A program made the position numbers and the translations under genes. From Caulobacter segnis (GTDB taxonomy: Bacteria > Pseudomonadota > Alphaproteobacteria > Caulobacterales > Caulobacteraceae): DNA of 64,000 nt. The notes under the pieces are model-generated. The model worked only from the letters and a program-made list of their open reading frames with translations, was not told the DNA's origin and did not search any database. Below are positions 1-64,000 of this stretch, piece after piece. Position 1 is the first letter of the stretch, and the number at the start of each line of letters is the position of its first letter. Location: contig NZ_JARQWW010000005.1 in the NCBI RefSeq assembly GCF_029543125.1, positions 310,001 to 374,000 on the forward strand, written 5' to 3'.

Positions 1-442
1 GAAGATCGCCACCCAGGGCGGACATGACGCGATAGGCCGCCTCATGGGCCGCGCGGCGATCTTGCCCCCCATCTGCGGCGCGCGCGGCCTCGACCAGACG
101 GCGCAGCGCGACGGAGGCTCCGCCCGGCTGCTCGGCCAGCCATTCCCAATGGCGCGGCAGGAGGGTCACCTCCCGCGCCACCACGCCCAACTTCGGACGC
201 CCCCTGCCCCGCTGAGGCTCAGGTTCGGCATAACGCCCACGAACCTCGCCCTCGTCCCCACGGAGGTCGAGATCGATCAACCTCCCCTTGCGGTCGAACG
301 TCAGGACAGTTTGGTTGGGGTCCGCCTTCAGCGCCTTCCAGACAGCCACCGCCACCTCGGCCCGGTGGCCCGAGGCGATGCGATGATGACCGGCGAAAGC
401 CGTACAGACTTCAGGCGTGGGGGAGTTGGTCGCATCTTTCAT
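1..442 (-). CDS. DUF2239 family protein (partial, 3' end outside window)
   Basis: The reading frame opens at the ATG at 442 (MKDATNSPTPEV) and stays open for 147 codons to base 1, so the C-terminus lies outside the window. The visible part has the features I associate with DUF2239: an early TAFAGHHRIASGH segment, a DLDLRGDEGEVRGRY strand, a GRGRPKLGVVAREVTLLPRH block and a GGASVALRRLVEAAR helix. The family is cytosolic and of unknown function. The gene lies 51 bp downstream of the repeat-protein gene on the same strand, which does not prove a shared transcript. The family call is from motif memory. Confidence 0.75.
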   Translation of the reverse strand, partial: MKDATNSPTPEVCTAFAGHHRIASGHRAEVAVAVWKALKADPNQTVLTFDRKGRLIDLDLRGDEGEVRGRYAEPEPQRGRGRPKLGVVAREVTLLPRHWEWLAEQPGGASVALRRLVEAARAADGGQDRRAAHEAAYRVMSALGGDL

Positions 443-493
443 GCGCGCCTTTTACCCGGACGAAATATGGACGTCAATATCGCCCGGGTGATA

Positions 494-3400
494 TCAACCG
501 TAGAACGGATTGATCCCGATCGCCTCCAACTGCGCGGGGCTCATGCACTCGTTCAACTGGTAGGCCGTGAACTTGTTGATCTGAGCGTTGGTCATGGAGC
601 CCAGCTGATGCGTGCTCATCTGCTGGAGCTGTTCCTTGGACAAGCCGGGAATCTGGGCCGGCATCAGATAGCCGATTTGGGTGGTGTTGAGCTGGCCGAC
701 GACGGTGGGCGAAAGCTGACCGATCTGGGTCGGGGTCAGAGCCTTGATCTGGCTGGGCGAGAAGCCTCCGATATCCGTGATGTCGAACGCCGCGAGCTGC
801 ACGCCGGAAAGGCCCCCCATCTGGTCGCTGCTGAGCTTGCCGATCTGTTCGGTGCTGAACGCCGCGATAGCGTTGTTGGAGAAGGCTGCGATCTGGCTGG
901 CCGAGAACGCGCCGATCTGGGTGACGCTGAGTTCGCCCACATCCTCCACCGTGAAGCCGCGGATCTGCGCCGCCGACAATCCGGCGATCTGCCCCCCGGA
1001 AAGCGCCGCCACCTGGCTCGCCGACAGCGCCGAAATCTCCTCCGCCGAGAAGGATGCGAGCTGACTTCCGCTCAGGGTGGAGATCTGGGTGGTCGTGAAC
1101 TCCGCCATGTCGGCGACCGCCAGCGCCTCGAGCTGGGTGGTCGACAGACCCTGGATCTGGCTCTGGGTCAGAGCGCCGAACCGCGTGGCGTCCATGCCCA
1201 CGACGTTCTCCGTCGTAAGTGCGCCGATCTGAGCGGCGGAGAAGGCGCCGATCTGGCTCGTCGTCAGGGCGTTGAAGTGCGTGGCCGTCAATCCGCCGAT
1301 GTTGGTCGTGCTCAGTCCGGCGATCTGGGTGTTGTCCAGCGACGCCACCTGGGTCGAGCTCAGCGCCGAGAAGGCCCCGGCCGAAATCCCGCCGATCTGG
1401 GCGGCGGTCAGCTTGTCCAGCTCGGTGATGGACAGCCCGGCGACCGTCGTGGCGGAAAGCGCGCCGAACTGCGTGCCGGTCAGTTGGCCCAGACGGCTGC
1501 GCAGGTGCCCCGCCTCCAGCGCCAGGACCTGATCAGCGTTCAGGCCTTGGACCTGCGTTGCCGACAGCGCCGCGAACTCGGTGCTCGTCATCTCATGCAG
1601 GTTCGTGGCCGCTACGGCGCCCAACTGCGTCGCGCTGAGCGCGCCGAGCTGGCTGATCGTGAACTCCTCGAAGTCGGTGATCGACAGGCTGGCGATCTGG
1701 GTCGTGGTCAGCCCGCCGATCTGGCCGTTGGACAGACTCGCGACCTGGGTCGCAGTAAGCGCCGACAGTGCGGTCGCATTCAGCGCGCCGATCTGGCTGC
1801 TGACGAGACTGGCGATCTGAGTTCCCAGCATGTCGCCGACCTGCGTCGCGGTCAGAGCCCCCACCTGAGTCGTCGTGAAGCCCCCCAACTGCGTCTTGCT
1901 CAGCCGGGTGATCTGGGTGGTGTCGAGGCTCGAGACAGCGGTCGTCGATAGCCCGCCGATCTGGGCCGCCGACAGCGAGGCCACCTGGGAGGCGTTGAAC
2001 TCCCGCACATCATCGGGGCTGAGGCCGCCGATCTGCGTGGTCGTCAGCCCCTTCATCTGGGTGGTGGTCAGGGTTGCGATCTGGGTCGCGTCCAGCTCGG
2101 CGAAGGCGGTGGATGACAGGGCGCTGAGCTGGGTGGCGGTAAGCGCTGCGATCTGGGTCGTGGTCAAGGCGCCGATTGCGGTCTCGCCCATGGCCGCCAA
2201 CTGGGTGGTCGTCAGCCCCTTGACTTGGGTGACCGAAAGCGCCGCGACCGCGGTGGAAGACAGACCCGAGATATTGGTGGCCGAGAACGCGGCCATCTGC
2301 GTGGGCGTGAAGGCGGCGAGCTGCGTCGCGGTGAACTCGCCGAAATCCTCAGCGCTCAAGCTCTTGAGCTGCGTCGCCGTCAGGCCGCCGACTTGTGTGG
2401 TCGTCAGCATCGCCACCTGGGTGGCGTTCAAGCTGGCGAAGGCCGTTGTCGATAGCGCCGCGACCTGAGAGGGCGTCAGGGCGGCGAGTTGCTCGTCGGA
2501 CAACTGGCTGAAGGCGTCGACGTTCAGGGCCGCGAGCTGGGTTGGCGTCAGAGAATTGAACTGCGTCGTGCTCAGTGCATCAATGTCGGTCTTGTCGAAC
2601 AGGGCCAGCTGCGTCGCCGTCAGGGCGCGGACCTGCGTCACGCCTAGGGCCGCCAGTTGTGAAGCGCTGAAATCCGAAATGCCCGTGGCGGAGAGCGCCG
2701 CGATCTGCGCCGCCGACATGGCGGCGATCTGGGTGGTCGTGAAGGAGATGACGTCATCGCGATCGAAGCCCTTCATCTGGGTCGCCGTAAGGCCCCGGAT
2801 TTGGGTGACGGTGAGCCCCGACAACTCTTCGGGCGTCAACGATCCGATATTGGTGGCTGAAAGCGCCGCCAATTGCACACTGGTGAAGGCCGCGATCTGA
2901 TCGGAGTCGAACTCCGCGAAGTCGTCCTCGCTCAGGCTGCGGAGCTGGGCGACGGAGATGGCGCGGATTTGGGTTGCGGATAGCGCGCCGACCTGCGCCG
3001 CCGTCAACTCAGCCAAGGCCGAGGTGGACAGACCCGCGATCTGGCTTGGGGCCAGGTTGGCGATCTGATCGCTGTCGAACAAAGGCGTCAGAACCCCGAC
3101 CTGAGCGCCGCTGAGCGTCGCCATCTGGGTGCTGGTGAATTCGCCGACGTCCACCGCGTCCAGACCGCGAAGCTGGGTCGTGGTGAGCGCCTTGAGCTGG
3201 CTCGCGGACAGCGCCTCCACCTGTGCCTGGTTGAGAGCGGAAATCGCGGTGGGCGAAAGCTGGGCGATCTGCGACGGCGCCAGGGCGGCGATCTGCGTCG
3301 GCGTCAAGGCGGCGATGCCGCTGACGTCGATATCCTTCAGCTGGCTGGTGCTCAGCGCTTTCAGCTGGGTGGTCGTCAGGGGCGTGGTGCTGCTCAGAAC

Positions 3401-4702
3401 CGCCAGCCCCTCCGGAGTCAGGGCGTTGATCTGAATCCCGGTCATGACGTTGATCTGCTCGGCGGTGAATTCGCCCAGATCCTCGATGGTCAGACCCTTC
3501 ATCTGCGCCGCGCTGAGCGCGCGGACCTGGGTCGTGGTCAGGGATGCGATGTCGTCTTCGGACAGGTCGGACAGGGCTGTGACCGAAATTTGCATCACCT
3601 GGGCCGCGGTCAGGGCCCGCAGCTGAGTGATGTTGAACTTCTCGAAGTCGGCCACCTCCATCGACTTGATGTGAGGAATGCCGAGCCTGCCGATCTGGGT
3701 CACGGTCAGACCGGAGATCTGATCCTCGGTCAGGCCTCGGAACTGGGTGGTGGTGAGCGCGCCGAACTGAGAAGGATTGAGGCTTGAGATCTGCTCGGCG
3801 GAAAGGCTCTTGAAGGCCTCCTCCGACAACCCTGAAACCTGCGCCATCGACAGGGCGCCGATCTGGGTCGAGCTGAAGTGCGCGAGCATCGTCGGCTCGA
3901 TCACCCCCATCTGAGCGACCGTCAGTCCTTTCATCTGGGTCATGTTCAGCGCGGTCAACTGACCCACACTGAAAGAGCTGAACAGCTCAGGCTTCAACGC
4001 CCTGATCTGCGCGGCTGACAGTTGCTGAATCTGCGCGGGGCTGAATTCGGCGATGTCGTCGACGCCGAGCGCATTGAGCTGCGTGACGGTCAGGGTCTTC
4101 AGCTGGGTTTCATTCAGGCTGGAGATCTGCTCGGCGCTCATTGCCGAAAGACCCGTGCCGGTCAGCCCTCTAAGCTGAGTGGCGCCCAATTGAGCGACCT
4201 GCTCAGCGGAAAACTCGCCGATGTCGTCCTCCGACAGGCCCTTCATCTGGGAGGCCGCGATGGATCGAAGCTGCGTCGCCGACAGCGCGGCGATCTGTTC
4301 GCGCGTCAGAGCCGAGAAGCCCGTTTCCGTAAACGCGCTGATCTGCGCGCCCTTGAGCTCCGCGATCGCGCCGACGTCGACGGCCGCGATCTGGCTTTCC
4401 GTCATTGCGCGGATCTGGCTCTGATTCAGAACCGCCAGTTGTCCCGGGCTGAAGGTGATGCCTGCGGAAAGACGCGGAATCTGGATGCGCGTCAGCGCCT
4501 TCACCTGCTGCGGAGACAGAGTGGCGAACTGCTCCGCGCTGACGGCCTCGATCGCGCTGCTGTTGATCGCCGCGATCTGAGACGGCGTCAGCAGCTTGAA
4601 TTCCGACGGCGGCAGCTCTTCAAAGAAGCCTGGGCCCAGCGTGGCGATCTGGCCCGGCGTGAGCTTGTTGATCGGCGTGTTCGAGACCGACGAAATGGTC
4701 AT
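494..4702 (-). CDS. Giant octapeptide-repeat protein, function unknown
   Basis: This 1402-residue protein is almost wholly an 8-residue repeat of form L-[S/T]-x-x-Q-[I/V/L]-x-x (for example LTTTQIAA, LSATQLRS). It starts near residue 14 and runs close to the C-terminus, giving roughly 170 units. Every seventh unit carries an acidic pair in place of T-Q and is usually followed by Phe (LSEDDIGE-F, LGVDDIAE-F, LSAEDFGE-F). The unit three further on often has A or G in place of Q. Together these give a 56-residue super-repeat, for example acidic units at about residues 156, 212, 268, then 348, 404, then 590, 646, 702, then 782, 838, 894. Register breaks occur near residues 78-91, 436-441 and 538-549, with another near 1000. 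There is no Sec signal, membrane segment, RTX nonapeptide or recognised catalytic domain. The only cysteine I see is near the end (NECMSPAQ). S/T-x-x-E/Q/D is a classic helix-capping box, so a solenoid of very short helices is my inference. Function is unknown. Confidence 0.85.
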   Translation of the reverse strand: MTISSVSNTPINKLTPGQIATLGPGFFEELPPSEFKLLTPSQIAAINSSAIEAVSAEQFATLSPQQVKALTRIQIPRLSAGITFSPGQLAVLNQSQIRAMTESQIAAVDVGAIAELKGAQISAFTETGFSALTREQIAALSATQLRSIAASQMKGLSEDDIGEFSAEQVAQLGATQLRGLTGTGLSAMSAEQISSLNETQLKTLTVTQLNALGVDDIAEFSPAQIQQLSAAQIRALKPELFSSFSVGQLTALNMTQMKGLTVAQMGVIEPTMLAHFSSTQIGALSMAQVSGLSEEAFKSLSAEQISSLNPSQFGALTTTQFRGLTEDQISGLTVTQIGRLGIPHIKSMEVADFEKFNITQLRALTAAQVMQISVTALSDLSEDDIASLTTTQVRALSAAQMKGLTIEDLGEFTAEQINVMTGIQINALTPEGLAVLSSTTPLTTTQLKALSTSQLKDIDVSGIAALTPTQIAALAPSQIAQLSPTAISALNQAQVEALSASQLKALTTTQLRGLDAVDVGEFTSTQMATLSGAQVGVLTPLFDSDQIANLAPSQIAGLSTSALAELTAAQVGALSATQIRAISVAQLRSLSEDDFAEFDSDQIAAFTSVQLAALSATNIGSLTPEELSGLTVTQIRGLTATQMKGFDRDDVISFTTTQIAAMSAAQIAALSATGISDFSASQLAALGVTQVRALTATQLALFDKTDIDALSTTQFNSLTPTQLAALNVDAFSQLSDEQLAALTPSQVAALSTTAFASLNATQVAMLTTTQVGGLTATQLKSLSAEDFGEFTATQLAAFTPTQMAAFSATNISGLSSTAVAALSVTQVKGLTTTQLAAMGETAIGALTTTQIAALTATQLSALSSTAFAELDATQIATLTTTQMKGLTTTQIGGLSPDDVREFNASQVASLSAAQIGGLSTTAVSSLDTTQITRLSKTQLGGFTTTQVGALTATQVGDMLGTQIASLVSSQIGALNATALSALTATQVASLSNGQIGGLTTTQIASLSITDFEEFTISQLGALSATQLGAVAATNLHEMTSTEFAALSATQVQGLNADQVLALEAGHLRSRLGQLTGTQFGALSATTVAGLSITELDKLTAAQIGGISAGAFSALSSTQVASLDNTQIAGLSTTNIGGLTATHFNALTTSQIGAFSAAQIGALTTENVVGMDATRFGALTQSQIQGLSTTQLEALAVADMAEFTTTQISTLSGSQLASFSAEEISALSASQVAALSGGQIAGLSAAQIRGFTVEDVGELSVTQIGAFSASQIAAFSNNAIAAFSTEQIGKLSSDQMGGLSGVQLAAFDITDIGGFSPSQIKALTPTQIGQLSPTVVGQLNTTQIGYLMPAQIPGLSKEQLQQMSTHQLGSMTNAQINKFTAYQLNECMSPAQLEAIGINPFYG
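560..4663 (-). repeat. 24-bp coding repeat array with 168-bp super-period
   Basis: This is the DNA counterpart of the octapeptide array. Eight codons give a 24-bp period and seven units give a 168-bp super-period. The reverse-complement motif ATCTGGGTCGTGGTC and its relatives recur across the region. Codon choice varies between copies, so the repeats are diverged at DNA level and conserved mainly at protein level. This argues for old duplication kept by selection rather than recent tandem expansion. The even codon periodicity also leaves long open frames on the opposite strand, which are artefacts. Confidence 0.85.
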
Positions 4703-4946
4703 GAGGCGAAGGGACCTGATCCACAGCCCGGCGCGATCGAGAGTCCGAGGGCCGTCAGCCCCTGGCCCCTAGCAAACCCCGCCGCCCTCCACATGGCGAC
4801 GACGCCTGAGCGCCCGATCATCATCGACAGCCGGACAAGCCCCTGACCCCGCCCGACGCGAACCGGCGACACCGGTTGCGCAGGTCGGAACCTAGCTGAT
4901 TCCCGTAGGAGTGGTGACTATTAGGGTTAAGCCCAGAAAGGTGCTG

Positions 4947-5396
4947 TCAGCCGCGCCGAACAAGCACAACACCACCGATGACCAGCGCAAGACCCGCGAT
5001 CCGGGTCAGGTTCACGGGACGGGCGGCTACGCCGAAACCGCCGAAGTGGTCGATGCACAGGCTGATCAGCATCTGCCCGGCGACGAAGATGGTCATGGCC
5101 GAGGCCACACCGATCCGGGGAATAGCGTATGCGGCGGCGACGACGAACACCGCGCCATAAAGACCGCCCAACCACGCGTACCAGGGCGCCGCCGCGGTCG
5201 CCGCGTAGTCGGGTCTGATCCGTAGGGCCATGACCGCGACCAGCAGCACCAGAGTGCCGCCTGCGAAGGACATGAAAGCGGCGTTGACCGGGCTGTTCAG
5301 CGACCGCGCCAACAGCGCGTTGGTCGGCGCCTGCACGGCCGCCAATCCGCCGCCGACAAGGCAGCCCAGAATGGCCAGGATCAGAGACTTGGGCAT
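4947..5396 (-). CDS. YdcZ/DUF606 DMT-superfamily inner membrane protein
   Basis: This 149-residue, very hydrophobic protein has about five membrane segments. It has the family's opening (ILAILGCLVGGGLAAVQAP and N-A-L-L-A-R) and an internal IGVASAMTIFVAGQMLISL segment, which match the small half-size transporters of the DUF606/YdcZ group. Substrates of that family are not established. It starts 7 bp after the stop of the upstream flavoprotein gene on the same strand, so the two are probably co-transcribed. The length is normal for the family. Confidence 0.8.
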   Translation of the reverse strand: MPKSLILAILGCLVGGGLAAVQAPTNALLARSLNSPVNAAFMSFAGGTLVLLVAVMALRIRPDYAATAAAPWYAWLGGLYGAVFVVAAAYAIPRIGVASAMTIFVAGQMLISLCIDHFGGFGVAARPVNLTRIAGLALVIGGVVLVRRG

Positions 5397-5403
5397 CGGG
5401 TCC

Positions 5404-6624
5404 TCAATTCCTCAGATAGGCCAGTACGCCAAGCGCCGCCGCACGTCCCGTCGCAAAGGACGCCTGCAGCAGGTAGCCGCCCGTCGGCGCCTCCCAATCC
5501 AGCATCTCGCCCGCCAGGAAGACACCCGGCCGGGCTTTCAGCATCAGATCGGCGTTCACGCTGTCCAGGCTGACGCCGCCGGCCGTGGAGATCGCGCGAT
5601 CCATCGGCGCGCAGCCGGTGAGCTTGACCGGCGCCGCCTTGACCAGCGCGGCCAAGGCGGTCGGTGTTGCCGGCAGGTTCACGCCGCAGGCCTCGCGCAG
5701 AAGTCCGATCGCGGCCGGTGAGAGGTTCAGCGCCTTGCGCAGAAGGTTGGCGACGGACTCGCCTTTGCGCCCACGGGCGAGCTTGTTTTCAATCTGGCCC
5801 GCGGAAAGGTCGGGCCGAAGGTCGATCTCAAGAACCGCCTCGCCCTGCCCCTCCACCGCATCGCGCAGCGCGGACGACAGCGCATAGATCCCGCCGCCTT
5901 CCAGGCCGTAGGCGGAGAGCATGATCTCGCCTTTCACCTGACGTCCGGCGAACGTCAGGCCGACGGCCTTCAGAGGCGTGCCCGCGAAGCGTTCCTTGAA
6001 GACCTCGCTCCATGGAACAAGGAAGCCGACATTGCTGGGCCGGAACGGGGTGATCCGCGCCCCGGCGCCCTCGAAAGCCGTCGTCCAGCGACCGTCAGAT
6101 CCGAGCTTCGCCCAGCTCCCACCCCCCAGGGCCATGATCACCGCATCCGCGCGGACGACCTCATCCCCCTCAGGGCCCGCGAACTTCAACTCACCGGCGT
6201 CCGTCCATCCCGTCCAAGTGCGGCGCGGACGAAAGGCCACGCCCTGCGCCTCCAGCTGCTTCAGCCACTCGCGCAACAGCGGCGAGGCCTTCATGGCCTT
6301 GGGGAACACGCGGCCGCTCGATCCGACGAAGGTCTGCTGGCCCAGCCCTTCGGCCCACTTGATTAGCGCCTTGGGCGGAAACGCCTCGATCATGCCACGC
6401 AACCGCTCGGTCGCCGGGCCATAGCGGCGAAGGAAGCGGTCCAGGGGCTCCGAATGGGTCAGGTTCAACCCTCCCCGCCCCGCCATCAGGAACTTCCGGC
6501 CAAGGGACGGCATGCGGTCGTAGACGGTCACCGACGCGCCCGCCGAACTCAGCACCTCAGCGGCCATGAGGCCGGCGGGGCCGCCGCCGATGACGGCGAC
6601 CTTGGAAGGCGAGGATGAGCTCAT
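5404..6624 (-). CDS. BaiN/HI0933-like FAD-dependent oxidoreductase (TIGR03862-type)
   Basis: This 406-residue flavoprotein has an N-terminal Rossmann dinucleotide motif (AVIGGGPAGLMAAEVL, residues about 9-24). The family-specific GRKFLMAGRGGLNLTHSE block follows at about residue 45, and a C-terminal FAD-contact segment ends in GEMLDWEAPTGGYLLQ. This architecture matches the HI0933-like NAD(P)/FAD oxidoreductases, most closely the TIGR03862 branch found in many proteobacteria. The physiological substrate is unknown. It is the first gene of a likely two-gene operon with the YdcZ-type transporter 7 bp downstream. Confidence 0.85.
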   Translation of the reverse strand: MSSSSPSKVAVIGGGPAGLMAAEVLSSAGASVTVYDRMPSLGRKFLMAGRGGLNLTHSEPLDRFLRRYGPATERLRGMIEAFPPKALIKWAEGLGQQTFVGSSGRVFPKAMKASPLLREWLKQLEAQGVAFRPRRTWTGWTDAGELKFAGPEGDEVVRADAVIMALGGGSWAKLGSDGRWTTAFEGAGARITPFRPSNVGFLVPWSEVFKERFAGTPLKAVGLTFAGRQVKGEIMLSAYGLEGGGIYALSSALRDAVEGQGEAVLEIDLRPDLSAGQIENKLARGRKGESVANLLRKALNLSPAAIGLLREACGVNLPATPTALAALVKAAPVKLTGCAPMDRAISTAGGVSLDSVNADLMLKARPGVFLAGEMLDWEAPTGGYLLQASFATGRAAALGVLAYLRN

Positions 6625-6670
6625 GACCCGCTATCTGCCTCGCCTGTCGCGCATCGCCAAGCCAGGATGT

Positions 6671-7561
6671 TCAGGGACGGCCGTCACCTTGGGCGGCCGC
6701 GGCCTCGATCAGCGCGACGATCATGGCGTTCATAGGCGTCGCGATGCCATGCTGCGCGCCCCGCCGCACGATGACGCCGTTGCGGGCGTCCAGCTCCATG
6801 GGGCGGCCGGCGGCGCGATCCGCGTGCAGGGAGTTCACGCCATCGGCCGGCCCGGAGCGATAACCGTCCACCACGGACTGCCCCAGATCGTCGGGCAGGT
6901 CAGCGCCCTCCGCACGCCCCACCGACACGCACTCGGCGACCAAGGCCTTCATGATCTCGGCGATCGGTTCGCGATGCGCCACGCCGGATGGCTTGAGCGT
7001 CAGAGCATTCACCGCGCCGGCGCAGTTCAGCGCAAGCTTCCGCCAGGCCGCCGTCTTGAAATCGTCGGTGGTCGAAACCGCGATCGGCGTATGGGCGAAG
7101 AGCCCGACGAAAGCCTCCCCGGCATCGCCGGACGGAACCAGGATCGTGCCCATCCGGCGCTGGCGGATGCGTCCGGGTGCGGCCCGTTCGGCCGGGATGT
7201 CGACCACAGCCGGAACGATCACCGCGCCCGGCAGATGCGGTGCGAACCGCTCCACATGCTCGACGCCGTTCTGCAGGACGGCGATCCGCGTCTTTGGCCC
7301 AACCAGCCCCTTCAGCCAGGTCAGCGCACCCGCCGTGTCATAGGCCTTGGTGCAGACCAGAACCCAGTCCACCGCCGTTGCGGCGGCAGGATCGGTCAGC
7401 ACCGTCGGGCTCGCGGCGATGTCGCCGTCGGGGGTTTCGACCTTCAGCTCATCAAAGGCGGTGCGGGCGCAGACTGTGACGTCGAAGTCCGGGTTCTGGG
7501 CCAGCCAGGCGGCGACGGTTCCACCCACGGCGCCGGGGCCGACAATGGCGATCTTCTGCAT
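6671..7561 (-). CDS. Ketopantoate reductase family protein
   Basis: The protein has an N-terminal NADPH-binding glycine motif (KIAIVGPGAVGGTVAAWLA) and a central KLALNCAGAVNALT segment, the conserved Lys/Asn core of the PanE/ApbA family. That family reduces 2-dehydropantoate to pantoate in coenzyme A synthesis or acts on related 2-oxo acids. I chose the ATG at 7561 because AGAGGAAGG lies just upstream of it, whereas a start at 7645 would add 28 residues unlike the family. With that start the protein is 296 residues, a normal length. No panB or panC neighbours are present, so a paralogue with another substrate is possible. Confidence 0.8.
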   Translation of the reverse strand: MQKIAIVGPGAVGGTVAAWLAQNPDFDVTVCARTAFDELKVETPDGDIAASPTVLTDPAAATAVDWVLVCTKAYDTAGALTWLKGLVGPKTRIAVLQNGVEHVERFAPHLPGAVIVPAVVDIPAERAAPGRIRQRRMGTILVPSGDAGEAFVGLFAHTPIAVSTTDDFKTAAWRKLALNCAGAVNALTLKPSGVAHREPIAEIMKALVAECVSVGRAEGADLPDDLGQSVVDGYRSGPADGVNSLHADRAAGRPMELDARNGVIVRRGAQHGIATPMNAMIVALIEAAAAQGDGRP

Positions 7562-7706
7562 GGCCTTCCTCTTCGGAAACCGGTGTCCAGGCGCGGCACA
7601 GATAGGGCCGCATTCGAGTCTTGAACAGGGATTGCTCCCTTCCATTCGGCGGCGACGTCACCACCTGTCGGAACAGCTCAGCTTGAGCTTGAATGAGGAG
7701 ACGCCG

Positions 7707-8216
7707 ATGTCGCTGACCATGAGCCAAATGACCACGCCCGCCTTGGTGCGCGGCCTGCGAATCTTGTCCGAACTGCTGGTCAAGGGTGAGGCCTGGGCAG
7801 AGGCCAACGGCGTCGATCCTGCCGAACTGACCGCCGCCCGGCTGTTCGAGGACATGGCCTCGCTGACCGGCCAGGTGCAGCGCGTCAGCGACACCGCCAA
7901 GTTCGCCATCGCCCGCCTAAGCGGCGTCGACAGCCCAAGCATGCCCGACCAGGAGCAGACCTTCGCTGACCTGCACGACCGGATCGCCAAGACGATCGCC
8001 TATATCGAGAGCGTTCCGGCCTCGAAGATTGACGGAAGCGAGAGCCGGACCATCCAACTGAAATTCCCCCATGCCGAATTCAGCACAACCGGCAGCGCCT
8101 ATCTGACCGGCTTCGTCCTGCCGAACTTCTATTTCCACCTGACCACCGCCTACGACATCCTGCGCCACAAGGGCGTGCCGGTGGGCAAGCGCGACTATCT
8201 CGGCTCCTGGATGTGA
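7707..8216 (+). CDS. DUF1993 domain-containing protein
   Basis: The start at ATG 7707 is preceded by GAGGAG, giving 169 residues (the open frame extends upstream without any domain). The sequence fits DUF1993: a helical bundle with ARLFEDMASLTGQVQRVSDTAK, then a DRIAKTIAYIES helix, and near the end FYFHLTTAYDILRHKGVPVGK. DUF1993 belongs to the DinB/YfiT-like four-helix fold and its biochemical role is unknown. The protein has no signal peptide and is probably cytosolic. The gene appears to be a single unit between convergent and same-strand neighbours. Confidence 0.8.
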   Translation: MSLTMSQMTTPALVRGLRILSELLVKGEAWAEANGVDPAELTAARLFEDMASLTGQVQRVSDTAKFAIARLSGVDSPSMPDQEQTFADLHDRIAKTIAYIESVPASKIDGSESRTIQLKFPHAEFSTTGSAYLTGFVLPNFYFHLTTAYDILRHKGVPVGKRDYLGSWM

Positions 8217-8280
8217 GGACGCCTCTTGCGAGACGAGGCTGAAACCGCCCTACTCCCCGGGTGAAACTGGGGAGTAGTTC

Positions 8281-10005
8281 ATGAGCCTGCGCCTGTCCGC
8301 CGCCTTCGCGGTTCTCGCCTTCGCATCGTCCGCCGCCGCGCAGACCCCGGCCCAGAAGGTGGATGCGGTCGCCGACCGCTTCGTCGCCGAAAGCCTGAAC
8401 TATAACCCGTCCGCCGCCTATTCGACCGGGTTGAAGGCTCCGACCCACGCGCGCTTCTACGACAACAGCGAAGCCGGCATCCGCGCCTTCGAGGCCAAGC
8501 TGGACGCCATCGAGGCCGACGCCCGCGCCATCGACGCCAAGGCGCTGGACCACCAGCAGGCCATCACCCTGGCGGTGCTGATCGACAGTCTGGAATCCGA
8601 CCGCGGCACGCGGGTGTGCAAGTCGCACCTATGGAACCTGAACCACATGTTCGGCTGGCAGAGCTATCTGGTGCGCACCACCTCAGAGCAGCCGGTGGGC
8701 GACGCCGACCTGCGCGGTCAGGCGCTGCAACGCGCGGGCTCGATACCGAAGTTCGTGGCGACCGAGACGGCGAACCTGCGAAAGGGCCTGAGCGAGGGCT
8801 ACGCCGCGCCGAAACCCGTGGTCGTGCGTGTCATCAAGCAGATTGACGGCATGATCGTCGCCGACCCGCTGAAGTCGCCCTTCTATTCCCCGGCCTCGCG
8901 CGACAAGGACGCGGCCTTCGGCGCGGCATTGGCCAAGGTCATCACGGACGAGATCAACCCGGCCCTGAAGCAGTACCGCGACTTTCTGCAGGCAGAGTAC
9001 ATGCCAAAGGCGCGCGACACCCTGGGCCTGAGCGCCTTACCGAACGGCGCCGCCTGCTATCAGGCGCAGCTGCGCGGTTACACGACGCTGGACCGCACGC
9101 CGAAGCAGGTCTTCGATCTGGGCGCAGCGACCGTGGCCGCCAACGCCGAGGTGGTCAAAGGTCTGGGCCAGAAGCTGTATGGCACCCAGGACCTGAAGCT
9201 GATCGCCCAGCGCAACACCGAAGCCCCCGCCAACAAGGTCGCCTCGGAAGAAGAGCTGATCGCCTACACTCGCCAGATCGTCGACAGCTCCCGCGTCGCG
9301 TCCGCCGCCCTGGTCACCAAGCTGCCCGAGCAGGACATGGTGGTGAAGCCGTTCGAACCGTTCATGCGCGGCTCTGGGGTCAGCTCCCACTACGAGATGT
9401 CGGCCGATCCGAAGAAGCCAGGGACCTACCGCATCGCCTCCGAAAAGTGGGCCAGCGAGACCAAGGGTGGGGCCGAGATCACCGCCGTGCATGAAGGCTG
9501 GCCCGGCCATCACCTGCAGATCGCCATGGCCCTTGGGGTGAAACGCCACGACCTGTTCAAGGTCGCCTTCAACTCCGCCTATGTGGAAGGCTGGGCCCGC
9601 TATTCCGAAGCCCTGTCGGAAGAGGTCGGCATCTACACCAGCGACTTCCCCAAGATCAGCCGCCGCATGTGGCCGGCGCGGGGCATGGTGCTGGATCCAG
9701 GCATCCACATGTTCGGCTGGACCCGCGAGCAGGCCGCCGCCTACGCCCAGGAAAGCGGGCGTTTCATGGGTGAGGAAGCCGATGATCTGGTGGACCGCAT
9801 CGCCGTCCTGCCCGGCCAACTGACCGCCTATGACAGCGGCGGTCTGGAGATCTTCGCCCTGCGCAGGCAAGCCGAGGAGGCGCTGGGGCCGAAGTTCGAC
9901 CTGAAGGCCTTCCACGACGCCGTGCTGCGCAACGGAGTCGTGCCGCTGAAGGTCCTGCGGTCGGAGGTCGAGGCGTGGATCGCGGCGGAGAAAAGCCGAA
10001 GCTGA
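8281..10005 (+). CDS. DUF885 family secreted metallopeptidase-like protein
   Basis: The 574-residue precursor has a Sec signal peptide (LSAAFAVLAFASSAAAQ, cleavage near residue 20), so it acts in the periplasm or outside the cell. It then has a long helical DUF885 domain. The key feature is HEGWPGHH at about residues 404-411, the HE-x-x-x-GH metal-binding helix of this family, with YVEGWARYSEAL about 30 residues later. DUF885 members are distant relatives of M32-like metallopeptidases, and no substrate is assigned here. Length is typical. A purine-rich stretch (CTGGGGAGTAGTTC) precedes the ATG. Confidence 0.85.
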   Translation: MSLRLSAAFAVLAFASSAAAQTPAQKVDAVADRFVAESLNYNPSAAYSTGLKAPTHARFYDNSEAGIRAFEAKLDAIEADARAIDAKALDHQQAITLAVLIDSLESDRGTRVCKSHLWNLNHMFGWQSYLVRTTSEQPVGDADLRGQALQRAGSIPKFVATETANLRKGLSEGYAAPKPVVVRVIKQIDGMIVADPLKSPFYSPASRDKDAAFGAALAKVITDEINPALKQYRDFLQAEYMPKARDTLGLSALPNGAACYQAQLRGYTTLDRTPKQVFDLGAATVAANAEVVKGLGQKLYGTQDLKLIAQRNTEAPANKVASEEELIAYTRQIVDSSRVASAALVTKLPEQDMVVKPFEPFMRGSGVSSHYEMSADPKKPGTYRIASEKWASETKGGAEITAVHEGWPGHHLQIAMALGVKRHDLFKVAFNSAYVEGWARYSEALSEEVGIYTSDFPKISRRMWPARGMVLDPGIHMFGWTREQAAAYAQESGRFMGEEADDLVDRIAVLPGQLTAYDSGGLEIFALRRQAEEALGPKFDLKAFHDAVLRNGVVPLKVLRSEVEAWIAAEKSRS

Positions 10006-10127
10006 GCCACGCAACTTTCGCGCGCACGTCGCAAGAATGGGGCTAGAGTGATCTCCAAGAGCCACGACGCGGACTCATGATCGCCCCATTCGGGCGCGAG
10101 TCTGCCGACACCAGAAAGGAGATCGCG

Positions 10128-10349
10128 ATGACCGAGATCCACTATGGCGTTGTCCGGGTGGCTGGGCGCTGGCGCCTTATCGGCCAGGGCTTGAACCTGG
10201 ACAGCTATGACAGCCGCAAGGCTGCGACGCGCGCGGCCCTGCGCCTGACTTCGTTCGCCACCGGTCTGGGCGTGCCCGTCGATCTGCACATGCAGGACGA
10301 GAACGGCGGCCTGCGCCGCAAGCGCCTCAGAACCGACGGCCTCGCCTAG
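10128..10349 (+). CDS. Small DUF2188-like protein
   Basis: I chose the ATG at 10128 because AAAGGAGA lies 7-8 bases upstream. The frame opens earlier at 10077 but that part has no conserved character. The 73 residues have the pattern of the DUF2188 fold: a strand with W (VRVAGRWRLIGQG), a helix with SRKAATRAALRL, then VDLHMQDENGGLRR. Function is unknown. The stop codon TAG shares the palindrome CTAG with the stop of the convergent DUF3297 gene. The family assignment is an inference from the strand-helix-strand pattern. Confidence 0.6.
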   Translation: MTEIHYGVVRVAGRWRLIGQGLNLDSYDSRKAATRAALRLTSFATGLGVPVDLHMQDENGGLRRKRLRTDGLA

Positions 10350-10585
10350 TCTTCGCGGAAGTACGGCTCGACCACGCCGTTCAGCTTGACGGTCATGGCT
10401 TCACCCTTGCGGTTCACGGCCTTGCCCACGCTGACGCGGACCCAACCCTCGCTTACGCAATACTCGTCCACGTTCGTCTTCTCGACGCCGTTGAAACGGA
10501 TGCCGACATTCCGTTCCAGGATTTCGGCGTTGTAGTGCGGGTTGTTCGGATTGACCGAAAGGCGGTCGGGCAGCGTGTCGGACAT
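10346..10585 (-). CDS. DUF3297 family protein
   Basis: Beginning at the ATG at 10585, this 79-residue protein matches the compact DUF3297 family throughout: SDTLPDRLSVNPNNPHYN, then VGIRFNGVEKTNVDEYC, then VRVSVGK and a C-terminal KLNGVVEPYF. The family is widespread in Proteobacteria and has no known function. The frame could open at 10633, but the extra 16 residues are not conserved in the family. It converges on the DUF2188-like gene with a 4-bp overlap. Confidence 0.85.
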   Translation of the reverse strand: MSDTLPDRLSVNPNNPHYNAEILERNVGIRFNGVEKTNVDEYCVSEGWVRVSVGKAVNRKGEAMTVKLNGVVEPYFRED

Positions 10586-10720
10586 GTCGGCTCGCGAGAA
10601 AAGATGAATTGGCGGGCTGAATAGCCGGGTCATTGCGCCCTGAACAGCCTGATCCGGCGTGGCGAAGCTTCAGGACCGCCCCTAAGTTGGAGGCAATCCC
10701 TCTCTCCCCAGGCGATTCCC

Positions 10721-11623
10721 ATGAAGACCGGCGCCCTGCCCCTGACCCATTTCCTGCTGGCGCTGGCCACGGTGTTCATCTGGGGCACCAACTTCGTGGT
10801 CATCCGGGTGGGGCTGGATCATCTGCCGCCGCTGCTGTTCGCCACCCTGCGCTTCAGCCTGGTGCTGCTGCCGGCGGTGTTCTTCATCAAGAAGCCGCCG
10901 GTGCCCTGGTCGAAGCTGGCCAGCTACGGCGTGCTGATCGGCGCGGGACAGTTTGGGCTGCTGTTCATCGCCATGCGCGGCCATATCACCCCTGGCCTCG
11001 CCTCGCTGATCGTCCAGACCCAGGTGGTCTTCACCATCGGCATGGCCATGGCCCTGACGGGCGAGCGGGTGAAGACCTATCAGTGGGTGGCCCTGGCCCT
11101 GGCCGCCGCCGGCGTCGGCATCATCATGATGCATGTGGGCGGTGACGGCACGACGCCCCTGGGCGTGCTGCTGATCCTGGGCTCCGCCGCAAGCTGGGCC
11201 GGCGGCAACATCGTGGCCCGCAGCGCCGGTCAGGTGAACATGCTGGCCTATGTGGTCTGGTCGAGCATGTTCGCCATCCCGCCGTTGTTCGCCATGTCGC
11301 TGATCACCGAGGGATGGCCCGCCATGGTCGCCGGCGTGCGCAACGCCGACGCGGTCACCTGGGCGGCGGTGCTGTGGCAGTCCGTGGGCAACAGCCTGTT
11401 CGGCTATTCCGTCTGGGGCTGGCTGCTGGCCCGCCACCCGGCGGCGACCATCAGCCCCCTGGCCCTGCTGGTGCCGGTGTTCGGCATGGGCGCCTCGGCC
11501 TTCTTCCTGCACGAGCCGCTTCAACCGTGGAAGCTGGGCGCGGCCGCGCTGGTGCTGGGAGGACTGGCGCTGAACCTCGCGTGGCCGACGGTCCGCGCCC
11601 GCATCCTGACCCCGGCCGCCTAG
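10721..11623 (+). CDS. EamA-family DMT transporter (amino acid/metabolite exporter type)
   Basis: This 300-residue protein has ten predicted membrane segments in two EamA halves. The first half has LATVFIWGTNFVVIRVGL and the second has LLILGSAASWAGGNIVARSAG. The sequence between the halves (GITPGLASLI-like and TGERVKTYQW) matches the RhaT/YdcZ-related DMT exporters often annotated as O-acetylserine/cysteine or amino acid exporters. The substrate cannot be read from sequence. A purine-rich run (TCTCTCCCCAGGCGATTCCC) precedes the ATG but no strong ribosome site is seen. The gene is followed by a long gene-free region with palindromes. Confidence 0.85.
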   Translation: MKTGALPLTHFLLALATVFIWGTNFVVIRVGLDHLPPLLFATLRFSLVLLPAVFFIKKPPVPWSKLASYGVLIGAGQFGLLFIAMRGHITPGLASLIVQTQVVFTIGMAMALTGERVKTYQWVALALAAAGVGIIMMHVGGDGTTPLGVLLILGSAASWAGGNIVARSAGQVNMLAYVVWSSMFAIPPLFAMSLITEGWPAMVAGVRNADAVTWAAVLWQSVGNSLFGYSVWGWLLARHPAATISPLALLVPVFGMGASAFFLHEPLQPWKLGAAALVLGGLALNLAWPTVRARILTPAA

Positions 11624-11662
11624 CTTCCGTCGATGTGCGGCTGGGCTCCAACAAGCCGCTCA

Positions 11663-11720
11663 CTCCCGCGAAGGCGGGAGCCCATAGTGAGATTCAGCTT
11701 GGGTCCCCGCCTTCGCGGGG
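11663..11720. repeat. Paired REP-like palindromes
   Basis: Two GC-rich palindromes lie 24 bp apart. CTCCCGC-GAAG-GCGGGAG is at 11663-11680 and CCCCGC-CTTC-GCGGGG at 11705-11720. Loops GAAG and CTTC are complementary, so the pair can also fold as one long hairpin. This is the form of the dispersed intergenic REP elements common in alphaproteobacteria. It lies 40 bp after the EamA stop, so it may also stabilise or end that transcript, although no T run follows. Confidence 0.7.
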
Positions 11721-11749
11721 ATGAGCGGAATTGAGAACATCCAGAAGCA

Positions 11750-12200
11750 CCCCCACGGATCAGAACCCGCAAGGTTGGAAGGGCGGCGGAGCGGCCTGAC
11801 CTTTGTCAGGCGGTGGAGTTTTGGAGTGCCGGGTTCGACGCAGGTCGTTCCGCTCCGCGCGAGCCGTTATCCGGGAGCTGTCGGTAGGCAGCGCTCTTAG
11901 CGCTTAGCCGACGAAGCCTCCGACGGGCGGGTGGGATCAGCGTTCCCAGCCCCGGACCGCGTGAGTAACCCCCTCACGCCTGTTGCGCGCCGCCGATGTC
12001 TTGCCGCTTTGGGGCAAGAGCAGTGTCCGGAAAGGCGGAAGCCCCTCCTTCTCACCACCGACGGTCGCGCTTCCCGCTCGACCGCATCCCCTCCACGACA
12101 CAGCGCTGGCCGCGCGCCCTTCCCGTGATGGGGACGGTCAGGAGCTTACGGGAGGTGGAATGGGGGTGGATAAGTCCGTTGATCTCCCCGCCCCACATCC
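11750..12200. other. Gene-free, hairpin-rich region; possible ncRNA, unidentified
   Basis: No reading frame here looks coding; the short frames are rich in Arg and Pro and have no domain. Several good hairpins follow each other: GCCTGAC-CTTT-GTCAGGC (11794-11811), a two-part stem with GTCGG/CCGAC closing AGCGCT/AGCGCT (11880-11912), and TCTTGCC/GGCAAGA (11999-12019). GGCGGAGCGG near 11785 can also pair with CCGCTCCGC near 11850. I compared it by eye with RNase P, tmRNA, SRP, 6S and common riboswitches and could not match it to any of them. It could be a structured RNA or a stack of degenerate repeats. Confidence 0.35.
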
Positions 12201-12205
12201 GTCTT

Positions 12206-12321
12206 CCTAGGCCTTGTGCCTAGGACCCAGAGACTCCGTGGCGGCAGGATTGGTGCGGCGACCGACACCGCACTTCACCGGAATGCTCAGCCGTTTCTGG
12301 GCCCTAGGCACAAGGCCTAGG
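12206..12321. repeat. Inverted pair of a 19-bp dispersed repeat
   Basis: CCTAGGCCTTGTGCCTAGG at 12206-12224 is the exact reverse complement of CCTAGGCACAAGGCCTAGG at 12303-12321. The match extends outward with few mismatches (TCTGGGT versus TCTGGGC on one side, AAGACGGA versus GTGACGGA on the other). Each copy is itself a near-palindrome. The pair encloses about 78 bp with no gene. The form suggests a dispersed intergenic element of this lineage rather than a gene-specific operator. Confidence 0.75.
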
Positions 12322-12363
12322 GTGACGGAGTTTGGGAAGCGCAGCAGTCACCCTCACCCCTGC

Positions 12364-12387
12364 CCCTCTCCCATCAAGGGAGAAGGG
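12364..12387. repeat. Short GC palindrome downstream of phosphatase gene
   Basis: CCCTCTCCC and GGGAGAAGGG, separated by ATCAA, form a 24-bp stem 14 bp beyond the stop of the minus-strand phosphatase gene. There is no T run on the minus-strand side, so it is either a weak terminator or another copy of a dispersed palindrome. Confidence 0.5.
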
Positions 12388-12401
12388 ATGCAGGATACGG
12401 C

Positions 12402-14069
12402 CTAGCGCTTCGGGCAGGCCTTGGCGTCGAAGACGCCCAGGTCGATGCAGCGGCCGTCGATGTCAGCCGGGGGCGTCGCGCCGACGACATTGGCGAGGGT
12501 CGGACCGATGTCCACGGTTTCGATCGGGAAGAAGCGTTCTTGCCCCTCGACGCCCGGCCACCAGAACAGGATCGGCACCCGACGGTCGTAGTCCCACGGC
12601 GAGCCGTGGCTCGACAGCGATCGGCCATACCGCGCCGGGAACGCCGTGATGCCCGGCTTGAAGGCCAACATGATGTCAGCCGAACGGTTGGCGACCGCGC
12701 TGAAATGCATCCGCTGCAGCATGGTGTACTCTTCCGGATCGGTTCCCACCGGCGGCGGCGCGGCCGCGATGGCGGTCTCCAACCGGTGCGCCTCGGCGAC
12801 GATCGGCTGCTTGCGCAGAACCTCCAGCGCGACGTCGGCGACCTGGCTGCGCTGCGGCTCGGCCAGACCCTTGCCCGCCTTGTCGACGATCATGAAGCCG
12901 CTGCTGCCGGTCGCCACGGGATCGAAATCCAGACCGAGCTTACTACGAACCTCGGCGTTCACGCGCTTGAGGAAGTCGGCGTCCAGACGGCCGGCCTCGC
13001 GGAAGCCGCGAGCGTTGGAACGCTCCGGAAAATCCGAACCGCCATGGTCGGCGGTCAGGGCGACGACGACGCCGCCAGGAACCTTCTCAAGACGCTTCAG
13101 AAGAACGTCGAGCACCGCATCGAGACGGTACATTTGCTCGCACATCTCCGGCCCCTGGGTGCCATACATGTGGCCGATGCGGTCCGTGGCGGACAGGCTG
13201 ACGCCCAGCAGGTCGGTCGACTTGCCCTGCCCAAGCTTCTGCTCGTCGAGCAGGCGGATCGCCGCCTCCACGGTCAGATCATCCAGACCCGGTGAAGTAT
13301 CGAACTCAGAGTTCTCGGGCGGCACCTTCGAGGACCACATGCGGTCGCCGATCTTCCAGTCGGCCTCCAGCTTGCGGCAGGCGTCATGGGTGTAGGTCCA
13401 TGCCGGCAGCTGGCGCTGCTTAATCTCGGCGTTCAGGGCGGCGACAGGCGCCAAGCGCTTCGCCGCGTCCTGGCCGGGCTCGACGAAGGTGGTCCAACCG
13501 AAGTTGTCCAGATACCAGAACGCGCCGTCGCCCTTCTGGCCGGCCAGGTTGATGGCGCCGCGATCCTTGCCCGACACCGCGAAGGCGCGGCTGCCCGGTG
13601 ACGAGGCTTTCAGCCAGTCAGCCAGGTTCGAGACACGCATGGCGCTGGCGCCGACGCGGCCATTCTCGCCCGGACCGCCGTCGGCCAGAGTGTTCTGCGG
13701 CACGGCCAGGCAATAGACCTCCTGCCCTGTCGCGCGATCGACCCAGTCATTGGCGGGAATGCCGGTCTTGTTCGGGCGCTTGCCCGTCAGGACCGTGGAG
13801 TGTCCGGCACAGGTCTCGGTGATGGCGTGGCTCTGAAAACCGTTGGCGTAGACCATGCCTCCGGCCAGCGTCTTCAGGCCGCCAGTGAAAGTCGCGCGCT
13901 GCTGGTTGAACAGGTTGGCGCTGAACTGATCGACAATGATCATCACCACCAGCTTAGGCGCCGGCTTCTTCGCCTCGGCCGCGTGACCGCCCGTTGCGAC
14001 TGCGAGCGTCGGCGCGGCGACGGCGGCCGCCAAGGCCAGACCGCGAACGAGGTTGCTCTTGAGCTTCAT
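12402..14069 (-). CDS. PafA-type secreted alkaline phosphatase superfamily protein
   Basis: The 555-residue precursor has a Sec signal (NLVRGLALAAAVAAPTLAVA) and an alkaline phosphatase superfamily domain. Visible active-site features include VVMIIVDQF with metal ligand Asp near residue 47, and the nucleophile Thr near residue 86 in TETCAGHST. Also present are IPANDW (Asn used by PafA-type enzymes), SGKDRGAINLAGQ (Lys and Arg of the monoesterase site), SATDRIGHMYG and ALTADHGGSDFPE (further metal ligands). The Lys/Arg/Asn set suggests a phosphate monoesterase of the PafA class rather than a diesterase. It would release phosphate in the periplasm. No Pho box was recognised upstream. Confidence 0.85.
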   Translation of the reverse strand: MKLKSNLVRGLALAAAVAAPTLAVATGGHAAEAKKPAPKLVVMIIVDQFSANLFNQQRATFTGGLKTLAGGMVYANGFQSHAITETCAGHSTVLTGKRPNKTGIPANDWVDRATGQEVYCLAVPQNTLADGGPGENGRVGASAMRVSNLADWLKASSPGSRAFAVSGKDRGAINLAGQKGDGAFWYLDNFGWTTFVEPGQDAAKRLAPVAALNAEIKQRQLPAWTYTHDACRKLEADWKIGDRMWSSKVPPENSEFDTSPGLDDLTVEAAIRLLDEQKLGQGKSTDLLGVSLSATDRIGHMYGTQGPEMCEQMYRLDAVLDVLLKRLEKVPGGVVVALTADHGGSDFPERSNARGFREAGRLDADFLKRVNAEVRSKLGLDFDPVATGSSGFMIVDKAGKGLAEPQRSQVADVALEVLRKQPIVAEAHRLETAIAAAPPPVGTDPEEYTMLQRMHFSAVANRSADIMLAFKPGITAFPARYGRSLSSHGSPWDYDRRVPILFWWPGVEGQERFFPIETVDIGPTLANVVGATPPADIDGRCIDLGVFDAKACPKR

Positions 14070-14154
14070 GGAACGTCGCCTCCCGCGAAATGCGCAGGCG
14101 CCTTCTATGGCTCAAATTTTTCGCTTTGGTGACGGTTAGGAAGATTTTTCGACG

Positions 14155-14179
14155 GACCGCCGCTCGATGAGCGACGGTC
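14155..14179 (-). terminator. Hairpin downstream of thiC
   Basis: An 11-bp stem with one mismatch and a 3-base GAT loop lies 14 bp after the thiC stop. No T run follows on the minus strand, so it is at best a weak or factor-dependent terminator, or a processing stem. Confidence 0.35.
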
Positions 14180-14193
14180 GCGTCGTAGATGCA

Positions 14194-16200
<2,007 letters not shown>

Positions 16201-16240
16201 GGTGAACAGAGGGAGAGCTTACCTCAGGCGGAGGCGGTCG

Positions 16241-16522
16241 TCAGCCGTCGATCTTCGCGGCGGCGGCCTTGGCGGCTTCCGCCTCGCGAGCGGCCTGCTT
16301 GGCGGCCTTGCGGGCGCGCATCTGGGCGGCCCAGGATTCCTGATAGGACATCCGGCGCTCGGCGTTCCAGGCGCCGCCCATACGACCGCTGCTCGTCAAG
16401 CCAAGGCGCCGCAGCTCCCGCGTCGTCTCGTTATTGGCGAGCGCCGCCGGCGACTGGGCGAAGCCGACGGCCGGAACCGCCATCAGGGCGGCGCAGGCGA
16501 GGAGGATCGGGGTCTTGCGCAT
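16241..16522 (-). CDS. Small secreted hypothetical protein
   Basis: I chose the ATG at 16522 because AAGGGAT precedes it and a clear Sec signal follows (RKTPILLACAALMAVPAVGFAQS). The 93-residue product then has a short region with ETTRELRRLGLTSSGRMGG and MSYQESW, and ends in an alanine/lysine-rich helix (ARKAAKQAAREAEAAKA) likely to be coiled-coil. No family is recognised. It sits 40 bp beyond the TPP riboswitch on the same strand, so it is not part of the thiC leader. Confidence 0.65.
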   Translation of the reverse strand: MRKTPILLACAALMAVPAVGFAQSPAALANNETTRELRRLGLTSSGRMGGAWNAERRMSYQESWAAQMRARKAAKQAAREAEAAKAAAAKIDG

Positions 16523-16677
16523 GCTCGAAATCCCTTGCTGTGTCTCAGCTTGAGCGCAGCATGCGTGATCAAGGTTCACCCTGCAACCTATTGTAGTTTT
16601 CCAATTGCCGGAATTTAACTTGTAAGCTGTAACCGGAAACGCGAGGACAGCGCGGCCATCTAAAGGAACGCCGTTCT

Positions 16678-17202
16678 ATGTTTCGCACCTTAGTCGTCGC
16701 CGCCACCCTCCTGGCCGCAAGCCCCGCCTTCGCTCAAACCGCTCCACAGCATCCGGTTAAAATTCCCGCCCCGGGCGGTGAAGTGATCATCCCGAATGCG
16801 CGCAGCCAACAATCCTACGACAACATCAAGTACGCTCCCGCCCGTCGCGCGGGCGACACGGTCTATGTGTCCGGCGTGATCATTGCGCCGGCGCCGGATG
16901 AACCGAAGGATGTCGTCGGACTGAAAGCCTCTGCGCGCCGCGCGTTCAAGGCGGTCGACGAGCTGTTGAAGGCCGCGGGCGGAAGCTGGGACGACGTGGT
17001 GATGGTCAACAGCTTCCATGTCTGGGAGTCGCCGAACTTCACCGGGACGCGCATGGACCACGTCACGGTGATGAACGAGGTCCGAGGCGAATTCACTCAG
17101 GCGCCCCACCCCGCCTGGACCGCCGTCGGCACAAGCGGCCTGCTGGCCCCGACCGGCGTGATCGAGATGCAGGTGATCGCCCACATCCCGCAAAAGAAAT
17201 AG
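16678..17202 (+). CDS. RidA-family protein with signal peptide, catalytic Arg replaced
   Basis: The 174-residue precursor has a Sec signal (FRTLVVAATLLAASPAFAQ), so the protein is periplasmic. Cytosolic imine deaminase RidA normally has none. The mature part is a YjgF/YER057c/UK114 domain: YAPARRAGDTVYVSGVI, then ARRAFKAVDELLKAAGGSWDDVVMVNSF, and a C-terminal G-V-I-E-M-Q strand. The family signature has P-A-R-S near the end, with Arg binding the substrate carboxylate. Here it reads HPAWTAVG, so the Arg is Trp. This argues against 2-aminoacrylate deaminase activity. The role is unknown, perhaps ligand binding. Confidence 0.85.
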   Translation: MFRTLVVAATLLAASPAFAQTAPQHPVKIPAPGGEVIIPNARSQQSYDNIKYAPARRAGDTVYVSGVIIAPAPDEPKDVVGLKASARRAFKAVDELLKAAGGSWDDVVMVNSFHVWESPNFTGTRMDHVTVMNEVRGEFTQAPHPAWTAVGTSGLLAPTGVIEMQVIAHIPQKK

Positions 17203-17205
17203 CCC

Positions 17206-17652
17206 CTACCAGCGGCGCTGGCGGTCGTGACGCGCGTCCGCCACCTGCCGCTCGATGTCGCGCAGGCGGTTGCGGTGGTCGCGCACCCGGTCGTCGTAGT
17301 TGCGGTTGATGTCCGCCAGCCGCCGCACGCGATCCTCGTCCGCGCGCCGCAGCTCGCCGCGCCGGTCGTGGTTGTTGTTACGGGCGATGTCCGACCGGCG
17401 GCGCTGGTAGTCTTCCTGCGCGCGCCGAACCTCATCATCGCGCTGGCGGCGAGCATCGGCCAACTGCCGCTCGGCGTCGTCCCGCTGACGATCCGCGTCG
17501 CGCAGGCGGCGATCGAAGTCGTCATCGCGGCGTCGCTCCTCATCCCGTCGCCGATCCTGCTCGGCCCTGTACTGATCATAGGGCTGAGCGACGGCGGCCA
17601 GCGGCGAGGTGGTCGCGAGCGTGAGAAGGGTCAGAAGCAGGGCTTTGCGCAT
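17206..17652 (-). CDS. Secreted Arg/Asp-rich coiled-coil protein
   Basis: I prefer the ATG at 17652, which gives an immediate Sec signal (RKALLLTLLTLATTSPLAAVAQ). An ATG at 17670 is possible. The remaining about 125 residues are almost entirely Arg, Asp, Glu and Gln in runs such as EQDRRRDEERRRDDDFDRR and RDAERQLADARRQRDDE-like heptads, which predict a long, highly charged single helix or coiled coil. No catalytic domain is visible. It ends 3 bp from the stop of the convergent RidA-like gene. Function is unknown. Confidence 0.65.
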   Translation of the reverse strand: MRKALLLTLLTLATTSPLAAVAQPYDQYRAEQDRRRDEERRRDDDFDRRLRDADRQRDDAERQLADARRQRDDEVRRAQEDYQRRRSDIARNNNHDRRGELRRADEDRVRRLADINRNYDDRVRDHRNRLRDIERQVADARHDRQRRW

Positions 17653-17690
17653 AGGCGCGGAACGGTGCGGCATGACCGCAGGTTCCAGCA

Positions 17691-19289
17691 CTATTGCGGC
17701 TCAATTCCGGCGGCCCGCAGCACCGCCAGCGCCGGCTCCACCGCCTCGCCGTAACGACGCCAGCGCCCGATGCTGCCGGCGTGGAGCGGACTGCGCACCT
17801 GAACCGAACTGGCGGTGGCCACGGGGTTCGGGTTTTCGTGGAAGGCCAGGCAGCGCTCGTCCCAATCCAGGTCGCAGAACGCCAGCAGGCGGCGTGTCTC
17901 GCCTTCCTGGTCAGCGATCAGATCCTCATAGGCGATCTCGGTGAAGCGGTCAGGCGGCAGGGTCGCGCGCCAGTGCGCCACAAGTCGGTCGAACAGCACG
18001 TAATACCGGGCCGTCTCCGCCAGGTCGTAGGCGTAGTTGTAGTAGGAGAAACCGGTGGCGAAGAGCTGGCGGTAGTTGCTCAGCACGCTGTCCATGGCCC
18101 CGCGCCGCAGGCAGACGATCCGCGCGTTCGGCAGCGCCCGATGAATGAGGCCGGCATAGAGGGCGTTCAGCGGCATCTTGTCGACGAAGCGCCCGCCCGG
18201 CGTCGTCAGCGGACGGGTGCTGTCCACATAGGCCTGGCCCAGGGCCGCCATATCCAGACCTGTCGCGGCCCCCAGCGTCTCGGCGTCGAGCACGCGATTG
18301 GACGGCGTGTCCGTCATGCGCTTGGCGATCAGGGCGAAGTTGGAAAGCTCCCCGGCCGAGGTCACGGCGCGGTGGCTGGAAAGAATCCGGTCCACCAGCG
18401 TGGTGCCCGTGCGCGGCAGGCCGACCACGAAGATTGGCTCGTTCGAGGGATGTCCGCCCCGCCCCTCGCCCGCCGTCCGCGCGGCGGCGGCGAATATCGC
18501 CGCGTCGTCCGCAGGGTCGTAAGCCAGTTGCCGCCGCTTGCCCGCCTTGGCCTTGTTCAGCCAGCCGAGCGAGGCCGGATGGTCGCCCAGGTCCTCGTAG
18601 CTCTTGGCCAGGGCGTGACCGATGTGGAGCGCGGGATCGGGATCCTCTTCGCCGGGATCGAAGAGCGCCTCCAGCTCCGAGACGAAGTTCGCCGCCGGTG
18701 TCTGCTTGGCCAGGGCCACGCGGGAGGACCATGCCTTGTAGTAGCCGGGGTCGAGTTTCAAAGCGGCGGCATAGGCGCTCTCCGCGCCCGCGAAATCGCC
18801 GATGAACTGCCGCGCGGAAGCCAGGTTGTAGGCGAAGGAGGCGCTGGTCGGATCAAGCGCATAGGCCTTCTCGAAGAAGTCCACGGCCCGGTCATGGAAA
18901 CCGGTGCGGCTGTACACGACGCCGATGGTGTCCAGGGTCAGGGCGTCGCGCGCCTTCAACGCCGCGGCGCGATCGGCCGCCTGCCTGGCGGCCTCCTGCT
19001 GATTCAGCGCGACCAGGGCGCGCCCGAGATGGGCATGGGCGCGCGCAGACTTCGGATCGAGCGTCGTGGCCCTTTCGAACAGCTCCGCCCCTTTGGCGTG
19101 GTTGCCGTGCTCGGCGGCCAGAACTCCCAGCAAAAACCAGGCCTGACCAGCCTCCGGATCCCTCTTCAGGACCTCCATGCAAAGGGCATGAGCTTCCCGG
19201 TACGCGCCCCTCAAGAGGTGCATTTCCGCCACTTCGAGCGGTTCGCGTGCAATTTGTGCGGTCAAGTCGGCGAATGCCTCAGCGTTCAT
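17691..19289 (-). CDS. TPR-sulfotransferase fusion protein
   Basis: The protein (532 residues from the ATG at 19289; an upstream ATG at 19316 adds nine) has two parts. Residues about 20-240 are tandem TPR units (MHLLRGAYREAHALCMEVLKRDPEA; FFEKAYALDPTSASFAYNLA). Residues about 270-530 are a sulfotransferase-3 type domain with a PAPS-binding loop VGLPRTGTTLVDRILSSH, GRFVDKMPLNALYAGLI and RIVCLRRGAMDSVLSNY. It therefore probably transfers sulfate from PAPS to an unknown acceptor. Such TPR fusions are common in Caulobacterales and cyanobacteria. It has no signal peptide. Confidence 0.85.
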   Translation of the reverse strand: MNAEAFADLTAQIAREPLEVAEMHLLRGAYREAHALCMEVLKRDPEAGQAWFLLGVLAAEHGNHAKGAELFERATTLDPKSARAHAHLGRALVALNQQEAARQAADRAAALKARDALTLDTIGVVYSRTGFHDRAVDFFEKAYALDPTSASFAYNLASARQFIGDFAGAESAYAAALKLDPGYYKAWSSRVALAKQTPAANFVSELEALFDPGEEDPDPALHIGHALAKSYEDLGDHPASLGWLNKAKAGKRRQLAYDPADDAAIFAAAARTAGEGRGGHPSNEPIFVVGLPRTGTTLVDRILSSHRAVTSAGELSNFALIAKRMTDTPSNRVLDAETLGAATGLDMAALGQAYVDSTRPLTTPGGRFVDKMPLNALYAGLIHRALPNARIVCLRRGAMDSVLSNYRQLFATGFSYYNYAYDLAETARYYVLFDRLVAHWRATLPPDRFTEIAYEDLIADQEGETRRLLAFCDLDWDERCLAFHENPNPVATASSVQVRSPLHAGSIGRWRRYGEAVEPALAVLRAAGIEPQ

Positions 19290-19485
19290 CTCAGCGCTCA
19301 AAATGCAGGCGCCCAAGCGGCTCGTCGACGCCTTTCACAGTTCTGACGCACAGAAAGCTTTGAGCGCCCTCGGCGATGCATCCCACCGTTCGCACAACGT
19401 CGGCCTGCCGACGGATTCATCAGAGCGTTGAACGGGATGCGGCCCGGATCCAATGCGGCGCCGCTCCCCAATAGGGGGACAACAT

Positions 19486-21888
19486 ATGAAGCAACGGACC
19501 CAGGCGTGGCGCGCCGGCCTGATGGCCTCCATCAGTCTTCTTCCCGCCATGGCGGCCTTCGGCGCCGCGCAGGCGCAGGAAGTCGAGGAGCTGATCGTCA
19601 CCGGCAGCCGCCGCAGCGCGACCGTGCAGGATTCACCGATCAACATCACCGCTGTCGGCGGCGCGGAGATCGAACAGCAGGGCTTCACCGACCTGACCGA
19701 AGCCCTGCGCTTCGTGCCGGGCGTGTTCACCATCGACGCCGGGCCGCGTCAGGGCAACTCGATCGTCGTGCGCGGCCTGAACGCCGATCCGTCCAGCTTC
19801 GCGGACGGCAACAACAACGGCAACGGCACGGTCGCCACCTATGTGGGCGAAATCCCGCTCTTCATCGACCTGAAGCTCAATGACATGGAGCGGGTCGAAG
19901 TCCTGCTTGGCCCGCAGGGCACGCTGTACGGCGCCGGCACCCTGGGCGGCGCGATCCGCTACATGCCCACCCGCCCGAAGTTCGGCCAGACCGGCCTGAC
20001 CGTGCGTGGCGACGCCTATGATTACTCCGCCGGATCGAACCCCAACATCGATGTCGGCACGACCTTCAACCTGCCCATCGGCGACAAGTTCGCCATTCGC
20101 GGCTCGATCGACTGGATGGATGATCGCGGCTTCATCGATCAGCCCTTCGTGGTCAACAGGATCGGCGTCTCGAACCCGAACGACCTGACCGACGCCAATG
20201 TCAGCCGCCGCAAGGACACCAACACCGAACAGACCCTGTCCGGCCGGCTGGGTCTGCGCTGGGCGCCGATCGAGGCGCTCGACGTCAACCTGACCTACTA
20301 CTACCAGGACCAGCAGGTGGGCGGCCGTCAGCTCAGCAGCCGTCGCCTGGACAACATGCCGTACGAGTTCGGCAAGTATGAATCCGCCATGCGGGTTCTG
20401 GAGCCGAACCGCATCCGCAACGAACTGCTGGCGCTCGAAATCACGGCGGATCTGGGTTTCGCCGAACTGACATCGGCCACCGGGAAGTCGCGCTACAAGA
20501 CCGGCGGCCAGCGCGATCAGACCGACCTGCTGATCGGCCTTGAATACTCCTACGAGGCGTTCCCGGGCTTCACCGCCTTCACCCGCGAAGAGGATCGCGA
20601 GGAGACCACCAGCCAGGAGCTGCGCCTGGTCTCCAAGTACGACAGCCCGCTCAGCTGGATCATCGGCGGCTACTACAACCGCTTCAAGTCCAAGGGCTTC
20701 AGCAAGGAGTTCACGCCGAACTTCGATGTGTTCAATGGCGGCTTCCGCCCGGACTCGCTGGAATACTACTCGCTCAGCCGCAGCGTTCAGACCGAGACGG
20801 CGGGGTATGGCGAACTGTCCTACCAGATCACCCCGAAATGGCAGATCACCGGCGGCGCCCGCTATTACCGCTATGAACTGGACTTCGAGACGGCGGTCGA
20901 CCTGCCGCTGTACTCGTCGGTGTTCGGCGGTCGCGACCCGTACTCCATCGAGCTCGACTGGACGCCGGACGGTCAGGAGAACAAGGGCTGGCTGTTCAAG
21001 CTGAACACCTCCTATGACCTCACCGACGACCTGAAGGTCTATGCGACCTTCAGCGAAGGCAACCGGATCGGCGGCCCCAATGGCGTCGCCGCTTGCCCGA
21101 CGCCGCTGCCGTCGAACCAGATCGTCTGCGCCCAGCCGAACGAAGTGCAGTTCGGCCCCGACCAGACCACCAACTACGAGCTGGGCGTCCACAGCCAGTG
21201 GCTGAACAAGCGCCTGACCCTGAACGGCGCCCTGTACTACATCGAGTACAAGGACCCGCAGGTGAACGCCGCGACGGTCAACGGCCAGCAGCCGATCACC
21301 GTCAACGGCGGCGCGGCTGAGACCAAGGGCTTCGAACTGAACGTCAACTGGCTGGCCACGGAGCGTTTCCGCCTCCGCGGCTCCTACGCCTATGCGGACG
21401 CCAAGTTCACCGAGGACACGCCCAACCTGATCGCGTTCATCGTGCCGCCGGGCTTCAACTCCACCCTCAGCTACGAGGATGGCGAGAAGGGCGACCGCCT
21501 GCCAGGCTCGCCCAAGCATCAGGGCAGCCTGTTCGCCAGCTACACCCAGCCGCTTTCCAACGGTTGGGAGATGGAGTTCGGCTACGGCGTGACGGCGGCG
21601 GGCAACGTCCTGACCCGCACGGGCGGCAAGGGCGGCGGGATCACCCTGCCCTCCTACGACATCCACAACGCCCAGGTGACCCTGCACGGCGAGCAGTGGA
21701 GCGCCTCGCTCTACGCCACCAACCTGTTCGACGAGTTCGCCGAGGTCAGCGCCCGGTCGACCCCGCGTCAGGCCCAGGTGGTGGAGAACGCCGACGGCGG
21801 CCCCGTTTATCACCGCAGCTTCGGCACCGGCGTCCTGGCGCCGCGCCGGATCGGCATCCGCTTCACCCGCTCCTTCGGCGGGATCTGA
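19486..21888 (+). CDS. TonB-dependent receptor
   Basis: The start at ATG 19486 follows GGGGGAC. The 800-residue precursor has a Sec signal (SLLPAMAAFGAAQAQ), a TonB-box-like segment (EVEELIVTGSRR), a plug domain with LRFVPGVFTIDAG and RGLN, VLLGPQGTLYGAGTLGGAIRY at about residue 150, and a 22-strand barrel ending in an aromatic terminus (RFTRSFGGI). It would import an iron chelate or other large nutrient across the outer membrane. The ligand is unknown, and no partner gene adjoins it. The upstream 196 bp holds no recognisable cobalamin riboswitch. Confidence 0.9.
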   Translation: MKQRTQAWRAGLMASISLLPAMAAFGAAQAQEVEELIVTGSRRSATVQDSPINITAVGGAEIEQQGFTDLTEALRFVPGVFTIDAGPRQGNSIVVRGLNADPSSFADGNNNGNGTVATYVGEIPLFIDLKLNDMERVEVLLGPQGTLYGAGTLGGAIRYMPTRPKFGQTGLTVRGDAYDYSAGSNPNIDVGTTFNLPIGDKFAIRGSIDWMDDRGFIDQPFVVNRIGVSNPNDLTDANVSRRKDTNTEQTLSGRLGLRWAPIEALDVNLTYYYQDQQVGGRQLSSRRLDNMPYEFGKYESAMRVLEPNRIRNELLALEITADLGFAELTSATGKSRYKTGGQRDQTDLLIGLEYSYEAFPGFTAFTREEDREETTSQELRLVSKYDSPLSWIIGGYYNRFKSKGFSKEFTPNFDVFNGGFRPDSLEYYSLSRSVQTETAGYGELSYQITPKWQITGGARYYRYELDFETAVDLPLYSSVFGGRDPYSIELDWTPDGQENKGWLFKLNTSYDLTDDLKVYATFSEGNRIGGPNGVAACPTPLPSNQIVCAQPNEVQFGPDQTTNYELGVHSQWLNKRLTLNGALYYIEYKDPQVNAATVNGQQPITVNGGAAETKGFELNVNWLATERFRLRGSYAYADAKFTEDTPNLIAFIVPPGFNSTLSYEDGEKGDRLPGSPKHQGSLFASYTQPLSNGWEMEFGYGVTAAGNVLTRTGGKGGGITLPSYDIHNAQVTLHGEQWSASLYATNLFDEFAEVSARSTPRQAQVVENADGGPVYHRSFGTGVLAPRRIGIRFTRSFGGI

Positions 21889-21894
21889 TCGGGT

Positions 21895-22734
21895 CTAGAG
21901 GCGTGCGGCGCTGAACGTGTCGCACGCCGCCGGGTCGCCTCGCTCATAGCCGCGGGTGAACCAGCGCATTCGCTGTTCCGCCGAGCCGTGGGTGAAGGCG
22001 TCCGGCACGACCTGACCCTGGGTGCGCTTCTGGATCGTGTCGTCGCCGACGGCCGAGGCGGCCGAGAGCCCGCTCTGGATATCGGCTGGGTCGATGCCGA
22101 TCGCCCCGCCAGAGGTTTCCGGCGCGCGGGCGGCCCAGACGCCGGCGTAGCAGTCGGCCTGCAGCTCCAAGCGAACCGAACCGCTTTCCGCCCCCTTGCC
22201 GCCGGCCCGATCCATCTCGCCCGTCAGGTTCTGGACGTGATGGCCGATCTCGTGGGCGATCACATAGGCGCGGGCGAACTCGCCCCTGGCGCCGAACTGC
22301 GTCTCCAGCTCCTGCCAGAAGGACAGGTCGAGATAGACCTTCTGGTCACGCGGACAATAGAACGGCCCCATGGCCGACTGGCCCAGGCCGCAGCCGGTGG
22401 AGGTGTTTTGTTCGTAAAGCACGATGCCGCTCGGCGGCGTGTAGCGCTGGCCCCGCGCGGCGAACAGCGGCGTCCAGACATCTTGGGCCGAGGTCTCCAC
22501 CACATCGACGAAGCGGCCGTCGTCATCCTGAGGCGTGCCGCGTTCGCCCTCCTGCTGCGCCTGGGGCGACAGCTGGTTGGCGGCGTTCATCGTGGTCTGC
22601 GGGTCGATGCCGAAGAAGAAATAGCCGGCCAGAGCCAGCAAGGCCGCGCCAATGCCGCCGCCAGCCACGCCGACCGGTCCCAGCCCGCGTCGATCCTCGA
22701 TATTGCCGCCCGTGCGGCCCCCGCCCCAGCGCAT
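21895..22734 (-). CDS. YpfJ-family neutral zinc metallopeptidase
   Basis: I chose the ATG at 22734, which has GGAGG five bases upstream, over a GTG at 22746. The 279-residue protein has one N-terminal membrane anchor (GGIGAALLALAGYFFFGI) and an extracytoplasmic zinc peptidase domain with HEIGHHVQNLTGE at about residue 165. CYAGVWAA and a C-terminal FTHGSAEQRMRWFTRG, typical of the KPN_02809/YpfJ family, follow. Two cysteine-bearing segments (TGCGLGQSAMGPFYCP) are also family features. Targets are unknown. Confidence 0.9.
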   Translation of the reverse strand: MRWGGGRTGGNIEDRRGLGPVGVAGGGIGAALLALAGYFFFGIDPQTTMNAANQLSPQAQQEGERGTPQDDDGRFVDVVETSAQDVWTPLFAARGQRYTPPSGIVLYEQNTSTGCGLGQSAMGPFYCPRDQKVYLDLSFWQELETQFGARGEFARAYVIAHEIGHHVQNLTGEMDRAGGKGAESGSVRLELQADCYAGVWAARAPETSGGAIGIDPADIQSGLSAASAVGDDTIQKRTQGQVVPDAFTHGSAEQRMRWFTRGYERGDPAACDTFSAARL

Positions 22735-22790
22735 GGCATCCTCCACCTCAGCTTAGCGGGATGAACGCCGTGGGAGGCTTACGGCTCCCT

Positions 22791-23351
22791 CTAGCGTTTG
22801 CGGATCGTGAAGCGGGCCAACTCCGTCTTCGGCGCTTCCCAGGCGGGGTTCAGCGACGCGGCCTTGGCGTAGTCGCGATAGGCTGCATTGAGGTCCTGCA
22901 GCCCCTCATTGGCGATGCCGCGGTTGAAGAACGCCTTCTCCGGCGTCTCCATGGTCAGGGCCAGACCGCGATCGATCTCAGCCACAGCCTCGGCGAAACG
23001 GCTTTCGGCGATCAGGATGGCCGCCCGGTTGATCATGGCGTCACCCAGGCGCGGGTTGAGCCGCAGCGCATCGTCGAAATCCGCCCGCGCACTGTCGAAG
23101 CTCTTGCGACGTAACTGGATCACACCGCGATTGACCAGGGTCGCGGCGCGGTCCTCCAGCGACAGCGCTTCCTCTCGAATGGCGCGCTCGCAAACCTGCA
23201 AGTCGTCCTGGGCGTCCGAACCGGCGATAGCGGCCTTGGAGCACGAGGCGGCCAATGTCTGCCCCATGACGTAGATCGAGGCCTGGGAAGAGGATGCGAA
23301 GGCGAGGGTCGCAAAAGCGGCCGCGCCTGCGATGGCGAGGGACTTGAACAT
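22791..23351 (-). CDS. Secreted TPR-repeat protein
   Basis: This 186-residue precursor starts at ATG 23351 with AAGGGAGA upstream. A Sec signal (FKSLAIAGAAAFATLAFASSSQA) is followed by about three TPR units (LVNRGVIQLRRKSFDSARADFDDALRLNP; AMINRAAILIAESRFAEAVAEIDRGL). TPRs bind partner proteins. No partner is evident here. Two cysteines (SCSKAAIAG and QVCERAI) near the mature N-terminus could form a disulfide. The gene lies 57 bp upstream of the YpfJ-type peptidase on the same strand. Confidence 0.8.
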   Translation of the reverse strand: MFKSLAIAGAAAFATLAFASSSQASIYVMGQTLAASCSKAAIAGSDAQDDLQVCERAIREEALSLEDRAATLVNRGVIQLRRKSFDSARADFDDALRLNPRLGDAMINRAAILIAESRFAEAVAEIDRGLALTMETPEKAFFNRGIANEGLQDLNAAYRDYAKAASLNPAWEAPKTELARFTIRKR

Positions 23352-23473
23352 GGACGTCTCCCTTAGATTTTTTCTGAATTATGCGCCTGTTATCGGAAAT
23401 CTCCAATGTGGCGACGCTTCTGCCGCAGGGGACGTCGTGATAGCTGGCTGAGCAGGTCTTTCAGGATTTTCCC

Positions 23474-24478
23474 ATGCATCTCGCCCGCTTCCCCCGCGCC
23501 CGTTTCGCCCACCTGCCGACGGCGCTGGAGCCCCTGCCCCGGCTGGGCGCGGATCTGGGCGTGAAGCTGTGGGTGAAGCGGGACGACTGCACCGGCCTGG
23601 CCGGCGGCGGCAACAAGACCCGCAAGCTGGAGTTCCTGGTCGGCGACGCCCTGGCCAAGGGCGCGGACACCCTGATCACCCAGGGCGCGGTGCAGTCCAA
23701 CCACGTGCGCCAGACCGCCGCCGCCGCCGCGCGCCACGGCCTGAAATGCGAGATCGTTCTGGAGGACCGCACCGGTTCGCGGAACGTCGACTATGTGGGC
23801 TCGGGCAATGTGCTGCTGGATCGTCTGCTGGGCGCGACGCTGCGCACGGTTCCGGGCGGCTCCGACATGAACGCCGAGATGGCCAAGATCGCCGACGACC
23901 TGCGCGCCCAGGGCCGCACGCCCTATGTGATCCCCGGCGGCGGCTCCAACGCCATCGGCGCCCTGGGCTATGTGGATTGCGCGCTGGAGCTGGTCCGCCA
24001 AGCCGACGCCCAGGGCCTGAAGATCGACCGCATCGTCACAGCCACCGGCAGCGCCGGCACTCACGCCGGCCTGGTCGCCGGCCTGGCGGTCAGCGGTGCG
24101 GACATTCCGGTGTTGGGCATCGGCGTGCGCGCGGCGAAGGAGACCCAGGAAGCCAACGTCTTCAAGCTGGCGGTGGAGACCGCCACCCTGCTCGGCCATC
24201 CCGAGGCGGTGAAGCGCGAGATGGTCGTTGCCGACTGCGGCTATGTGGGCGCGGGCTATGGCCTGATCGACGACGGCGTCATCGACGCCCTGAAGCTGGC
24301 GGCCCGGACCGAAGCCCTGCTGCTGGACCCCGTCTATACCGGCAAGGGCATGAAGGGCCTGATCGCCCTCGCCCGCCAAGGCGTGTTCAAGGACGAGACC
24401 GTGGTCTTCCTGCACACCGGCGGCGCCCAGGGCCTGTTCGGCTATCACACCGAGCTGGAGCCTGCGCTCGGCCAATGA
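23474..24478 (+). CDS. D-cysteine desulfhydrase / ACC deaminase family PLP enzyme
   Basis: This 334-residue fold-type II PLP enzyme has [26 protein letters not shown]-type family sequence, where Lys in NKTRKLE is the usual Schiff-base residue. [17 protein letters not shown] (the ACC/D-Cys family SNH motif) and [16 protein letters not shown] for phosphate binding follow. Members degrade D-cysteine to pyruvate, ammonia and sulfide, or open ACC. The [13 protein letters not shown] segment is typical. It overlaps the downstream racemase gene by 4 bp (ATGA), so the pair probably act together on D-amino acids. Confidence 0.88.
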
Positions 24479-25131
24479 GCAAAATCCTGGGCGTCCTCGG
24501 CGGCATGGGGCCCGCCGCCACGGTGGACTTCCTGGCCAAGCTGCAGGCCGCCACACCGGCCACGCGTGACCAGGATCACGTCCGGGTTCTGATGGACCTG
24601 AATCCGCAAGTGCCCGACCGCAATGTCGGCGGCGACGCCGGGCCGGTGCTCGGCGCCATGGCCGTTCGATTGCGGGACGCGGGAGCGGACGTGCTGGCCA
24701 TGCCTTGCAACACCGCCCACGCCTTCGCCGAAGACATCAAGGCGGCGGGCCTGCCCTTCATCGACATGATCGAAACGGCGGGTGAAGCGGCCCGATCGGC
24801 GGGCGCTGTCCGCCCCGGCGTGCTGGGCACGCCGTCCGCGGTGGCGCTTTACAGCGAGCGCTTCAGCGCCATGGGATTGGGCTCCGTCGTCCTGAACGCC
24901 GAAGCCCAGGACGAATTCATGGCCCTGCTCTACCGCATCAAGGGCGGCGACTTGGCGGTGGGGGCCGAGATGGCGGCGCTCGCCGCGCGGCTGCTGGATG
25001 ATGGAGCCGACGCGGTGGTGGCGGGCTGCACCGAAGTTCCGTTGGTGCTCGCGGCGCCAGACATCTCCGTTCCGTTGATCGACGCGACAGAGAGCCTTGC
25101 CCGCCGTTGCGTCGCGGTCTGCCAGGCCTGA
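24475..25131 (+). CDS. Aspartate/glutamate racemase family protein
   Basis: This 218-residue protein belongs to the PLP-independent two-cysteine racemases (Asp/Glu racemase, RacD/YgeA group). The visible features are [18 protein letters not shown], the first catalytic Cys in [11 protein letters not shown] (about residue 82) and the second in [12 protein letters not shown] (about residue 183). The start codon overlaps the stop of the desulfhydrase gene, indicating translational coupling. The pairing suggests handling of D-amino acids, for example those released from peptidoglycan. The exact substrate is not readable. Confidence 0.88.
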
Positions 25132-25167
25132 CAGGGCACGGCGAACAGCCGCCGCGACACCCTGACT

Positions 25168-25182
25168 CTTGCGTCACGCAAG
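25168..25182. promoter_or_regulatory. 15-bp perfect palindrome, candidate operator
   Basis: CTTGCGTCACGCAAG is a perfect odd palindrome lying 75 bp upstream of the ATG of the TonB receptor paired with phytase. Its position fits a repressor or activator site for that transcription unit. No known regulator consensus (such as a Pho box) is recognised. Confidence 0.4.
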
Positions 25183-25256
25183 CTTCATCGGGACGTCGCT
25201 ACATCGTCATCGAGATAGGCCATTTCCGCACCCGAAGGACCACCAACGGGGCAGAC

Positions 25257-27479
25257 ATGGCACATCACAATCTGAACGCACGAACTTGGCTTCTGGCCAC
25301 CACCGCCACCGTGATCCTGACCGGCGCGGCCCGGGCGGATGAAGCCGGCGACGCGCCGACGACCGTCGAACAGGTGATCGTCACCGGCGACATCGCGTTC
25401 CGGAACCGCACCAGCGATCCGAACCCGGTGCTGTCCTACGACCTCGAATACTTCCAGCGCTTCGAACCGATCTCGGTGGGCGAGATGCTGAAGCGCGTGC
25501 CGGGCGTCACCTTCACCTCGGACGTGCTGGAGTTCGACGGCGTGTCCATGCGCGGCCTGCCGCCCGGCTACACCCAGATTCTGATCAACGGCCGCCGTGC
25601 GCCGGGCGGTGAATCCGACCGCAGCTTCTTCGTCGACCGCATCCCAGCCGAACTGGTCGAGCGCATCGAGATCATCCGCTCGCCCCGCGCCGACCAGCCG
25701 AGCGAAGGCGTCGCCGGCTCGCTGAACGTGATCCTGAAGGAAGGCGCCCAACTGCAGGGCGGGTTCGTCAAGGCGGGCGCGCTGATCAACGAGGACGGCA
25801 AGGTTCGTCCGTCAGGCGCCATCGCCTATGCCGGCTCGTCGGGCGACACCAGCTATTGGGCCGCGCTGAACTATCAGGGCCGCCGCAACCCGAAGAAGAA
25901 GACCAGCTGGCGCTATGACGGCACGTTCAGCGAGCTGGACAACATCGAACGCCAGGACGACACCCGCGACGGCGTCGACATCTCCGCCAACGGCGAAGTC
26001 ACGCACAGGTTCGACGGCGGCCGCATCCGCGTGAACGGGCTGATCGTCGACACCGACCGGGACGAGGACGAAACCTCGCTCACCTACGTCGATGCGGGCG
26101 GCGGTCGCTTCACCGAGTTGGACGAGGCCGAGGTCCAGGCCGAGCGCATCTCGCAGCAGACCTATCAGCTCAGCGCGGACGGCAAGTTCGATCTGGCTGG
26201 CGGCACGCTGGAGCTCAATGTCGGCTGGAACGGCTATCGTGAAGACACCACGTCGCGCGTGACCGCGGGCGGCGACCTGGACGATCTGGAACTGGACGAA
26301 GTGGTTGGGCTCGACATCACGGATGACGAGTACACCGGCAGCGCCGCCTACACCTGGGGCTTCTCCAACGGGAAGCTGAAGGCCGGCGTGGACGTGCTGC
26401 GCAAGGTGCGTGACGGGGCCGAGGTGGAGTTCGAAGTGGATGACGGCGCGGTCGGCGATCCCGACCCGGCGCCGGGCGCCATCTACAAGATCGAGGAGAC
26501 GCGGATCGATCCGTTCGTCCGCTACACCTATACGCCGAACGACCAGTGGACGATCGACGCCGGCCTGCGCGTCGAGAACACCGACCGCGACGTGACCAGC
26601 GACGCCGGGAACGTCAGCTACAGCAAGGCGTCCTGGAACCCGTCGCTGCACCTGACCTACGCGCCCAACAGCACGGACCAGTTCCGCGCCTCGATCGCGC
26701 GCACGGTCCGCCGCGCGGACTACGACCTGCTGAAGCCCTATCTGGCGGAAGAGGAGCCGACGGACGAGGATGATCTGCGCGGCAATCCGGAGCTGGCCAA
26801 CGAAAGCTCGTGGGGCCTCGACGTGGGCTACGAGCACCGCATCGGCGCGCAGGGCATCGTCGGGGTGAACTTTTTCTACCGCGACGTCAGCGACCTGATC
26901 GAACTGGTCGGCACGAACGAGGTGTCGTCTTCAGGCGACGGCCGCATCTACGAGCCGCGCAACATCGGCTCGGGCGAGACGTGGGGCTTCGAGGTGGACT
27001 TCTCCGCCCCGCTGACCCGCTTCGGCCTGCCGGACACCGGCCTGTTCGCCAACTACACCTACATGGACAGCAAGGTGAAGGACCCCTTCACCGGCGAGGA
27101 CCGCCGGTTCACCAACCAGCCGCACCACGTCTACAACGTCGGCTTCATCCACACGGTCCGCCAGTACGGCGTCAGCTTCGGGGCCAGCGCCTACAGCCGT
27201 TCGGCGGGCTATGAGTCGGCCATGGATGAGACCATCAAGGTCGCCTACACGGCGGACATGGAAGCCTTCATCGAGAAGCGCATCGGCGACAACGTCGTCG
27301 TCCGTCTCGCCGGCATGAACCTGCTGGACAAGAAGAAGAAGGAGACCTTCCGCAAGTACGACGGGGACTCGGTGGAGGAAATCCTCGAGAACCGCGCTAA
27401 TGGGGACATCGACGAAGGGGAGCTTGAGAGCGAACGCTCGGGCGCCCTGTATCAAGTGACCCTGCGCGTGGCCTTCTGA
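25257..27479 (+). CDS. TonB-dependent receptor (phytase-linked)
   Basis: Starting at ATG 25257, the 740-residue precursor has a Sec signal (WLLATTATVILTGAARA) and TonB-box-like TTVEQVIVTGD. A plug follows with ISVGEMLKRVPGVTF, VSMRGLPPGYTQILINGRR and LVERIEIIRSPRA, then the barrel. Barrel loops are rich in Asp/Glu (DTDRDEDETS; EVEFEVDDGAVGDPDP), which could bind metal complexes. It is followed after 2 bp by a beta-propeller phytase lipoprotein. This pair is a known arrangement in Caulobacterales and sphingomonads, where the receptor is thought to take up phytate, its metal complexes or breakdown products. Confidence 0.9.
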   Translation: MAHHNLNARTWLLATTATVILTGAARADEAGDAPTTVEQVIVTGDIAFRNRTSDPNPVLSYDLEYFQRFEPISVGEMLKRVPGVTFTSDVLEFDGVSMRGLPPGYTQILINGRRAPGGESDRSFFVDRIPAELVERIEIIRSPRADQPSEGVAGSLNVILKEGAQLQGGFVKAGALINEDGKVRPSGAIAYAGSSGDTSYWAALNYQGRRNPKKKTSWRYDGTFSELDNIERQDDTRDGVDISANGEVTHRFDGGRIRVNGLIVDTDRDEDETSLTYVDAGGGRFTELDEAEVQAERISQQTYQLSADGKFDLAGGTLELNVGWNGYREDTTSRVTAGGDLDDLELDEVVGLDITDDEYTGSAAYTWGFSNGKLKAGVDVLRKVRDGAEVEFEVDDGAVGDPDPAPGAIYKIEETRIDPFVRYTYTPNDQWTIDAGLRVENTDRDVTSDAGNVSYSKASWNPSLHLTYAPNSTDQFRASIARTVRRADYDLLKPYLAEEEPTDEDDLRGNPELANESSWGLDVGYEHRIGAQGIVGVNFFYRDVSDLIELVGTNEVSSSGDGRIYEPRNIGSGETWGFEVDFSAPLTRFGLPDTGLFANYTYMDSKVKDPFTGEDRRFTNQPHHVYNVGFIHTVRQYGVSFGASAYSRSAGYESAMDETIKVAYTADMEAFIEKRIGDNVVVRLAGMNLLDKKKKETFRKYDGDSVEEILENRANGDIDEGELESERSGALYQVTLRVAF

Positions 27480-27481
27480 AG

Positions 27482-28525
27482 ATGATGATGCGGAACCTTC
27501 TGTTGATCACGGCGGCTTCGGCCGCCCTCGCCGCCTGCGCGACCGGACCGGGTCCCGACAAGTCGCCGACCGTCAATGTCGCCATGGTGCGCGAGAGCGA
27601 TCCCGTGCAATCGGTGGACGACGCCGCCGACGATCCGGCCATCTGGCGCAACGCGGCTGCTCCGTCCGCCAGCCTGATCGTCGCCACGGACAAGAAGGCC
27701 GGGCTGGTGGTCTATGGTCTCGACGGCAAGCGTCGGGACTTCAAGCCGGCCGGGCGGGTCAACAATGTGGACCTGCGCGACGGCGTGACCATCAAGGGTC
27801 AGCCAGGCGTTCTGGTGGTCGCCAGCGACCGCAACGATCCCCTGAACGGCGCCCTGGCCCTGTTCAGCCTGGCGCCCACGGGCCTGCTGACCGAGCTGGG
27901 CAAGGTTCCGGGCGTCGCAGGCGAGGCCTATGGCCTGTGCATGTGGCGCGCGCCGGACAAGGCGGTCTACGCGTTCCTGGTGATGAAGGACGGGACCATC
28001 GCCCAGGTCTCGCTGGACGCCTCTGGCGCCACGCCGACGGGCAAGGTGGTGCGCACCCTGAAGCTGGCCACCCAGTCGGAGGGCTGCGTCGCCGACGACC
28101 GCACCGGCAAGCTGTATGTGGGTGAAGAAGACGTGGGCGTCTGGCGTTTCGACGCCGCCGCCGACGCGCCGACCACCGCCACGCCGTTCGCCAAGGTGGA
28201 CCGCATCAAGCAGTTCGACGATGTCGAGGGCCTGGCCATCGCGGCCGAGGGCGCGACGGGCGGCTGGCTGATCGCGTCGAGCCAGGGCGACAACGCCTTC
28301 GCGGTCTACAGGCTGGAGGACGCGACCTATGTGGGCCGCTTCCGCATCGGCGGCGAAGGTTCTGAGAGCGTTCAGGAAACCGACGGGCTGGAGCTGGCGG
28401 TCGGCGACTTCGGCCCAGACTTCCCGGGCGGCATCTTCGTGGCCCAGGATGGGGATAACCGCCCCGATCCGCAGAACTTCAAGCTGACCTCCTGGAACCG
28501 CATCAAGGCGGCCCTGGGGCTGTAG
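27482..28525 (+). CDS. Beta-propeller phytase, lipoprotein
   Basis: This 347-residue protein starts with a lipoprotein signal (LLLITAASAALAACATG, lipidated Cys near residue 19). The rest is a six-bladed beta-propeller phytase domain: DDAADDPAIWRN, VIKGQPGVLVVASDRNDP-like, QSEGCVADDRTGKLYVGEEDVGVW, FDDVEGLAI and SQGDNAFAVYRL near the end. These acidic blade residues bind Ca and phosphate. The enzyme removes phosphate from phytate. As an outer-membrane or periplasmic lipoprotein co-transcribed with a TonB receptor 2 bp upstream, it probably forms a phytate-use unit. Confidence 0.93.
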   Translation: MMMRNLLLITAASAALAACATGPGPDKSPTVNVAMVRESDPVQSVDDAADDPAIWRNAAAPSASLIVATDKKAGLVVYGLDGKRRDFKPAGRVNNVDLRDGVTIKGQPGVLVVASDRNDPLNGALALFSLAPTGLLTELGKVPGVAGEAYGLCMWRAPDKAVYAFLVMKDGTIAQVSLDASGATPTGKVVRTLKLATQSEGCVADDRTGKLYVGEEDVGVWRFDAAADAPTTATPFAKVDRIKQFDDVEGLAIAAEGATGGWLIASSQGDNAFAVYRLEDATYVGRFRIGGEGSESVQETDGLELAVGDFGPDFPGGIFVAQDGDNRPDPQNFKLTSWNRIKAALGL

Positions 28526-28592
28526 GAATTCGAAGACACGACGAGAGAGAATTCGACGACTGGAACAGAGACGTCGAATACAGATGGAGACA

Positions 28593-28625
28593 GGGCCGCC
28601 GGATCATCCGGCGGCCCTTCTTTTT
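28593..28625 (+). terminator. Rho-independent terminator after phytase operon
   Basis: GGGCCGCCGGAT and ATCCGGCGGCCC form a near-perfect stem at 28593-28617 and are followed by TTCTTTTT on the plus strand. It ends the receptor-phytase transcript. Confidence 0.92.
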
Positions 28626-28626
28626 C

Positions 28627-30354
28627 CTACTTCACACCGATGGCGAGAGCGTCCGGCCGGCGGGTGTCGGCGGCGCCGTAGAACAGGCCGTTCTCGATCA
28701 TGATCGACTGGGTGCTGCCCATGGTCATGGACTTGGCGACCTTGTGACCCTTGGCCTCAAGCAGCGGGACGAGGTCCTGCGGAATCCCCTCCTCCAGCTC
28801 CAGCGGGCCGTCGATGCCGGATTGGTTGATGCGAGGCCGCATGGCCGCCTCGGCGACGTTCAGCTTGTGGTCGATCACATTGACCAGCAGTTGGGCCATG
28901 GTGGCGATGATGTAGCCGCCGCCGGGAGTGCCGGTGACCAGCCAGGGCTTGTCGTCCTTAAAGACGATCAGCGGGGTGATGGTCGAGCCCACCCGCTTGC
29001 CCGGCGCCGGACGGTTGGCCTCGCTGGCCTCTCCGCGCACGCCCCAGGCGAAGTTGCCCATGGAGTTGTTGAGCAGCACCCCGGTCCCCGGCGCCACCAC
29101 ATGCGCGCCGTAGGAGGACGAGATCGTATAGGTGTTGCTGACGGCGTTGCCCTCGGCGTCGGCCACCGAGAAGTGAGTCGTGTCGGGGCTTTCATGCTTG
29201 TACGGATCGCCGACCTTGAAGGTCTCGGTGGTCAGCGACGTGTCCATGGAGATCAGCTTGGCGCGCTCGGCGGCGTAGGCCTTGCTGGCGAGGCCGACGG
29301 CAGGCGTCTTCCACTGGGGCGGGCCGCCTACGAAGGCGCGGTCGGCCCAGCCGATCTTCATCGCCTCGGAGATCACGTGCATGGAGGCGACGCTGTTCCA
29401 GCCCAGCTTCTGCATGTCGAAATGTTCGAGGACGTTCATCACCTCGGCCAGGGTCACGCCCGAGGCGGTCGGGGGCATGTAGGCGATCTTCAGGCCGCGA
29501 TAGCTGGACCAGATCGGGTCGGAAACATTGGCCTTGTAAGCGGCCAGGTCCTCCATGGTCATGACGCCGCCATTGGCCTTCATGCCGTCGATGATCTTCT
29601 TGCCCACCGCGCCCTTGTAGAAGGCGTCCTGCCCGCCGTCGCGGATCTGGGCCAGGCTCCAGGCCAGGTCGGGCTGCTTGAACAGCTCCCCCGCCTTGTA
29701 GGCCGAACCGTCGGCCTTGAAGAACGCCTTGGTCGCGCCCGGATCGCGGGCCATCGCCTTCTGGCGGGCGGCGGTGGCCTGGGCTTCGTCGTCGGTGAGG
29801 ATGACGCCGTCGCGGGCCAGCTTCACCGCCGGCTCGACGACCTTCTTCCAGGGCAGCTTGCCGAAGCGGCTGTGCGCGGCCCACAGACCGGCGACGGTTC
29901 CGGGCGTCGACACGCCCTTGAACGAGGCGATCTTGCTGGGGTCGGAACGGCCGTTGTCGCCCAGCAGCAGGTCGGGCGTCGTGGCCTTGGGCGCCTCGCC
30001 GTAATACTCGATGGTGATGGTCTGATTGGTCTTGGCCATGTGGACGACCATGTAGCCGCCCCCGCCCAGATTGCCGGCGCGCGGCAGGGTCACGGCCTCG
30101 GCGAAGCCCACGGCCACGGCGGCGTCCACCGCATTGCCGCCCTGGCGCAGGATCTCGGCCCCCACCTTCGCGGCGATGGTGTTCTGCGCCACCACCATGC
30201 CCTGGCGGCCGATGGTCGGATTGTGAATCTGGGCGTAGCCGACGATGTCGCCGCCGGAGCCGGCCTGGGCCAGGACGGGCGAGACGGCGGCGGATTGCAG
30301 GGCGATCGCCGCCACGCCGGCGACGAGGATGCGGCCTATACGACCAGGCTTCAT
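28627..30354 (-). CDS. ggt: Gamma-glutamyltransferase
   Basis: I chose the ATG at 30354, preceded by GGGAGAA; the longer open frame upstream is antisense to the receptor gene. The 575-residue precursor has a Sec signal (ILVAGVAAIALQSAAVSPVLA) and a full Ntn-hydrolase GGT domain: NAVDAAVAVGFAEAVTLP, AGNLGGGGYMVVH, the autoprocessing and nucleophile Thr in SPDTTHFSVAD at about residue 390, and TPGGGYIIATMAQ. The enzyme matures by self-cleavage before that Thr and splits gamma-glutamyl bonds of glutathione and related peptides in the periplasm. Confidence 0.95.
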   Translation of the reverse strand: MKPGRIGRILVAGVAAIALQSAAVSPVLAQAGSGGDIVGYAQIHNPTIGRQGMVVAQNTIAAKVGAEILRQGGNAVDAAVAVGFAEAVTLPRAGNLGGGGYMVVHMAKTNQTITIEYYGEAPKATTPDLLLGDNGRSDPSKIASFKGVSTPGTVAGLWAAHSRFGKLPWKKVVEPAVKLARDGVILTDDEAQATAARQKAMARDPGATKAFFKADGSAYKAGELFKQPDLAWSLAQIRDGGQDAFYKGAVGKKIIDGMKANGGVMTMEDLAAYKANVSDPIWSSYRGLKIAYMPPTASGVTLAEVMNVLEHFDMQKLGWNSVASMHVISEAMKIGWADRAFVGGPPQWKTPAVGLASKAYAAERAKLISMDTSLTTETFKVGDPYKHESPDTTHFSVADAEGNAVSNTYTISSSYGAHVVAPGTGVLLNNSMGNFAWGVRGEASEANRPAPGKRVGSTITPLIVFKDDKPWLVTGTPGGGYIIATMAQLLVNVIDHKLNVAEAAMRPRINQSGIDGPLELEEGIPQDLVPLLEAKGHKVAKSMTMGSTQSIMIENGLFYGAADTRRPDALAIGVK

Positions 30355-30381
30355 GGGGTTCTCCCGGTTACGCGAAGCATT

Positions 30382-30417
30382 GAAACAGAAACTCCCGCCG
30401 GCTGGGCCGGCGGGAGT
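30382..30417 (-). terminator. Rho-independent terminator after large TonB receptor
   Basis: ACTCCCGCCGGC and GCCGGCGGGAGT form a 12-bp stem at 30391-30417 and are followed on the minus strand by TTCTGTTTC. It separates the receptor from ggt, so ggt needs its own promoter or read-through. Confidence 0.85.
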
Positions 30418-30427
30418 CCATTTGTCC

Positions 30428-33400
30428 TTAGAAGCTCTTGCGGACGCTGACGTACCAGTAGCGCTGGTACGGGTTGTACAGGTTCGCCTGGTAGCCGCTG
30501 GAGGACAGCGGCGGCTTCTCATCGGTGATGTTCCGCGCGCCGATGCGCACGCGGGTGTTGTCGGCCCAACCGCCCTCGAACTCGTACTGGGCGTAGAGGT
30601 TGGCCGTGACCTGGGAATCGACCACCCAGGGCGCGCCGGCGGCGTCCACCAGGCTCGTGTCTTCCACGTCACCGATATACTGGCTGAACGCGCCGACCGT
30701 GATCCGGTCATAGCGCCACGTGGCCGAAGCCGACCAGCGCCAGTCGGGGCGGCCGTTCTGGCGGATCAGATCACCGCCGCCCGACAGCGAGGTGCCGGCG
30801 TTGATCTGACCGGCCGCGCGGGCGTCCAGCAGGGTGGCCACGTTCGGCGACGGGCTCTGATAGAACTTGATCAGATGGGCGGCGTTGAAGTTGACGTCGA
30901 AGTCGCCGAACTTCGTGCCGTACAGACGCCACATCACCCCGATGTCGAGGCCGCGGGCTTCCTGCGGCAGCAGGTTCACGTACTGATCCTGAACACCCAG
31001 CACCTGGCCGACCGGGGCCAGACCCGTGCCGGCGAAGGCCGCCACGTCGTCAGCCGTCGGCGCGGCGCGCAGGATGTTCGGGTTCGACTGGCCCTGGGTG
31101 CGCAGCAGGTAGTCCAGCACCAGGGCGTTGTTGCCGCCGAACAGGCCGACGATGCCGGTCTGCTTGATGCGCCAGTAGTCGGCGGTGAAGGTGAAGCGGC
31201 CCAGGTCAGCCGGAACGAAGCGCGGCTCGAAGACCACACCGACGCTGGTGTTGGTCGATTCTTCCGGCTTCAGGTCCTGGTTGCCCGAACGCAGCTCCGG
31301 CGTGCTGTTGGAGCGGGCGCAGTTGGCGAAGTTGGCGATGCGGCCAGCGCGTCGGTCGGCCTCGCAGCGCACCCAGTCGGTGCGGGTATTCGAGCGGGTC
31401 ACCAGAGTGGCGTTCACTTGCTCCAGGTTCGGAGCCTTGAAGCCCTCGGCCCAGGAACCTCGGAAGCGCAGGCCGTCGAACACGTCCCAGGCCACGGCGA
31501 TCTTCGGCTTGGCCACATCGCCCACGTCCGAGAAGTGCTCAAAGCGACCGGCGAACTGCGCCTCGACGCTGCGGACCAGCGGGATGCCCATTTCCGGCGA
31601 GATCACCGGCACGGCGAACTCGATGAAGGCCGAGGCCACTTCACGCGAGCCCTTGGTGTCCGGCGACGGGCTGGTGCCGATCAGGTCGCTGTCATAGACG
31701 ACGCCGGTGATCGGGTTGGTGAACTTGGTCGTGCCGTCGACGCGGGCGTCGCGATCGTCCTTCTGGGTTTCGCGGCGATACTCAACACCCGCGGCCACGC
31801 CGACGTCGCCGCCAGGCAGGGCGAACAGGTCCGCCTTGGAGACCTTCAGGTCCCAAAGGGCCAGGGTGCTCTTGCTGGTGCGCTGGCTCTTGATCTTGAT
31901 GGCGTTGATCGCGGCGGCGGTGCTGGAGGTGGCGTCGCCGATGCTCGGCAGGGCCGGGTCGCCGCCGTTGAACGGGTTGTAGGCGTCCGGCGTCGACAGG
32001 CTGAGCTGCTGTTGGGCCAGGGTGGCGCTGATGCCGTCCGACACGTCCTCGACCTTGGCCGAGTTGTAGAGGGCCGCAGTCTCCCAGTTGAAGCCGAACT
32101 TCTTGCCCTTCAGGCCTACCAGGAAGCGGTTCTGTTCGTTGGCCACCTCGACGAACTGCCGGCCGGCGTCCACGAAATTGTAGGTCGTCAGGTTGACGCC
32201 CACACCCGCCGCCGGGGCGTCGATGCCCGACAGGCGGTTCGGCAGACCGGTCGCGCCGAACGGGTTGTAGTAGTTCGAGCCGGGGGCGGTCAGGACCTGG
32301 GCCGTGGTGGTGTAGATCGGGTTCTGCCAGGCCTCGGTGTCAGCACGATAGAGACCGAGCTCGCCGAAGGCGGTCACTTCCTCGGTCAGGTCGTAGTTGC
32401 CGGTGAGGAACAGGTTCGAACGCTTCAGCGACGGCATGATGCTGACGCCGGCTGCGGCGGTGTCATAGCGCAGGTCGCGCTCGGCGCCGGCGGTGGCCAG
32501 GGCGCCATCGTCGATGCAGGCGCCGGCCGCGACGTTCGCCAGACAGCCCGCGAAGCTGGTGGGCTGGATGTGAAAAGCGCCGGCGGCGCTGGTCAGCAGG
32601 GCGCCGTTCCGGCGGACAGCCGAGCGGGCCGTGAAGTTGCCCCAGGGGTTCTGAGTGCCGCGGCTGTCGAGGCTGGCCGCGCCGTCAAAGCGGGTGCCGG
32701 CGAACAGAGGGCGGTAGTCAGACGACGCCGTGAAGTCCTGATCCGTGGAGCGCAGCTCGCTGCGCTTGTCATAGCTGAAGAAGGCCGTGAGGTTGCCGCG
32801 GTCGAAGTTGTGACCGACCAGGGCGGTGAAATTGTACTCTTCGAGATTGGTGCCCTCGGCCTCGCCATAGCGGGCCTCGACCTCGGCGCCTTCGAAGCGG
32901 TCCTGAAGGACCGTGTTGATCACGCCGGCCACGGCGTCGGAGCCGTAGAGGGCGGCTGCGCCGTCCCGCAGCACTTCCAGGCGCTTCAGGCCGGTCGTGG
33001 GAATGGCGTTGGTGTTGTAGGTGATGGTCGGGACGAGGCTGGCGCCGTCCGCCTGGCTGGTGGGGTGCGCCACCACGCGGCGGCCGTTCAGCAGGACCAG
33101 GGTGTTGCCCGAGCCCAGGTTGCGCAGGTTCACCGAACCGATGTCGCCGCGCGCGGAGTTGGACGAGTTGGGCAGATAGGACGAGTTGTAGTTGATGTCG
33201 CCCATCTGCGGGATCGAGCGGAACAGTTCATCGCCCGACGAAGCGCTGATGGCGTCGAGGTCCTGCTGACCCACGACGGTCACGGGCAGTGCCGCGGTGA
33301 CTTTCGAGCCTTCGATCCGGGTGCCGACGACCACGATCTCCTCGACCGCGGCGTCATCCTGCGCCCAGGCCTGGCCGGCCAGAACGGCGACGCTCAGCGC

Positions 33401-33445
33401 CGTGCTCATCATCAGGAGCGAGCGCCCCATACGCTTGGTGTTCAT
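30428..33445 (-). CDS. Large TonB-dependent receptor
   Basis: The 1005-residue precursor has a Sec signal (LLMMSTALSVAVLAGQAWAQ), TonB-box-like EEIVVVGTRIEGS, and the Sphingomonas/Caulobacter-type plug: GDELFRSIPQMGDINYN, VNLRNLGSGNTLVLLNGRR and LEVLRDGAAALYGSDAVAGVIN. The barrel ends in YWYVSVRKSF with a terminal Phe. This subfamily generally takes up nutrients such as oligosaccharides or peptides. The ligand is unknown. Its neighbour downstream is gamma-glutamyltransferase, which makes a peptide or glutathione-like substrate plausible, but a terminator lies between them. Confidence 0.9.
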   Translation of the reverse strand: MNTKRMGRSLLMMSTALSVAVLAGQAWAQDDAAVEEIVVVGTRIEGSKVTAALPVTVVGQQDLDAISASSGDELFRSIPQMGDINYNSSYLPNSSNSARGDIGSVNLRNLGSGNTLVLLNGRRVVAHPTSQADGASLVPTITYNTNAIPTTGLKRLEVLRDGAAALYGSDAVAGVINTVLQDRFEGAEVEARYGEAEGTNLEEYNFTALVGHNFDRGNLTAFFSYDKRSELRSTDQDFTASSDYRPLFAGTRFDGAASLDSRGTQNPWGNFTARSAVRRNGALLTSAAGAFHIQPTSFAGCLANVAAGACIDDGALATAGAERDLRYDTAAAGVSIMPSLKRSNLFLTGNYDLTEEVTAFGELGLYRADTEAWQNPIYTTTAQVLTAPGSNYYNPFGATGLPNRLSGIDAPAAGVGVNLTTYNFVDAGRQFVEVANEQNRFLVGLKGKKFGFNWETAALYNSAKVEDVSDGISATLAQQQLSLSTPDAYNPFNGGDPALPSIGDATSSTAAAINAIKIKSQRTSKSTLALWDLKVSKADLFALPGGDVGVAAGVEYRRETQKDDRDARVDGTTKFTNPITGVVYDSDLIGTSPSPDTKGSREVASAFIEFAVPVISPEMGIPLVRSVEAQFAGRFEHFSDVGDVAKPKIAVAWDVFDGLRFRGSWAEGFKAPNLEQVNATLVTRSNTRTDWVRCEADRRAGRIANFANCARSNSTPELRSGNQDLKPEESTNTSVGVVFEPRFVPADLGRFTFTADYWRIKQTGIVGLFGGNNALVLDYLLRTQGQSNPNILRAAPTADDVAAFAGTGLAPVGQVLGVQDQYVNLLPQEARGLDIGVMWRLYGTKFGDFDVNFNAAHLIKFYQSPSPNVATLLDARAAGQINAGTSLSGGGDLIRQNGRPDWRWSASATWRYDRITVGAFSQYIGDVEDTSLVDAAGAPWVVDSQVTANLYAQYEFEGGWADNTRVRIGARNITDEKPPLSSSGYQANLYNPYQRYWYVSVRKSF

Positions 33446-33554
33446 TACTGTCCCCTAGACTTGTTGTCTTGTTGGACGCTGGCCTGCCCCCTTTATGCAG
33501 ACCAGCGCTCGGTAAAACCGAGACGCACGCTGACTCCCCACCCACACCTCATTG

Positions 33555-33574
33555 GTGAACGTATCGGCGTTCAC
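33555..33574. promoter_or_regulatory. Inverted repeat upstream of large TonB receptor, candidate operator
   Basis: GTGAACG-TATCGG-CGTTCAC has 7-bp perfect arms and a 6-bp spacer, 110 bp upstream of the receptor ATG. This size and symmetry fit a dimeric repressor such as LacI or TetR type. The regulator is not in this window as far as can be told. Confidence 0.4.
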
Positions 33575-33613
33575 ACTCATGCAGAGCGGAAGGTGCGTCT
33601 TTTCGGTCACGAT

Positions 33614-33633
33614 TTTCGCCACTTCCGGCGAAA
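33614..33633. promoter_or_regulatory. Second inverted repeat upstream of large TonB receptor
   Basis: TTTCGCC-ACTTCC-GGCGAAA, again with 7-bp arms and a 6-bp spacer, lies 59 bp start to start from the first one in the AT-rich part of the 298-bp gap between the receptor and tRNA-Leu. It could be an operator or a hairpin. The rest of the gap shows no gene. Confidence 0.3.
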
Positions 33634-33743
33634 TTCAAATCGCAAAGCAACTGAAGATTGAATAGCGAGCCGCTGACGAGCGGGATGGCTGGCGTCGAGT
33701 CGGATCAGTTGCTAAACGGTTCGCCCTGCCGATCCGAGGCCTT

Positions 33744-33828
33744 GCGGGCGTGGTGAAACTGGTAGACGCGCCGGACTCAAAATCCGGTTCCGAAAGGAGT
33801 GTCGGTTCGACCCCGACCGCCCGCACCA
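33744..33828 (+). tRNA. tRNA-Leu(CAA)
   Basis: This is an 85-base type II tRNA. The acceptor stem GCGGGCG pairs with CGCCCGC and is followed by discriminator A and encoded CCA. The D arm contains GGTAGACGCG, and the anticodon stem CCGGA/TCCGG holds the loop CTCAAAA with anticodon CAA, which reads UUG leucine codons. A long variable arm (TTCCGAAAGGAG) and the T arm GTCGGTTCGACCCCGAC complete it. Confidence 0.97.
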
Positions 33829-33912
33829 ATCCTCCAAACCAGCAGCGAACGCCGCAATATCGACACGCTTGCAGAGGCTCATCCTCACGCTGAAGCTCAG
33901 CGGGAGGCGCTC

Positions 33913-34344
33913 ATGTCCGCCATGTCGACGATCCGGCTCACCCGTCGCCTGTTGCTGGGGGCGGTGGCGTTCCTTCCCGCCTTCCCTGCCCTGGCCGACG
34001 CTGGAAGCGGGCCGATCCACCAGCTTCGGGTCTATGAGATCTTCGAGGGCAACAAGGCGGCCTTCCACGAACGCTTCCGCGACCAGGCCATTCCGATCAT
34101 GGAGCGGCATGACTTCGACATCGCCGCCATGTGGGAGGCCAAGACCCCGGCGCGCACGGAGTTCGTCTACATCCTGAGATGGCCGGACGAGGCGACCATG
34201 AGGGACCGCTGGGCGAAGTTCATGGCCGACGAGGAATGGGCCGCCATCAAGCGGCGCACCGCCGCCAAGCATGGACGGCTTGTGGGCGAGATCGAGGATC
34301 GGGTCCTGCGCCTGACGGACTATTCGCCGCGTCCGCCGGCCTGA
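33913..34344 (+). CDS. NIPSNAP family protein with signal-like N-terminus
   Basis: Starting at ATG 33913 (GGGAGG six bases upstream), the 143-residue product has an Arg-rich then hydrophobic N-terminus (RLTRRLLLGAVAFLPAFPALA), probably a Sec or twin-arginine-like signal. It then has one NIPSNAP ferredoxin-like domain: HQLRVYEIFEGNKAAFHERFRDQAIPIMERH and VYILRWPDEATMRDRWAKFMADEEW. NIPSNAP domains form small alpha-beta barrels of mostly unknown function. The gene starts 84 bp after tRNA-Leu. Confidence 0.8.
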   Translation: MSAMSTIRLTRRLLLGAVAFLPAFPALADAGSGPIHQLRVYEIFEGNKAAFHERFRDQAIPIMERHDFDIAAMWEAKTPARTEFVYILRWPDEATMRDRWAKFMADEEWAAIKRRTAAKHGRLVGEIEDRVLRLTDYSPRPPA

Positions 34345-34382
34345 CCCTTGTTCCGAACGGCCACGCTCACGATCTGAAGGGC

Positions 34383-34766
34383 ATGAGCCGCAGGATCAAA
34401 CAGGTGCGCGCGGATTGGGCCGAGGTGGTTCTGGTCTGCCGCAAGTGCTCGAAGAAGCTGGACGGTGGGTTCGGCGCCAAGGGCGACAAGAGCCTGGCCA
34501 AGGCGCTGCGCCGCGAACTGCGTGGCGGCAAGGGAGACCACCGCAAGGACGGCGCGGCGGTGATCGAGGTCGATTGCCTGGACATCTGCCCCAAGGACGC
34601 GGTCGTCGCGGTCAATGCGGCCGATCCCAAGACCTGGCGTGTCATTCCGCGAGGAACAGCAATGCCGGAGGTGCTGGACAGCCTGGGCGTCAAAAGGCGT
34701 TCAGGCTCTAGGACGCCGCCGGATCCTCGCCCGACAGTTTCGCCGCCGCCCCTTCCAGCCGAATAA
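34383..34766 (+). CDS. Thioredoxin-like [2Fe-2S] ferredoxin-type protein
   Basis: This 127-residue protein (ATG 34383, AAGG upstream) has the cysteine layout of the thioredoxin-fold ferredoxin family: VLVCRKCSKKL near residue 19 and VDCLDICPKDAVVAV near residue 67. These would hold a [2Fe-2S] cluster. Partners and pathway are unknown. The last about 20 codons (RTPPDPRPTVSPPPLPAE) overlap the 3' end of the convergent marR gene by 59 bp and are low-complexity, so the functional domain probably ends near residue 105. Confidence 0.75.
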   Translation: MSRRIKQVRADWAEVVLVCRKCSKKLDGGFGAKGDKSLAKALRRELRGGKGDHRKDGAAVIEVDCLDICPKDAVVAVNAADPKTWRVIPRGTAMPEVLDSLGVKRRSGSRTPPDPRPTVSPPPLPAE

Positions 34767-35193
34767 GCAGCCGCTTCATCTGGGTCACGTCCTTGGGCGT
34801 CAGGCCGGTGAGCAGCGCCGCCTCGTAGTCCAAGGCCATGGGCGCGACCTCGGCATAGAGCCGCCGCCCCTCGTCGCTGAGGGTCAGGACGTGCGAGCGG
34901 CCGTCGATCTCGTGCGCGGAGCGGACGACAAGGTTGCGCGTCGTCAGGGTCTGGGCCGCCCGGCTGACCATCACCTTGTCCATCATGGTGCGGGCCACGA
35001 GCGCCTGCTGCGTCATGGGCTGTTCGGCCAGGACGGCGATCAGGCGCCATTGGGGCACGGTCAGGCCGAAGCGGTCCTCATAGGCGCGCGCGATCAGCTT
35101 GGAGACCGCGTTGGAGGCGATGGACAGCCGGAACGGCAGGTAGTCGTCGAGGCTCAGCCCCGCGCCCTGCTCCGTTCCGGCCGCCTTGCTCAT
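34708..35193 (-). CDS. MarR-family transcriptional regulator
   Basis: This 161-residue winged-helix regulator has dimerisation helices at both ends and a DNA-binding core: LTVPQWRLIAVLAEQPMTQQALVARTMMDKVMVSRAAQTLTTRNLV-type wHTH, then the wing RSHVLTLSDEGRRLY. Its ATG overlaps the stop of the upstream FAH gene (ATGA), so both are made from one transcript. It probably responds to an aromatic catabolite and controls this operon. That is inference from gene context. Confidence 0.88.
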   Translation of the reverse strand: MSKAAGTEQGAGLSLDDYLPFRLSIASNAVSKLIARAYEDRFGLTVPQWRLIAVLAEQPMTQQALVARTMMDKVMVSRAAQTLTTRNLVVRSAHEIDGRSHVLTLSDEGRRLYAEVAPMALDYEAALLTGLTPKDVTQMKRLLIRLEGAAAKLSGEDPAAS

Positions 35194-36197
35194 GCGGGCG
35201 ACACGCGCTGTTCGATGGCGCCGAAGATCGTGTGGCGCTTGGCGTCGCGCATCTCGATCCGGACGGTGTCGCCGTGCTTCAGGAACGGCGTGGTCGGCTT
35301 GCCGTTGGTGATCGTCTCGATGGTCCGCACCTCGGCGATGCAGGAATAGCCGAGGCCGCCTTCGCTGACCGGCTTGCCGGGGCCGCCGTCGGCGTCGCGG
35401 TTCGACACGGTGCCGGAGCCGATGATCGTGCCGGCCGCCAGGGCGCGGGTCTTGGCGGCGTGCGCCACCAGGGTCCCGAAATCGAAGGTCATGTCGACGC
35501 CGGCGTCGGCCTCCCCGAACGACTTGCCGTTCAGCTCGACCTCAAGCTTGCCGTGCAGACGGCCGTCCTTCCAAGCGTCGCCCAGGGATTCCGGCGTGAC
35601 CGCAGTGGGGGAGAAGGCGCTGGCGGGCTTGGACTGGAAGAAGCCGAAGCCCTTGGCCAGCTCATTGGGGATCAGGTTGCGCAGGGACACGTCATTGACC
35701 AGCATGACCAGGCGGATCGCCGCCAGAGCCTGCTCGCGGGTCGCGCCCAGGGGCACGTCGCCGACGATCACCGCCACTTCGCCTTCCAGATCGCAGCCCC
35801 AGGCCTCGTCCTTCAGCGGGATGTCGTCGCGCGGGCCAAGGAAGCCGTCGGAGCCGCCCTGGTACATCAGCGGATCGGTCCAGAAGCTTTCCGGCATGTC
35901 GGCGCCCCGCGCCTGACGCACGAGCTGGACGTGGTTCACATAGGCCGAGCCGTCGGCCCACTGATAGGCGCGCGGCAGCGGCGAGGCGGCGTCATGCTCA
36001 TGGAAACGGTCACGCGGCACCGAGCCATGCTCCAGGCTCTCGGCAAGGGACTCGAGCTGGGGCCCTATGCGCTCCCAGTCGTCGAGGGCGGCTTGCAGGG
36101 TCGGCGCATAGGCGGCGGCCGTCGTGCACCAGGCGAGGTCGTTGGAGACCACGACCAGACGACCGTCACGGCCGGACTTCAAGGAGGCTAGCTTCAC
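35190..36197 (-). CDS. Fumarylacetoacetate hydrolase family protein
   Basis: I chose the GTG at 36197. The protein then begins with the family N-terminus (KLASLKSGRDGRLVVVSND) and starts one base after the stop of the upstream gene. A longer ATG start at 36248 would add 17 unconserved residues. The 335-residue enzyme has PLPRAYQWADGSAYVNHVQLVRQ, ESFWTDPLMYQGGSDGFLGPRDDIP and the FAH metal-binding and catalytic strand DLEGEVAVIVGD. It probably cleaves fumarylacetoacetate to fumarate and acetoacetate at the end of tyrosine/homogentisate breakdown. It is followed by an overlapping marR. Confidence 0.88.
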   Translation of the reverse strand: MKLASLKSGRDGRLVVVSNDLAWCTTAAAYAPTLQAALDDWERIGPQLESLAESLEHGSVPRDRFHEHDAASPLPRAYQWADGSAYVNHVQLVRQARGADMPESFWTDPLMYQGGSDGFLGPRDDIPLKDEAWGCDLEGEVAVIVGDVPLGATREQALAAIRLVMLVNDVSLRNLIPNELAKGFGFFQSKPASAFSPTAVTPESLGDAWKDGRLHGKLEVELNGKSFGEADAGVDMTFDFGTLVAHAAKTRALAAGTIIGSGTVSNRDADGGPGKPVSEGGLGYSCIAEVRTIETITNGKPTTPFLKHGDTVRIEMRDAKRHTIFGAIEQRVSPA

Positions 36198-36198
36198 G

Positions 36199-36480
36199 TC
36201 AGGCGTTTCCTTTTTTGATGACTCGGCTTGCCCGTGCGCCGTGCTCATAGCGGGAAGGCCCGCCTGAAACCACGATTTCGACCAGGATGTCCCCGCCGGA
36301 TTCCTGAGCCCAGATATAGCTGCGCTCCACCTCCACATAGCGCCCGCCCGGCGCGACGCCCTCGAAGGTGTCGCCCCATGGGGTCACCTTGGACAGCTCG
36401 CGCCAGGACAGGGTGGAGGCCCGCGACAGCTCGTCGTCGGCCATGGCCTGGAGGGCGGGATCGTGGATGGGGTCGGTCAC
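36199..36480 (-). CDS. Small hypothetical protein upstream of FAH
   Basis: The likely start is GTG at 36480 (VTDPIHDPALQAMADDE), giving 93 residues. The frame opens earlier but without conserved sequence, and no strong ribosome site decides it. Visible segments are TLSWRELSKVTPWGDTFEGVAPGGRYVEVERSY-type, suggesting a small beta domain, and a C-terminus rich in basic residues. No family is recognised. Its stop lies one base before the GTG of the FAH gene, so it is the first gene of the same operon. Confidence 0.55.
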   Translation of the reverse strand: MTDPIHDPALQAMADDELSRASTLSWRELSKVTPWGDTFEGVAPGGRYVEVERSYIWAQESGGDILVEIVVSGGPSRYEHGARASRVIKKGNA

Positions 36481-36602
36481 TGCGGCCGCGCTTGGGCGCT
36501 GAGTCTTGTCATATGGGCATCTAGAGCCGGTCGACGCGGGGAGACAAGCGCCGGACGCCCTGCTAGCTAGAAGGCTGTTCACCCCTGTTCGACGGAATCT
36601 AG

Positions 36603-37202
36603 ATGCTTCGCCGCCTGTACGACTGGGTCATGGGCTTGGCGGCCTCGCGCCGCGCGCCCGCCAGCCTGTTCGCCGTCTCCTTCGCCGAAAGCTCGTTCTT
36701 CCCGATTCCGCCGGACGTGATGCTGGCCCCCATGGTTCTGGCCAAGCCGGAGCGCGCCTGGTTCTACGCCGGCGTCTGCACCGGCGCGTCGGTGCTGGGC
36801 GGCATGGCCGGCTATCTGATCGGCTTCTTCCTGCAAGACTTCGGCCGCTGGATGCTGACCCTGACCGGCCACGCGTCGGGGCTGGAGGAGTATCAGTGCT
36901 GGTACGCCCAGTGGGGCGTATGGCTGATCCTGATCAAGGGTCTGACGCCGGTGCCCTACAAGCTGGTGACCATCGCCTCGGGTCTGGCGCAGTTCAGCCT
37001 GCCGGTGTTCATCGCCGCCTCGGTCGTCACGCGCGGTGCGCGGTTCTTCATGGTCGCCGCCGTGGTCAAGAAATTCGGCCCGGCCATGCTGCCGGTGATC
37101 GAGAAGCGCCTGGGCCTGTTCGCGATCCTGTTCATCGTGCTGCTGCTGGGCGGGTTCGCCATCGGCCACTTCATCGGCGGAGAGGCGCCGGCCGCATGCT
37201 GA
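36603..37202 (+). CDS. YqaA/DedA-like membrane protein
   Basis: This 199-residue integral membrane protein of the SNARE-associated/VTT (DedA-like) superfamily, YqaA branch, has the family sequence SFAESSFFPIPPDVMLAPMVLAKPERAW with reentrant-loop prolines. GVWLILIKGLTPVPYKLVTIASGLAQF and three to four further membrane segments follow. VTT proteins are implicated in lipid scrambling or transport. The gene's stop overlaps the dsbB-like start (ATGCTGA), and coq7 follows with another overlap. Confidence 0.88.
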   Translation: MLRRLYDWVMGLAASRRAPASLFAVSFAESSFFPIPPDVMLAPMVLAKPERAWFYAGVCTGASVLGGMAGYLIGFFLQDFGRWMLTLTGHASGLEEYQCWYAQWGVWLILIKGLTPVPYKLVTIASGLAQFSLPVFIAASVVTRGARFFMVAAVVKKFGPAMLPVIEKRLGLFAILFIVLLLGGFAIGHFIGGEAPAAC

Positions 37203-37720
37203 ACCGCCTGATCACCTATTGCCTAAAGAACTGGCCGCTGGTGGCGCTGCTGACCTCGGCGGCGATGCTGGCGACGGCGCACGGGTTCGAGCGCATCGGC
37301 GGCTATGCGCCCTGCTATCTCTGCCTGAAGCAGCGCGAGGTGTACTGGGCCGCCATGGCGATCTCCGCTGCGGCTCTGGTCGTGACGCGGGTGAAGCCGA
37401 GCGCGAAGGCCGCGACCGCCTTCAACTTCCTGCTGGCGGCCGTGTTCCTGTTCGGCGCCGGCCTCGCCGCCTATCACGCCGGCGCGGAATGGAAGTGGTG
37501 GCCCGGCCCCAGCGTCTGCGGCGGCGGCGCGGGCGCAGGCGCGCTTCAGGCCAGCGACCTGACCGCCCTGATGAACGGCACGGCTAAGATCCGCCCGCCG
37601 GCCTGCGATACGGCGGCCTGGGTGTTCCTCGGCCTGTCCATGGCCGGCTGGAACGTGCTTATCTCGCTGAAGCTGGCCGGCTGGTCCCTGGCCTCAGCCC
37701 TGGAAGGCCGCAAGGCATGA
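37196..37720 (+). CDS. dsbB: Disulfide bond formation protein B (DsbB family)
   Basis: This 174-residue inner membrane protein has four membrane segments. The active-site pair is C-Y-L-C in GGYAPCYLCLKQREVYW at about residue 42, and a second periplasmic pair is carried by PSVCGGG and RPPACDTA. DsbB passes electrons from DsbA to ubiquinone, re-oxidising periplasmic thiols. It overlaps both neighbours (YqaA upstream by 7 bp, coq7 downstream by 4 bp). The tie to coq7 is sensible because DsbB reduces ubiquinone. Confidence 0.9.
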   Translation: MLNRLITYCLKNWPLVALLTSAAMLATAHGFERIGGYAPCYLCLKQREVYWAAMAISAAALVVTRVKPSAKAATAFNFLLAAVFLFGAGLAAYHAGAEWKWWPGPSVCGGGAGAGALQASDLTALMNGTAKIRPPACDTAAWVFLGLSMAGWNVLISLKLAGWSLASALEGRKA

Positions 37721-38283
37721 GCAGCGAACGCCCCATCCCCCTCCGCCCCGGCCTTGGCGCCACGCGCACCCGGCTGGCTGAAATCCTCCGCGTCGATCAC
37801 GCCGGCGAACTGGCGGCGGTGCAGATCTATCGCGGCCAGCAGGCCGTGCTGAAGGGCGCCAAGGGCCGCGGGCGCATCGCCGGCCAACTGGCGGAGATGG
37901 AGCAGCACGAGGCGGAGCACCTGGCCCGCTTCGACGAACTGCTCACCGAGCACCAGGTCCGCCCCACCCTGCTGACGCCGTTCTGGCGCGCGGCGGCCTT
38001 CGCCCTGGGCGCCGGCACGGCCCTGATGGGCGACAAGGCGGCACACGCCTGCACCGAGGCTGTCGAGACGGTGATCGAGGGCCACTACGCCGCCCAGATC
38101 GCCGAGCTGAAGGAGCGCGATCCGGAACTGGCCGCCGAGCTGACCAAGTTCCGCGACGACGAGCTGATGCACCGCGACCACGCCATCGAGGAAGGCGCCA
38201 AGGAGGCTCCCGGCTATCCGGTGCTTTCGGCGGTGATCAAGGCCGGCTGCAAGGCCGCCATCAAGGTCGCCGAGAAAATCTGA
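37717..38283 (+). CDS. coq7: COQ7 family demethoxyubiquinone hydroxylase
   Basis: This 188-residue di-iron enzyme hydroxylates the ubiquinone precursor ring. Ferritin-like iron ligands are visible in two repeats: DHAGELAAVQIYRGQ, MEQHEAEHLARF, then EAVETVIEGHYAAQI and RDDELMHRDHAIEEGAKEAP. The hydrophobic AAAFALGAGTALMGDKAA helix sits on the membrane. The start overlaps the dsbB-like stop (ATGA). Length is normal for alphaproteobacterial COQ7. Confidence 0.93.
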   Translation: MSSERPIPLRPGLGATRTRLAEILRVDHAGELAAVQIYRGQQAVLKGAKGRGRIAGQLAEMEQHEAEHLARFDELLTEHQVRPTLLTPFWRAAAFALGAGTALMGDKAAHACTEAVETVIEGHYAAQIAELKERDPELAAELTKFRDDELMHRDHAIEEGAKEAPGYPVLSAVIKAGCKAAIKVAEKI

Positions 38284-38300
38284 GGCCTATTCCGGCGGCC

Positions 38301-39236
38301 TTATTCCGGCGGCAGGTCGATGACCGCGCCGCGCGCCTTCAGCCGATCCAGCACGCCGTTACGGCGCAGCAGGTATTGCAGGTCGATCACCGCGATGGTG
38401 CGGCCGGGCTTGGCCAGCGCCCTTTCGATATCCGACACCGCCTCGGCCGTGCCACGCTCCAGCAGCACGCCGAAGGTGGGGACCTGCTGAAGGCAGGCGT
38501 CGAGCACCGCCGGCGCCGCGCGCCCGCGCACCCCGGCCAGGTCCCCGCGCGCCCAGGCCCGGGCGGCCTCGGGGGCGTTGGCCGCCTCGTGGTCGATCTC
38601 GTCCAGCGCCGCGGTCAGGCAGGCGACATGCGTCTGGGCTGGCAGGTTGGCGGCGGCCTTCATCAGGGACGAGGCCTTGAAGTCCTCGATCGGCTTGGCG
38701 TCCACGCCCGCCGCCTTGGCGCGCCGCGCCAGGGTGCTGCCCGGCTTGGCGGAGGACAGACCACCCTGCTCGCGGAAATCCTCCAGCATCATGAAGCCGG
38801 CCACGCCGGGCTTCCAGCTGTCGTATTTCTTGGGATCCCTGCCGATGGAGGCGGCGGTCCGCTCCAGCCGGGCGCGCAGTTCCGGCGTCAGGCTGGCGCG
38901 CATGTTGCGGGTCTTCAGCGACGGATAGCGCAGCAGCAGGCGCGCGGCCTCCAGCGGCGAGGCGCTGGCCTTGGGGGGCAGCAGCACCAGCCGGGCGTCC
39001 TTCATGGCGCGATCCAGGCGCGGCGAGAACCATTCAAGGCTGTGCGGCAGAGGCGTCAAACCGCCCAGGATCACCACCTCGGACTCGCCGCGCCGCGCAC
39101 GCCACAGCGCGGGTCCGGGCGGCCGGGCGACGACTTCCAATTCCTGAACCACGGCGCTCTCGCCGTCGGGCGGAGCCATCTCCTGCGCGTGCGCGGCGCT
39201 GGACAGACCCAGCGCCGCCACGACGGCGAGGATCAG
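38301..39236 (-). CDS. TraB/GumN family secreted protein (start uncertain, possibly CTG)
   Basis: The protein has a signal-like N-terminus (ILAVVAALGLSSAAHAQ) and then a TraB/GumN domain: LWRARRGESEVVILGGLTPLPHSLEWF, the LERTAASIGRDPKKY region, and a C-terminal GRTIAVIDLQYLLRRNGVLDRLKARG close to the GumN tail. No ATG, GTG or TTG lies at a sensible place. The frame upstream is only the antisense-like shadow of the preceding gene. The best candidate is CTG at 39236, which overlaps the TGA of the upstream gene (CTGA). A GTG seven codons further in would cut the signal. Function of GumN-type proteins is unclear. Confidence 0.75.
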   Translation of the reverse strand: MILAVVAALGLSSAAHAQEMAPPDGESAVVQELEVVARPPGPALWRARRGESEVVILGGLTPLPHSLEWFSPRLDRAMKDARLVLLPPKASASPLEAARLLLRYPSLKTRNMRASLTPELRARLERTAASIGRDPKKYDSWKPGVAGFMMLEDFREQGGLSSAKPGSTLARRAKAAGVDAKPIEDFKASSLMKAAANLPAQTHVACLTAALDEIDHEAANAPEAARAWARGDLAGVRGRAAPAVLDACLQQVPTFGVLLERGTAEAVSDIERALAKPGRTIAVIDLQYLLRRNGVLDRLKARGAVIDLPPE

Positions 39237-39559
39237 TCGGCGCGGACCTCGCCCTTGTTCATCGCGGGCATGTGTTCGTCGACCATGTCGGCCTTCTCGG
39301 CCCGGCGCACCGCACCGGCCACATTCAGGCGCGTGAAGACGTGGGTGGCGCCGAAGGCGGACTTGGCCTCTTCCCATCGGTCACGGTGCCCCTTGTACAG
39401 ATTCTCGGTCTCGCCGGCGTAGACCACCGTCACATGGGCGCCGGCCAGACGGACGTAAAGGTAGTTGCCGCCCATGGGCGAAACCCGGTCCTCCTCCAGC
39501 GGCATGTAGCGGTAAACGGCGCCGGACTTTCCGGTGAAATCGAGCTGGCGGGTCGCCAT
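39233..39559 (-). CDS. Small GIY-YIG-like protein
   Basis: Starting at ATG 39559 (GGGAGGG upstream), the 108-residue protein shows the GIY-YIG nuclease layout: N-Y-L-Y-V, then T-V-V-Y-A-G-E-T-E-N-L about ten residues later. An Arg follows in GHRDRWEEA, a Glu in RRAEKADMVDEH and a closing P-A-M-N. These match the Tyr, Tyr, Arg, Glu and Asn positions of the fold. Whether it cuts DNA is not known. The downstream TraB/GumN gene overlaps its stop. The family call is mine from motif spacing. Confidence 0.6.
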   Translation of the reverse strand: MATRQLDFTGKSGAVYRYMPLEEDRVSPMGGNYLYVRLAGAHVTVVYAGETENLYKGHRDRWEEAKSAFGATHVFTRLNVAGAVRRAEKADMVDEHMPAMNKGEVRAD

Positions 39560-39764
39560 GGGCCCTCCCTGTAACTGAACTGGACTCAAGGGGAGGACCG
39601 AAGCACCCCCGGGCGCATATCTGCGCCCGAAGTTGACCAAAGCGAGGCAGCTTGACCGTTGCCCACAGCCTCTTGCTTTTCATGTTCAGTAATTGCTATA
39701 CACGACCTCAGAGATCATTGTTCTGCGTTGAGGGGCGCGGAAACGGATAGTCGCGAGAGTAAAC

Positions 39765-41174
39765 ATGTCCACGTACAGCACGCTCGATTCCATCTACCGC
39801 AACCTGCACCGCATCCCCGCCGACAAGCCCCTGTCCACGGACGCCGCCGCCCAGCTGAAGATGATGGCGGACGGGATCGACGCCTCCAACGCCGGCCAGG
39901 TCGGCACGGGTTGGAACTTCAAGGGCGCCATGGCCTGGATCCTGGACTCGGTGAACGCCACCTCGGCGGTGGCCATCGCCACCTACGGCTTCCTGACCGA
40001 CACCTCGTTGACCGGCGGCGGGCTCGACTACCTCGTCTCGGCCCACGGCTCGAACCCGAACAACCTGAACTCCGCCTACTACAAGGGCTTCAGCCTCGAG
40101 AACCGCTACATCAACTTCGCGGTCAACATCGCCAAGGAGCCGGGAAGCCAAGCCAAATTCCTGACCGACTACGCTCCCCTCACCCTGGCCGAAACCCTGA
40201 AGAAGGCCTACGGCCAGATTTTCGGCGCCAGCAAGACCGACGCCGAGTTCTCGGCCATGCTGACGCCTGAGCGCGCGGCCTATTTCGCCTCCTATGGCGG
40301 CGACGGCGCCAACGGCGTCGGGACCAAGGCGGCCCTGATCGGCTGGCTGCTGGCCGAGGCGGTGAAGGCCGACGCCGGCCCCTATGCCCTGGCGGTCAAG
40401 AACATGCTGCTCGACATCGCCGACGACGGCTCGACGCACGCCTCCAACCGCTTCCTGGCGAGCTGGGGCCCCGGAGGCGACTACGCCCAGGGCGGCGCCT
40501 CCGCGCCCGGCCTGCCCGGCGAGAAGGTTGTGATCCAGAGCAACTGGAACGTCGACGTGACCAAGCCGTCGCCCACCTCCAACGTCCACGCCGTGGCCAC
40601 CGAGGGGGACGACGTGATCGTCAGCACCACGGGCCTGGAGCTGGGCGCCAGCATCCATACCCGCGGCGGCAACGACACCATCACCATCAGCGGCGGCCTG
40701 ACGCGCGGCGACATCGACTCCGGCTCGGGCAACGACGTCATCGTGGTCAGCGGCGCCGACGGCCAGATCACCACCGGAACCGGCCACGACTGGGTCCAGA
40801 TCACCGGCTTCGGCCCGCTGCATAATCACGGCATCGTGCCGGACATCATCCCGACCGCGATCATCACTGATTTCGAACAGGGCAAGGACTATGTCGGCTT
40901 CAACGCCGAGCTGGGTGCGGGCGCGAAGCTCGACATCCAGACCGCCTATCTGTGGCGCGCCGGGGCGACGCTGCAGGACGCCCTGACCGTGGTCGCGGGC
41001 ATGACAGCGGCGGGCAAGAACAGCGTGTTCGAGTGGAACGGAAACACCTACGTCTTCCACCAGAACGGCAAGGCCGAGCTCGAACTGGAGGACGGCCTGG
41101 TCATGCTGGCCGGCGTCACCGGCCTGTCGGTCGCCAACGGCCCGCAGATGGCCGGCGACATCCACTTTGGTTGA
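39765..41174 (+). CDS. Compact RsaA/RTX-type surface protein, probable type I secretion substrate
   Basis: This 469-residue protein has no Sec signal. Its N-terminal about 220 residues resemble, from memory, the N-terminal domain of the Caulobacter S-layer protein RsaA, which anchors to lipopolysaccharide. Compare SAVAIATYGFLTD, GGGLDYLVSA, NNLNSAYYKGF and SLENRYINFAVNIA. The middle (about 280-350) has a short set of RTX-like calcium-binding turns (RGGNDTITISGG; GSGNDVIVVSGADG). The C-terminus (FEWNGNTYVFHQNG, LVMLAGVTGLSVAN) resembles RTX type I secretion signals. At less than half RsaA's length it lacks the large lattice region. A strong terminator follows. Confidence 0.75.
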   Translation: MSTYSTLDSIYRNLHRIPADKPLSTDAAAQLKMMADGIDASNAGQVGTGWNFKGAMAWILDSVNATSAVAIATYGFLTDTSLTGGGLDYLVSAHGSNPNNLNSAYYKGFSLENRYINFAVNIAKEPGSQAKFLTDYAPLTLAETLKKAYGQIFGASKTDAEFSAMLTPERAAYFASYGGDGANGVGTKAALIGWLLAEAVKADAGPYALAVKNMLLDIADDGSTHASNRFLASWGPGGDYAQGGASAPGLPGEKVVIQSNWNVDVTKPSPTSNVHAVATEGDDVIVSTTGLELGASIHTRGGNDTITISGGLTRGDIDSGSGNDVIVVSGADGQITTGTGHDWVQITGFGPLHNHGIVPDIIPTAIITDFEQGKDYVGFNAELGAGAKLDIQTAYLWRAGATLQDALTVVAGMTAAGKNSVFEWNGNTYVFHQNGKAELELEDGLVMLAGVTGLSVANGPQMAGDIHFG

Positions 41175-41199
41175 CGCAGACGTCATTCAAAAACAAGAA

Positions 41200-41228
41200 G
41201 GGCCGCGGAGTGATCCGCGGCCCTTTCC
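41200..41228 (+). terminator. Rho-independent terminator after RsaA-like gene
   Basis: GGGCCGCGGA and TCCGCGGCCC form a perfect 10-bp stem with a GTGA loop (41200-41223), followed by TTTCCTTTG. It lies 26 bp after the stop codon and four bases before the end of the convergent HNH gene. Confidence 0.9.
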
Positions 41229-41232
41229 TTTG

Positions 41233-41793
41233 TCAGGCCTCCAGCTCGATGTCCCAGTAGAGGTAGTCGAGCCAGCTTTCGTGCAGGTGGTTGGGCGGGA
41301 AGCGCCGTCCCCGGTCCTGCAGCTCATGCATGTTGGGCCGTCGCGGCGTGTAGTGCGGCTGCATCCCCGCTTCCTTCGGCGTGCGGCCGCCCTTGCTGAG
41401 ATTGCAGGGCGCGCAGGCGGTGACGATGTTCTCCCAGGTCGTGCGGCCGCCACGCGAGCGCGGGATGACGTGATCGAACGTCAACTCGTCGGTGGAGGTG
41501 CAGTACTGGCAGGAGAAGCTGTCGCGCAGGAAGAGGTTGAAGCGCGTGAAGGCCGGGGGGCGGTCCTGGGCCACATACTGCTTCAGCGCCACGACGCTGG
41601 GCAGCTTCATCTCGAAGGATGGGGAGTGGACCACATGGTCGTAGGTCGAGACCACGTCGACCCGATCAAGGAACACCGCCTTGATCACCTCCTGCCACGG
41701 CCAGAGCGACAGGGGATAATAGCTGAGCGGTCTGAAGTCCGCGTTCAGCACGAGGGCGGGTGCGCCTGATGGGGGCCGGGTGAGCACCTGCAT
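41233..41793 (-). CDS. HNH endonuclease family protein
   Basis: This 186-residue protein has an N-terminal segment typical of the group (ALVLNADFRPLSYYPLSLWPWQEVIKAVFLDRVDVV) and a treble-clef HNH domain: C-Q-Y-C at about residue 95, ELTFDHVIPRSRGGRTTWENIV with the catalytic His, and a closing C-A-P-C-N. This type is conserved as a single chromosomal gene in alphaproteobacteria and is not obviously linked to defence or mobile elements here. The substrate is unknown. Confidence 0.9.
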   Translation of the reverse strand: MQVLTRPPSGAPALVLNADFRPLSYYPLSLWPWQEVIKAVFLDRVDVVSTYDHVVHSPSFEMKLPSVVALKQYVAQDRPPAFTRFNLFLRDSFSCQYCTSTDELTFDHVIPRSRGGRTTWENIVTACAPCNLSKGGRTPKEAGMQPHYTPRRPNMHELQDRGRRFPPNHLHESWLDYLYWDIELEA

Positions 41794-41957
41794 CAGACCC
41801 TCCGCCGAAGAGGGATGTACGCCACAGGACTGAAGACAGGTCTCCTTCCTACGCGCTCTCAGAGAATCACGCCGACTCCCCGATTACCCGTGAAGGATAT
41901 GCCTTTTTCGGCGACAGGCGAGTGACCGACGCCTGCCGCCCCCTCTTTTCGAGCCTT

Positions 41958-42059
41958 TTAGGCGCCGATCGCCGCGACGGCGCCGGCCATCAGCAGGCCG
42001 AGAGCGAGAAGATAGACCGCACCCGTACGGTCGAAAGCACGTTCGAAAGCGTTGAGCAT
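41958..42059 (-). CDS. 33-residue single-span membrane peptide
   Basis: The ATG at 42059 is preceded by GGAG eight bases upstream. The product has an amphipathic start (MLNAFERAFDRTG) and one membrane span (AVYLLALGLLMAGAVAAIGA). A promoter-like pair (TTGACA and TATCTA, 16 bp apart) lies about 90 bp upstream on the same strand, with a 20-bp hairpin in the presumed leader. These signals support a real gene. No family is recognised. The surrounding 41794-41957 stretch holds no other gene. A longer open frame in the same register (to 42227) crosses the promoter and is less likely. Confidence 0.55.
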   Translation of the reverse strand: MLNAFERAFDRTGAVYLLALGLLMAGAVAAIGA

Positions 42060-42107
42060 GACACACACTCCAAAGTTCGAGCCCACCTTGTGAGCCCCTG
42101 TTATTGG

Positions 42108-42127
42108 CGCCTCGACGTTTCGAGGCG
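42108..42127 (-). promoter_or_regulatory. Hairpin in presumed leader of the 33-residue peptide gene
   Basis: CGCCTCGA and TCGAGGCG form a perfect 8-bp stem around four bases, between the promoter-like pair and the peptide ATG. It could be an operator for the divergent TetR gene or an RNA stem in the leader. Confidence 0.45.
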
Positions 42128-42148
42128 TCGCCCCATCTGGACGATGCT

Positions 42149-42176
42149 TAGATAGCGCAAATCTGAACGTTGTCAA
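42149..42176 (-). promoter_or_regulatory. Sigma-70-like promoter for the small peptide gene
   Basis: Read on the minus strand, TTGACA (42176-42171) is followed after 16 bases by TATCTA (42154-42149). This is a close match to the housekeeping consensus and is unusual in such GC-rich DNA. It lies in the divergent gap between the small peptide and the TetR gene. Confidence 0.6.
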
Positions 42177-42219
42177 GATGAACTTTACGCCGTCCGGATC
42201 AGCCACTAGAGTAGTGACG

Positions 42220-42849
42220 ATGAACAAGCCCGCCCCCGTCGAAAGCCGCCCCTATCACCATGGGGATCTGCGACGCGCCCTGATCGAGGCGGCGCGCCGG
42301 ATTCTGGAGGCTGACGGCCCGGCGGCCCTGTCGCTGCGCGGCGTGGCGCGGGAGGCCGGGGTCAGCCCGGCGGCGCCCTATCACCACTTCAAGGACAAGG
42401 GCGAACTGCTCGACGCTGTGGCGCATGAGGGTTTCGAGGCCCTGGCCGAGGCCCTAAAGGAAGCCAAGCGGGACGCGGAGACCCCTAAAGACGCCATGGC
42501 CGCCCTGGGCGTGGCCTATGTCCGCTTCTCTCGCGAAAATCCGGCGCTCTATCGCGTGATGTCCGACTGCTCGCGCGACAAGGACGCGATGCCGGACCAC
42601 CTGCACGAGAACGAGGACAGCGCCTACTGCACCGTCCGCAACACCCTGGTCGAGGCCGGACTGGAAGGCGTCACGCCGCTGGACCTGGAGCTGGCGACCA
42701 TCGCCGCCTGGTGCGCGGCCCACGGCCTGGCGGAGATGAGCGGCTTCCGCCAGTTCGAGACCCTGAAGAAGGAGCTCGGCGGCGAGGAGGCCTTCCTGCG
42801 CGGCGTGCTCGAACACTTGGGCATGTTCGCCAAGGTGATGAAGGACTAG
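42220..42849 (+). CDS. TetR/AcrR-family transcriptional regulator
   Basis: I chose the ATG at 42220 because the next residues lead straight into the helix-turn-helix: YHHGDLRRALIEAARRILE, then LSLRGVAREAGVSPAAPYHHFKDKGELLDAV. An ATG at 42178 would add 14 unconserved residues. The 209-residue protein has the usual C-terminal ligand-binding helices (VAYVRFSRENPALYRVM; ATIAAWCAAHGLAEM). The inducer is unknown. It is divergent from the small membrane peptide and is followed after 3 bp by gluQ, in the same frame. Confidence 0.9.
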   Translation: MNKPAPVESRPYHHGDLRRALIEAARRILEADGPAALSLRGVAREAGVSPAAPYHHFKDKGELLDAVAHEGFEALAEALKEAKRDAETPKDAMAALGVAYVRFSRENPALYRVMSDCSRDKDAMPDHLHENEDSAYCTVRNTLVEAGLEGVTPLDLELATIAAWCAAHGLAEMSGFRQFETLKKELGGEEAFLRGVLEHLGMFAKVMKD

Positions 42850-42852
42850 ACC

Positions 42853-43704
42853 CTGGCCGGCTTAGTCACCCGGTTCGCCCCCTCTCCCACCGGACGCCTG
42901 CATCGCGGCCACGCCTTCTCCGCCCTGACGGCGTTCGAGGCGGCGCGAAACGCGGGCGGACGTTTCCTGCTGCGCATCGAGGACATCGACAGGGTCCGCT
43001 GCAAGCCGGAGTACGAGACCGCCCTGCTGGAGGACCTGGCCTGGATCGGCCTGTCCTGGGAGCAGCCGGTTCGCCGACAGTCCGATCACATGGACGACTT
43101 CGAGGCGGCGCTGGAGGTCCTGCGGTCCAAGGGCCTGCTCTATCGCTGCTTCAAGACCCGCAAGGAGATCGCCGAGGCCGCCGCCAGCGCTCCGCACGGC
43201 GCGGGCGAAGGCTTCCGCGGCGCACCCCTGCCGGTCGACGAAGAGGCGGCGCTGCTGGCGGCGGGCAAGCCCTTCGCCTGGCGGCTGTCGCTGTCGGCGG
43301 CGAGCGATCTGCTGGGCGGTTTCGAGAGCCTGACCTTCCAGGAGGACGGCGCCGGGCCGAATGGCGAAACCGGCGTCATCCAGGCCGATCCAACCTCCGC
43401 CGGCGACGTGGTGCTGGCGCGCAAGGATGTGGGCGTCGCCTACCACCTGGCCGTGGTCGTCGACGACGCTCTGCAGGGGGTCACCCACATCATACGCGGC
43501 GAGGACCTGTTCGAGGCGGCGCATATCCAGCGGCTGTTGCAGGCCCTGCTCGACCTGCCGACGCCGACCTATCGCCACCACCGCCTGCTGACCGGGCCGG
43601 ACGGCAAGCGCTACGCCAAGCGCGACCTGGCCGAGACCCTGGCGGAACTGCGCGAGCGCGGCGTTCGCCCCGACGATCTGCGCGCCGAACTGGGTTTCGC
43701 TTGA
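42853..43704 (+). CDS. gluQ: Glutamyl-Q tRNA(Asp) synthetase (probable CTG start)
   Basis: The product has the full GluQ catalytic domain: VTRFAPSPTGRLHRGHAFSAL with the HIGH-type motif H-R-G-H, RIEDIDRVRCKPEY, VVVDDALQGVTHIIRGEDLF, and the KMSKS-like GKRYAKRDLAE, with no anticodon-binding domain. The enzyme glutamylates queuosine on tRNA-Asp. No ATG, GTG or TTG exists between the in-frame TetR stop (42847-42849) and the first motif, and the first ATG is at 43090, past the HIGH motif. CTG at 42853 gives a natural N-terminus (283 residues), with AAGGAC seven bases upstream. The zinc-site cysteines of E. coli YadB are mostly missing. Confidence 0.85.
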   Translation: MAGLVTRFAPSPTGRLHRGHAFSALTAFEAARNAGGRFLLRIEDIDRVRCKPEYETALLEDLAWIGLSWEQPVRRQSDHMDDFEAALEVLRSKGLLYRCFKTRKEIAEAAASAPHGAGEGFRGAPLPVDEEAALLAAGKPFAWRLSLSAASDLLGGFESLTFQEDGAGPNGETGVIQADPTSAGDVVLARKDVGVAYHLAVVVDDALQGVTHIIRGEDLFEAAHIQRLLQALLDLPTPTYRHHRLLTGPDGKRYAKRDLAETLAELRERGVRPDDLRAELGFA

Positions 43705-43735
43705 GCTTCACCGAGGAACGGCCTAGCCCAGCGGC

Positions 43736-44632
43736 ATGACCGCCGCCCCGCGCTGGACCGCCTATGCCGCCCTGCTGTTCGGGGCCTGCGCCATCAGCAT
43801 GACGCCGATCTGGGTGCGTCTGGCGGACGCCGGGCCAGCGGCCATCGGCTTCTGGCGGCTCGGCCTGAGCGCGCCGATCCTGGCGGTCCTGATGATCGTC
43901 AACCGCGACGCGGCGTCCCTCACCCGCCCCACCTTGCCGGGCCTGCTGGGCGGGCTGTTCCTGTGCGGAGACCTGGCGCTCTGGCACTATTCACTGGGCT
44001 TCACCTCGGTGACCAACGCCACGGTGCTGGGCAACCTGGCCCCGATCTATGTGACGATCATCGGTTGGCTTCTGTTCAAGGAGCGTCCGAAGGCGCTGTT
44101 CCTGGTCGGCCTGGCGGGCGCGATCGCCGGGGCGGTGATCATGGCCCTGGGCGGAGGAAAGGTCAGCACGCCCGGCCCCAATCCGCTGCTCGGCGACGTT
44201 CTGGCGACCCTGGGGGCGGCCTGGTACGCGGGCTACCTGCTCGCCACCCGGGCGGGACGCGCCAAGAGCACCACCTCAGCCATCATGTTCTGGTCCAGCC
44301 TGGCGGGCGCGGTCGCCCTGCTGCCGGTGTCCCTGGTGCTCGGCGAGCGGCTGCTGCCGGCGACCGGCGGGGGCGCCTGGGCCTTGGTCGGTCTGGCGGC
44401 GACGCATGTGATCGGCCAGGGCGCCATCGCCTGGGCGCTGGGAAAGCTGCCGACGGCGGTCGCGGCGGTCACCGTCCTGATCCAGCCCGCCTTCAGCGGC
44501 GCCATCGCTTGGGCGCTGTTCGGAGAAGTCCTGACCGCGCAACAGATTCTGGGCGGGACCATCGTGCTCGGCGCCGTGGTCCTGGCCCAGTGGGCCAGCG
44601 CCCGCCGCCCTCAGGCGCCCGTCACCCAGTAG
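43736..44632 (+). CDS. EamA-family DMT transporter
   Basis: This 298-residue membrane protein has ten predicted spans in two EamA domains. The first has ACAISMTPIWVRLADAGPAAIGFWRLGLSAP and the second LGDVLATLGAAWYAGYLLATRAG. The closing segment AVAAVTVLIQPAFSGAIAWALFGEVLTAQQILGG is the typical end of the fold. The substrate is unknown, and it is not a close copy of the EamA protein at 10721. It follows gluQ by 31 bp and overlaps the 3' end of the convergent GNAT gene by 22 bp. Confidence 0.85.
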   Translation: MTAAPRWTAYAALLFGACAISMTPIWVRLADAGPAAIGFWRLGLSAPILAVLMIVNRDAASLTRPTLPGLLGGLFLCGDLALWHYSLGFTSVTNATVLGNLAPIYVTIIGWLLFKERPKALFLVGLAGAIAGAVIMALGGGKVSTPGPNPLLGDVLATLGAAWYAGYLLATRAGRAKSTTSAIMFWSSLAGAVALLPVSLVLGERLLPATGGGAWALVGLAATHVIGQGAIAWALGKLPTAVAAVTVLIQPAFSGAIAWALFGEVLTAQQILGGTIVLGAVVLAQWASARRPQAPVTQ

Positions 44633-45366
44633 GCGTAGGTATAGGCGGTGGCGAAACCCGCCGCCTGGTACATGGCGATGGCCGGGGCGTTGTCGGCCTC
44701 CACCTGCAGATAGGCGCGGGTCGCGCCCTCCCAGGCCGCGGCCTGCATCAGCGATGACAGGACCCGGCGCGCCAAACCCTTGCGGCGATGATCCGGCGCG
44801 GTGCGCATGGCGAAGATGCCCGCCCACTCGCCCTCGACCGCCGAAGCGCCGATGGCGGCGGGACCATCCTCGCCCTCGATCCGGGCGAAGAAGGCCGGGG
44901 GGCCGATGCGGCGCAGGGCGTCCAGACGCTCCCGCGCGTCGGACAGGTTGCCGCCGGCGGTGGCGGTGAACACCGCCTCGAAGGCCTGGTCCGGCCGCGC
45001 CTCGATCAACACGCCGGAATCCCCCTCGCCTTTGCACGGCCCGACCATCACGAGGGTGCGGTTGCGAGGCTGGTAGCCGCGCTTCTCCAGTTGCTGCGCC
45101 AGGGTGCGCGGCGCGGTCGCGCCGTCGGTCAGCTTGAAACGCGGCGCCAAGCCACGCGCGGCGTACCACCTCTCCACCGCCTCGATGGCGGCGGGCGCGC
45201 GGCGGTCGGGCCGGCCCAGGGGCCAGCAGGCGTTGATGCGTTGGGAAAAGCCGACGGAGGCGTTCAGCCGCCACCCGCCCATGCGAAGTTGCTCGGCCGC
45301 GGGCCAGGCCCGGTCCGCTATAGGCTCAAGCAGCTTGGGATCGACTTTCAGGGACGCGCTCCGCAT
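44611..45366 (-). CDS. GNAT-family N-acetyltransferase
   Basis: The 251-residue protein ends in a GNAT domain with the acetyl-CoA pyrophosphate loop APDHRRKGLARRVLSSLMQAA and the strand AYLQVEADNAPAIAMYQAAGF. The N-terminal half (PAAEQLRMGGWRLNASVGFSQRINACWPLG) is the extension seen in a group of bacterial GNATs annotated only as acetyltransferases. The acceptor is unknown. The 3' end overlaps the convergent EamA gene. Confidence 0.85.
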   Translation of the reverse strand: MRSASLKVDPKLLEPIADRAWPAAEQLRMGGWRLNASVGFSQRINACWPLGRPDRRAPAAIEAVERWYAARGLAPRFKLTDGATAPRTLAQQLEKRGYQPRNRTLVMVGPCKGEGDSGVLIEARPDQAFEAVFTATAGGNLSDARERLDALRRIGPPAFFARIEGEDGPAAIGASAVEGEWAGIFAMRTAPDHRRKGLARRVLSSLMQAAAWEGATRAYLQVEADNAPAIAMYQAAGFATAYTYAYWVTGA

Positions 45367-45370
45367 AGGA

Positions 45371-45401
45371 AACGGGCGCCGATCAACGACCGACGCCCGT
45401 T
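45371..45401 (-). terminator. Hairpin between csp and GNAT genes
   Basis: AACGGGCG and CGCCCGTT close a stem around an imperfect inner helix just downstream of the cold-shock gene. No long T run follows on the minus strand, so termination strength is uncertain. Confidence 0.45.
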
Positions 45402-45426
45402 GGAATCTTCTCGTCTGGAGAGGACC

Positions 45427-45630
45427 TTAAAGAGGCTTCAGGTCCACGGCGGCGACCTTGCCGCGCTCTTCCTTCTCTTCGTAGCTGACGCGCTGGCCGT
45501 CGTTCAGCGAGCGCAGACCAGCGCGTTCCACCGCGCTGATGTGGACGAAAACGTCCTTGCCGCCGTCTTCAGGCTGGATGAAGCCGTAGCCTTTGGTGGT
45601 GTTGAACCACTTGACCGTACCCGTGGCCAT
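45427..45630 (-). CDS. Cold-shock protein (CspA family)
   Basis: This 67-residue single cold-shock domain has both RNA-binding motifs: [14 protein letters not shown] (RNP1, residues 7-20) and DVFVHISAV (RNP2, residues 26-34). It binds single-stranded RNA or DNA and may act as an RNA chaperone. GGGAGA lies about eight bases before the ATG. Length is usual. The 98-bp gap upstream must hold its promoter. Whether it is cold-inducible cannot be read. Confidence 0.95.
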
Positions 45631-45728
45631 GCGTCGCCGTCTCCCTAAACTCGCGCCTGTCAGAACGGCGCGGGGCGAAGCTGTGCATGTGAAAACCTGA
45701 CGGTCAATCGCAAACCGGCCCGGCGGCG

Positions 45729-46361
45729 TCAGCTCTTCTCGCGGATCAACCGTTCGACGAGCTCCCTCGCCTCAGGGCTGTTCCAGTCGGCCTCCCCCGC
45801 CAGGCGAGCCCGTTCACGGCCCTGCTTGTCGAAGATGAGAGTGGTCGGAAAGCCCTCGGCGCGCGGGGTCAGGCCGAAAGCCAGCTTGTAGCCCGGATCG
45901 CGATAGAGCTTCAGGGGCGGCACGGCGGCGATGTCGGCCTTGGCCAGGTTCAGGTCGTCGTCACGGTCGACACTGACGGCCAGCACCTGCACCGGCTGGG
46001 TCGCATAGGCGGCCTGCAGCTTGGCGAGGGTGGGCATCTCCTTCTTGCAGGGCGCGCACCAGGTAGCCCACAGGTTCACCACCACGACCTGCCCCTTGAA
46101 GTCGGCGATGGTCAGGGCCTTGCCGTCCACATCGGTGAAGCCGGCAACCGGGGCGGCGCGCGGCTCCTTGGGAACTTCCAGCTTGGAAAGGGTGGCGCGC
46201 TTGAGGTCCGAAAGGTCCGTCAGCCCGCCTTGGCCCGCATTGGGTTTGAACGCGGACACGGCAATGACGTATAGAACCGCCGCGACGCCGATCAGGGCGA
46301 CGCCCCGGATGGCCCACTTCAAGTAGTCGGGCTTGGGTTTCTCCGCCTGGACTTCGCTCAT
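45729..46361 (-). CDS. TlpA-family membrane-anchored thiol:disulfide oxidoreductase
   Basis: This 210-residue protein has one N-terminal membrane anchor ([21 protein letters not shown]) and a periplasmic thioredoxin-like domain with the active site W-C-A-P-C-K-K-E at about residue 105, and the cis-Pro in GFPTTLIFD. TlpA/ResA proteins reduce disulfides in cytochrome c maturation or copper centres. Its ATG at 46361 directly abuts the divergent argH ATG (CATATG), so each promoter lies within the other gene unless a start is misplaced. The much longer open frame upstream is antisense to argH. Confidence 0.9.
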
Positions 46362-47780
46362 ATGACCGACAACGCCTCCAATGCGCCCTCCAATAAGGCC
46401 GAGGGCCAAGCCATGTGGGGCGGTCGATTCTCCGCCAAACCGGCCGAACTGATGCAGGCGATCAACGTCTCCATCGGATTCGACAAGCGCCTCTGGGCGC
46501 AGGATCTGGCGGGCTCGCGCGCCCACGCCGCGATGTTGTCCAGCAAGGGCGTGATTACAAGCGAAGATGCAGCGGAGATCCTCAAGGGCCTCGACGCCAT
46601 CGAGGGCGAGATCGAGGCTGGGACCTTCCCGTTCCGCGACGAGTACGAAGACATCCACATGAACATCGAGGCGCGGCTGCGCGAGCTGATCGGCGCGACC
46701 GCCGGCCGGCTGCACACCGCCCGTTCGCGTAATGACCAGGTGGCCGTGGACTTCCGCCTGTGGGTGCGCGGCGCCTGCGAGCGCACCGCCGCCCAGATCG
46801 AGGCCCTCCAGAAGGCCCTTCTGGCCCAGGCCGAGGCGCACGCCGAAACCCTGATGCCCGGCTTCACCCACCTGCAGCCCGCCCAGCCGGTGACCTTCGG
46901 CCACCACCTGATGGCCTATGTGGAGATGTTCGGACGCGACGCCTCGCGCTTCAAGGACGCCCGGGCGCGGATGAACGAGTGCCCGCTGGGCGCCGCCGCC
47001 CTGGCCGGATCGCCCTTCCCCATCGACCGCCACCAGACGGCGGGCACGCTGGGTTTTGACCGCCCGACGGCCAACTCGCTGGACAGCGTGTCGTCCCGCG
47101 ACTTCGCGCTGGAGGCCCTGTCGGCCGCCTCGATCTGCGCCACGCACCTGTCGCGCCTGGCCGAAGAGATCGTGGTGTGGATGACGCCGCAGTTCGGCTT
47201 CATCAAGCTGACCGACGCCTTCACCACCGGCAGCTCGATCATGCCGCAGAAGAAGAACCCGGACGCCGCCGAGCTGATCCGCGCCAAGGTCGGCCGCATC
47301 CTGGGCTCGCTCACCACCCTGACCGTGGTGATGAAGGGCCTGCCGCTGGCCTATTCCAAGGACATGCAGGAAGACAAGGTCCCGACCTTCGAGGCCTTCG
47401 ACGCCCTGGAGCTGTCGCTGCTGGCCATGGCCGGCATGGTGGCCGACCTGACCCCGAACGCCGAGCGCATGGCCGCCGCCGCCGGGGCCGGTTTCTCCAC
47501 CGCCACGGACCTGGCCGACTGGCTGGTGCGCGAGCTGGGCCTGCCCTTCCGCGACGCTCACCACGTGACGGGCGCGGCGGTGAAGCGCTGCGAGGAGCTG
47601 GGCTGCGATCTGCCGGACCTGCCGCTGGCGGAGCTGCAGACGCTGAACGCCGGGATCAACGACGGCGTCTATTCCGTTCTCACCCCTGCCGCTTCGGTCG
47701 CCAGCCGCGTAAGCTATGGCGGAACCGCCCCCACCCAGGTCCGTGCGCAGATCGCGCGCTGGAAGGAGATTCTCGCATGA
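46362..47780 (+). CDS. argH: Argininosuccinate lyase
   Basis: The 472-residue enzyme splits argininosuccinate to arginine and fumarate, the last step of arginine synthesis. Family blocks are [35 protein letters not shown], and the signature [12 protein letters not shown] with the catalytic Ser on the flexible loop at about residue 290. A second possible start is the ATG at 46413, which has AGGG nine bases upstream and begins exactly at the conserved MWGGRF. Its choice would relieve the zero-gap divergence with tlpA. It overlaps the lipoprotein gene by 4 bp. Confidence 0.97.
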
Positions 47781-48046
47781 CCCGCAGCCTCATGATCCTC
47801 GCCGTCGCCGCTGGAGCCGTGACGCTGGCCGGTTGCGGCAAGCAAGGGCCGCTGGAACGCCCGGCCCCGATGTGGGGCGCCGCCGCCAAGGCGCGCTACG
47901 ACGCGGGCAAGTCGTCGTCGGAGGCCAACCAGCCGTCCGCGCCGAAAAGCACGCGCGAACAGATGGACCCGGCCACCGCCAACCGTCCGGTCGGCGAAAC
48001 CCAGCTTCCCGGCATCAACGACCCCTTCGGCTCTCGTCCTAAATGA
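47777..48046 (+). CDS. Small lipoprotein between argH and lysA (LptM-like)
   Basis: This 89-residue lipoprotein has the signal [21 protein letters not shown] and lipidated Cys near residue 20, followed by a proline/serine-rich, probably disordered tail. A short C-G-x-x-G-P-L lipoprotein placed before lysA is the hallmark of LptM (YifL), which supports oxidative maturation of the LPS translocon LptDE. It overlaps argH and lysA by ATGA on both sides. The LptM call rests on position and the N-terminal motif. Confidence 0.75.
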
Positions 48047-49314
48047 ACCACTTCGAACTCCGTGACGGCGAACTCCACTGTGAGGGCGTTCCGCTGTCGC
48101 GCATCGCCGCGTCCGTCGGCACGCCGGTCTATGTCTATTCGGCCGCGACCTTGCGGCGGCACTTCAATGTGTTCCGCGACGCCCTGCGAAGCCATCCGCA
48201 GATCGGCGAGCCGCTGGTCGCCTATGCGGTCAAGGCCAACTCCAACGTCCAGGTCCTGAAGGTCCTGGCGGCGGAGGGCGCGGGCGCCGACACGGTGTCC
48301 GAAGGCGAAGTCCGCCGCGCTCTGGCGGCCGGTGTTCCCGCCGACAAGATCGTCTTCTCCGGCGTCGGCAAGACGCGCCGCGAGATCGCTTTCGCCCTGG
48401 CCACCGGCGTCGCCGAGATCAACGTCGAGTCCGAGCCGGAAGTGAAGCTGATCGCCGAGGTCGCCGCCGAGCTCGGCGTGAAGGCGAAGATCGCCTTCCG
48501 CGTGAACCCGGACGTGTCGGCCGGCGGCCACGCCAAGATCTCCACCGGCAAGGCCGAGAACAAGTTCGGCGTCTCGTTCGCCGAGGCGGCGCGCCTCTAC
48601 GCCAACGCCTCGAACCACGCGCATCTGGAGCCGATCGGGGTCGCCTGCCACATCGGCAGCCAGATCACCGACCTCGCCCCCATGGAGGCCGCCTTCCGCA
48701 AGATGCGCGGCCTGGTCGAAAGCCTGCGGGCCGAGGGCCTGACGGTCGAGCGCCTGGACTTGGGCGGCGGCCTGGGCGTGCCCTATTTCAACCAGCCCGA
48801 ACCGCCGACGCCGGCCGACTTCGCCGCCATGGTGGCGCGCGTGGTCGACGGCCTGGACGTGCAGCTGGCCTTTGAACCCGGCCGCGTCATCGCCGCCAAC
48901 GCCGGCATATTGCTGGCCGAGGTGATCCATGTGCATGAGCGCCCGGAAGGCCGCCGCTTCCTGGTCCTCGACGCGGCCATGAACGACCTGATCCGTCCGG
49001 CGATGTACGACGCCTATCACGACATCCGCCCGGTGAAGCCGCGAGGATCGGAGACGGCGGTCTATGACGTGGTCGGCCCAGTCTGCGAGACCGGCGACAC
49101 CTTCACCCGCGACCGCCCCCTGCCGGTCCTCGCCGGCGGCGACCTGATCGCCTTCATGTCGGCCGGCGCCTACGGCTCGACCATGGCCAGCGAGTACAAC
49201 ACCCGCCCGTTGGTCCCCGAGGTTCTGGTGGACGGCGACAAGTTCGCCGTGATCCGCGCCCGTCCGACCTATGACGAGATGCTGGCCCGCGAGATGTCGG
49301 CGGAGTGGGTTTAA
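48043..49314 (+). CDS. lysA: Diaminopimelate decarboxylase
   Basis: This 423-residue fold-type III PLP enzyme makes lysine from meso-diaminopimelate. PLP Lys is in VAYAVKANSN (about residue 64). HIGSQITD, LDLGGGLGVPY and PGRVIAANAG for phosphate binding, and the active-site Cys in GPVCETGDTF follow. Length is normal. It is the third gene of the overlapping argH-lipoprotein-lysA unit, followed by a palindromic repeat that may end the transcript. Confidence 0.97.
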   Translation: MNHFELRDGELHCEGVPLSRIAASVGTPVYVYSAATLRRHFNVFRDALRSHPQIGEPLVAYAVKANSNVQVLKVLAAEGAGADTVSEGEVRRALAAGVPADKIVFSGVGKTRREIAFALATGVAEINVESEPEVKLIAEVAAELGVKAKIAFRVNPDVSAGGHAKISTGKAENKFGVSFAEAARLYANASNHAHLEPIGVACHIGSQITDLAPMEAAFRKMRGLVESLRAEGLTVERLDLGGGLGVPYFNQPEPPTPADFAAMVARVVDGLDVQLAFEPGRVIAANAGILLAEVIHVHERPEGRRFLVLDAAMNDLIRPAMYDAYHDIRPVKPRGSETAVYDVVGPVCETGDTFTRDRPLPVLAGGDLIAFMSAGAYGSTMASEYNTRPLVPEVLVDGDKFAVIRARPTYDEMLAREMSAEWV

Positions 49315-49320
49315 GGTTTA

Positions 49321-49364
49321 GATCCTCCGGCCCTCTGGGCCACCTCCCCCAGAGGGGGAGGATC
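49321..49364. repeat. 44-bp palindromic element after lysA
   Basis: GATCCTCC at 49321 and GGAGGATC ending at 49364 are inverted. Inside them CCCTCTGGG pairs with CCCAGAGGG. TTTAAT follows on the plus strand. It is probably a dispersed intergenic palindrome that also serves as the terminator for lysA and the convergent hpt gene. Confidence 0.65.
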
Positions 49365-49365
49365 T

Positions 49366-49890
49366 TTAATCCAGCGCCCCGATGTAGGGCAGGCCGCGCA
49401 TGACGCCCTGGTTGTCCATGCCGTAGCCGACCAGGAAGCGGGCGGGCGCTTCCCAGGCCACGAAGTCGGGCTGGATGGCGCGCTCCTTCGGCCAGGGCTT
49501 GCGGGCGAAGACGGCGGAGATCACTTCGCTGGCGCCGGCGTCGCGCACCAGGCGGACGGCCTCGCTCAGCGACAGGCCGGTGTCGAACACGTCGTCCAGC
49601 ACCAGCGCCTTGCGGCCCACCAGGGGCCGCTGAAGGTCGGCGCGCACCTGGCAGCGGCCCGAGGACTCCTGCGCGTCGTGATAGGACGCCAGCCACAGAG
49701 CGTCGAAACGCACATACTTGCCGCGACGGCCCAAGGCGCGGGTCAGGTCGGCGGCGAACCAGATGCCGCCCGTCAGCAGACAGACCGCCACCGTATCCTC
49801 GTCCACGCGCGGCGCGATCTGTTTGGCCAGGGCATCGACGCGGGCGGCGATCTCGGCTTCGGACAGCAACTCGACGGGCGTATCAGTCAT
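49366..49890 (-). CDS. hpt: Hypoxanthine phosphoribosyltransferase family
   Basis: Beginning at ATG 49890, the 174-residue enzyme has the PRPP-binding motif V-L-V-L-D-D-V-F-D-T-G-L-S-L at about residue 97. An N-terminal VAVCLLTGGIWFAADLTRAL loop and the C-terminal purine-site segment PDFVAWEAPARFLVGYGMDNQG follow. It salvages hypoxanthine or guanine to the nucleotide. It overlaps the upstream zinc-ribbon gene by 8 bp on the same strand. Confidence 0.9.
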   Translation of the reverse strand: MTDTPVELLSEAEIAARVDALAKQIAPRVDEDTVAVCLLTGGIWFAADLTRALGRRGKYVRFDALWLASYHDAQESSGRCQVRADLQRPLVGRKALVLDDVFDTGLSLSEAVRLVRDAGASEVISAVFARKPWPKERAIQPDFVAWEAPARFLVGYGMDNQGVMRGLPYIGALD

Positions 49891-50716
49891 GAGAGGCCTT
49901 CTGGACCTGAGCTTCCGGCGCGCCATGCGCCTTGGTCTTGGCGCCACGCAGGGCCGGAGCCTCGGCGTGCCCCTCCTCCGCCGGGGCGACCGGCGCATGA
50001 GCCGCAGCCGCGCCGTCGAGGTCGAAGCGGATTTCCAGATCGCGCGCGGTGGAGGGCGGATCCAGGATGACGATGGCGAAGTGCCGGGTCTGGCCCGCCG
50101 GGATCACCGGATCGGCGGCAGAGACCAGCTTGCCCGCCACGCGCTTGCCCTGCGGATTGAACAGGGCGACCTGCAGCGGCGGGGCGGTGACGGAGGCGTC
50201 GCGGATATTGCGGAGGACGCCGCTGACAGTCAGGGCGGCGCGCCCCTCCTCCATCGACGGCTTGGCTTTCAGGTCCTCGATCACCAGGCCGACATTGTTC
50301 ACCGGCATGCCGAGCATGGCGTATATGCCGGCGGTGCGCGGCACGGCGTGGACGACCGCTTGCCGGAATACGACAGCCAGCACCAGGGCCACGACGATCA
50401 GGCCCACAGTGCCCGCCCAGACCGCGCCGGTCATGGCGGCGTGGCGAACCTTGCGCCGGGGATCGACCTTCAGCGGCGGTGCTTCTTCGGCGGGCGCGCT
50501 GCTGATCTCATTGAGCTCCGCCTCGATGTCGTCATCGGTGGCGGGCTCGACATCGGCGAAGACGGACGGCGTCTCGTCCTCGACCGGGGCCGGCTGATCG
50601 TTATAGGCGGTCCACTTGTTTCCGCACTTGGCGCAGCGGACAGCGCGACCTTCCATCCCGACCTTGTCGTCGGGCACCAAATAGCGGCTGGCGCACTTGG
50701 GGCAGGTCAGTATCAT
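49883..50716 (-). CDS. Zinc-ribbon (MJ0042-type) membrane protein with DUF3426-like domain
   Basis: I chose the ATG at 50716, because the conserved zinc ribbon begins at once (ILTCPKCASRYLVPDDKVG then VRCAKCGNKW, two C-x2-C pairs). The 277-residue protein then has an acidic linker, one membrane span (AVWAGTVGLIVVALVLAVVF) and an extracytoplasmic beta domain of DUF3426 type (LTVSGVLRNIRDASVTAPPLQVALFNPQGKRV). Function is unknown. It diverges from ftsE, with 56 bp between the starts, and overlaps hpt. Confidence 0.85.
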   Translation of the reverse strand: MILTCPKCASRYLVPDDKVGMEGRAVRCAKCGNKWTAYNDQPAPVEDETPSVFADVEPATDDDIEAELNEISSAPAEEAPPLKVDPRRKVRHAAMTGAVWAGTVGLIVVALVLAVVFRQAVVHAVPRTAGIYAMLGMPVNNVGLVIEDLKAKPSMEEGRAALTVSGVLRNIRDASVTAPPLQVALFNPQGKRVAGKLVSAADPVIPAGQTRHFAIVILDPPSTARDLEIRFDLDGAAAAHAPVAPAEEGHAEAPALRGAKTKAHGAPEAQVQKASHD

Positions 50717-50772
50717 GGCCGCAGAATCGGACGCTCCCGCTCGTCCCAACGAGGTCGCCGATTTCGGTCCTT

Positions 50773-51522
50773 ATGTCCAGAAAACCGTTTGTCCAATCTG
50801 AGTATTCCGGTCTCGCCGCGACGCCGGACGTTGTGCGTTTCGAGGGCGTGGCGATGCGCTACGGCCGCGCGCCCGAGACTCTGAAGGACATTGCTTTCGC
50901 CTTGCCCGCGGGCTCCTTCCACTTCCTCACCGGGCCTTCCGGCGCGGGCAAGAGCAGCCTGTTGAAGCTGATCTACCTGGCGCATCGCGCCTCGCGCGGG
51001 CGGGTCGAGCTGTTCGGGCGCGACGTCTCGACCATCCGCGCCGCCGACCAGCCGATGATCCGCCGCCGCATCGGGGTGGTGTTCCAAGAATTCCGGATGC
51101 TCGAGCACCTGTCGGTGTTCGACAACGTGGCCCTGCCCCTGCGCATCGCGGGGCGCAAGCCGGACAGCTATCGCAACGACATCGCCGAGCTGCTGGCCTG
51201 GGTCGGGCTGGAGAAGCGGATGCACGCCCTGCCCGCCACCCTTTCCGGCGGCGAGAAGCAGCGCCTGGGCATCGCCCGCGCCGTGGTGAACCGCCCCGAC
51301 CTGCTGCTGGCCGATGAGCCGACGGGCAATGTCGATCACGAGATGGCCCTGCGCATCCTGCGCCTGTTCGTCGAACTGAACCGGATGGGCACCACGGTGC
51401 TGATCGCCAGCCATGACGACGATCTGGTGGCGCACGCCCGCAAGTCCGTCCTGCGGCTGGAGCGCGGCCGCCTGCTGGCTCCGCCCAGCGCCTCCATCGG
51501 CAACCGCGGAGGCGAGCTGTGA
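50773..51522 (+). CDS. ftsE: Cell division ATP-binding protein FtsE
   Basis: This 249-residue ABC ATPase works with FtsX to control peptidoglycan hydrolases at the divisome. The Walker A motif is GPSGAGKSS (about residue 57), the Q-loop is VFQEFRML, the signature is TLSGGEKQRLGIARA and the Walker B is LLLADEPTGNVD. About 20 extra N-terminal residues precede the domain compared with E. coli FtsE. It overlaps ftsX by 4 bp. Confidence 0.95.
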   Translation: MSRKPFVQSEYSGLAATPDVVRFEGVAMRYGRAPETLKDIAFALPAGSFHFLTGPSGAGKSSLLKLIYLAHRASRGRVELFGRDVSTIRAADQPMIRRRIGVVFQEFRMLEHLSVFDNVALPLRIAGRKPDSYRNDIAELLAWVGLEKRMHALPATLSGGEKQRLGIARAVVNRPDLLLADEPTGNVDHEMALRILRLFVELNRMGTTVLIASHDDDLVAHARKSVLRLERGRLLAPPSASIGNRGGEL

Positions 51523-52415
51523 GCGAAAGCTTCGACGTCCGCCGCTGGCGCCCCGGCCCGCTGCTGCCAAAGCGCGACGAGCGGGACTTCGCCCTGACCT
51601 TCGTGGTCGCGGTGCTGTGCCTTCTGGCCTGCCTGACCGCCCTGACCGCCATCGCCGCCGATCGCGGCGCGCGCGGCTGGTCGCGACAACTGACCGGTTC
51701 GGCCACCATCGTGGTCCGGCCCAAGGGCGCGGAATCGCCCGACGCCGCCGCCGCCCGCGCCGCCGAGACCCTGGCCGGACTGAAGGGCGTGACCGAGGCC
51801 CGGGCCCTGGCCAAGGCCGATGCTGAAGAATTGCTGGAGCCCTGGATCGGCCGTGAGGCGTTGCTTGAGGACCTGCCCGTCCCGCGCCTGGTGACGGTCG
51901 AACTGCATCCCGAAACGCCGGCTAGCGCCCAGTCGCTGGACGCCGCGCTGCAGGCCGCTGGCCTGGACGCCAGCGTGGATGACCATAGCCGCTGGATCGG
52001 CGACATCGAACGCTCCGCCGCCCTGATCCGCTGGGCCGCCATCGGCGTGTTCATCCTGATCGCCGCCGCCGCCGCCGCGACCATCGCCTTCGCCACGCGC
52101 GCAGGATTGGCCGCACGACGTGACGTGATCGAGGTTCTGCATCTTTCCGGAGCCAAGGCCCCGTTCATCGCCCGCCTGTTCCAGGCGCGCTTCGCACGCA
52201 TGTCGGCGGTGGCGGGCTTGTTCGGCGCGGCGGGCGCGGCCATGATCGGCGCCGGACTACGGCTCGCCGGTGGGGGCGCGGGCCTGGCGCCTGTGCTGCC
52301 GCTCGTCTGGAGCGACCTGGCCTGGCTCCTGCCGTGCCCCGTCATCGCAGCCCTCACCGCGGCCCTGGCCGCGCGCGGGGTGGCGATCCGGCTGACCGGC
52401 GAACTGGCAGGGTGA
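51519..52415 (+). CDS. ftsX: Cell division protein FtsX
   Basis: The 298-residue partner of FtsE has a cytosolic N-terminus and a first span (FVVAVLCLLACLTALTAIAA). A periplasmic loop of about 120 residues follows (ATIVVRPKGAESPDAAAARA onward), the part that engages hydrolase regulators. Three C-terminal spans follow, around the FtsX permease motif DVIEVLHLSGAKAPFIARLFQARF. The start overlaps ftsE. Sequence outside the motif is poorly conserved, as usual for alphaproteobacteria. Confidence 0.92.
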   Translation: MSESFDVRRWRPGPLLPKRDERDFALTFVVAVLCLLACLTALTAIAADRGARGWSRQLTGSATIVVRPKGAESPDAAAARAAETLAGLKGVTEARALAKADAEELLEPWIGREALLEDLPVPRLVTVELHPETPASAQSLDAALQAAGLDASVDDHSRWIGDIERSAALIRWAAIGVFILIAAAAAATIAFATRAGLAARRDVIEVLHLSGAKAPFIARLFQARFARMSAVAGLFGAAGAAMIGAGLRLAGGGAGLAPVLPLVWSDLAWLLPCPVIAALTAALAARGVAIRLTGELAG

Positions 52416-52425
52416 TCGACAAGAC

Positions 52426-53028
52426 ATGAAGACTATCGCGGCTCTCCTCATCGCCTTGATGATCTGGGGCGTGGGTCTGCTGACCTTCGTCGCGCGGATC
52501 GACATGTCGACGCCCGCGCAGATTCCGCCGACCTCGGAAGGCATCGTGGTCCTGACCGGCGCGTCCAACGCCCGGCTGGAGGAAGGCATCCGCCTGCTCG
52601 AAGAGGGCAAGGGCGACCGCCTGCTGGTCAGCGGCGTCAATCGCGAGGCCACGCGCGCCGACATCCAGGACGTCACCGGCGCCACCAAGGGCCTGTATGA
52701 CTGCTGCGTGGACCTGGGCTTCACCGCCGCCGACACCATCGGCAACGGGCGGGAAACGGCCGAGTGGGCCCGCAACCTGGGCTACAAGAGCGTGATCGTG
52801 GTCACCGCCGACTACCACATGCCCCGCGCCATGATCGAGCTGCGCTCGGCCATGCCGGAAGCCGAGTTCCATCCCTTTCCGATCAAGACCGACGCCGTGG
52901 ACGCCCGCGGCTGGTGGAAGACCGCCAGCGGCGCAAAGCGTATGACGTTCGAGTACTGCAAGTATCTGGCGATCCTCGGGCGTGAGGCGTTCCTCAAGCT
53001 CGGGCCGGATCAGGAACGTAAGGGCTAG
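52426..53028 (+). CDS. YdcF-family (DUF218) membrane-anchored protein
   Basis: This 200-residue protein starts with a membrane anchor (TIAALLIALMIWGVGLLTFVA) and a DUF218 domain: EGIVVLTGASNARLEEGIRLLEEGKGDRLLVSGVN, then GNGRETAEWARNLGYKSVIVVTADYHMPRA. DUF218 proteins such as ElyC/SanA are linked to envelope assembly, and YdcF can bind S-adenosylmethionine. It follows ftsX by 10 bp and precedes plsC by 11 bp, so this is one envelope operon. Confidence 0.88.
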   Translation: MKTIAALLIALMIWGVGLLTFVARIDMSTPAQIPPTSEGIVVLTGASNARLEEGIRLLEEGKGDRLLVSGVNREATRADIQDVTGATKGLYDCCVDLGFTAADTIGNGRETAEWARNLGYKSVIVVTADYHMPRAMIELRSAMPEAEFHPFPIKTDAVDARGWWKTASGAKRMTFEYCKYLAILGREAFLKLGPDQERKG

Positions 53029-53039
53029 GAGCCAGTCCT

Positions 53040-53753
53040 TTGATTTTGCTTCGCTCTTTGCTGTTCATCGCCGCTTTCTACCTGATGTCGGTGCTGACCT
53101 GCCTGATCATGATCCCGCTGCTGTTCACGCCGCGGCGCCCCTTGGCGCGCGCCCTGCGCATCTGGGGCGGCGCGGTCACCTGGCTGCTGAAAGTCATCTG
53201 CGACGTGCGGGTGGAGGTGCGCGGGCTTGAGCATCGCCCCACCGGGCCGGCCCTGATCGCCGCCAAGCACCAGGGCATGTTCGATATCTTCGGCCAGCTG
53301 CCGGTGCTGCCCGACGCCTGCTTCATCCTGAAGAAGGAGCTGATGCTGATCCCGTTCTTCGGCTGGTACGCCGGCAAGGACGACATGATCGTCGTCGACC
53401 GCGACGGACACTCCACGGCTCTGAAGAAACTGGTTCGGGACGCCCGCGACCGCATGAAGGAAGACCGCCAGCTGGTGATCTTCCCCGAAGGCACCCGCTC
53501 CAACCCCGGTGAGCCGACGGAGTACAAGCCGGGCGTCGCCGCGCTTTACCGCGAGCTGGAGCTGCCCTGCAGCCTGCTCGCCCTGAACACAGGCGTTCAC
53601 TGGCCTCGCAAGGGCTTCAAGCTGCACCCGGGAACGATCGTCTTCGAATATCTGCCGCCGATCCCCGCCGGACTGAAGCGGGCCGAATTCATGCGCGAGA
53701 TGCAGACCCGGATCGACGCGGCGTCCAACGCGCTCCTGGCCGAGGGCGTCTAG
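53040..53753 (+). CDS. plsC: 1-acyl-sn-glycerol-3-phosphate acyltransferase
   Basis: This 237-residue membrane acyltransferase makes phosphatidic acid. Family motifs are IAAKHQGMFDIF (an H-x-x-x-x-D box with Gln before Gly, at about residue 77) and LVIFPEGTRSNPGEP. The N-terminal span is LLRSLLFIAAFYLMSVLTCLIM. Translation appears to begin at TTG 53040, with TAGGAG about nine bases upstream. No ATG is near enough. It ends the ftsE-ftsX-ydcF-plsC operon and shares CTAG with the stop of the convergent chaC. Confidence 0.92.
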   Translation: MILLRSLLFIAAFYLMSVLTCLIMIPLLFTPRRPLARALRIWGGAVTWLLKVICDVRVEVRGLEHRPTGPALIAAKHQGMFDIFGQLPVLPDACFILKKELMLIPFFGWYAGKDDMIVVDRDGHSTALKKLVRDARDRMKEDRQLVIFPEGTRSNPGEPTEYKPGVAALYRELELPCSLLALNTGVHWPRKGFKLHPGTIVFEYLPPIPAGLKRAEFMREMQTRIDAASNALLAEGV

Positions 53754-54310
53754 GCCGCCTCTCGCGCCTCGACCATCGCCAGCAGGCTCTCCATGCCCTG
53801 ATCGCGCACGCCTTCGTCGCGCAGGTGGATCACCAGATCGCGCAGATAGTCGATGTTGCGGCCGGACAGCCCCTTGGCTCCGGCGATCAGGTCGGCCTGC
53901 TGCTGGTCGGTCAGAGCGCCGGCCCATTGGGGATGCGCCTTGTCCGAGAGGAAGACCAGCACCGGCGCCTTCAGGCCGCCATTGATCCGCGCCTCGCGCC
54001 AGGCCTCCACATAGGTCTCGGTCGGCTGCTCGCGTTCACGCAGATAGGCGTAGGTTTCCGGCCACTCGGCGGCGGCCACGCGATAGGCCACGCCGCGCAC
54101 GGCGCCGCCCGGCGCCAGCCCCAGGACTAGACCTGGGCGCTCATAAGTGCCCCTGTGGTGAACCGAATAGATGCAGAAAGCGCGTCGTCGGCCATGGAGC
54201 ACAGCCGTTTTGCGTTCTAGATACTGGAACCCGGGCCGCCACATCAGCGATCCATAACCGAACACCCAGCGGTCGCCGCTCGAAGCGGCCGCGTCGTCGT
54301 CCAATTTCAA
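53750..54310 (-). CDS. chaC: ChaC-type gamma-glutamylcyclotransferase
   Basis: This 186-residue protein of the ChaC family has the signature W-V-F-G-Y-G-S-L-M-W-R-P near residue 15. RRRAFCIYSVHHRGTYERPGLVLGL and a catalytic-type Glu in REREQPTETYVE follow. ChaC enzymes degrade reduced glutathione to 5-oxoproline and Cys-Gly in the cytosol. The start is 25 bp from the divergent DUF2125 gene. Together with the secreted GGT elsewhere in the window this gives two glutathione-cleaving activities. Confidence 0.92.
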   Translation of the reverse strand: MKLDDDAAASSGDRWVFGYGSLMWRPGFQYLERKTAVLHGRRRAFCIYSVHHRGTYERPGLVLGLAPGGAVRGVAYRVAAAEWPETYAYLREREQPTETYVEAWREARINGGLKAPVLVFLSDKAHPQWAGALTDQQQADLIAGAKGLSGRNIDYLRDLVIHLRDEGVRDQGMESLLAMVEAREAA

Positions 54311-54335
54311 CTCCCGATGCTCGGCACCCTTTGAA

Positions 54336-55289
54336 ATGACCCTGCCCGATCCGATCCCGCCTCGTAAACCCCGTCGGCTTCTGCTGATCGCACCTTATGT
54401 GGTGGTGCTGATCGCAGCCGTCGTCTGGTCCGTCGTCTGGGTCTGGCTGCGCGGCGAGACCGAACGCCGCGTGGACGCCGAGACGGAGCGCCTGCGCTCG
54501 GTCGGCTACGACATCGCCTGGGCCAACCGCAAGATCGGCGGTTATCCGTTCCGCCTGGACGTGGAGTTCGACAACCTGCGCATCACCGAGCCTTCGGGCT
54601 GGGGCCTCTCGGCTCCAGTGATCAAGAGCGAGGCGGAGGTGTTCAATCTGAGGCACTGGGTGGGGACCGCTCCGCAAGGCGCCATGCTCACCCGCCCCCT
54701 CGGCGGTTCCGTGACCGTCACGGGCGAGGCCCTGCGCGCCAGCATCGCGGGGCCCGAGGGCGCGCCGCCGCGCATATCGGTCGAGGGCGTCGGCCTGACG
54801 TTCACGCCCGGCGCAGGGGCGGAGGACTATCCGATCCGTTCGGCCAGCCGCCTGGAGATCCACCTGCGTCCCGGCCCGGACGATCAGGCCGCCTTCATGC
54901 TGAAGATCGAGGGCGCGCGCGTGCACTTCGACGATCAGGTCATCGACCGGGTCGCTCGCGACGAGCCGGCGACCCTGCTGGCCGACGTGGTGTTCAGCAA
55001 GTTCAGCGCCCTGAAGGGACGCGGCTGGCGTGAGGCCGCCCAGTCCTGGGCCGCCGCCGGCGGTCAGGTGACCGTGCGCCGCGCGGAGATCAGCACCAAG
55101 GAAGGCGGGCTGAACAGCCAGAAGGGTGTTCTGGGCGTCGGTCCGGACGGCCGGATGATCGGCCACATCGACGCCGCGCTCGGCGCCCAGGGCGCCACCG
55201 GCGGCCTGATCGGCTCCACCTTCAAGTTCGAGCATGGCGAGACGCGCCTGTCGGGCCAGACCATGGGCAAGTCGCCGCGCATCTACTGA
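54336..55289 (+). CDS. DUF2125 domain-containing envelope protein
   Basis: The 317-residue protein has one N-terminal membrane anchor (LLLIAPYVVVLIAAVVWSVVWVWL) followed by a beta-rich DUF2125 domain: IAWANRKIGGYPFRLDVEFDNLRI, VFNLRHWV, and a C-terminal KFEHGETRLSGQTMG. The Gly-Tyr-Pro-Phe-Arg motif is characteristic. The family is largely alphaproteobacterial, lies in the periplasm and has no known role. It faces chaC across a 25-bp gap. Confidence 0.88.
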   Translation: MTLPDPIPPRKPRRLLLIAPYVVVLIAAVVWSVVWVWLRGETERRVDAETERLRSVGYDIAWANRKIGGYPFRLDVEFDNLRITEPSGWGLSAPVIKSEAEVFNLRHWVGTAPQGAMLTRPLGGSVTVTGEALRASIAGPEGAPPRISVEGVGLTFTPGAGAEDYPIRSASRLEIHLRPGPDDQAAFMLKIEGARVHFDDQVIDRVARDEPATLLADVVFSKFSALKGRGWREAAQSWAAAGGQVTVRRAEISTKEGGLNSQKGVLGVGPDGRMIGHIDAALGAQGATGGLIGSTFKFEHGETRLSGQTMGKSPRIY

Positions 55290-55384
55290 TCCCGGCTAAC
55301 GGCGCAATATCCTTGCGCTGAAGAGCGTAGTTGCGCCTCGCCACGCAAGGACTATGTTCCGCACCTCGATTTTCGGGGATGAAA

Positions 55385-56185
55385 ATGGACAAAGCGCCCA
55401 GCGACGCGCCCTCGCTCGAAGAGGTTCGATGGCGGCTCGACGCCATCGACGCCGAACTGCTCAAGCTGATCGATGAGCGGGCGGGACTGGCGCGCGCCGT
55501 AGCGGCCGCGAAAAAGGCGGCGGGCGAGGCTGATCGCTTCGGCCTGCGCCCCGACCGGGAAGCCCAGATCGTCCGCAATTTGCTGGCAAAACCGCGCGAC
55601 GCCGCAAGCAACAGCCTGGTCCTGCGCATCTGGCGCGAGATCATGGCCGAGAGCCTGTCCCGCCAGGGCCCCTTCCACCTTTCCGTCTTCGGCGGCCGCG
55701 AGCCCGCCCGCACCGTCGAGCTGGCCCGCCTGCGCTTTGGCGCCGCGCCGCGCATGGGACACGCCGCGAAGGCCGAGGACGCCATCGCCGCCGCCCGCAC
55801 GCCGGGCGGGGTCGCCGTGCTGGCGCTGAATTCCGAGACGCCCTGGTGGGGCCGTCTGCTGGCGGAGCCGAAGATAAAGGTGTTCGCCGCCCTGCCCTGC
55901 CTATCCGCCTGGGGAACGACCGGCGCCCTCGCCGCCGCCGAGGTGAACGTCGAGCCGACCGGCGGCGACGACACCTTCTGGGTCACCGATGCTCCGGGCT
56001 CCGCCCAGGCTGTCGCCGACCGCCTGGCGCAGGACGGGGTGGCCGCCGAACTGGTGGCCGACGCCGGCGGGCTGAAGCTGTTCGCCCTGTCCGGCTTCTA
56101 TCAGCCGCAGGACGAGCGTCTGGCCCGCGCGCCCGGCAGCCTGACGGGTGTAATCGGGGCTGCGCCGTCGCCCTTCGACGTGTAG
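55385..56185 (+). CDS. Chorismate mutase (AroQ) with C-terminal prephenate-dehydratase-like domain
   Basis: I prefer the ATG at 55385; ATG 55379 is also possible. Residues about 10-95 are an AroQ helical chorismate mutase (RLDAIDAELLKLIDERAGLARAVAAAKK, RPDREAQIVRNLL). The remaining about 170 residues look like a reduced prephenate dehydratase-like fold: FHLSVFGGREPARTVELARLRFG early and GGDDTFWVTDAPGSA where true dehydratases have T-R-F. The missing Arg suggests the second domain is not catalytic. It leads hisC and tyrA in a tight operon for Tyr/Phe synthesis. Confidence 0.8.
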   Translation: MDKAPSDAPSLEEVRWRLDAIDAELLKLIDERAGLARAVAAAKKAAGEADRFGLRPDREAQIVRNLLAKPRDAASNSLVLRIWREIMAESLSRQGPFHLSVFGGREPARTVELARLRFGAAPRMGHAAKAEDAIAAARTPGGVAVLALNSETPWWGRLLAEPKIKVFAALPCLSAWGTTGALAAAEVNVEPTGGDDTFWVTDAPGSAQAVADRLAQDGVAAELVADAGGLKLFALSGFYQPQDERLARAPGSLTGVIGAAPSPFDV

Positions 56186-56196
56186 TAAGCCCCACC

Positions 56197-57312
56197 ATGA
56201 CAGACCGATCCGCCGCCGACCGCCCGATCCCCAAGCCGGGCGTAATGGAGATCGCCGCCTATGTGGGCGGCAAGTCCAAGGTGGATGGTGTCGCCCATCC
56301 GGTGAAGCTGTCGTCGAACGAGAATGTCCTGGGCTGCAGCCCGGCTGCGCGTGAGGCCTATCTGGCCGGCGCCGACCGCCTGCACATCTATCCGGACAGC
56401 CGGGCCGAAGGCCTGCGCGCCGCCATCGCCGGCAAGTACGGCCTGGAGCCGGAGCGCCTGATCTTCGGCGACGGCTCGGACGAGCTGTTCACCCTGCTTT
56501 GCCAGACCTATCTCGAGCCGGGGGACAACGCGGTGATGGGCGAGCACGGTTTCGCCGCCTATCCGATCGCCATCCGCGCCGCCCAGGCCGAGGCGCGCAT
56601 GGCGCCCGAGCCGAACCACCGCATGGATGTGGACGCGGTCCTGGCCCTGGTGGACGAGCGCACGCGCATTGTCTTCGTGGCCAATCCCGGCAACCCGACG
56701 GGCACCTGGATCTCCGGCGAGGAAGTCCGCAGACTGCACGCCGGCCTGCCGCCGAGCGTGGTGCTGGTGCTGGACGAGGCCTATTCCGAGTTCGGCCGCT
56801 CGCCCGACTTCGAGTGCGGGCACGAGCTGGCGCGGACGGCCCACAACATCATCGTCACCCACACCTTCTCCAAGCTGCACGGCCTGGCCGCCCTGCGGGT
56901 GGGTTGGGGCTATGGCCCGGTGGAGATGATCGATGCGATGGACCGCATCCGCCCGCCGTTCAATACCTCGATCCCGGCGCAGGAAGCCGCCATCGCCGCC
57001 TTGGCCGACGACGAGTTCCAGGCGCGCTCCATCGCGCATGTGGAGCAATGGCGCGACTGGCTGACCCAGCAGTTGGGCGGGATAGGACTGGAGGTCGGCC
57101 CCTCGGCCACCAACTTCATCCTCATCACCTTCCCCACCACGCCGGGCAAGACGGCCAAGGAAGCGGACGCCTTCCTGTCCTCGAAGGGCTACATCCTGCG
57201 CGCGGTCGCCGGCTACGGCCTGCCGGACTGCCTTCGCCTGACCATCGGGCTTGAGGAGCACAACCGGGCGGTCGCCGACCTGCTGGCGCAGTTCATGGGC
57301 GTGGAGCGATGA
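56197..57312 (+). CDS. hisC: HisC-type aromatic/histidinol-phosphate aminotransferase
   Basis: Starting at ATG 56197, this 371-residue fold-type I PLP aminotransferase has VKLSSNENVLGCSPAAREA, FGDGSDELFTLLCQTY, FVANPGNPTGTW, LVLDEAYSEF and the PLP-Lys segment THTFSKLHGLAALRVGWGYG. HisC-type enzymes act on histidinol phosphate or on aromatic 2-oxo acids or prephenate. Standing between chorismate mutase and TyrA, it more likely makes Tyr/Phe or arogenate than histidine here. That is inference from position. It overlaps tyrA by 4 bp. Confidence 0.9.
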   Translation: MTDRSAADRPIPKPGVMEIAAYVGGKSKVDGVAHPVKLSSNENVLGCSPAAREAYLAGADRLHIYPDSRAEGLRAAIAGKYGLEPERLIFGDGSDELFTLLCQTYLEPGDNAVMGEHGFAAYPIAIRAAQAEARMAPEPNHRMDVDAVLALVDERTRIVFVANPGNPTGTWISGEEVRRLHAGLPPSVVLVLDEAYSEFGRSPDFECGHELARTAHNIIVTHTFSKLHGLAALRVGWGYGPVEMIDAMDRIRPPFNTSIPAQEAAIAALADDEFQARSIAHVEQWRDWLTQQLGGIGLEVGPSATNFILITFPTTPGKTAKEADAFLSSKGYILRAVAGYGLPDCLRLTIGLEEHNRAVADLLAQFMGVER

Positions 57313-58244
57313 ACACGCCGATCCTCTACCCGCGTCTGGCCCTGATCGGCTGCGGCCTGATCGGTTCATCCATCGCCCGCGCCGCCCGTGAAGCTGGCGT
57401 GGTCGGTGAGATCGTCATCGCCGACGCCAGCGAGGCCGCCCGCCAGACCATCGCCGAGCTGAAGCTGGCGGAACACGTCACGGGCGACATCCGTGAAGCG
57501 GTCGCCGGCGCCGACCTGGTGATCTTCGCCACTCCGGTTCTCGCCATCGCCGACGCGGCGGACGCGGCGGCCGGCGCCTACAAGGCCGGCGCGACCATCA
57601 GCGACGTGGGCTCGGTGAAGAGCGCCGTGGCCGAGGCCCTGCGCGCCCGCACGGACGACAGCGTCTTCGTCATTCCCGGCCACCCCATCGCCGGCACCGA
57701 GCATTCCGGCCCCGCCGCCGGTTTCGCCGAACTGTTCAAGGGCCGCTGGACGATCCTGACGCCGCAGGAGCGTGACGACGCGCCCTATCTCGACGCCGTG
57801 GGCAAGCTGGCCGCCTTCTGGCGCAGCCTGGGTTCGCAGGTCGAGCTGATGGAGGAGAAGCACCACGATCTGGTGCTGGCCGTCACCAGCCACCTGCCCC
57901 ACCTGATCGCCTACAACATTGTCGGCACGGCCGCCGATCTGGAGGAGGTCACCGAGAGCGAAGTGATGCGCTATTCGGCCTCGGGCTTCCGGGACTTCAC
58001 CCGCATCGCCGCCTCCGATCCGACCATGTGGCGGGACATCTTCCTGACCAACAAGGACGCGGTGCTGGAGATGCTGGGCCGCTTCACCGAGGACCTGCAG
58101 GCCCTGTCCCGCGCCATCCGCTGGGGCGAAGGCGACAAGCTGCACGAGCTGTTCACCCGCACGCGCGCCATCCGCCGGGGCATCATCGACATGGGCCAGG
58201 ACAGCGCCGAGTCCAACTTCGGCCGGGATCGCGGCAAGCACTAG
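57309..58244 (+). CDS. tyrA: Prephenate/arogenate dehydrogenase
   Basis: This 311-residue enzyme has an N-terminal NAD(P)-binding motif (ALIGCGLIGSSIARAAREAG) and the family active-site stretch V-I-P-G-H-P-I-A-G-T-E-H-S-G-P at about residue 118. VTSHLPHLIAYNIVGTA follows, with catalytic His. It oxidatively decarboxylates prephenate or arogenate toward tyrosine. No ACT domain is present, so feedback control would have to reside elsewhere. It ends the operon; its stop shares CTAG with the convergent gene. Confidence 0.93.
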   Translation: MNTPILYPRLALIGCGLIGSSIARAAREAGVVGEIVIADASEAARQTIAELKLAEHVTGDIREAVAGADLVIFATPVLAIADAADAAAGAYKAGATISDVGSVKSAVAEALRARTDDSVFVIPGHPIAGTEHSGPAAGFAELFKGRWTILTPQERDDAPYLDAVGKLAAFWRSLGSQVELMEEKHHDLVLAVTSHLPHLIAYNIVGTAADLEEVTESEVMRYSASGFRDFTRIAASDPTMWRDIFLTNKDAVLEMLGRFTEDLQALSRAIRWGEGDKLHELFTRTRAIRRGIIDMGQDSAESNFGRDRGKH

Positions 58245-58702
58245 GGCTTCGGGCGGCCCATCAGCTCTTTCACCCGCCGATCGACGCGATCGAGCCCGGC
58301 GGAGACGTCCTGCGTCTCGTTCAGCAGCTTGAGCAAGTCCTTGAGCGCGGCGGTGTCGATGCGGCGGATCGGCTTGTCGCGCGACCACTCGTAGCCGATC
58401 ACCTGGCCCAGGCGGCAGGCCTTCAGCCGGACGGCGTTGCGGGCGGCGGGCGCGGCGCGGGCCATCATCTGGCTGGCCACGTCGTTCCAGTTGGGCGAGC
58501 CGGGCTTGCAGCGATAGAGCGGCAGGCCGCCGCATTCGCCGGTCCAGAAGCGCCGGTACCAGATGGGGTGCTCCGGCCGCTCATAGCTCAGCCCGTCGCT
58601 GGCCGAGACCAGGCTGCGGCAGTCCGTGCGGACGAACTCGTCGGCCTGCGCCGTTCCCGCGAGCAGCAGAGCCGCCAGACCGACACACCAGAACTTGGAC
58701 AC
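58241..58702 (-). CDS. Secreted hypothetical protein
   Basis: The 153-residue precursor has a Sec signal (SKFWCVGLAALLLAGTAQADE). The mature part has four cysteines (FVRTDCRSLV, GECGGL, LYRCKPG, LKACRLG) that could form two disulfides, plus aromatic segments HPIWYRRFWTGEC. No family is recognised. Conserved spacing of cysteines after a signal suggests a folded periplasmic protein. The gene stands alone, 67 bp downstream of the MFS gene end. Confidence 0.7.
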   Translation of the reverse strand: MSKFWCVGLAALLLAGTAQADEFVRTDCRSLVSASDGLSYERPEHPIWYRRFWTGECGGLPLYRCKPGSPNWNDVASQMMARAAPAARNAVRLKACRLGQVIGYEWSRDKPIRRIDTAALKDLLKLLNETQDVSAGLDRVDRRVKELMGRPKP

Positions 58703-58769
58703 GCTGCGCTTCTCCCCCGAATGCGCCCCTGAGCGCTTGGTTAAACCGTTCGGAGGATTGGAGAAAGCG

Positions 58770-59966
58770 TCACAGTCGTCGTTCTGTCACATAAAGCCGC
58801 CAGGCCGCCGTCAGCACCAGGGCGGCGAGACTGGCGACCAGAGCAACAAGGCCGCCCCACCCCAAGGTGGAGAACACATGGCCGCCGGTGGAGCCGACGA
58901 TGCTGGAGCCCAGATAGTAGAACAGCAGATAGAGCGACGCCGCCTGCGCCTTGGCCGGCCCGGCCAGCCGTCCGACCCAGCCGGAGGCCAGGGCGTGGCC
59001 GCCGAAGAATCCCGCCGTCAGCAGAGCGACACCCAGGACTGTCAGCGCCACGTTGGCGCTCAGGGTCATAGCCGCTCCGCCTGCAATCAGTAGCGCCGCC
59101 GCAGCCAGCACCGGCCCGCGCCCCAGCCGACCGCCGAGTGATCCGAACAACGGGGAGGACGGCACGCCCGCCAGATAAACCAGAAAGATCGCCGCCACCG
59201 CCGCGTGGCTGAGATGGAAGGGCGGCCCCAGCAGGCGGAAGCCCACATAGTTGTAGAGCGTCACGAACCCACCCATCAGGCAGAAGCCGCAGACCAGCAG
59301 CCAGAGCAGGCCGGGCGTACGCAGGCTGACGGCGTAGTCGCGCACCTGCTGACCTATGGTCAGTCCCACTTTCGGCTGGAACCGCCGTGACGGCGGCAGC
59401 AGCTTCACGAACACCACGGCGGCGGCCAGACCCGACAGGCCCACGCCACCGACGGCCATACGCCAATCGCCCGTGAAGTCGGCCAGCAGGCCGCTGAGCA
59501 GCCGGCCGCTCATCCCGCCCACCGCGGTGCCGCCCACATAAAGGCCCATGATCGAGCCCAAGGCCTCGGCCTTCGCCTCCTCCGCCAGATAGGTCATGGC
59601 GATGGCGGGCACGCCAGCCAGGGCCACACCCAGCAGGGTCCGCGTCACCAGCAGCGCGCCCCAGTTCGGCGCCAGGGCCGCAATCACGGTCAGGGCCGCC
59701 GAGGCGAACAGCGAGGCGGTCATCAGGGTCTTGCGCCCCACCCGGTCAGCCAGTGCGCCGGCCGCCAGCAACGAGATGGCCATGGCCGCCGTGGACAACG
59801 ACAGGGCGAAGGAGCTGTCGGCCGGGTTCAGGCCGAACCCCTCCGCGAACAGCGGCATCAGCGGTTGAACGCAGTACAGCAAGGCGAAGGTGGCGAAACC
59901 GGCGGCGAACAGGGCCACCGCCACGCGCCGGTACTCCGGAGAGCCGCGCGTGAAGCCCTCGCTCAC
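58770..59966 (-). CDS. MFS transporter (YnfM/drug-efflux type)
   Basis: I chose the GTG at 59966, which overlaps the stop of the dinG-like gene (GTGA). The protein (398 residues, 12 spans) then begins SEGFTRGSPEYRRVAVALFAAGFATF. Family features are LADRVGRKTLMTASLFASAAL (motif A) between spans 2 and 3 and GRGPVLAAAALLIAGG in the second half. The YnfM/AraJ-like group exports drugs or sugars. The exact substrate is unknown. A longer frame upstream is the out-of-frame shadow of the helicase gene. Confidence 0.88.
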   Translation of the reverse strand: MSEGFTRGSPEYRRVAVALFAAGFATFALLYCVQPLMPLFAEGFGLNPADSSFALSLSTAAMAISLLAAGALADRVGRKTLMTASLFASAALTVIAALAPNWGALLVTRTLLGVALAGVPAIAMTYLAEEAKAEALGSIMGLYVGGTAVGGMSGRLLSGLLADFTGDWRMAVGGVGLSGLAAAVVFVKLLPPSRRFQPKVGLTIGQQVRDYAVSLRTPGLLWLLVCGFCLMGGFVTLYNYVGFRLLGPPFHLSHAAVAAIFLVYLAGVPSSPLFGSLGGRLGRGPVLAAAALLIAGGAAMTLSANVALTVLGVALLTAGFFGGHALASGWVGRLAGPAKAQAASLYLLFYYLGSSIVGSTGGHVFSTLGWGGLVALVASLAALVLTAAWRLYVTERRL

Positions 59967-62761
59967 TGGTCCTCCTTGAGGAACGCGGCGGTGGCCTCGA
60001 TGGCCTCGACCAAGCCGACGCGCTGGATCTCCACCCCCTCGGGCAGGCTGGCGAACAGGCGGGTGGGCGCGGCGGCGTCGAGCATGACGAACACGCCCTT
60101 GTCGTCCGCCCGGCGGATCAGGCGCCCGAAGGCCTGGGAGATGCGGGCGCGGGCCGTGGCGTCGTCGTAGTTCTTGCCTCCGAACCGTTGGCGGCGAGCC
60201 TTGTGCAGCAGGTCGGGGCGCGGCCACGGCACGCGGTCGAAGACCAGCAGGCGCAGCGAGCGCCCCGGCACGTCCACGCCGTCGCGAACCGCGTCGGTGC
60301 CCAGCAGGCAGGCGTCCCGCTCGGCGCGGAAGATGTCGACAAGCGCGCCGACCTCCAGCGGGTCCACGTGCTGGGCGTAGAGGGCAAGGCCCTTGTCCGC
60401 CAGCGGGGCGGCGATGCGCTCATGCACCGCCTTCAGCCGGCGGATGGCGGTGAACAGGCCAAGCCCCCCGCCCCCGGCGGCCAGGAACAGCTCGCGCATG
60501 GCGGCGGCCACCTGACGTGGGTCGTCGCGGCCCACATCGGTCACTACGAAGGCGCGGGCGTTCTTGGCGTAGTCGAAGGGCGAGGCCAGGCGCAGCAGCT
60601 TGGGCGGCTCCGGCAGACGGGCCGCGCCGGTGCGCATCTCCGCCAGGGCGAAGGGGTCGTCGGCCGAGGGATCGGTGAGCGTGGCGCTGGTCACCAGCAC
60701 CCCGTGGGCCCGCGACAGCACGGCGGCCTGCAGCGGCTGGGTCGGGTCCACCCAATGCCGGCGGCAGGCGGCGTCCACCACGCGGCCATAGAGGAAGGTG
60801 GCCTCGAACCAATCGACGAACTCGGGATCGTCCTCGCTGTCCTCGTCGATGGCCTTCAGCATGGAGCGCCAGGCTGGCAGGGTCATGCGCGCCCGGCGGT
60901 CCAGACCGCGCAGCGCCCCCTCGATCCGGGCGCGTTCGGAGGACGGCAGGGTGTCCGTATCCTCGTCCAGCACGTCCTCCAGGTGACGGGCCAGGGCCAG
61001 CAGCGGCGCCTCCACGGCGGCGATGGCGCGGGCGGCCTCCGCGGCGGTCTGGCGGACCATGTCGAGGGCCGGGCGTGCGGCGCACTCCATGCCGATGTCC
61101 GACGAGGTGGCGCGGGCGCGAAGCTGCTCCAGCACCACCACCAGGAAGGCCTCGATGGGGCCGATGGGGTTCACCTGGCCGTCGGGCGGAGCGATGCGGC
61201 CGGACCAGCCCTCGCCCGGCAGGGCGGCGGCGGCGTGCAGGGCGGCGCGCAGAGCGTCCCGCGCGGTCTCCCGGTCGCCCAGGATGTCCATCAGCCGGGC
61301 CTCAAGCCCCCTGCCCCGGCGGCCGCGGCCTTCGGGTCCTCGAATCCAGCGGCGCAGCTCGGCGGACTCCGCCCCGGACAGGGCCGAAGAGAAGGCGCTG
61401 TCGGCGGCCTCGAACAGGTGGTGGCCCTCGTCGAAGACGATGCGCTTGAGCGTCGTCGTCTCCACGTCGGTCTTCAGCCCCTTGGCCGAGCGGGCGCCGT
61501 CGAAGGCGGCCTGGGTCATGACCAGGGCGTGGTTGGCGATGACGATGTCCGCCCGGCGGGAGGCGCGAACCGCCTTCTCCACGAAACAGACGCGATAGTG
61601 CGGGCAGCCGGCGTGGACGCACTCGCCGCGCCGGTCGACCAGGTTGGCGGCGCTGGCCTGCATGGACGGCTGCACGGCGAACAGGGTCGGCAGCCAGGCC
61701 GGGAAATCGCCGCCGGTCATATCGCCGTCGCGGCTGGCGCGGATCCAGCGCGCGGTCAGGCCCATGCCGATCAGGTCGGAGCCGCCCAACTGGCCGGCGT
61801 TGCTCTGCTCCTGGAAGTTCAGCAGGCACAGGTAGTTCTCGCGTCCCTTGCGGACCACGGCCTTCTTCGCCCGCACCGCCGGGTCGGGAAAGATCGAGGC
61901 GCTCTCCCGCTCGATCTGCCGTTGCAGGGCGCGGGTGTAGGTCGAGACCCAAACCGCCGGGCCGTTGGCCTCGGCCCACAGGGAGGCCGGGGCCAGATAG
62001 CCCAGGGTCTTGCCGACCCCGGTGCCCGCCTCGGCCAGCATCATGCGCGGCTCGCCCTCGCGGTCGCGGGGCTGGAAGGCGTAGGCGGTCTCGGTGGCGA
62101 ACTCGGCCTGGGAAGGCCGCGCCTCGTCCAGGCCGGAGCGTTGCAGCAGGGAGGCCAGCCGGTCGGCGGCCCCCTGCGGGCTGATCGGCTTGGAGCCCGC
62201 CTCGCCCAGCGGCGCCTGATCCTCCCACTCGGGAATGCGGCTCCACACGTCCAGGCCGCTGCTGCGAAAGGCGTTGCCCACCGGATAGGAGCGCAGCGCC
62301 CCGATGATCGGCGGGCCCCAGGCCCAGCCGCCCTTGGCCAGGGTCTCGGCCAGGGCCAGGGCCTCTTCCCGCGTGGGCCAGGGGCTTTGGGCCACCTCGG
62401 CCAGCAGCAACTCGCAGACCCGGCGCAGGGCCTCGGCCTGCTCCACCGCGCCCTTGGGCTCCGGCAGGCCCATGGCCAGGGCCAGGCCCGCCGCCGAGGG
62501 GGCGCAGAACCGCGCCGGGCGGACGAAGGCGTAAAGCTCCAGCGCGTCGAAGATGCGGCCCGAACGCATGGGCGAATGCAGGCCGAGCCGCCGGGCGGTC
62601 ATGCCCGCATGGGCCACCAGGACCGGACCCTGCTCCATCAGGTCGCGCGCGTCCGGCGGGCGCAGGGCGCGCGGCCCCGCCGCATCCGCCACCCCGCCGC
62701 GCGGTCCGGGCAGGACGACGAGCGCGGGGGCCAGATCAAGACTCGGAGCGAGCGCGTTCAC
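59963..62761 (-). CDS. DinG/XPD-type iron-sulfur DNA helicase
   Basis: This 932-residue superfamily 2 helicase has Walker A AEAGTGVGKT (about residue 243) and an Fe-S domain with Cys at about 312 (NYLCLL), 381, 386 and 392 (ECVHAGCPHYRVC). The DEAH-type box is FDEGHHLF (about 443), and C-terminal motifs include GVDVPGRSLRLLVFDRVPWPRP and ARISQAFGRLIRR. The first about 130 residues (VLVAHAGMTARRLGLHSP, IFDALELYAFVRP) look like a degenerate DnaQ-type exonuclease domain lacking the catalytic acids. DinG helicases unwind R-loops and forks. It overlaps the MFS start by 4 bp. Confidence 0.92.
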   Translation of the reverse strand: MNALAPSLDLAPALVVLPGPRGGVADAAGPRALRPPDARDLMEQGPVLVAHAGMTARRLGLHSPMRSGRIFDALELYAFVRPARFCAPSAAGLALAMGLPEPKGAVEQAEALRRVCELLLAEVAQSPWPTREEALALAETLAKGGWAWGPPIIGALRSYPVGNAFRSSGLDVWSRIPEWEDQAPLGEAGSKPISPQGAADRLASLLQRSGLDEARPSQAEFATETAYAFQPRDREGEPRMMLAEAGTGVGKTLGYLAPASLWAEANGPAVWVSTYTRALQRQIERESASIFPDPAVRAKKAVVRKGRENYLCLLNFQEQSNAGQLGGSDLIGMGLTARWIRASRDGDMTGGDFPAWLPTLFAVQPSMQASAANLVDRRGECVHAGCPHYRVCFVEKAVRASRRADIVIANHALVMTQAAFDGARSAKGLKTDVETTTLKRIVFDEGHHLFEAADSAFSSALSGAESAELRRWIRGPEGRGRRGRGLEARLMDILGDRETARDALRAALHAAAALPGEGWSGRIAPPDGQVNPIGPIEAFLVVVLEQLRARATSSDIGMECAARPALDMVRQTAAEAARAIAAVEAPLLALARHLEDVLDEDTDTLPSSERARIEGALRGLDRRARMTLPAWRSMLKAIDEDSEDDPEFVDWFEATFLYGRVVDAACRRHWVDPTQPLQAAVLSRAHGVLVTSATLTDPSADDPFALAEMRTGAARLPEPPKLLRLASPFDYAKNARAFVVTDVGRDDPRQVAAAMRELFLAAGGGGLGLFTAIRRLKAVHERIAAPLADKGLALYAQHVDPLEVGALVDIFRAERDACLLGTDAVRDGVDVPGRSLRLLVFDRVPWPRPDLLHKARRQRFGGKNYDDATARARISQAFGRLIRRADDKGVFVMLDAAAPTRLFASLPEGVEIQRVGLVEAIEATAAFLKEDQ

Positions 62762-62813
62762 CCGCTCTTCCTACCCCGCGTCGGGTGGAAACGGAACGGG
62801 AACGATGTCGCGC

Positions 62814-62918
62814 TGCGTCCTTCGAGACGCCACTTCGTGATTTCTTAGAATGACGAACGTGGGCTGCCCGCACCTTCGTCATCCTGAGGAGCGCCGCAGG
62901 CGCGTCTCGAAGGACGCA
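62814..62918. repeat. 105-bp palindromic intergenic element
   Basis: TGCGTCCTTCGAGACGC at 62814-62830 is the exact inverse of GCGTCTCGAAGGACGCA at 62902-62918. Inside, ATGACGAA (62850) pairs with TTCGTCAT (62875). The whole can fold as one long hairpin. It looks like a non-coding MITE-like or REP element and sits just before a truncated gene remnant. Confidence 0.75.
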
Positions 62919-62936
62919 CAGAGGCCATTGGCCTAT

Positions 62937-63134
62937 CGCGCGATCCGCCAGCCACCTATCTCGACTTCGCCTATCTGTCGTTCTCGGTGGGCGCGACCTA
63001 TCAGGTTGTCGGACACCGCCGTCGGCTCCACGCCCCTGCGCAACCTGATCACCGCCCAAGCAGCGGCGGCCTATGTCTACAACACGGCGCTGCTGGCGCT
63101 GGGGATCAGCATTCTAGCGGGGTTGTTTGGGTGA
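62937..63134 (+). pseudogene. DUF1345 membrane protein remnant, 5'-truncated and frameshifted
   Basis: Two frames join into one C-terminal DUF1345 tail. The first reads DPPATYLDFAYLSFSVGATYQV and the second SDTAVGSTPLRNLITAQ continuing through YVYNTALLALGISILAGLFG to the TGA at 63132-63134. The switch needs removal of one base, most simply one T in GGTTG near 63004-63008. The N-terminal three-quarters of the usual about 220-residue protein is missing, and the break falls just past the palindromic element at 62814-62918. The remnant ends 2 bp from the stop of the convergent AT-rich gene. A sequencing error could explain the frameshift but not the truncation. Confidence 0.75.
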
Positions 63135-63136
63135 GC

Positions 63137-64000
63137 TTAGCCGATAAGCGGATCAGGATAATCATCCCTAAGAACCTGACTCACGAGATCAGCAAACCGA
63201 CCAGTATCCAAAAAGTAGTTAGGATATGCACGCTTCAAAGCAGATATCGAATCTACAGACACAAGGACAACTTGCCTATCCGATCCCTCGGGTATTCTTC
63301 GTTCCCATTCCGTATAGGTCTCGTTCGCAGCTTCCGATTGCCGCGCCCTAAAGCGCGCCACCTTTACATTTCTGGTAGCAGGATCAAGATCAACAAGAAA
63401 ATACTTAGCCTCTTTAACTCTCTCCGCTGTGTAATTTAAACTCATATTATATGCAGCAAGAACCGCTTCGACGTTTAATTTCGAAGCCAAGAATCCAAGT
63501 TCTCTATTTAACTTATTTCTGTCAGTCGGCACTCCCGGAACTGGAGCACACCCCTCAATCGCTGCGATTGCAGTAGCCATCAACGCAAAAAACCTGCGCC
63601 ACTCCTCATCACCCTGATTAGACTTCAGAGCCTGACGAGTAAAAATTCCAACCGCTTCCACAGCCGTAGCCCACGCGTGTTGAAGCTGGGTGCGCACTTG
63701 AATCTCGATCTTCCTCCCGCTCCAGCAAGCAGACTTAGATGATCCCGTATATTCATAAACTAGGTGATAAGATCGATAACCATCAGCCTTCGGATATCTA
63801 ATGTAATCCTTTTCACCAACAAGCTTATGTTCAAGCTTTCCCTTTTTAGAACCCCTTTTATACCGATCAACAAGACGCCTCACATTTCTTATATCTTTAA
63901 ATACAATCCTGCATCCAGCAACGTCCTGCATTTGAGACAATCGCATGGACGACTGCCTCATTAGTTTTGCATGTATAGATTCCAGACGTTTAATTCTTTG
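63137..64000 (-). CDS. RelA/SpoT-domain alarmone synthetase-like protein (partial, N-terminus outside window)
   Basis: The frame is open to the window edge (codons upstream of the first ATG at 63961 read RIKRLESIHAKLMR), so the N-terminus is outside. A (p)ppGpp synthetase fold is clear: R-L-x-S-I-H-A-K-L, MQDVAGCRIVFKD, the G-loop Y-I-R-Y-P-K-A-D-G-Y-R-S-Y-H, and I-E-I-Q-V-R-T-Q-L-Q-H-A-W-A with the catalytic Glu. A C-terminal region of about 130 residues follows. No HD hydrolase or TGS/ACT domain is seen. Base composition is far lower in G+C than the rest (26 of 60 at 63181-63240), with AGA, ATA and TTA codons, pointing to transfer. Such single-domain proteins include housekeeping, toxin and phage-defence members, and which type this is cannot be said. 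Confidence 0.88.
   Translation of the reverse strand, partial: QRIKRLESIHAKLMRQSSMRLSQMQDVAGCRIVFKDIRNVRRLVDRYKRGSKKGKLEHKLVGEKDYIRYPKADGYRSYHLVYEYTGSSKSACWSGRKIEIQVRTQLQHAWATAVEAVGIFTRQALKSNQGDEEWRRFFALMATAIAAIEGCAPVPGVPTDRNKLNRELGFLASKLNVEAVLAAYNMSLNYTAERVKEAKYFLVDLDPATRNVKVARFRARQSEAANETYTEWERRIPEGSDRQVVLVSVDSISALKRAYPNYFLDTGRFADLVSQVLRDDYPDPLIG

Follow-up and report, generated by a model that had tools for sequence, protein, structure and literature searches.

How a giant protein made almost entirely of one short repeat is built, and what acts on it, is the question raised by a gene on the reverse strand of a Caulobacter segnis contig. The window is the whole stretch of DNA analysed, 64,000 nucleotides (NZ_JARQWW010000005.1, positions 310,001 to 374,000). 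The gene and its protein are called P1 here, and the features are collected in Table 1.

Table 1. Positions of P1 and of the parts of its repeat array in the window.
Feature	Positions	Strand	Basis
P1 gene, ALTTAQ-repeat protein, 1402 aa	494..4702	-	ORF; Pfam PF20080; Ka well below Ks
Octad array, 171 units of 8 residues, residues 6-1394	521..4687	-	Octad parse; short helix in nearly every unit (AlphaFold2)
Break 1, residues 78-83, after unit 9	4454..4471	-	Octad parse
Break 2, residues 436-441; shares residues with a longer helix of the model (H430-439)	3380..3397	-	Octad parse and AlphaFold2
Break 3, residues 538-541; inside a longer helix of the model (H532-541)	3080..3091	-	Octad parse and AlphaFold2
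Break 4, residues 1070-1073	1484..1495	-	Octad parse
C-terminal end of P1	497..544	-	QLEAIG in 7/7 aligned sequences (P1 and six orthologues)

A dynamic-programming parse with an iterated octad profile placed 1368 of the 1402 residues of P1 in 171 octads, which bears out the unit L-[S/T]-x-x-Q-[I/V/L]-x-x of the original prediction. Position 1 was L, F, M, I or V in every unit (L in 116, F in 32), and position 6 was I, L, V, F or M in every unit. Ser or Thr occupied position 2 in 126 units and position 4 in 101, together 227 of 342 sites. Positions 3-4 were most often Ala, Thr or Ser. Position 5 was Gln in 116 units, and 55 of the 171 had no Gln there. The array is broken by four pieces of 4-6 residues each, which the original prediction had not described, and the C-terminus also consists of repeats. 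The protein has a single Cys, and no hydrophobic N-terminal stretch or signal peptide was seen by eye, both as predicted.

The autocorrelation of P1 was strongest at lag 56, with a self-identity of 0.316 (top of lags 1-459; background 0.090), so the claimed 56-residue periodicity is real. Self-identity was 0.282 at lag 24 and 0.273 at lag 8, and peaks were also present at lags 112, 32 and 80. The prediction had further described special units, 56 residues apart, in which an acidic pair replaces Thr-Gln. All 11 of those listed lacked Gln at position 5, but the residue there was acidic in only 9. Phe followed 9 of the 11, and the unit three places later was without Gln in 11/11, so both of these details held. 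The spacing held in part: lag 56 was the strongest, but the distance slips to 80 residues from 268 to 348 and from 702 to 782.

A spurious reading frame in GC-rich repetitive DNA, or a functionless low-complexity sequence, could give a similar picture, and the strand opposite P1 does carry a 649-aa open frame across some of the repeats. We take this frame as a by-product of the repeats. The Ka/Ks values of P1 against two orthologues were 0.069/0.505 and 0.092/0.702, showing that the P1 frame is under purifying selection, and this test contradicts the idea of an artefact. In addition, the 87 PF20080 matches in the genome fall in three genes and lie on their coding strands. The Gln or non-Gln state of the units is also conserved: it was the same at 171/171 units in two full-length orthologues, which are 89 and 85% identical to P1, and at 140–143 of 164 units in four others (40–43% identity). 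An artefact is therefore a negligible explanation.

All six orthologues were collinear with P1 throughout. The 40% group differed from P1 mainly by an indel of 56 residues (8 + 48 in a second alignment), and one orthologue (L047) had 80 extra residues. No recent near-identical DNA duplication was found inside the P1 gene. P1 has two paralogues in the same genome, one of 1086 aa and one of 1975 aa, and the break near unit 9–10 (QIPxL...FSxxQ) looked similar in both by eye. A contig search gave 10 named ALTTAQ loci, six of them from Caulobacter/Caulobacterales and the others from Caenispirillum, two Alphaproteobacteria and a Solidesulfovibrio MAG.

The original prediction knew of no described fold for such a protein. 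This did not hold: the repeat and the fold are of an already known kind. The Pfam model PF20080 (ALTTAQ repeat) matched P1 with an E-value of 8.6e-155 and 502.6 bits (cut-off 26.4) in 50 stretches, and by this profile match P1 is a member of the PF20080 family. The model has 38 positions, equal to 4.75 octads, and does not express the turn of 3.44 octads described below. A solved protein, HeliScrew4 (a 120-aa chain in PDB 9zem), matched P1 by phmmer at 6.7e-16 over 108 residues. It shares octads such as LTPEQIAA with P1, but it is short, and its positions 3–4 are mostly Pro-Glu/Asp where P1 has Ala, Thr or Ser. Judged from its name and idealised sequence, HeliScrew4 looks like a designed protein. 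No paper on the names HeliScrew, ALTTAQ or PF20080 was found in the open-licence literature. Four other families passed their Pfam cut-offs on P1 (CAAP1, EndoS LRR, DUF4351 and Phage_TAC_7); these were taken as chance repeat matches, because each covered one stretch and they are mutually unrelated. LRR proteins from the PDB sequence search were taken as generic repeat resemblance. A tblastn search of 50,697 phage records gave no match.

AlphaFold2 models of P1 were built in two halves on six-sequence alignments. The pLDDT was 89.8 and the pTM 0.55 for residues 1–700, and 90.1 and 0.62 for residues 701–1402. Nearly every octad was modelled as one helix, mostly of 4–6 residues, plus a short turn, in agreement with the predicted solenoid of one-turn helices. 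Foldseek found no close solved relative of these models, and 9zem was not among the 50 matches listed. Mesothelin was matched with a probability of 0.99–1.00 and a TM of 0.23–0.36 by target length. Matches to long HEAT-type proteins had a TM of 0.05–0.24 and were taken as generic repeat resemblance. Weak matches to phage and giant-virus proteins were also seen. The P1 model is a helical solenoid, as are mesothelin and the alpha-solenoids of the HEAT/ARM/TPR class. The units of that class have about 30–40 residues and two or more helices, whereas the P1 unit has 8 residues and mostly a single helix, which sets P1 apart from the classical alpha-solenoids. No octad type stands among the eight alpha-solenoid subfolds in the consulted part of a 2024 review (PMC11514114). 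P1 is probably a long, screw-shaped protein.

A superhelical turn of seven units had been proposed for this screw. We rejected it, since the non-Gln units of P1, most of the family rows and the duplication lags give about 3.4 octads. The 55 non-Gln units of P1 had one period of 3.45 octads when each break of 4–6 residues was counted as one unit (power 36.9, where the highest of 2000 same-grid shuffles reached 11.6). With the breaks counted as no unit, the period was 3.36 (power 16.1 against a maximum of 14.6 in 2000 shuffles). The one-unit rule was chosen after the no-unit result had been seen, and was then applied unchanged to the other proteins. Among 34 family rows, which are not independent because they include orthologues and pieces of single genes, 27 peaked at 3.37–3.53. 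Twenty-four of these stood above all 300 shuffles; three short pieces peaked near 3.4, not above all shuffles. Five rows had other strong periods (L052, L053, L054, L055 and L090), and two had no period (L082 and L085). In a comparison with 1000 shuffles on a coarser grid, the series of following Phe residues in P1 had no peak above shuffles, and the series of acidic units had one only with the break counted as a unit, and then barely (12.0 against 11.4).

Near-identical DNA duplications in relatives gave a second measure that used no P1 data. Their lags were 14, 17, 24, 27, 31, 34, 38, 44 and 45 octads, and the best-fitting turn was 3.43. When 200,000 sets of 14 lags were drawn at random and the turn was fixed at 3.44, none fitted equally well. 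For the nine distinct lags, P was 5e-6 at the fixed value and 0.004 when any turn from 3 to 4 was allowed; the list was picked by hand, multiples and sums of smaller lags within the same gene were left out, and so was a second gene of the Niveispirillum group (L090, lag also 24). With a non-Gln period of 3.44–3.45 octads, seven units (56 residues) come to about two turns and the slips of 80 residues to about three. Both special units of each seven then fall on one stripe, which may be compared to the a and d positions of a coiled coil. Judged from this phase, the P1 screw would make one turn in about 3.44 octads, or 27.5 residues. Within the open-licence literature searched, the turn as read here is new.

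Next after the gene of the longest paralogue, with 1975 aa, and on its strand, come a gene for a 677-aa glycosyltransferase of family GT41 (the O-GlcNAc-transferase type) and then one for a 545-aa TPR protein. Pfam assigned the 677-aa protein to Glyco_transf_41 (5.8e-81); no Pfam TPR was found in it at 1e-5, only a weak TPR-lipoprotein match at 56–112. TPRs were present in its counterparts in eight other loci, and the GT41 neighbour was called Glyco_transf_41 in 9/9 loci tested. ALTTAQ genes occurred in 13 of 61 related genomes. The 677-aa GT41, used as a query, gave nearly full-length matches of 54–100% identity in exactly those 13, and in 13/13 an ALTTAQ match was no more than 0.75 kb away on the same contig; the GT41 match in G004 has an internal stop. 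In the other 48 genomes the best GT41 match reached at most 359 bits, and a weaker match was present in 13 of them. The other matches in these genomes had 28–50% identity, which sets the ALTTAQ-linked GT41 apart as a subtype of its own. The probability of the 13/13 coincidence by chance was 1.5e-13 over 61 genomes and 2.8e-10 when the count was restricted to the 37 genomes of one genus, phylogeny being ignored.

The 677-aa gene is the only GT41 in the genome of P1. None was found beside P1, paralogue 2 or the six P1 orthologues (for L047 within a flank of about 1 kb). The surroundings of P1 are ordinary genes: DUF2239 lies downstream, and upstream are those for a YdcZ exporter, an HI0933-like flavoprotein and PanE. 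A GT41 lies beside two of the 10 named loci (L049 and L050).

The pairing recurs outside Caulobacter, in Rhizobium, Cereibacter, Niveispirillum, Pseudomonas and others. ALTTAQ matches were found in 59 of 72,556 plasmid records. A Rhizobium GT41 query matched 98 plasmid records, of which the best 60 were inspected at the best place in each. The best 14 were all ALTTAQ plasmids, with the pair 0.2–8.1 kb apart. The pair lay within 10 kb on at least 26 of the 59 ALTTAQ plasmids; 11 of these come from Cereibacter and for the most part resemble one another. On one ALTTAQ plasmid among the 60 records (UR115) the best GT41 is far away, and Azospirillum plasmids carry a GT41 without ALTTAQ. In a class-level sample, ALTTAQ was present in 7 of 387 genomes; a GT41 adjoined the ALTTAQ gene in five, lay far away in G092 and was absent from G181.

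In a phylum-level sample, 24 of 397 genomes had ALTTAQ matches, 20 of them over the cut-off; we assigned these strong genomes ourselves as the 24 minus the four with the weakest E-values. GT41 matches occurred in 128 of the 397 genomes, namely in 15 of the 20 strong ALTTAQ genomes against 113 of the 377 others (Fisher 7e-5, not corrected for phylogeny). The five strong genomes without GT41 were four of one family and G489. Over all 24 genomes with any ALTTAQ match, nine lacked GT41. The pair lay at most 10 kb apart in at least 9 of the 20. No paper describing an ALTTAQ-GT41 pairing was found among the titles and abstract starts of the open-licence literature, and within that literature the pairing is new.

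We put a probability of roughly 0.55 on the reading that the P1 family is an O-glycosylated rod, probably secreted, which works like HMW1/HMW1C or the serine-rich-repeat glycoproteins. P1 would be a single-domain alpha-solenoid in which each octad L-S/T-x-x-Q-I/L/V-x-x makes one helical turn capped by Ser/Thr, and the chain would wind as a rigid screw. Most units carry Gln, and about once per turn a small or acidic residue would stand in its place, drawing the stripe along the rod. The Ser/Thr set densely at octad positions 2 and 4 are likely acceptors for a dedicated cytosolic TPR-GT41. This enzyme, encoded directly after the longest paralogue, would act on P1 in trans. It would bind and sugar P1 in the cytosol before export, as FlmG does with flagellin. 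The glycosylated rod would then be exported, through a type I system at loci with such genes alongside, and may serve as a surface or matrix fibre.

Known systems resemble this arrangement. HMW1A of Haemophilus is a giant exported protein whose own GT41 enzyme, HMW1C, is encoded next to it, and many ALTTAQ proteins are likewise giant proteins with an adjoining GT41 gene. HMW1 is a beta-helix, is N-glucosylated and uses two-partner secretion, whereas the P1 models are helical, and the NCBIfam N-glucosyltransferase model gave the Caulobacter GT41 only 28.9 bits against a cut-off of 1000. The serine-rich-repeat glycoproteins of Gram-positives share with the ALTTAQ proteins the giant Ser/Thr-rich repeats, and have dedicated glycosyltransferase and export genes. 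Their enzymes are GtfA/B, their export is by accessory Sec, and they have no octad helices. Eukaryotic OGT is a TPR-plus-glycosyltransferase enzyme. In the consulted part of its study, the Caulobacter TPR-glycosyltransferase FlmG O-glycosylates flagellin in the cytosol (PMC7591256). FlmG matches the role proposed for the ALTTAQ-linked GT41 in being a cytosolic TPR-plus-glycosyltransferase protein that serves one protein family and acts before export; its substrate is flagellin, whereas the ALTTAQ-linked enzyme belongs to its own subtype.

The Ser/Thr pattern was compared in the orthologues of 40–43% identity. They kept 76% of the Ser/Thr sites of P1 at position 2 and 68% at position 4, against 34% at position 3, 23% at position 7 and 17% at position 8. 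Where P1 has no Ser/Thr, they had it in 51 and 37% of cases at positions 2 and 4 and in 21, 15 and 12% at positions 3, 7 and 8. Since Ser/Thr are also common at positions 2 and 4 in such places, the preference is for the position more than for the site. Helix capping could explain the Ser/Thr at position 2, and less easily those at position 4.

A structural or surface role, which had been suggested for P1 earlier, is supported as possible, and the rod might play it without sugars. In that case it would be a secreted or surface rod or adhesin, the GT41 and sugar genes would serve lipopolysaccharide, capsule or flagellin, and the clustering would reflect a shared role at the cell surface. Some loci do have sugar genes nearby (UDP-galactopyranose mutase, glycosyltransferases and a deacetylase; at another, dTDP-rhamnose genes and sulfotransferases), and flagellar genes lie near two ALTTAQ loci. 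However, these other sugar genes vary by locus, whereas the TPR-GT41 is paired in every one of the Caulobacter relatives with ALTTAQ. This one recurrent neighbour is of a protein-modifying type, as are eukaryotic OGT and, from what was consulted of its study, FlmG (PMC7591256). We consider an unglycosylated rod plausible but unlikely.

The export of the glycosylated rod was considered from the genes around its relatives. The suggestion that type I secretion genes would lie beside homologues held for some relatives but not for P1: none were found beside P1, its paralogues or its six orthologues (L047 flank about 1 kb). Twelve plasmid loci were searched (L052–L055 and L139–L146, the last eight picked because a GT41 is near). 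Five had a type I ATPase and an HlyD adaptor: two from Pseudomonas, and one each from Cereibacter sphaeroides 2.4.1, Pseudoroseomonas and Niveispirillum (the same stretch that was tested as L084). PrtD-type ATPases passed the NCBIfam cut-off in both Pseudomonas loci. The best model for the ATPases of the other three was HlyB, with scores below the cut-off. The HlyD of Niveispirillum was over its cut-off, and that of Cereibacter fell slightly short of it (205.8, cut-off 208.65). Both ALTTAQ proteins from Pseudomonas have a non-repeat C-terminal region (260 residues searched). It is akin to calcium-binding, RTX, VCBS and Ig proteins (117 plasmid records including both), and had no Pfam or NCBIfam match over a cut-off.

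In Caulobacter, an HlyD over the cut-off was present in 10 of 14 ALTTAQ-bearing genomes. The sole one in the genome of P1 lies in a region that by eye resembles an S-layer/LPS exporter region. In G026, G031 and G032, ALTTAQ genes had weak HlyD-like matches (50–58 bits) at a distance of 5–7 kb. Those of G026 and G032 adjoin TetR-like genes, in G032 also an MFS-like gene, and by eye they look like drug-efflux adaptors. The genome G001, listed as 100% complete and carrying both ALTTAQ and GT41, had no HlyD adaptor over the cut-off.

A rod that stays in the cytoplasm as a scaffold or filament, with any glycosylation intracellular as with eukaryotic OGT, would agree with the lack of an HlyD over the cut-off in G001, the efflux-like character of the matches in G026 and G032, the N-terminus of P1 and the Caulobacter loci examined, beside which no type I genes were found. 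The type I exporters adjoining the relatives in Pseudomonas, Cereibacter, Pseudoroseomonas and Niveispirillum, and the RTX-associated C-terminal region of the Pseudomonas relatives, argue against it, and we hold a cytoplasmic rod to be distinctly improbable. Some Cereibacter relatives carry the annotation "ICE nucleation protein", and the octads are rich in Thr, so that regular Thr arrays on a rigid rod might order water in an ice-binding or ice-nucleating protein. The label probably comes from repeat similarity only, and other Cereibacter records read "heme utilization protein". Ice nucleation proteins are beta-solenoids, unlike the helical fold predicted for P1, and no ice-nucleation family was among the Pfam and NCBIfam matches shown for P1 at a maximum E-value of 10. 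An ice-related function is very improbable.

For the family as a whole, we give even odds to a wider proposal drawn from this analysis: that a dedicated subfamily of bacterial TPR-GT41 enzymes, of the O-GlcNAc-transferase type, has the ALTTAQ proteins as its natural substrates. They would be giant screws of one-turn helices, with about 3.4 octads per turn, bearing a helical lattice of O-glycans, a Gram-negative counterpart of the serine-rich-repeat proteins, and would have grown by duplications of nearly whole turns. Bacterial relatives of the O-GlcNAc transferase are common, but to our knowledge their targets are mostly unknown, save cases such as flagellin. In the consulted part of a Thermobaculum study, the authors could not identify the modified protein (PMC4683255). 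A turn of 3.44 octads, taken from sequence phase and duplication lengths alone, is a sharp prediction for this type of alpha-solenoid. The gene pairing and the measured turn together make the system testable, and through its association with one GT41 subtype this kind of giant repeat protein is a direct, testable candidate for the substrate.

ALTTAQ frames of approximately 4,700–6,400 aa (see the table) were found in L046, a fetched locus, and in the database genomes G497, G525, G532, and G715. The split genes of the plasmid loci L142 and L144, both of which were chosen for a nearby GT41 gene, adjoin GT41 and secretion genes. We offer the reading that their pieces reflect frameshifts, arising by phase variation or by assembly error in the repeats. 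The frame opposite the window's repeat gene runs open to the window edge and is probably a by-product of the GC-rich codons with 24-bp periodicity.

Features of the ALTTAQ genes and their surroundings
Feature	Location	Strand	Remark
649-aa open frame	window 2-1951	+	opposite the repeat gene, overlapping its 3' part
Very long ALTTAQ frame	L046:7354-21519	+	open at locus end
ALTTAQ gene in pieces	L142:13998-21289		annotated as several adjoining or overlapping parts
ALTTAQ gene in pieces	L144:13322-16865		annotated as several adjoining or overlapping parts
dTDP-rhamnose genes and two sulfotransferases	L139:1435-6626		Cereibacter plasmid pA
Third gene of paralogue-3 cluster	L022:15242-16879	+	window's own genome

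The Foldseek search with the model matched two uncultured phage proteins in BFVD (A0A6J7X2V1 and A0A6J5QPU1), one of them with 32% identity across 131 columns; despite these matches, tblastn found no phage relatives among 50,697 phage records. The mollicute plasmid CP117533.1 (Spiroplasma endosymbiont of Drosophila) gave a tblastn match of 24.7% identity over 98% of the query, which may be a low-complexity chance match or a distant octad protein.

GT41 matches were numerous in a set of genomes that also had ALTTAQ matches (G475, G521, G514, G525, G532, and G497), reaching 57 in G475 and 47 in G521. Genomes among this set encoded frames of approximately 2,300–3,800 aa, each bearing several GT41 stretches.

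Four genomes (L093, L098, L100, and L101) carry, upstream of their paralogue-3 orthologue, an open frame of 765–767 aa with a signal-like start; by eye this frame resembled a GH3 glycoside hydrolase, and a transporter-like gene lay beyond it. No such GH3-like frame was seen in the L022 stretch of the window's genome. The product of the third gene of the paralogue-3 cluster in L022 carries TPR at its N-terminus and FISDIDLLL within its C-terminal half, and this half appeared by eye similar to a nucleotide-sugar transferase. The dTDP-rhamnose and sulfotransferase genes lie approximately 5–10 kb from the Cereibacter GT41 gene and could possibly supply glycan donors or decorations. The third product of the paralogue-3 cluster is perhaps a second enzyme, one that extends the glycan.
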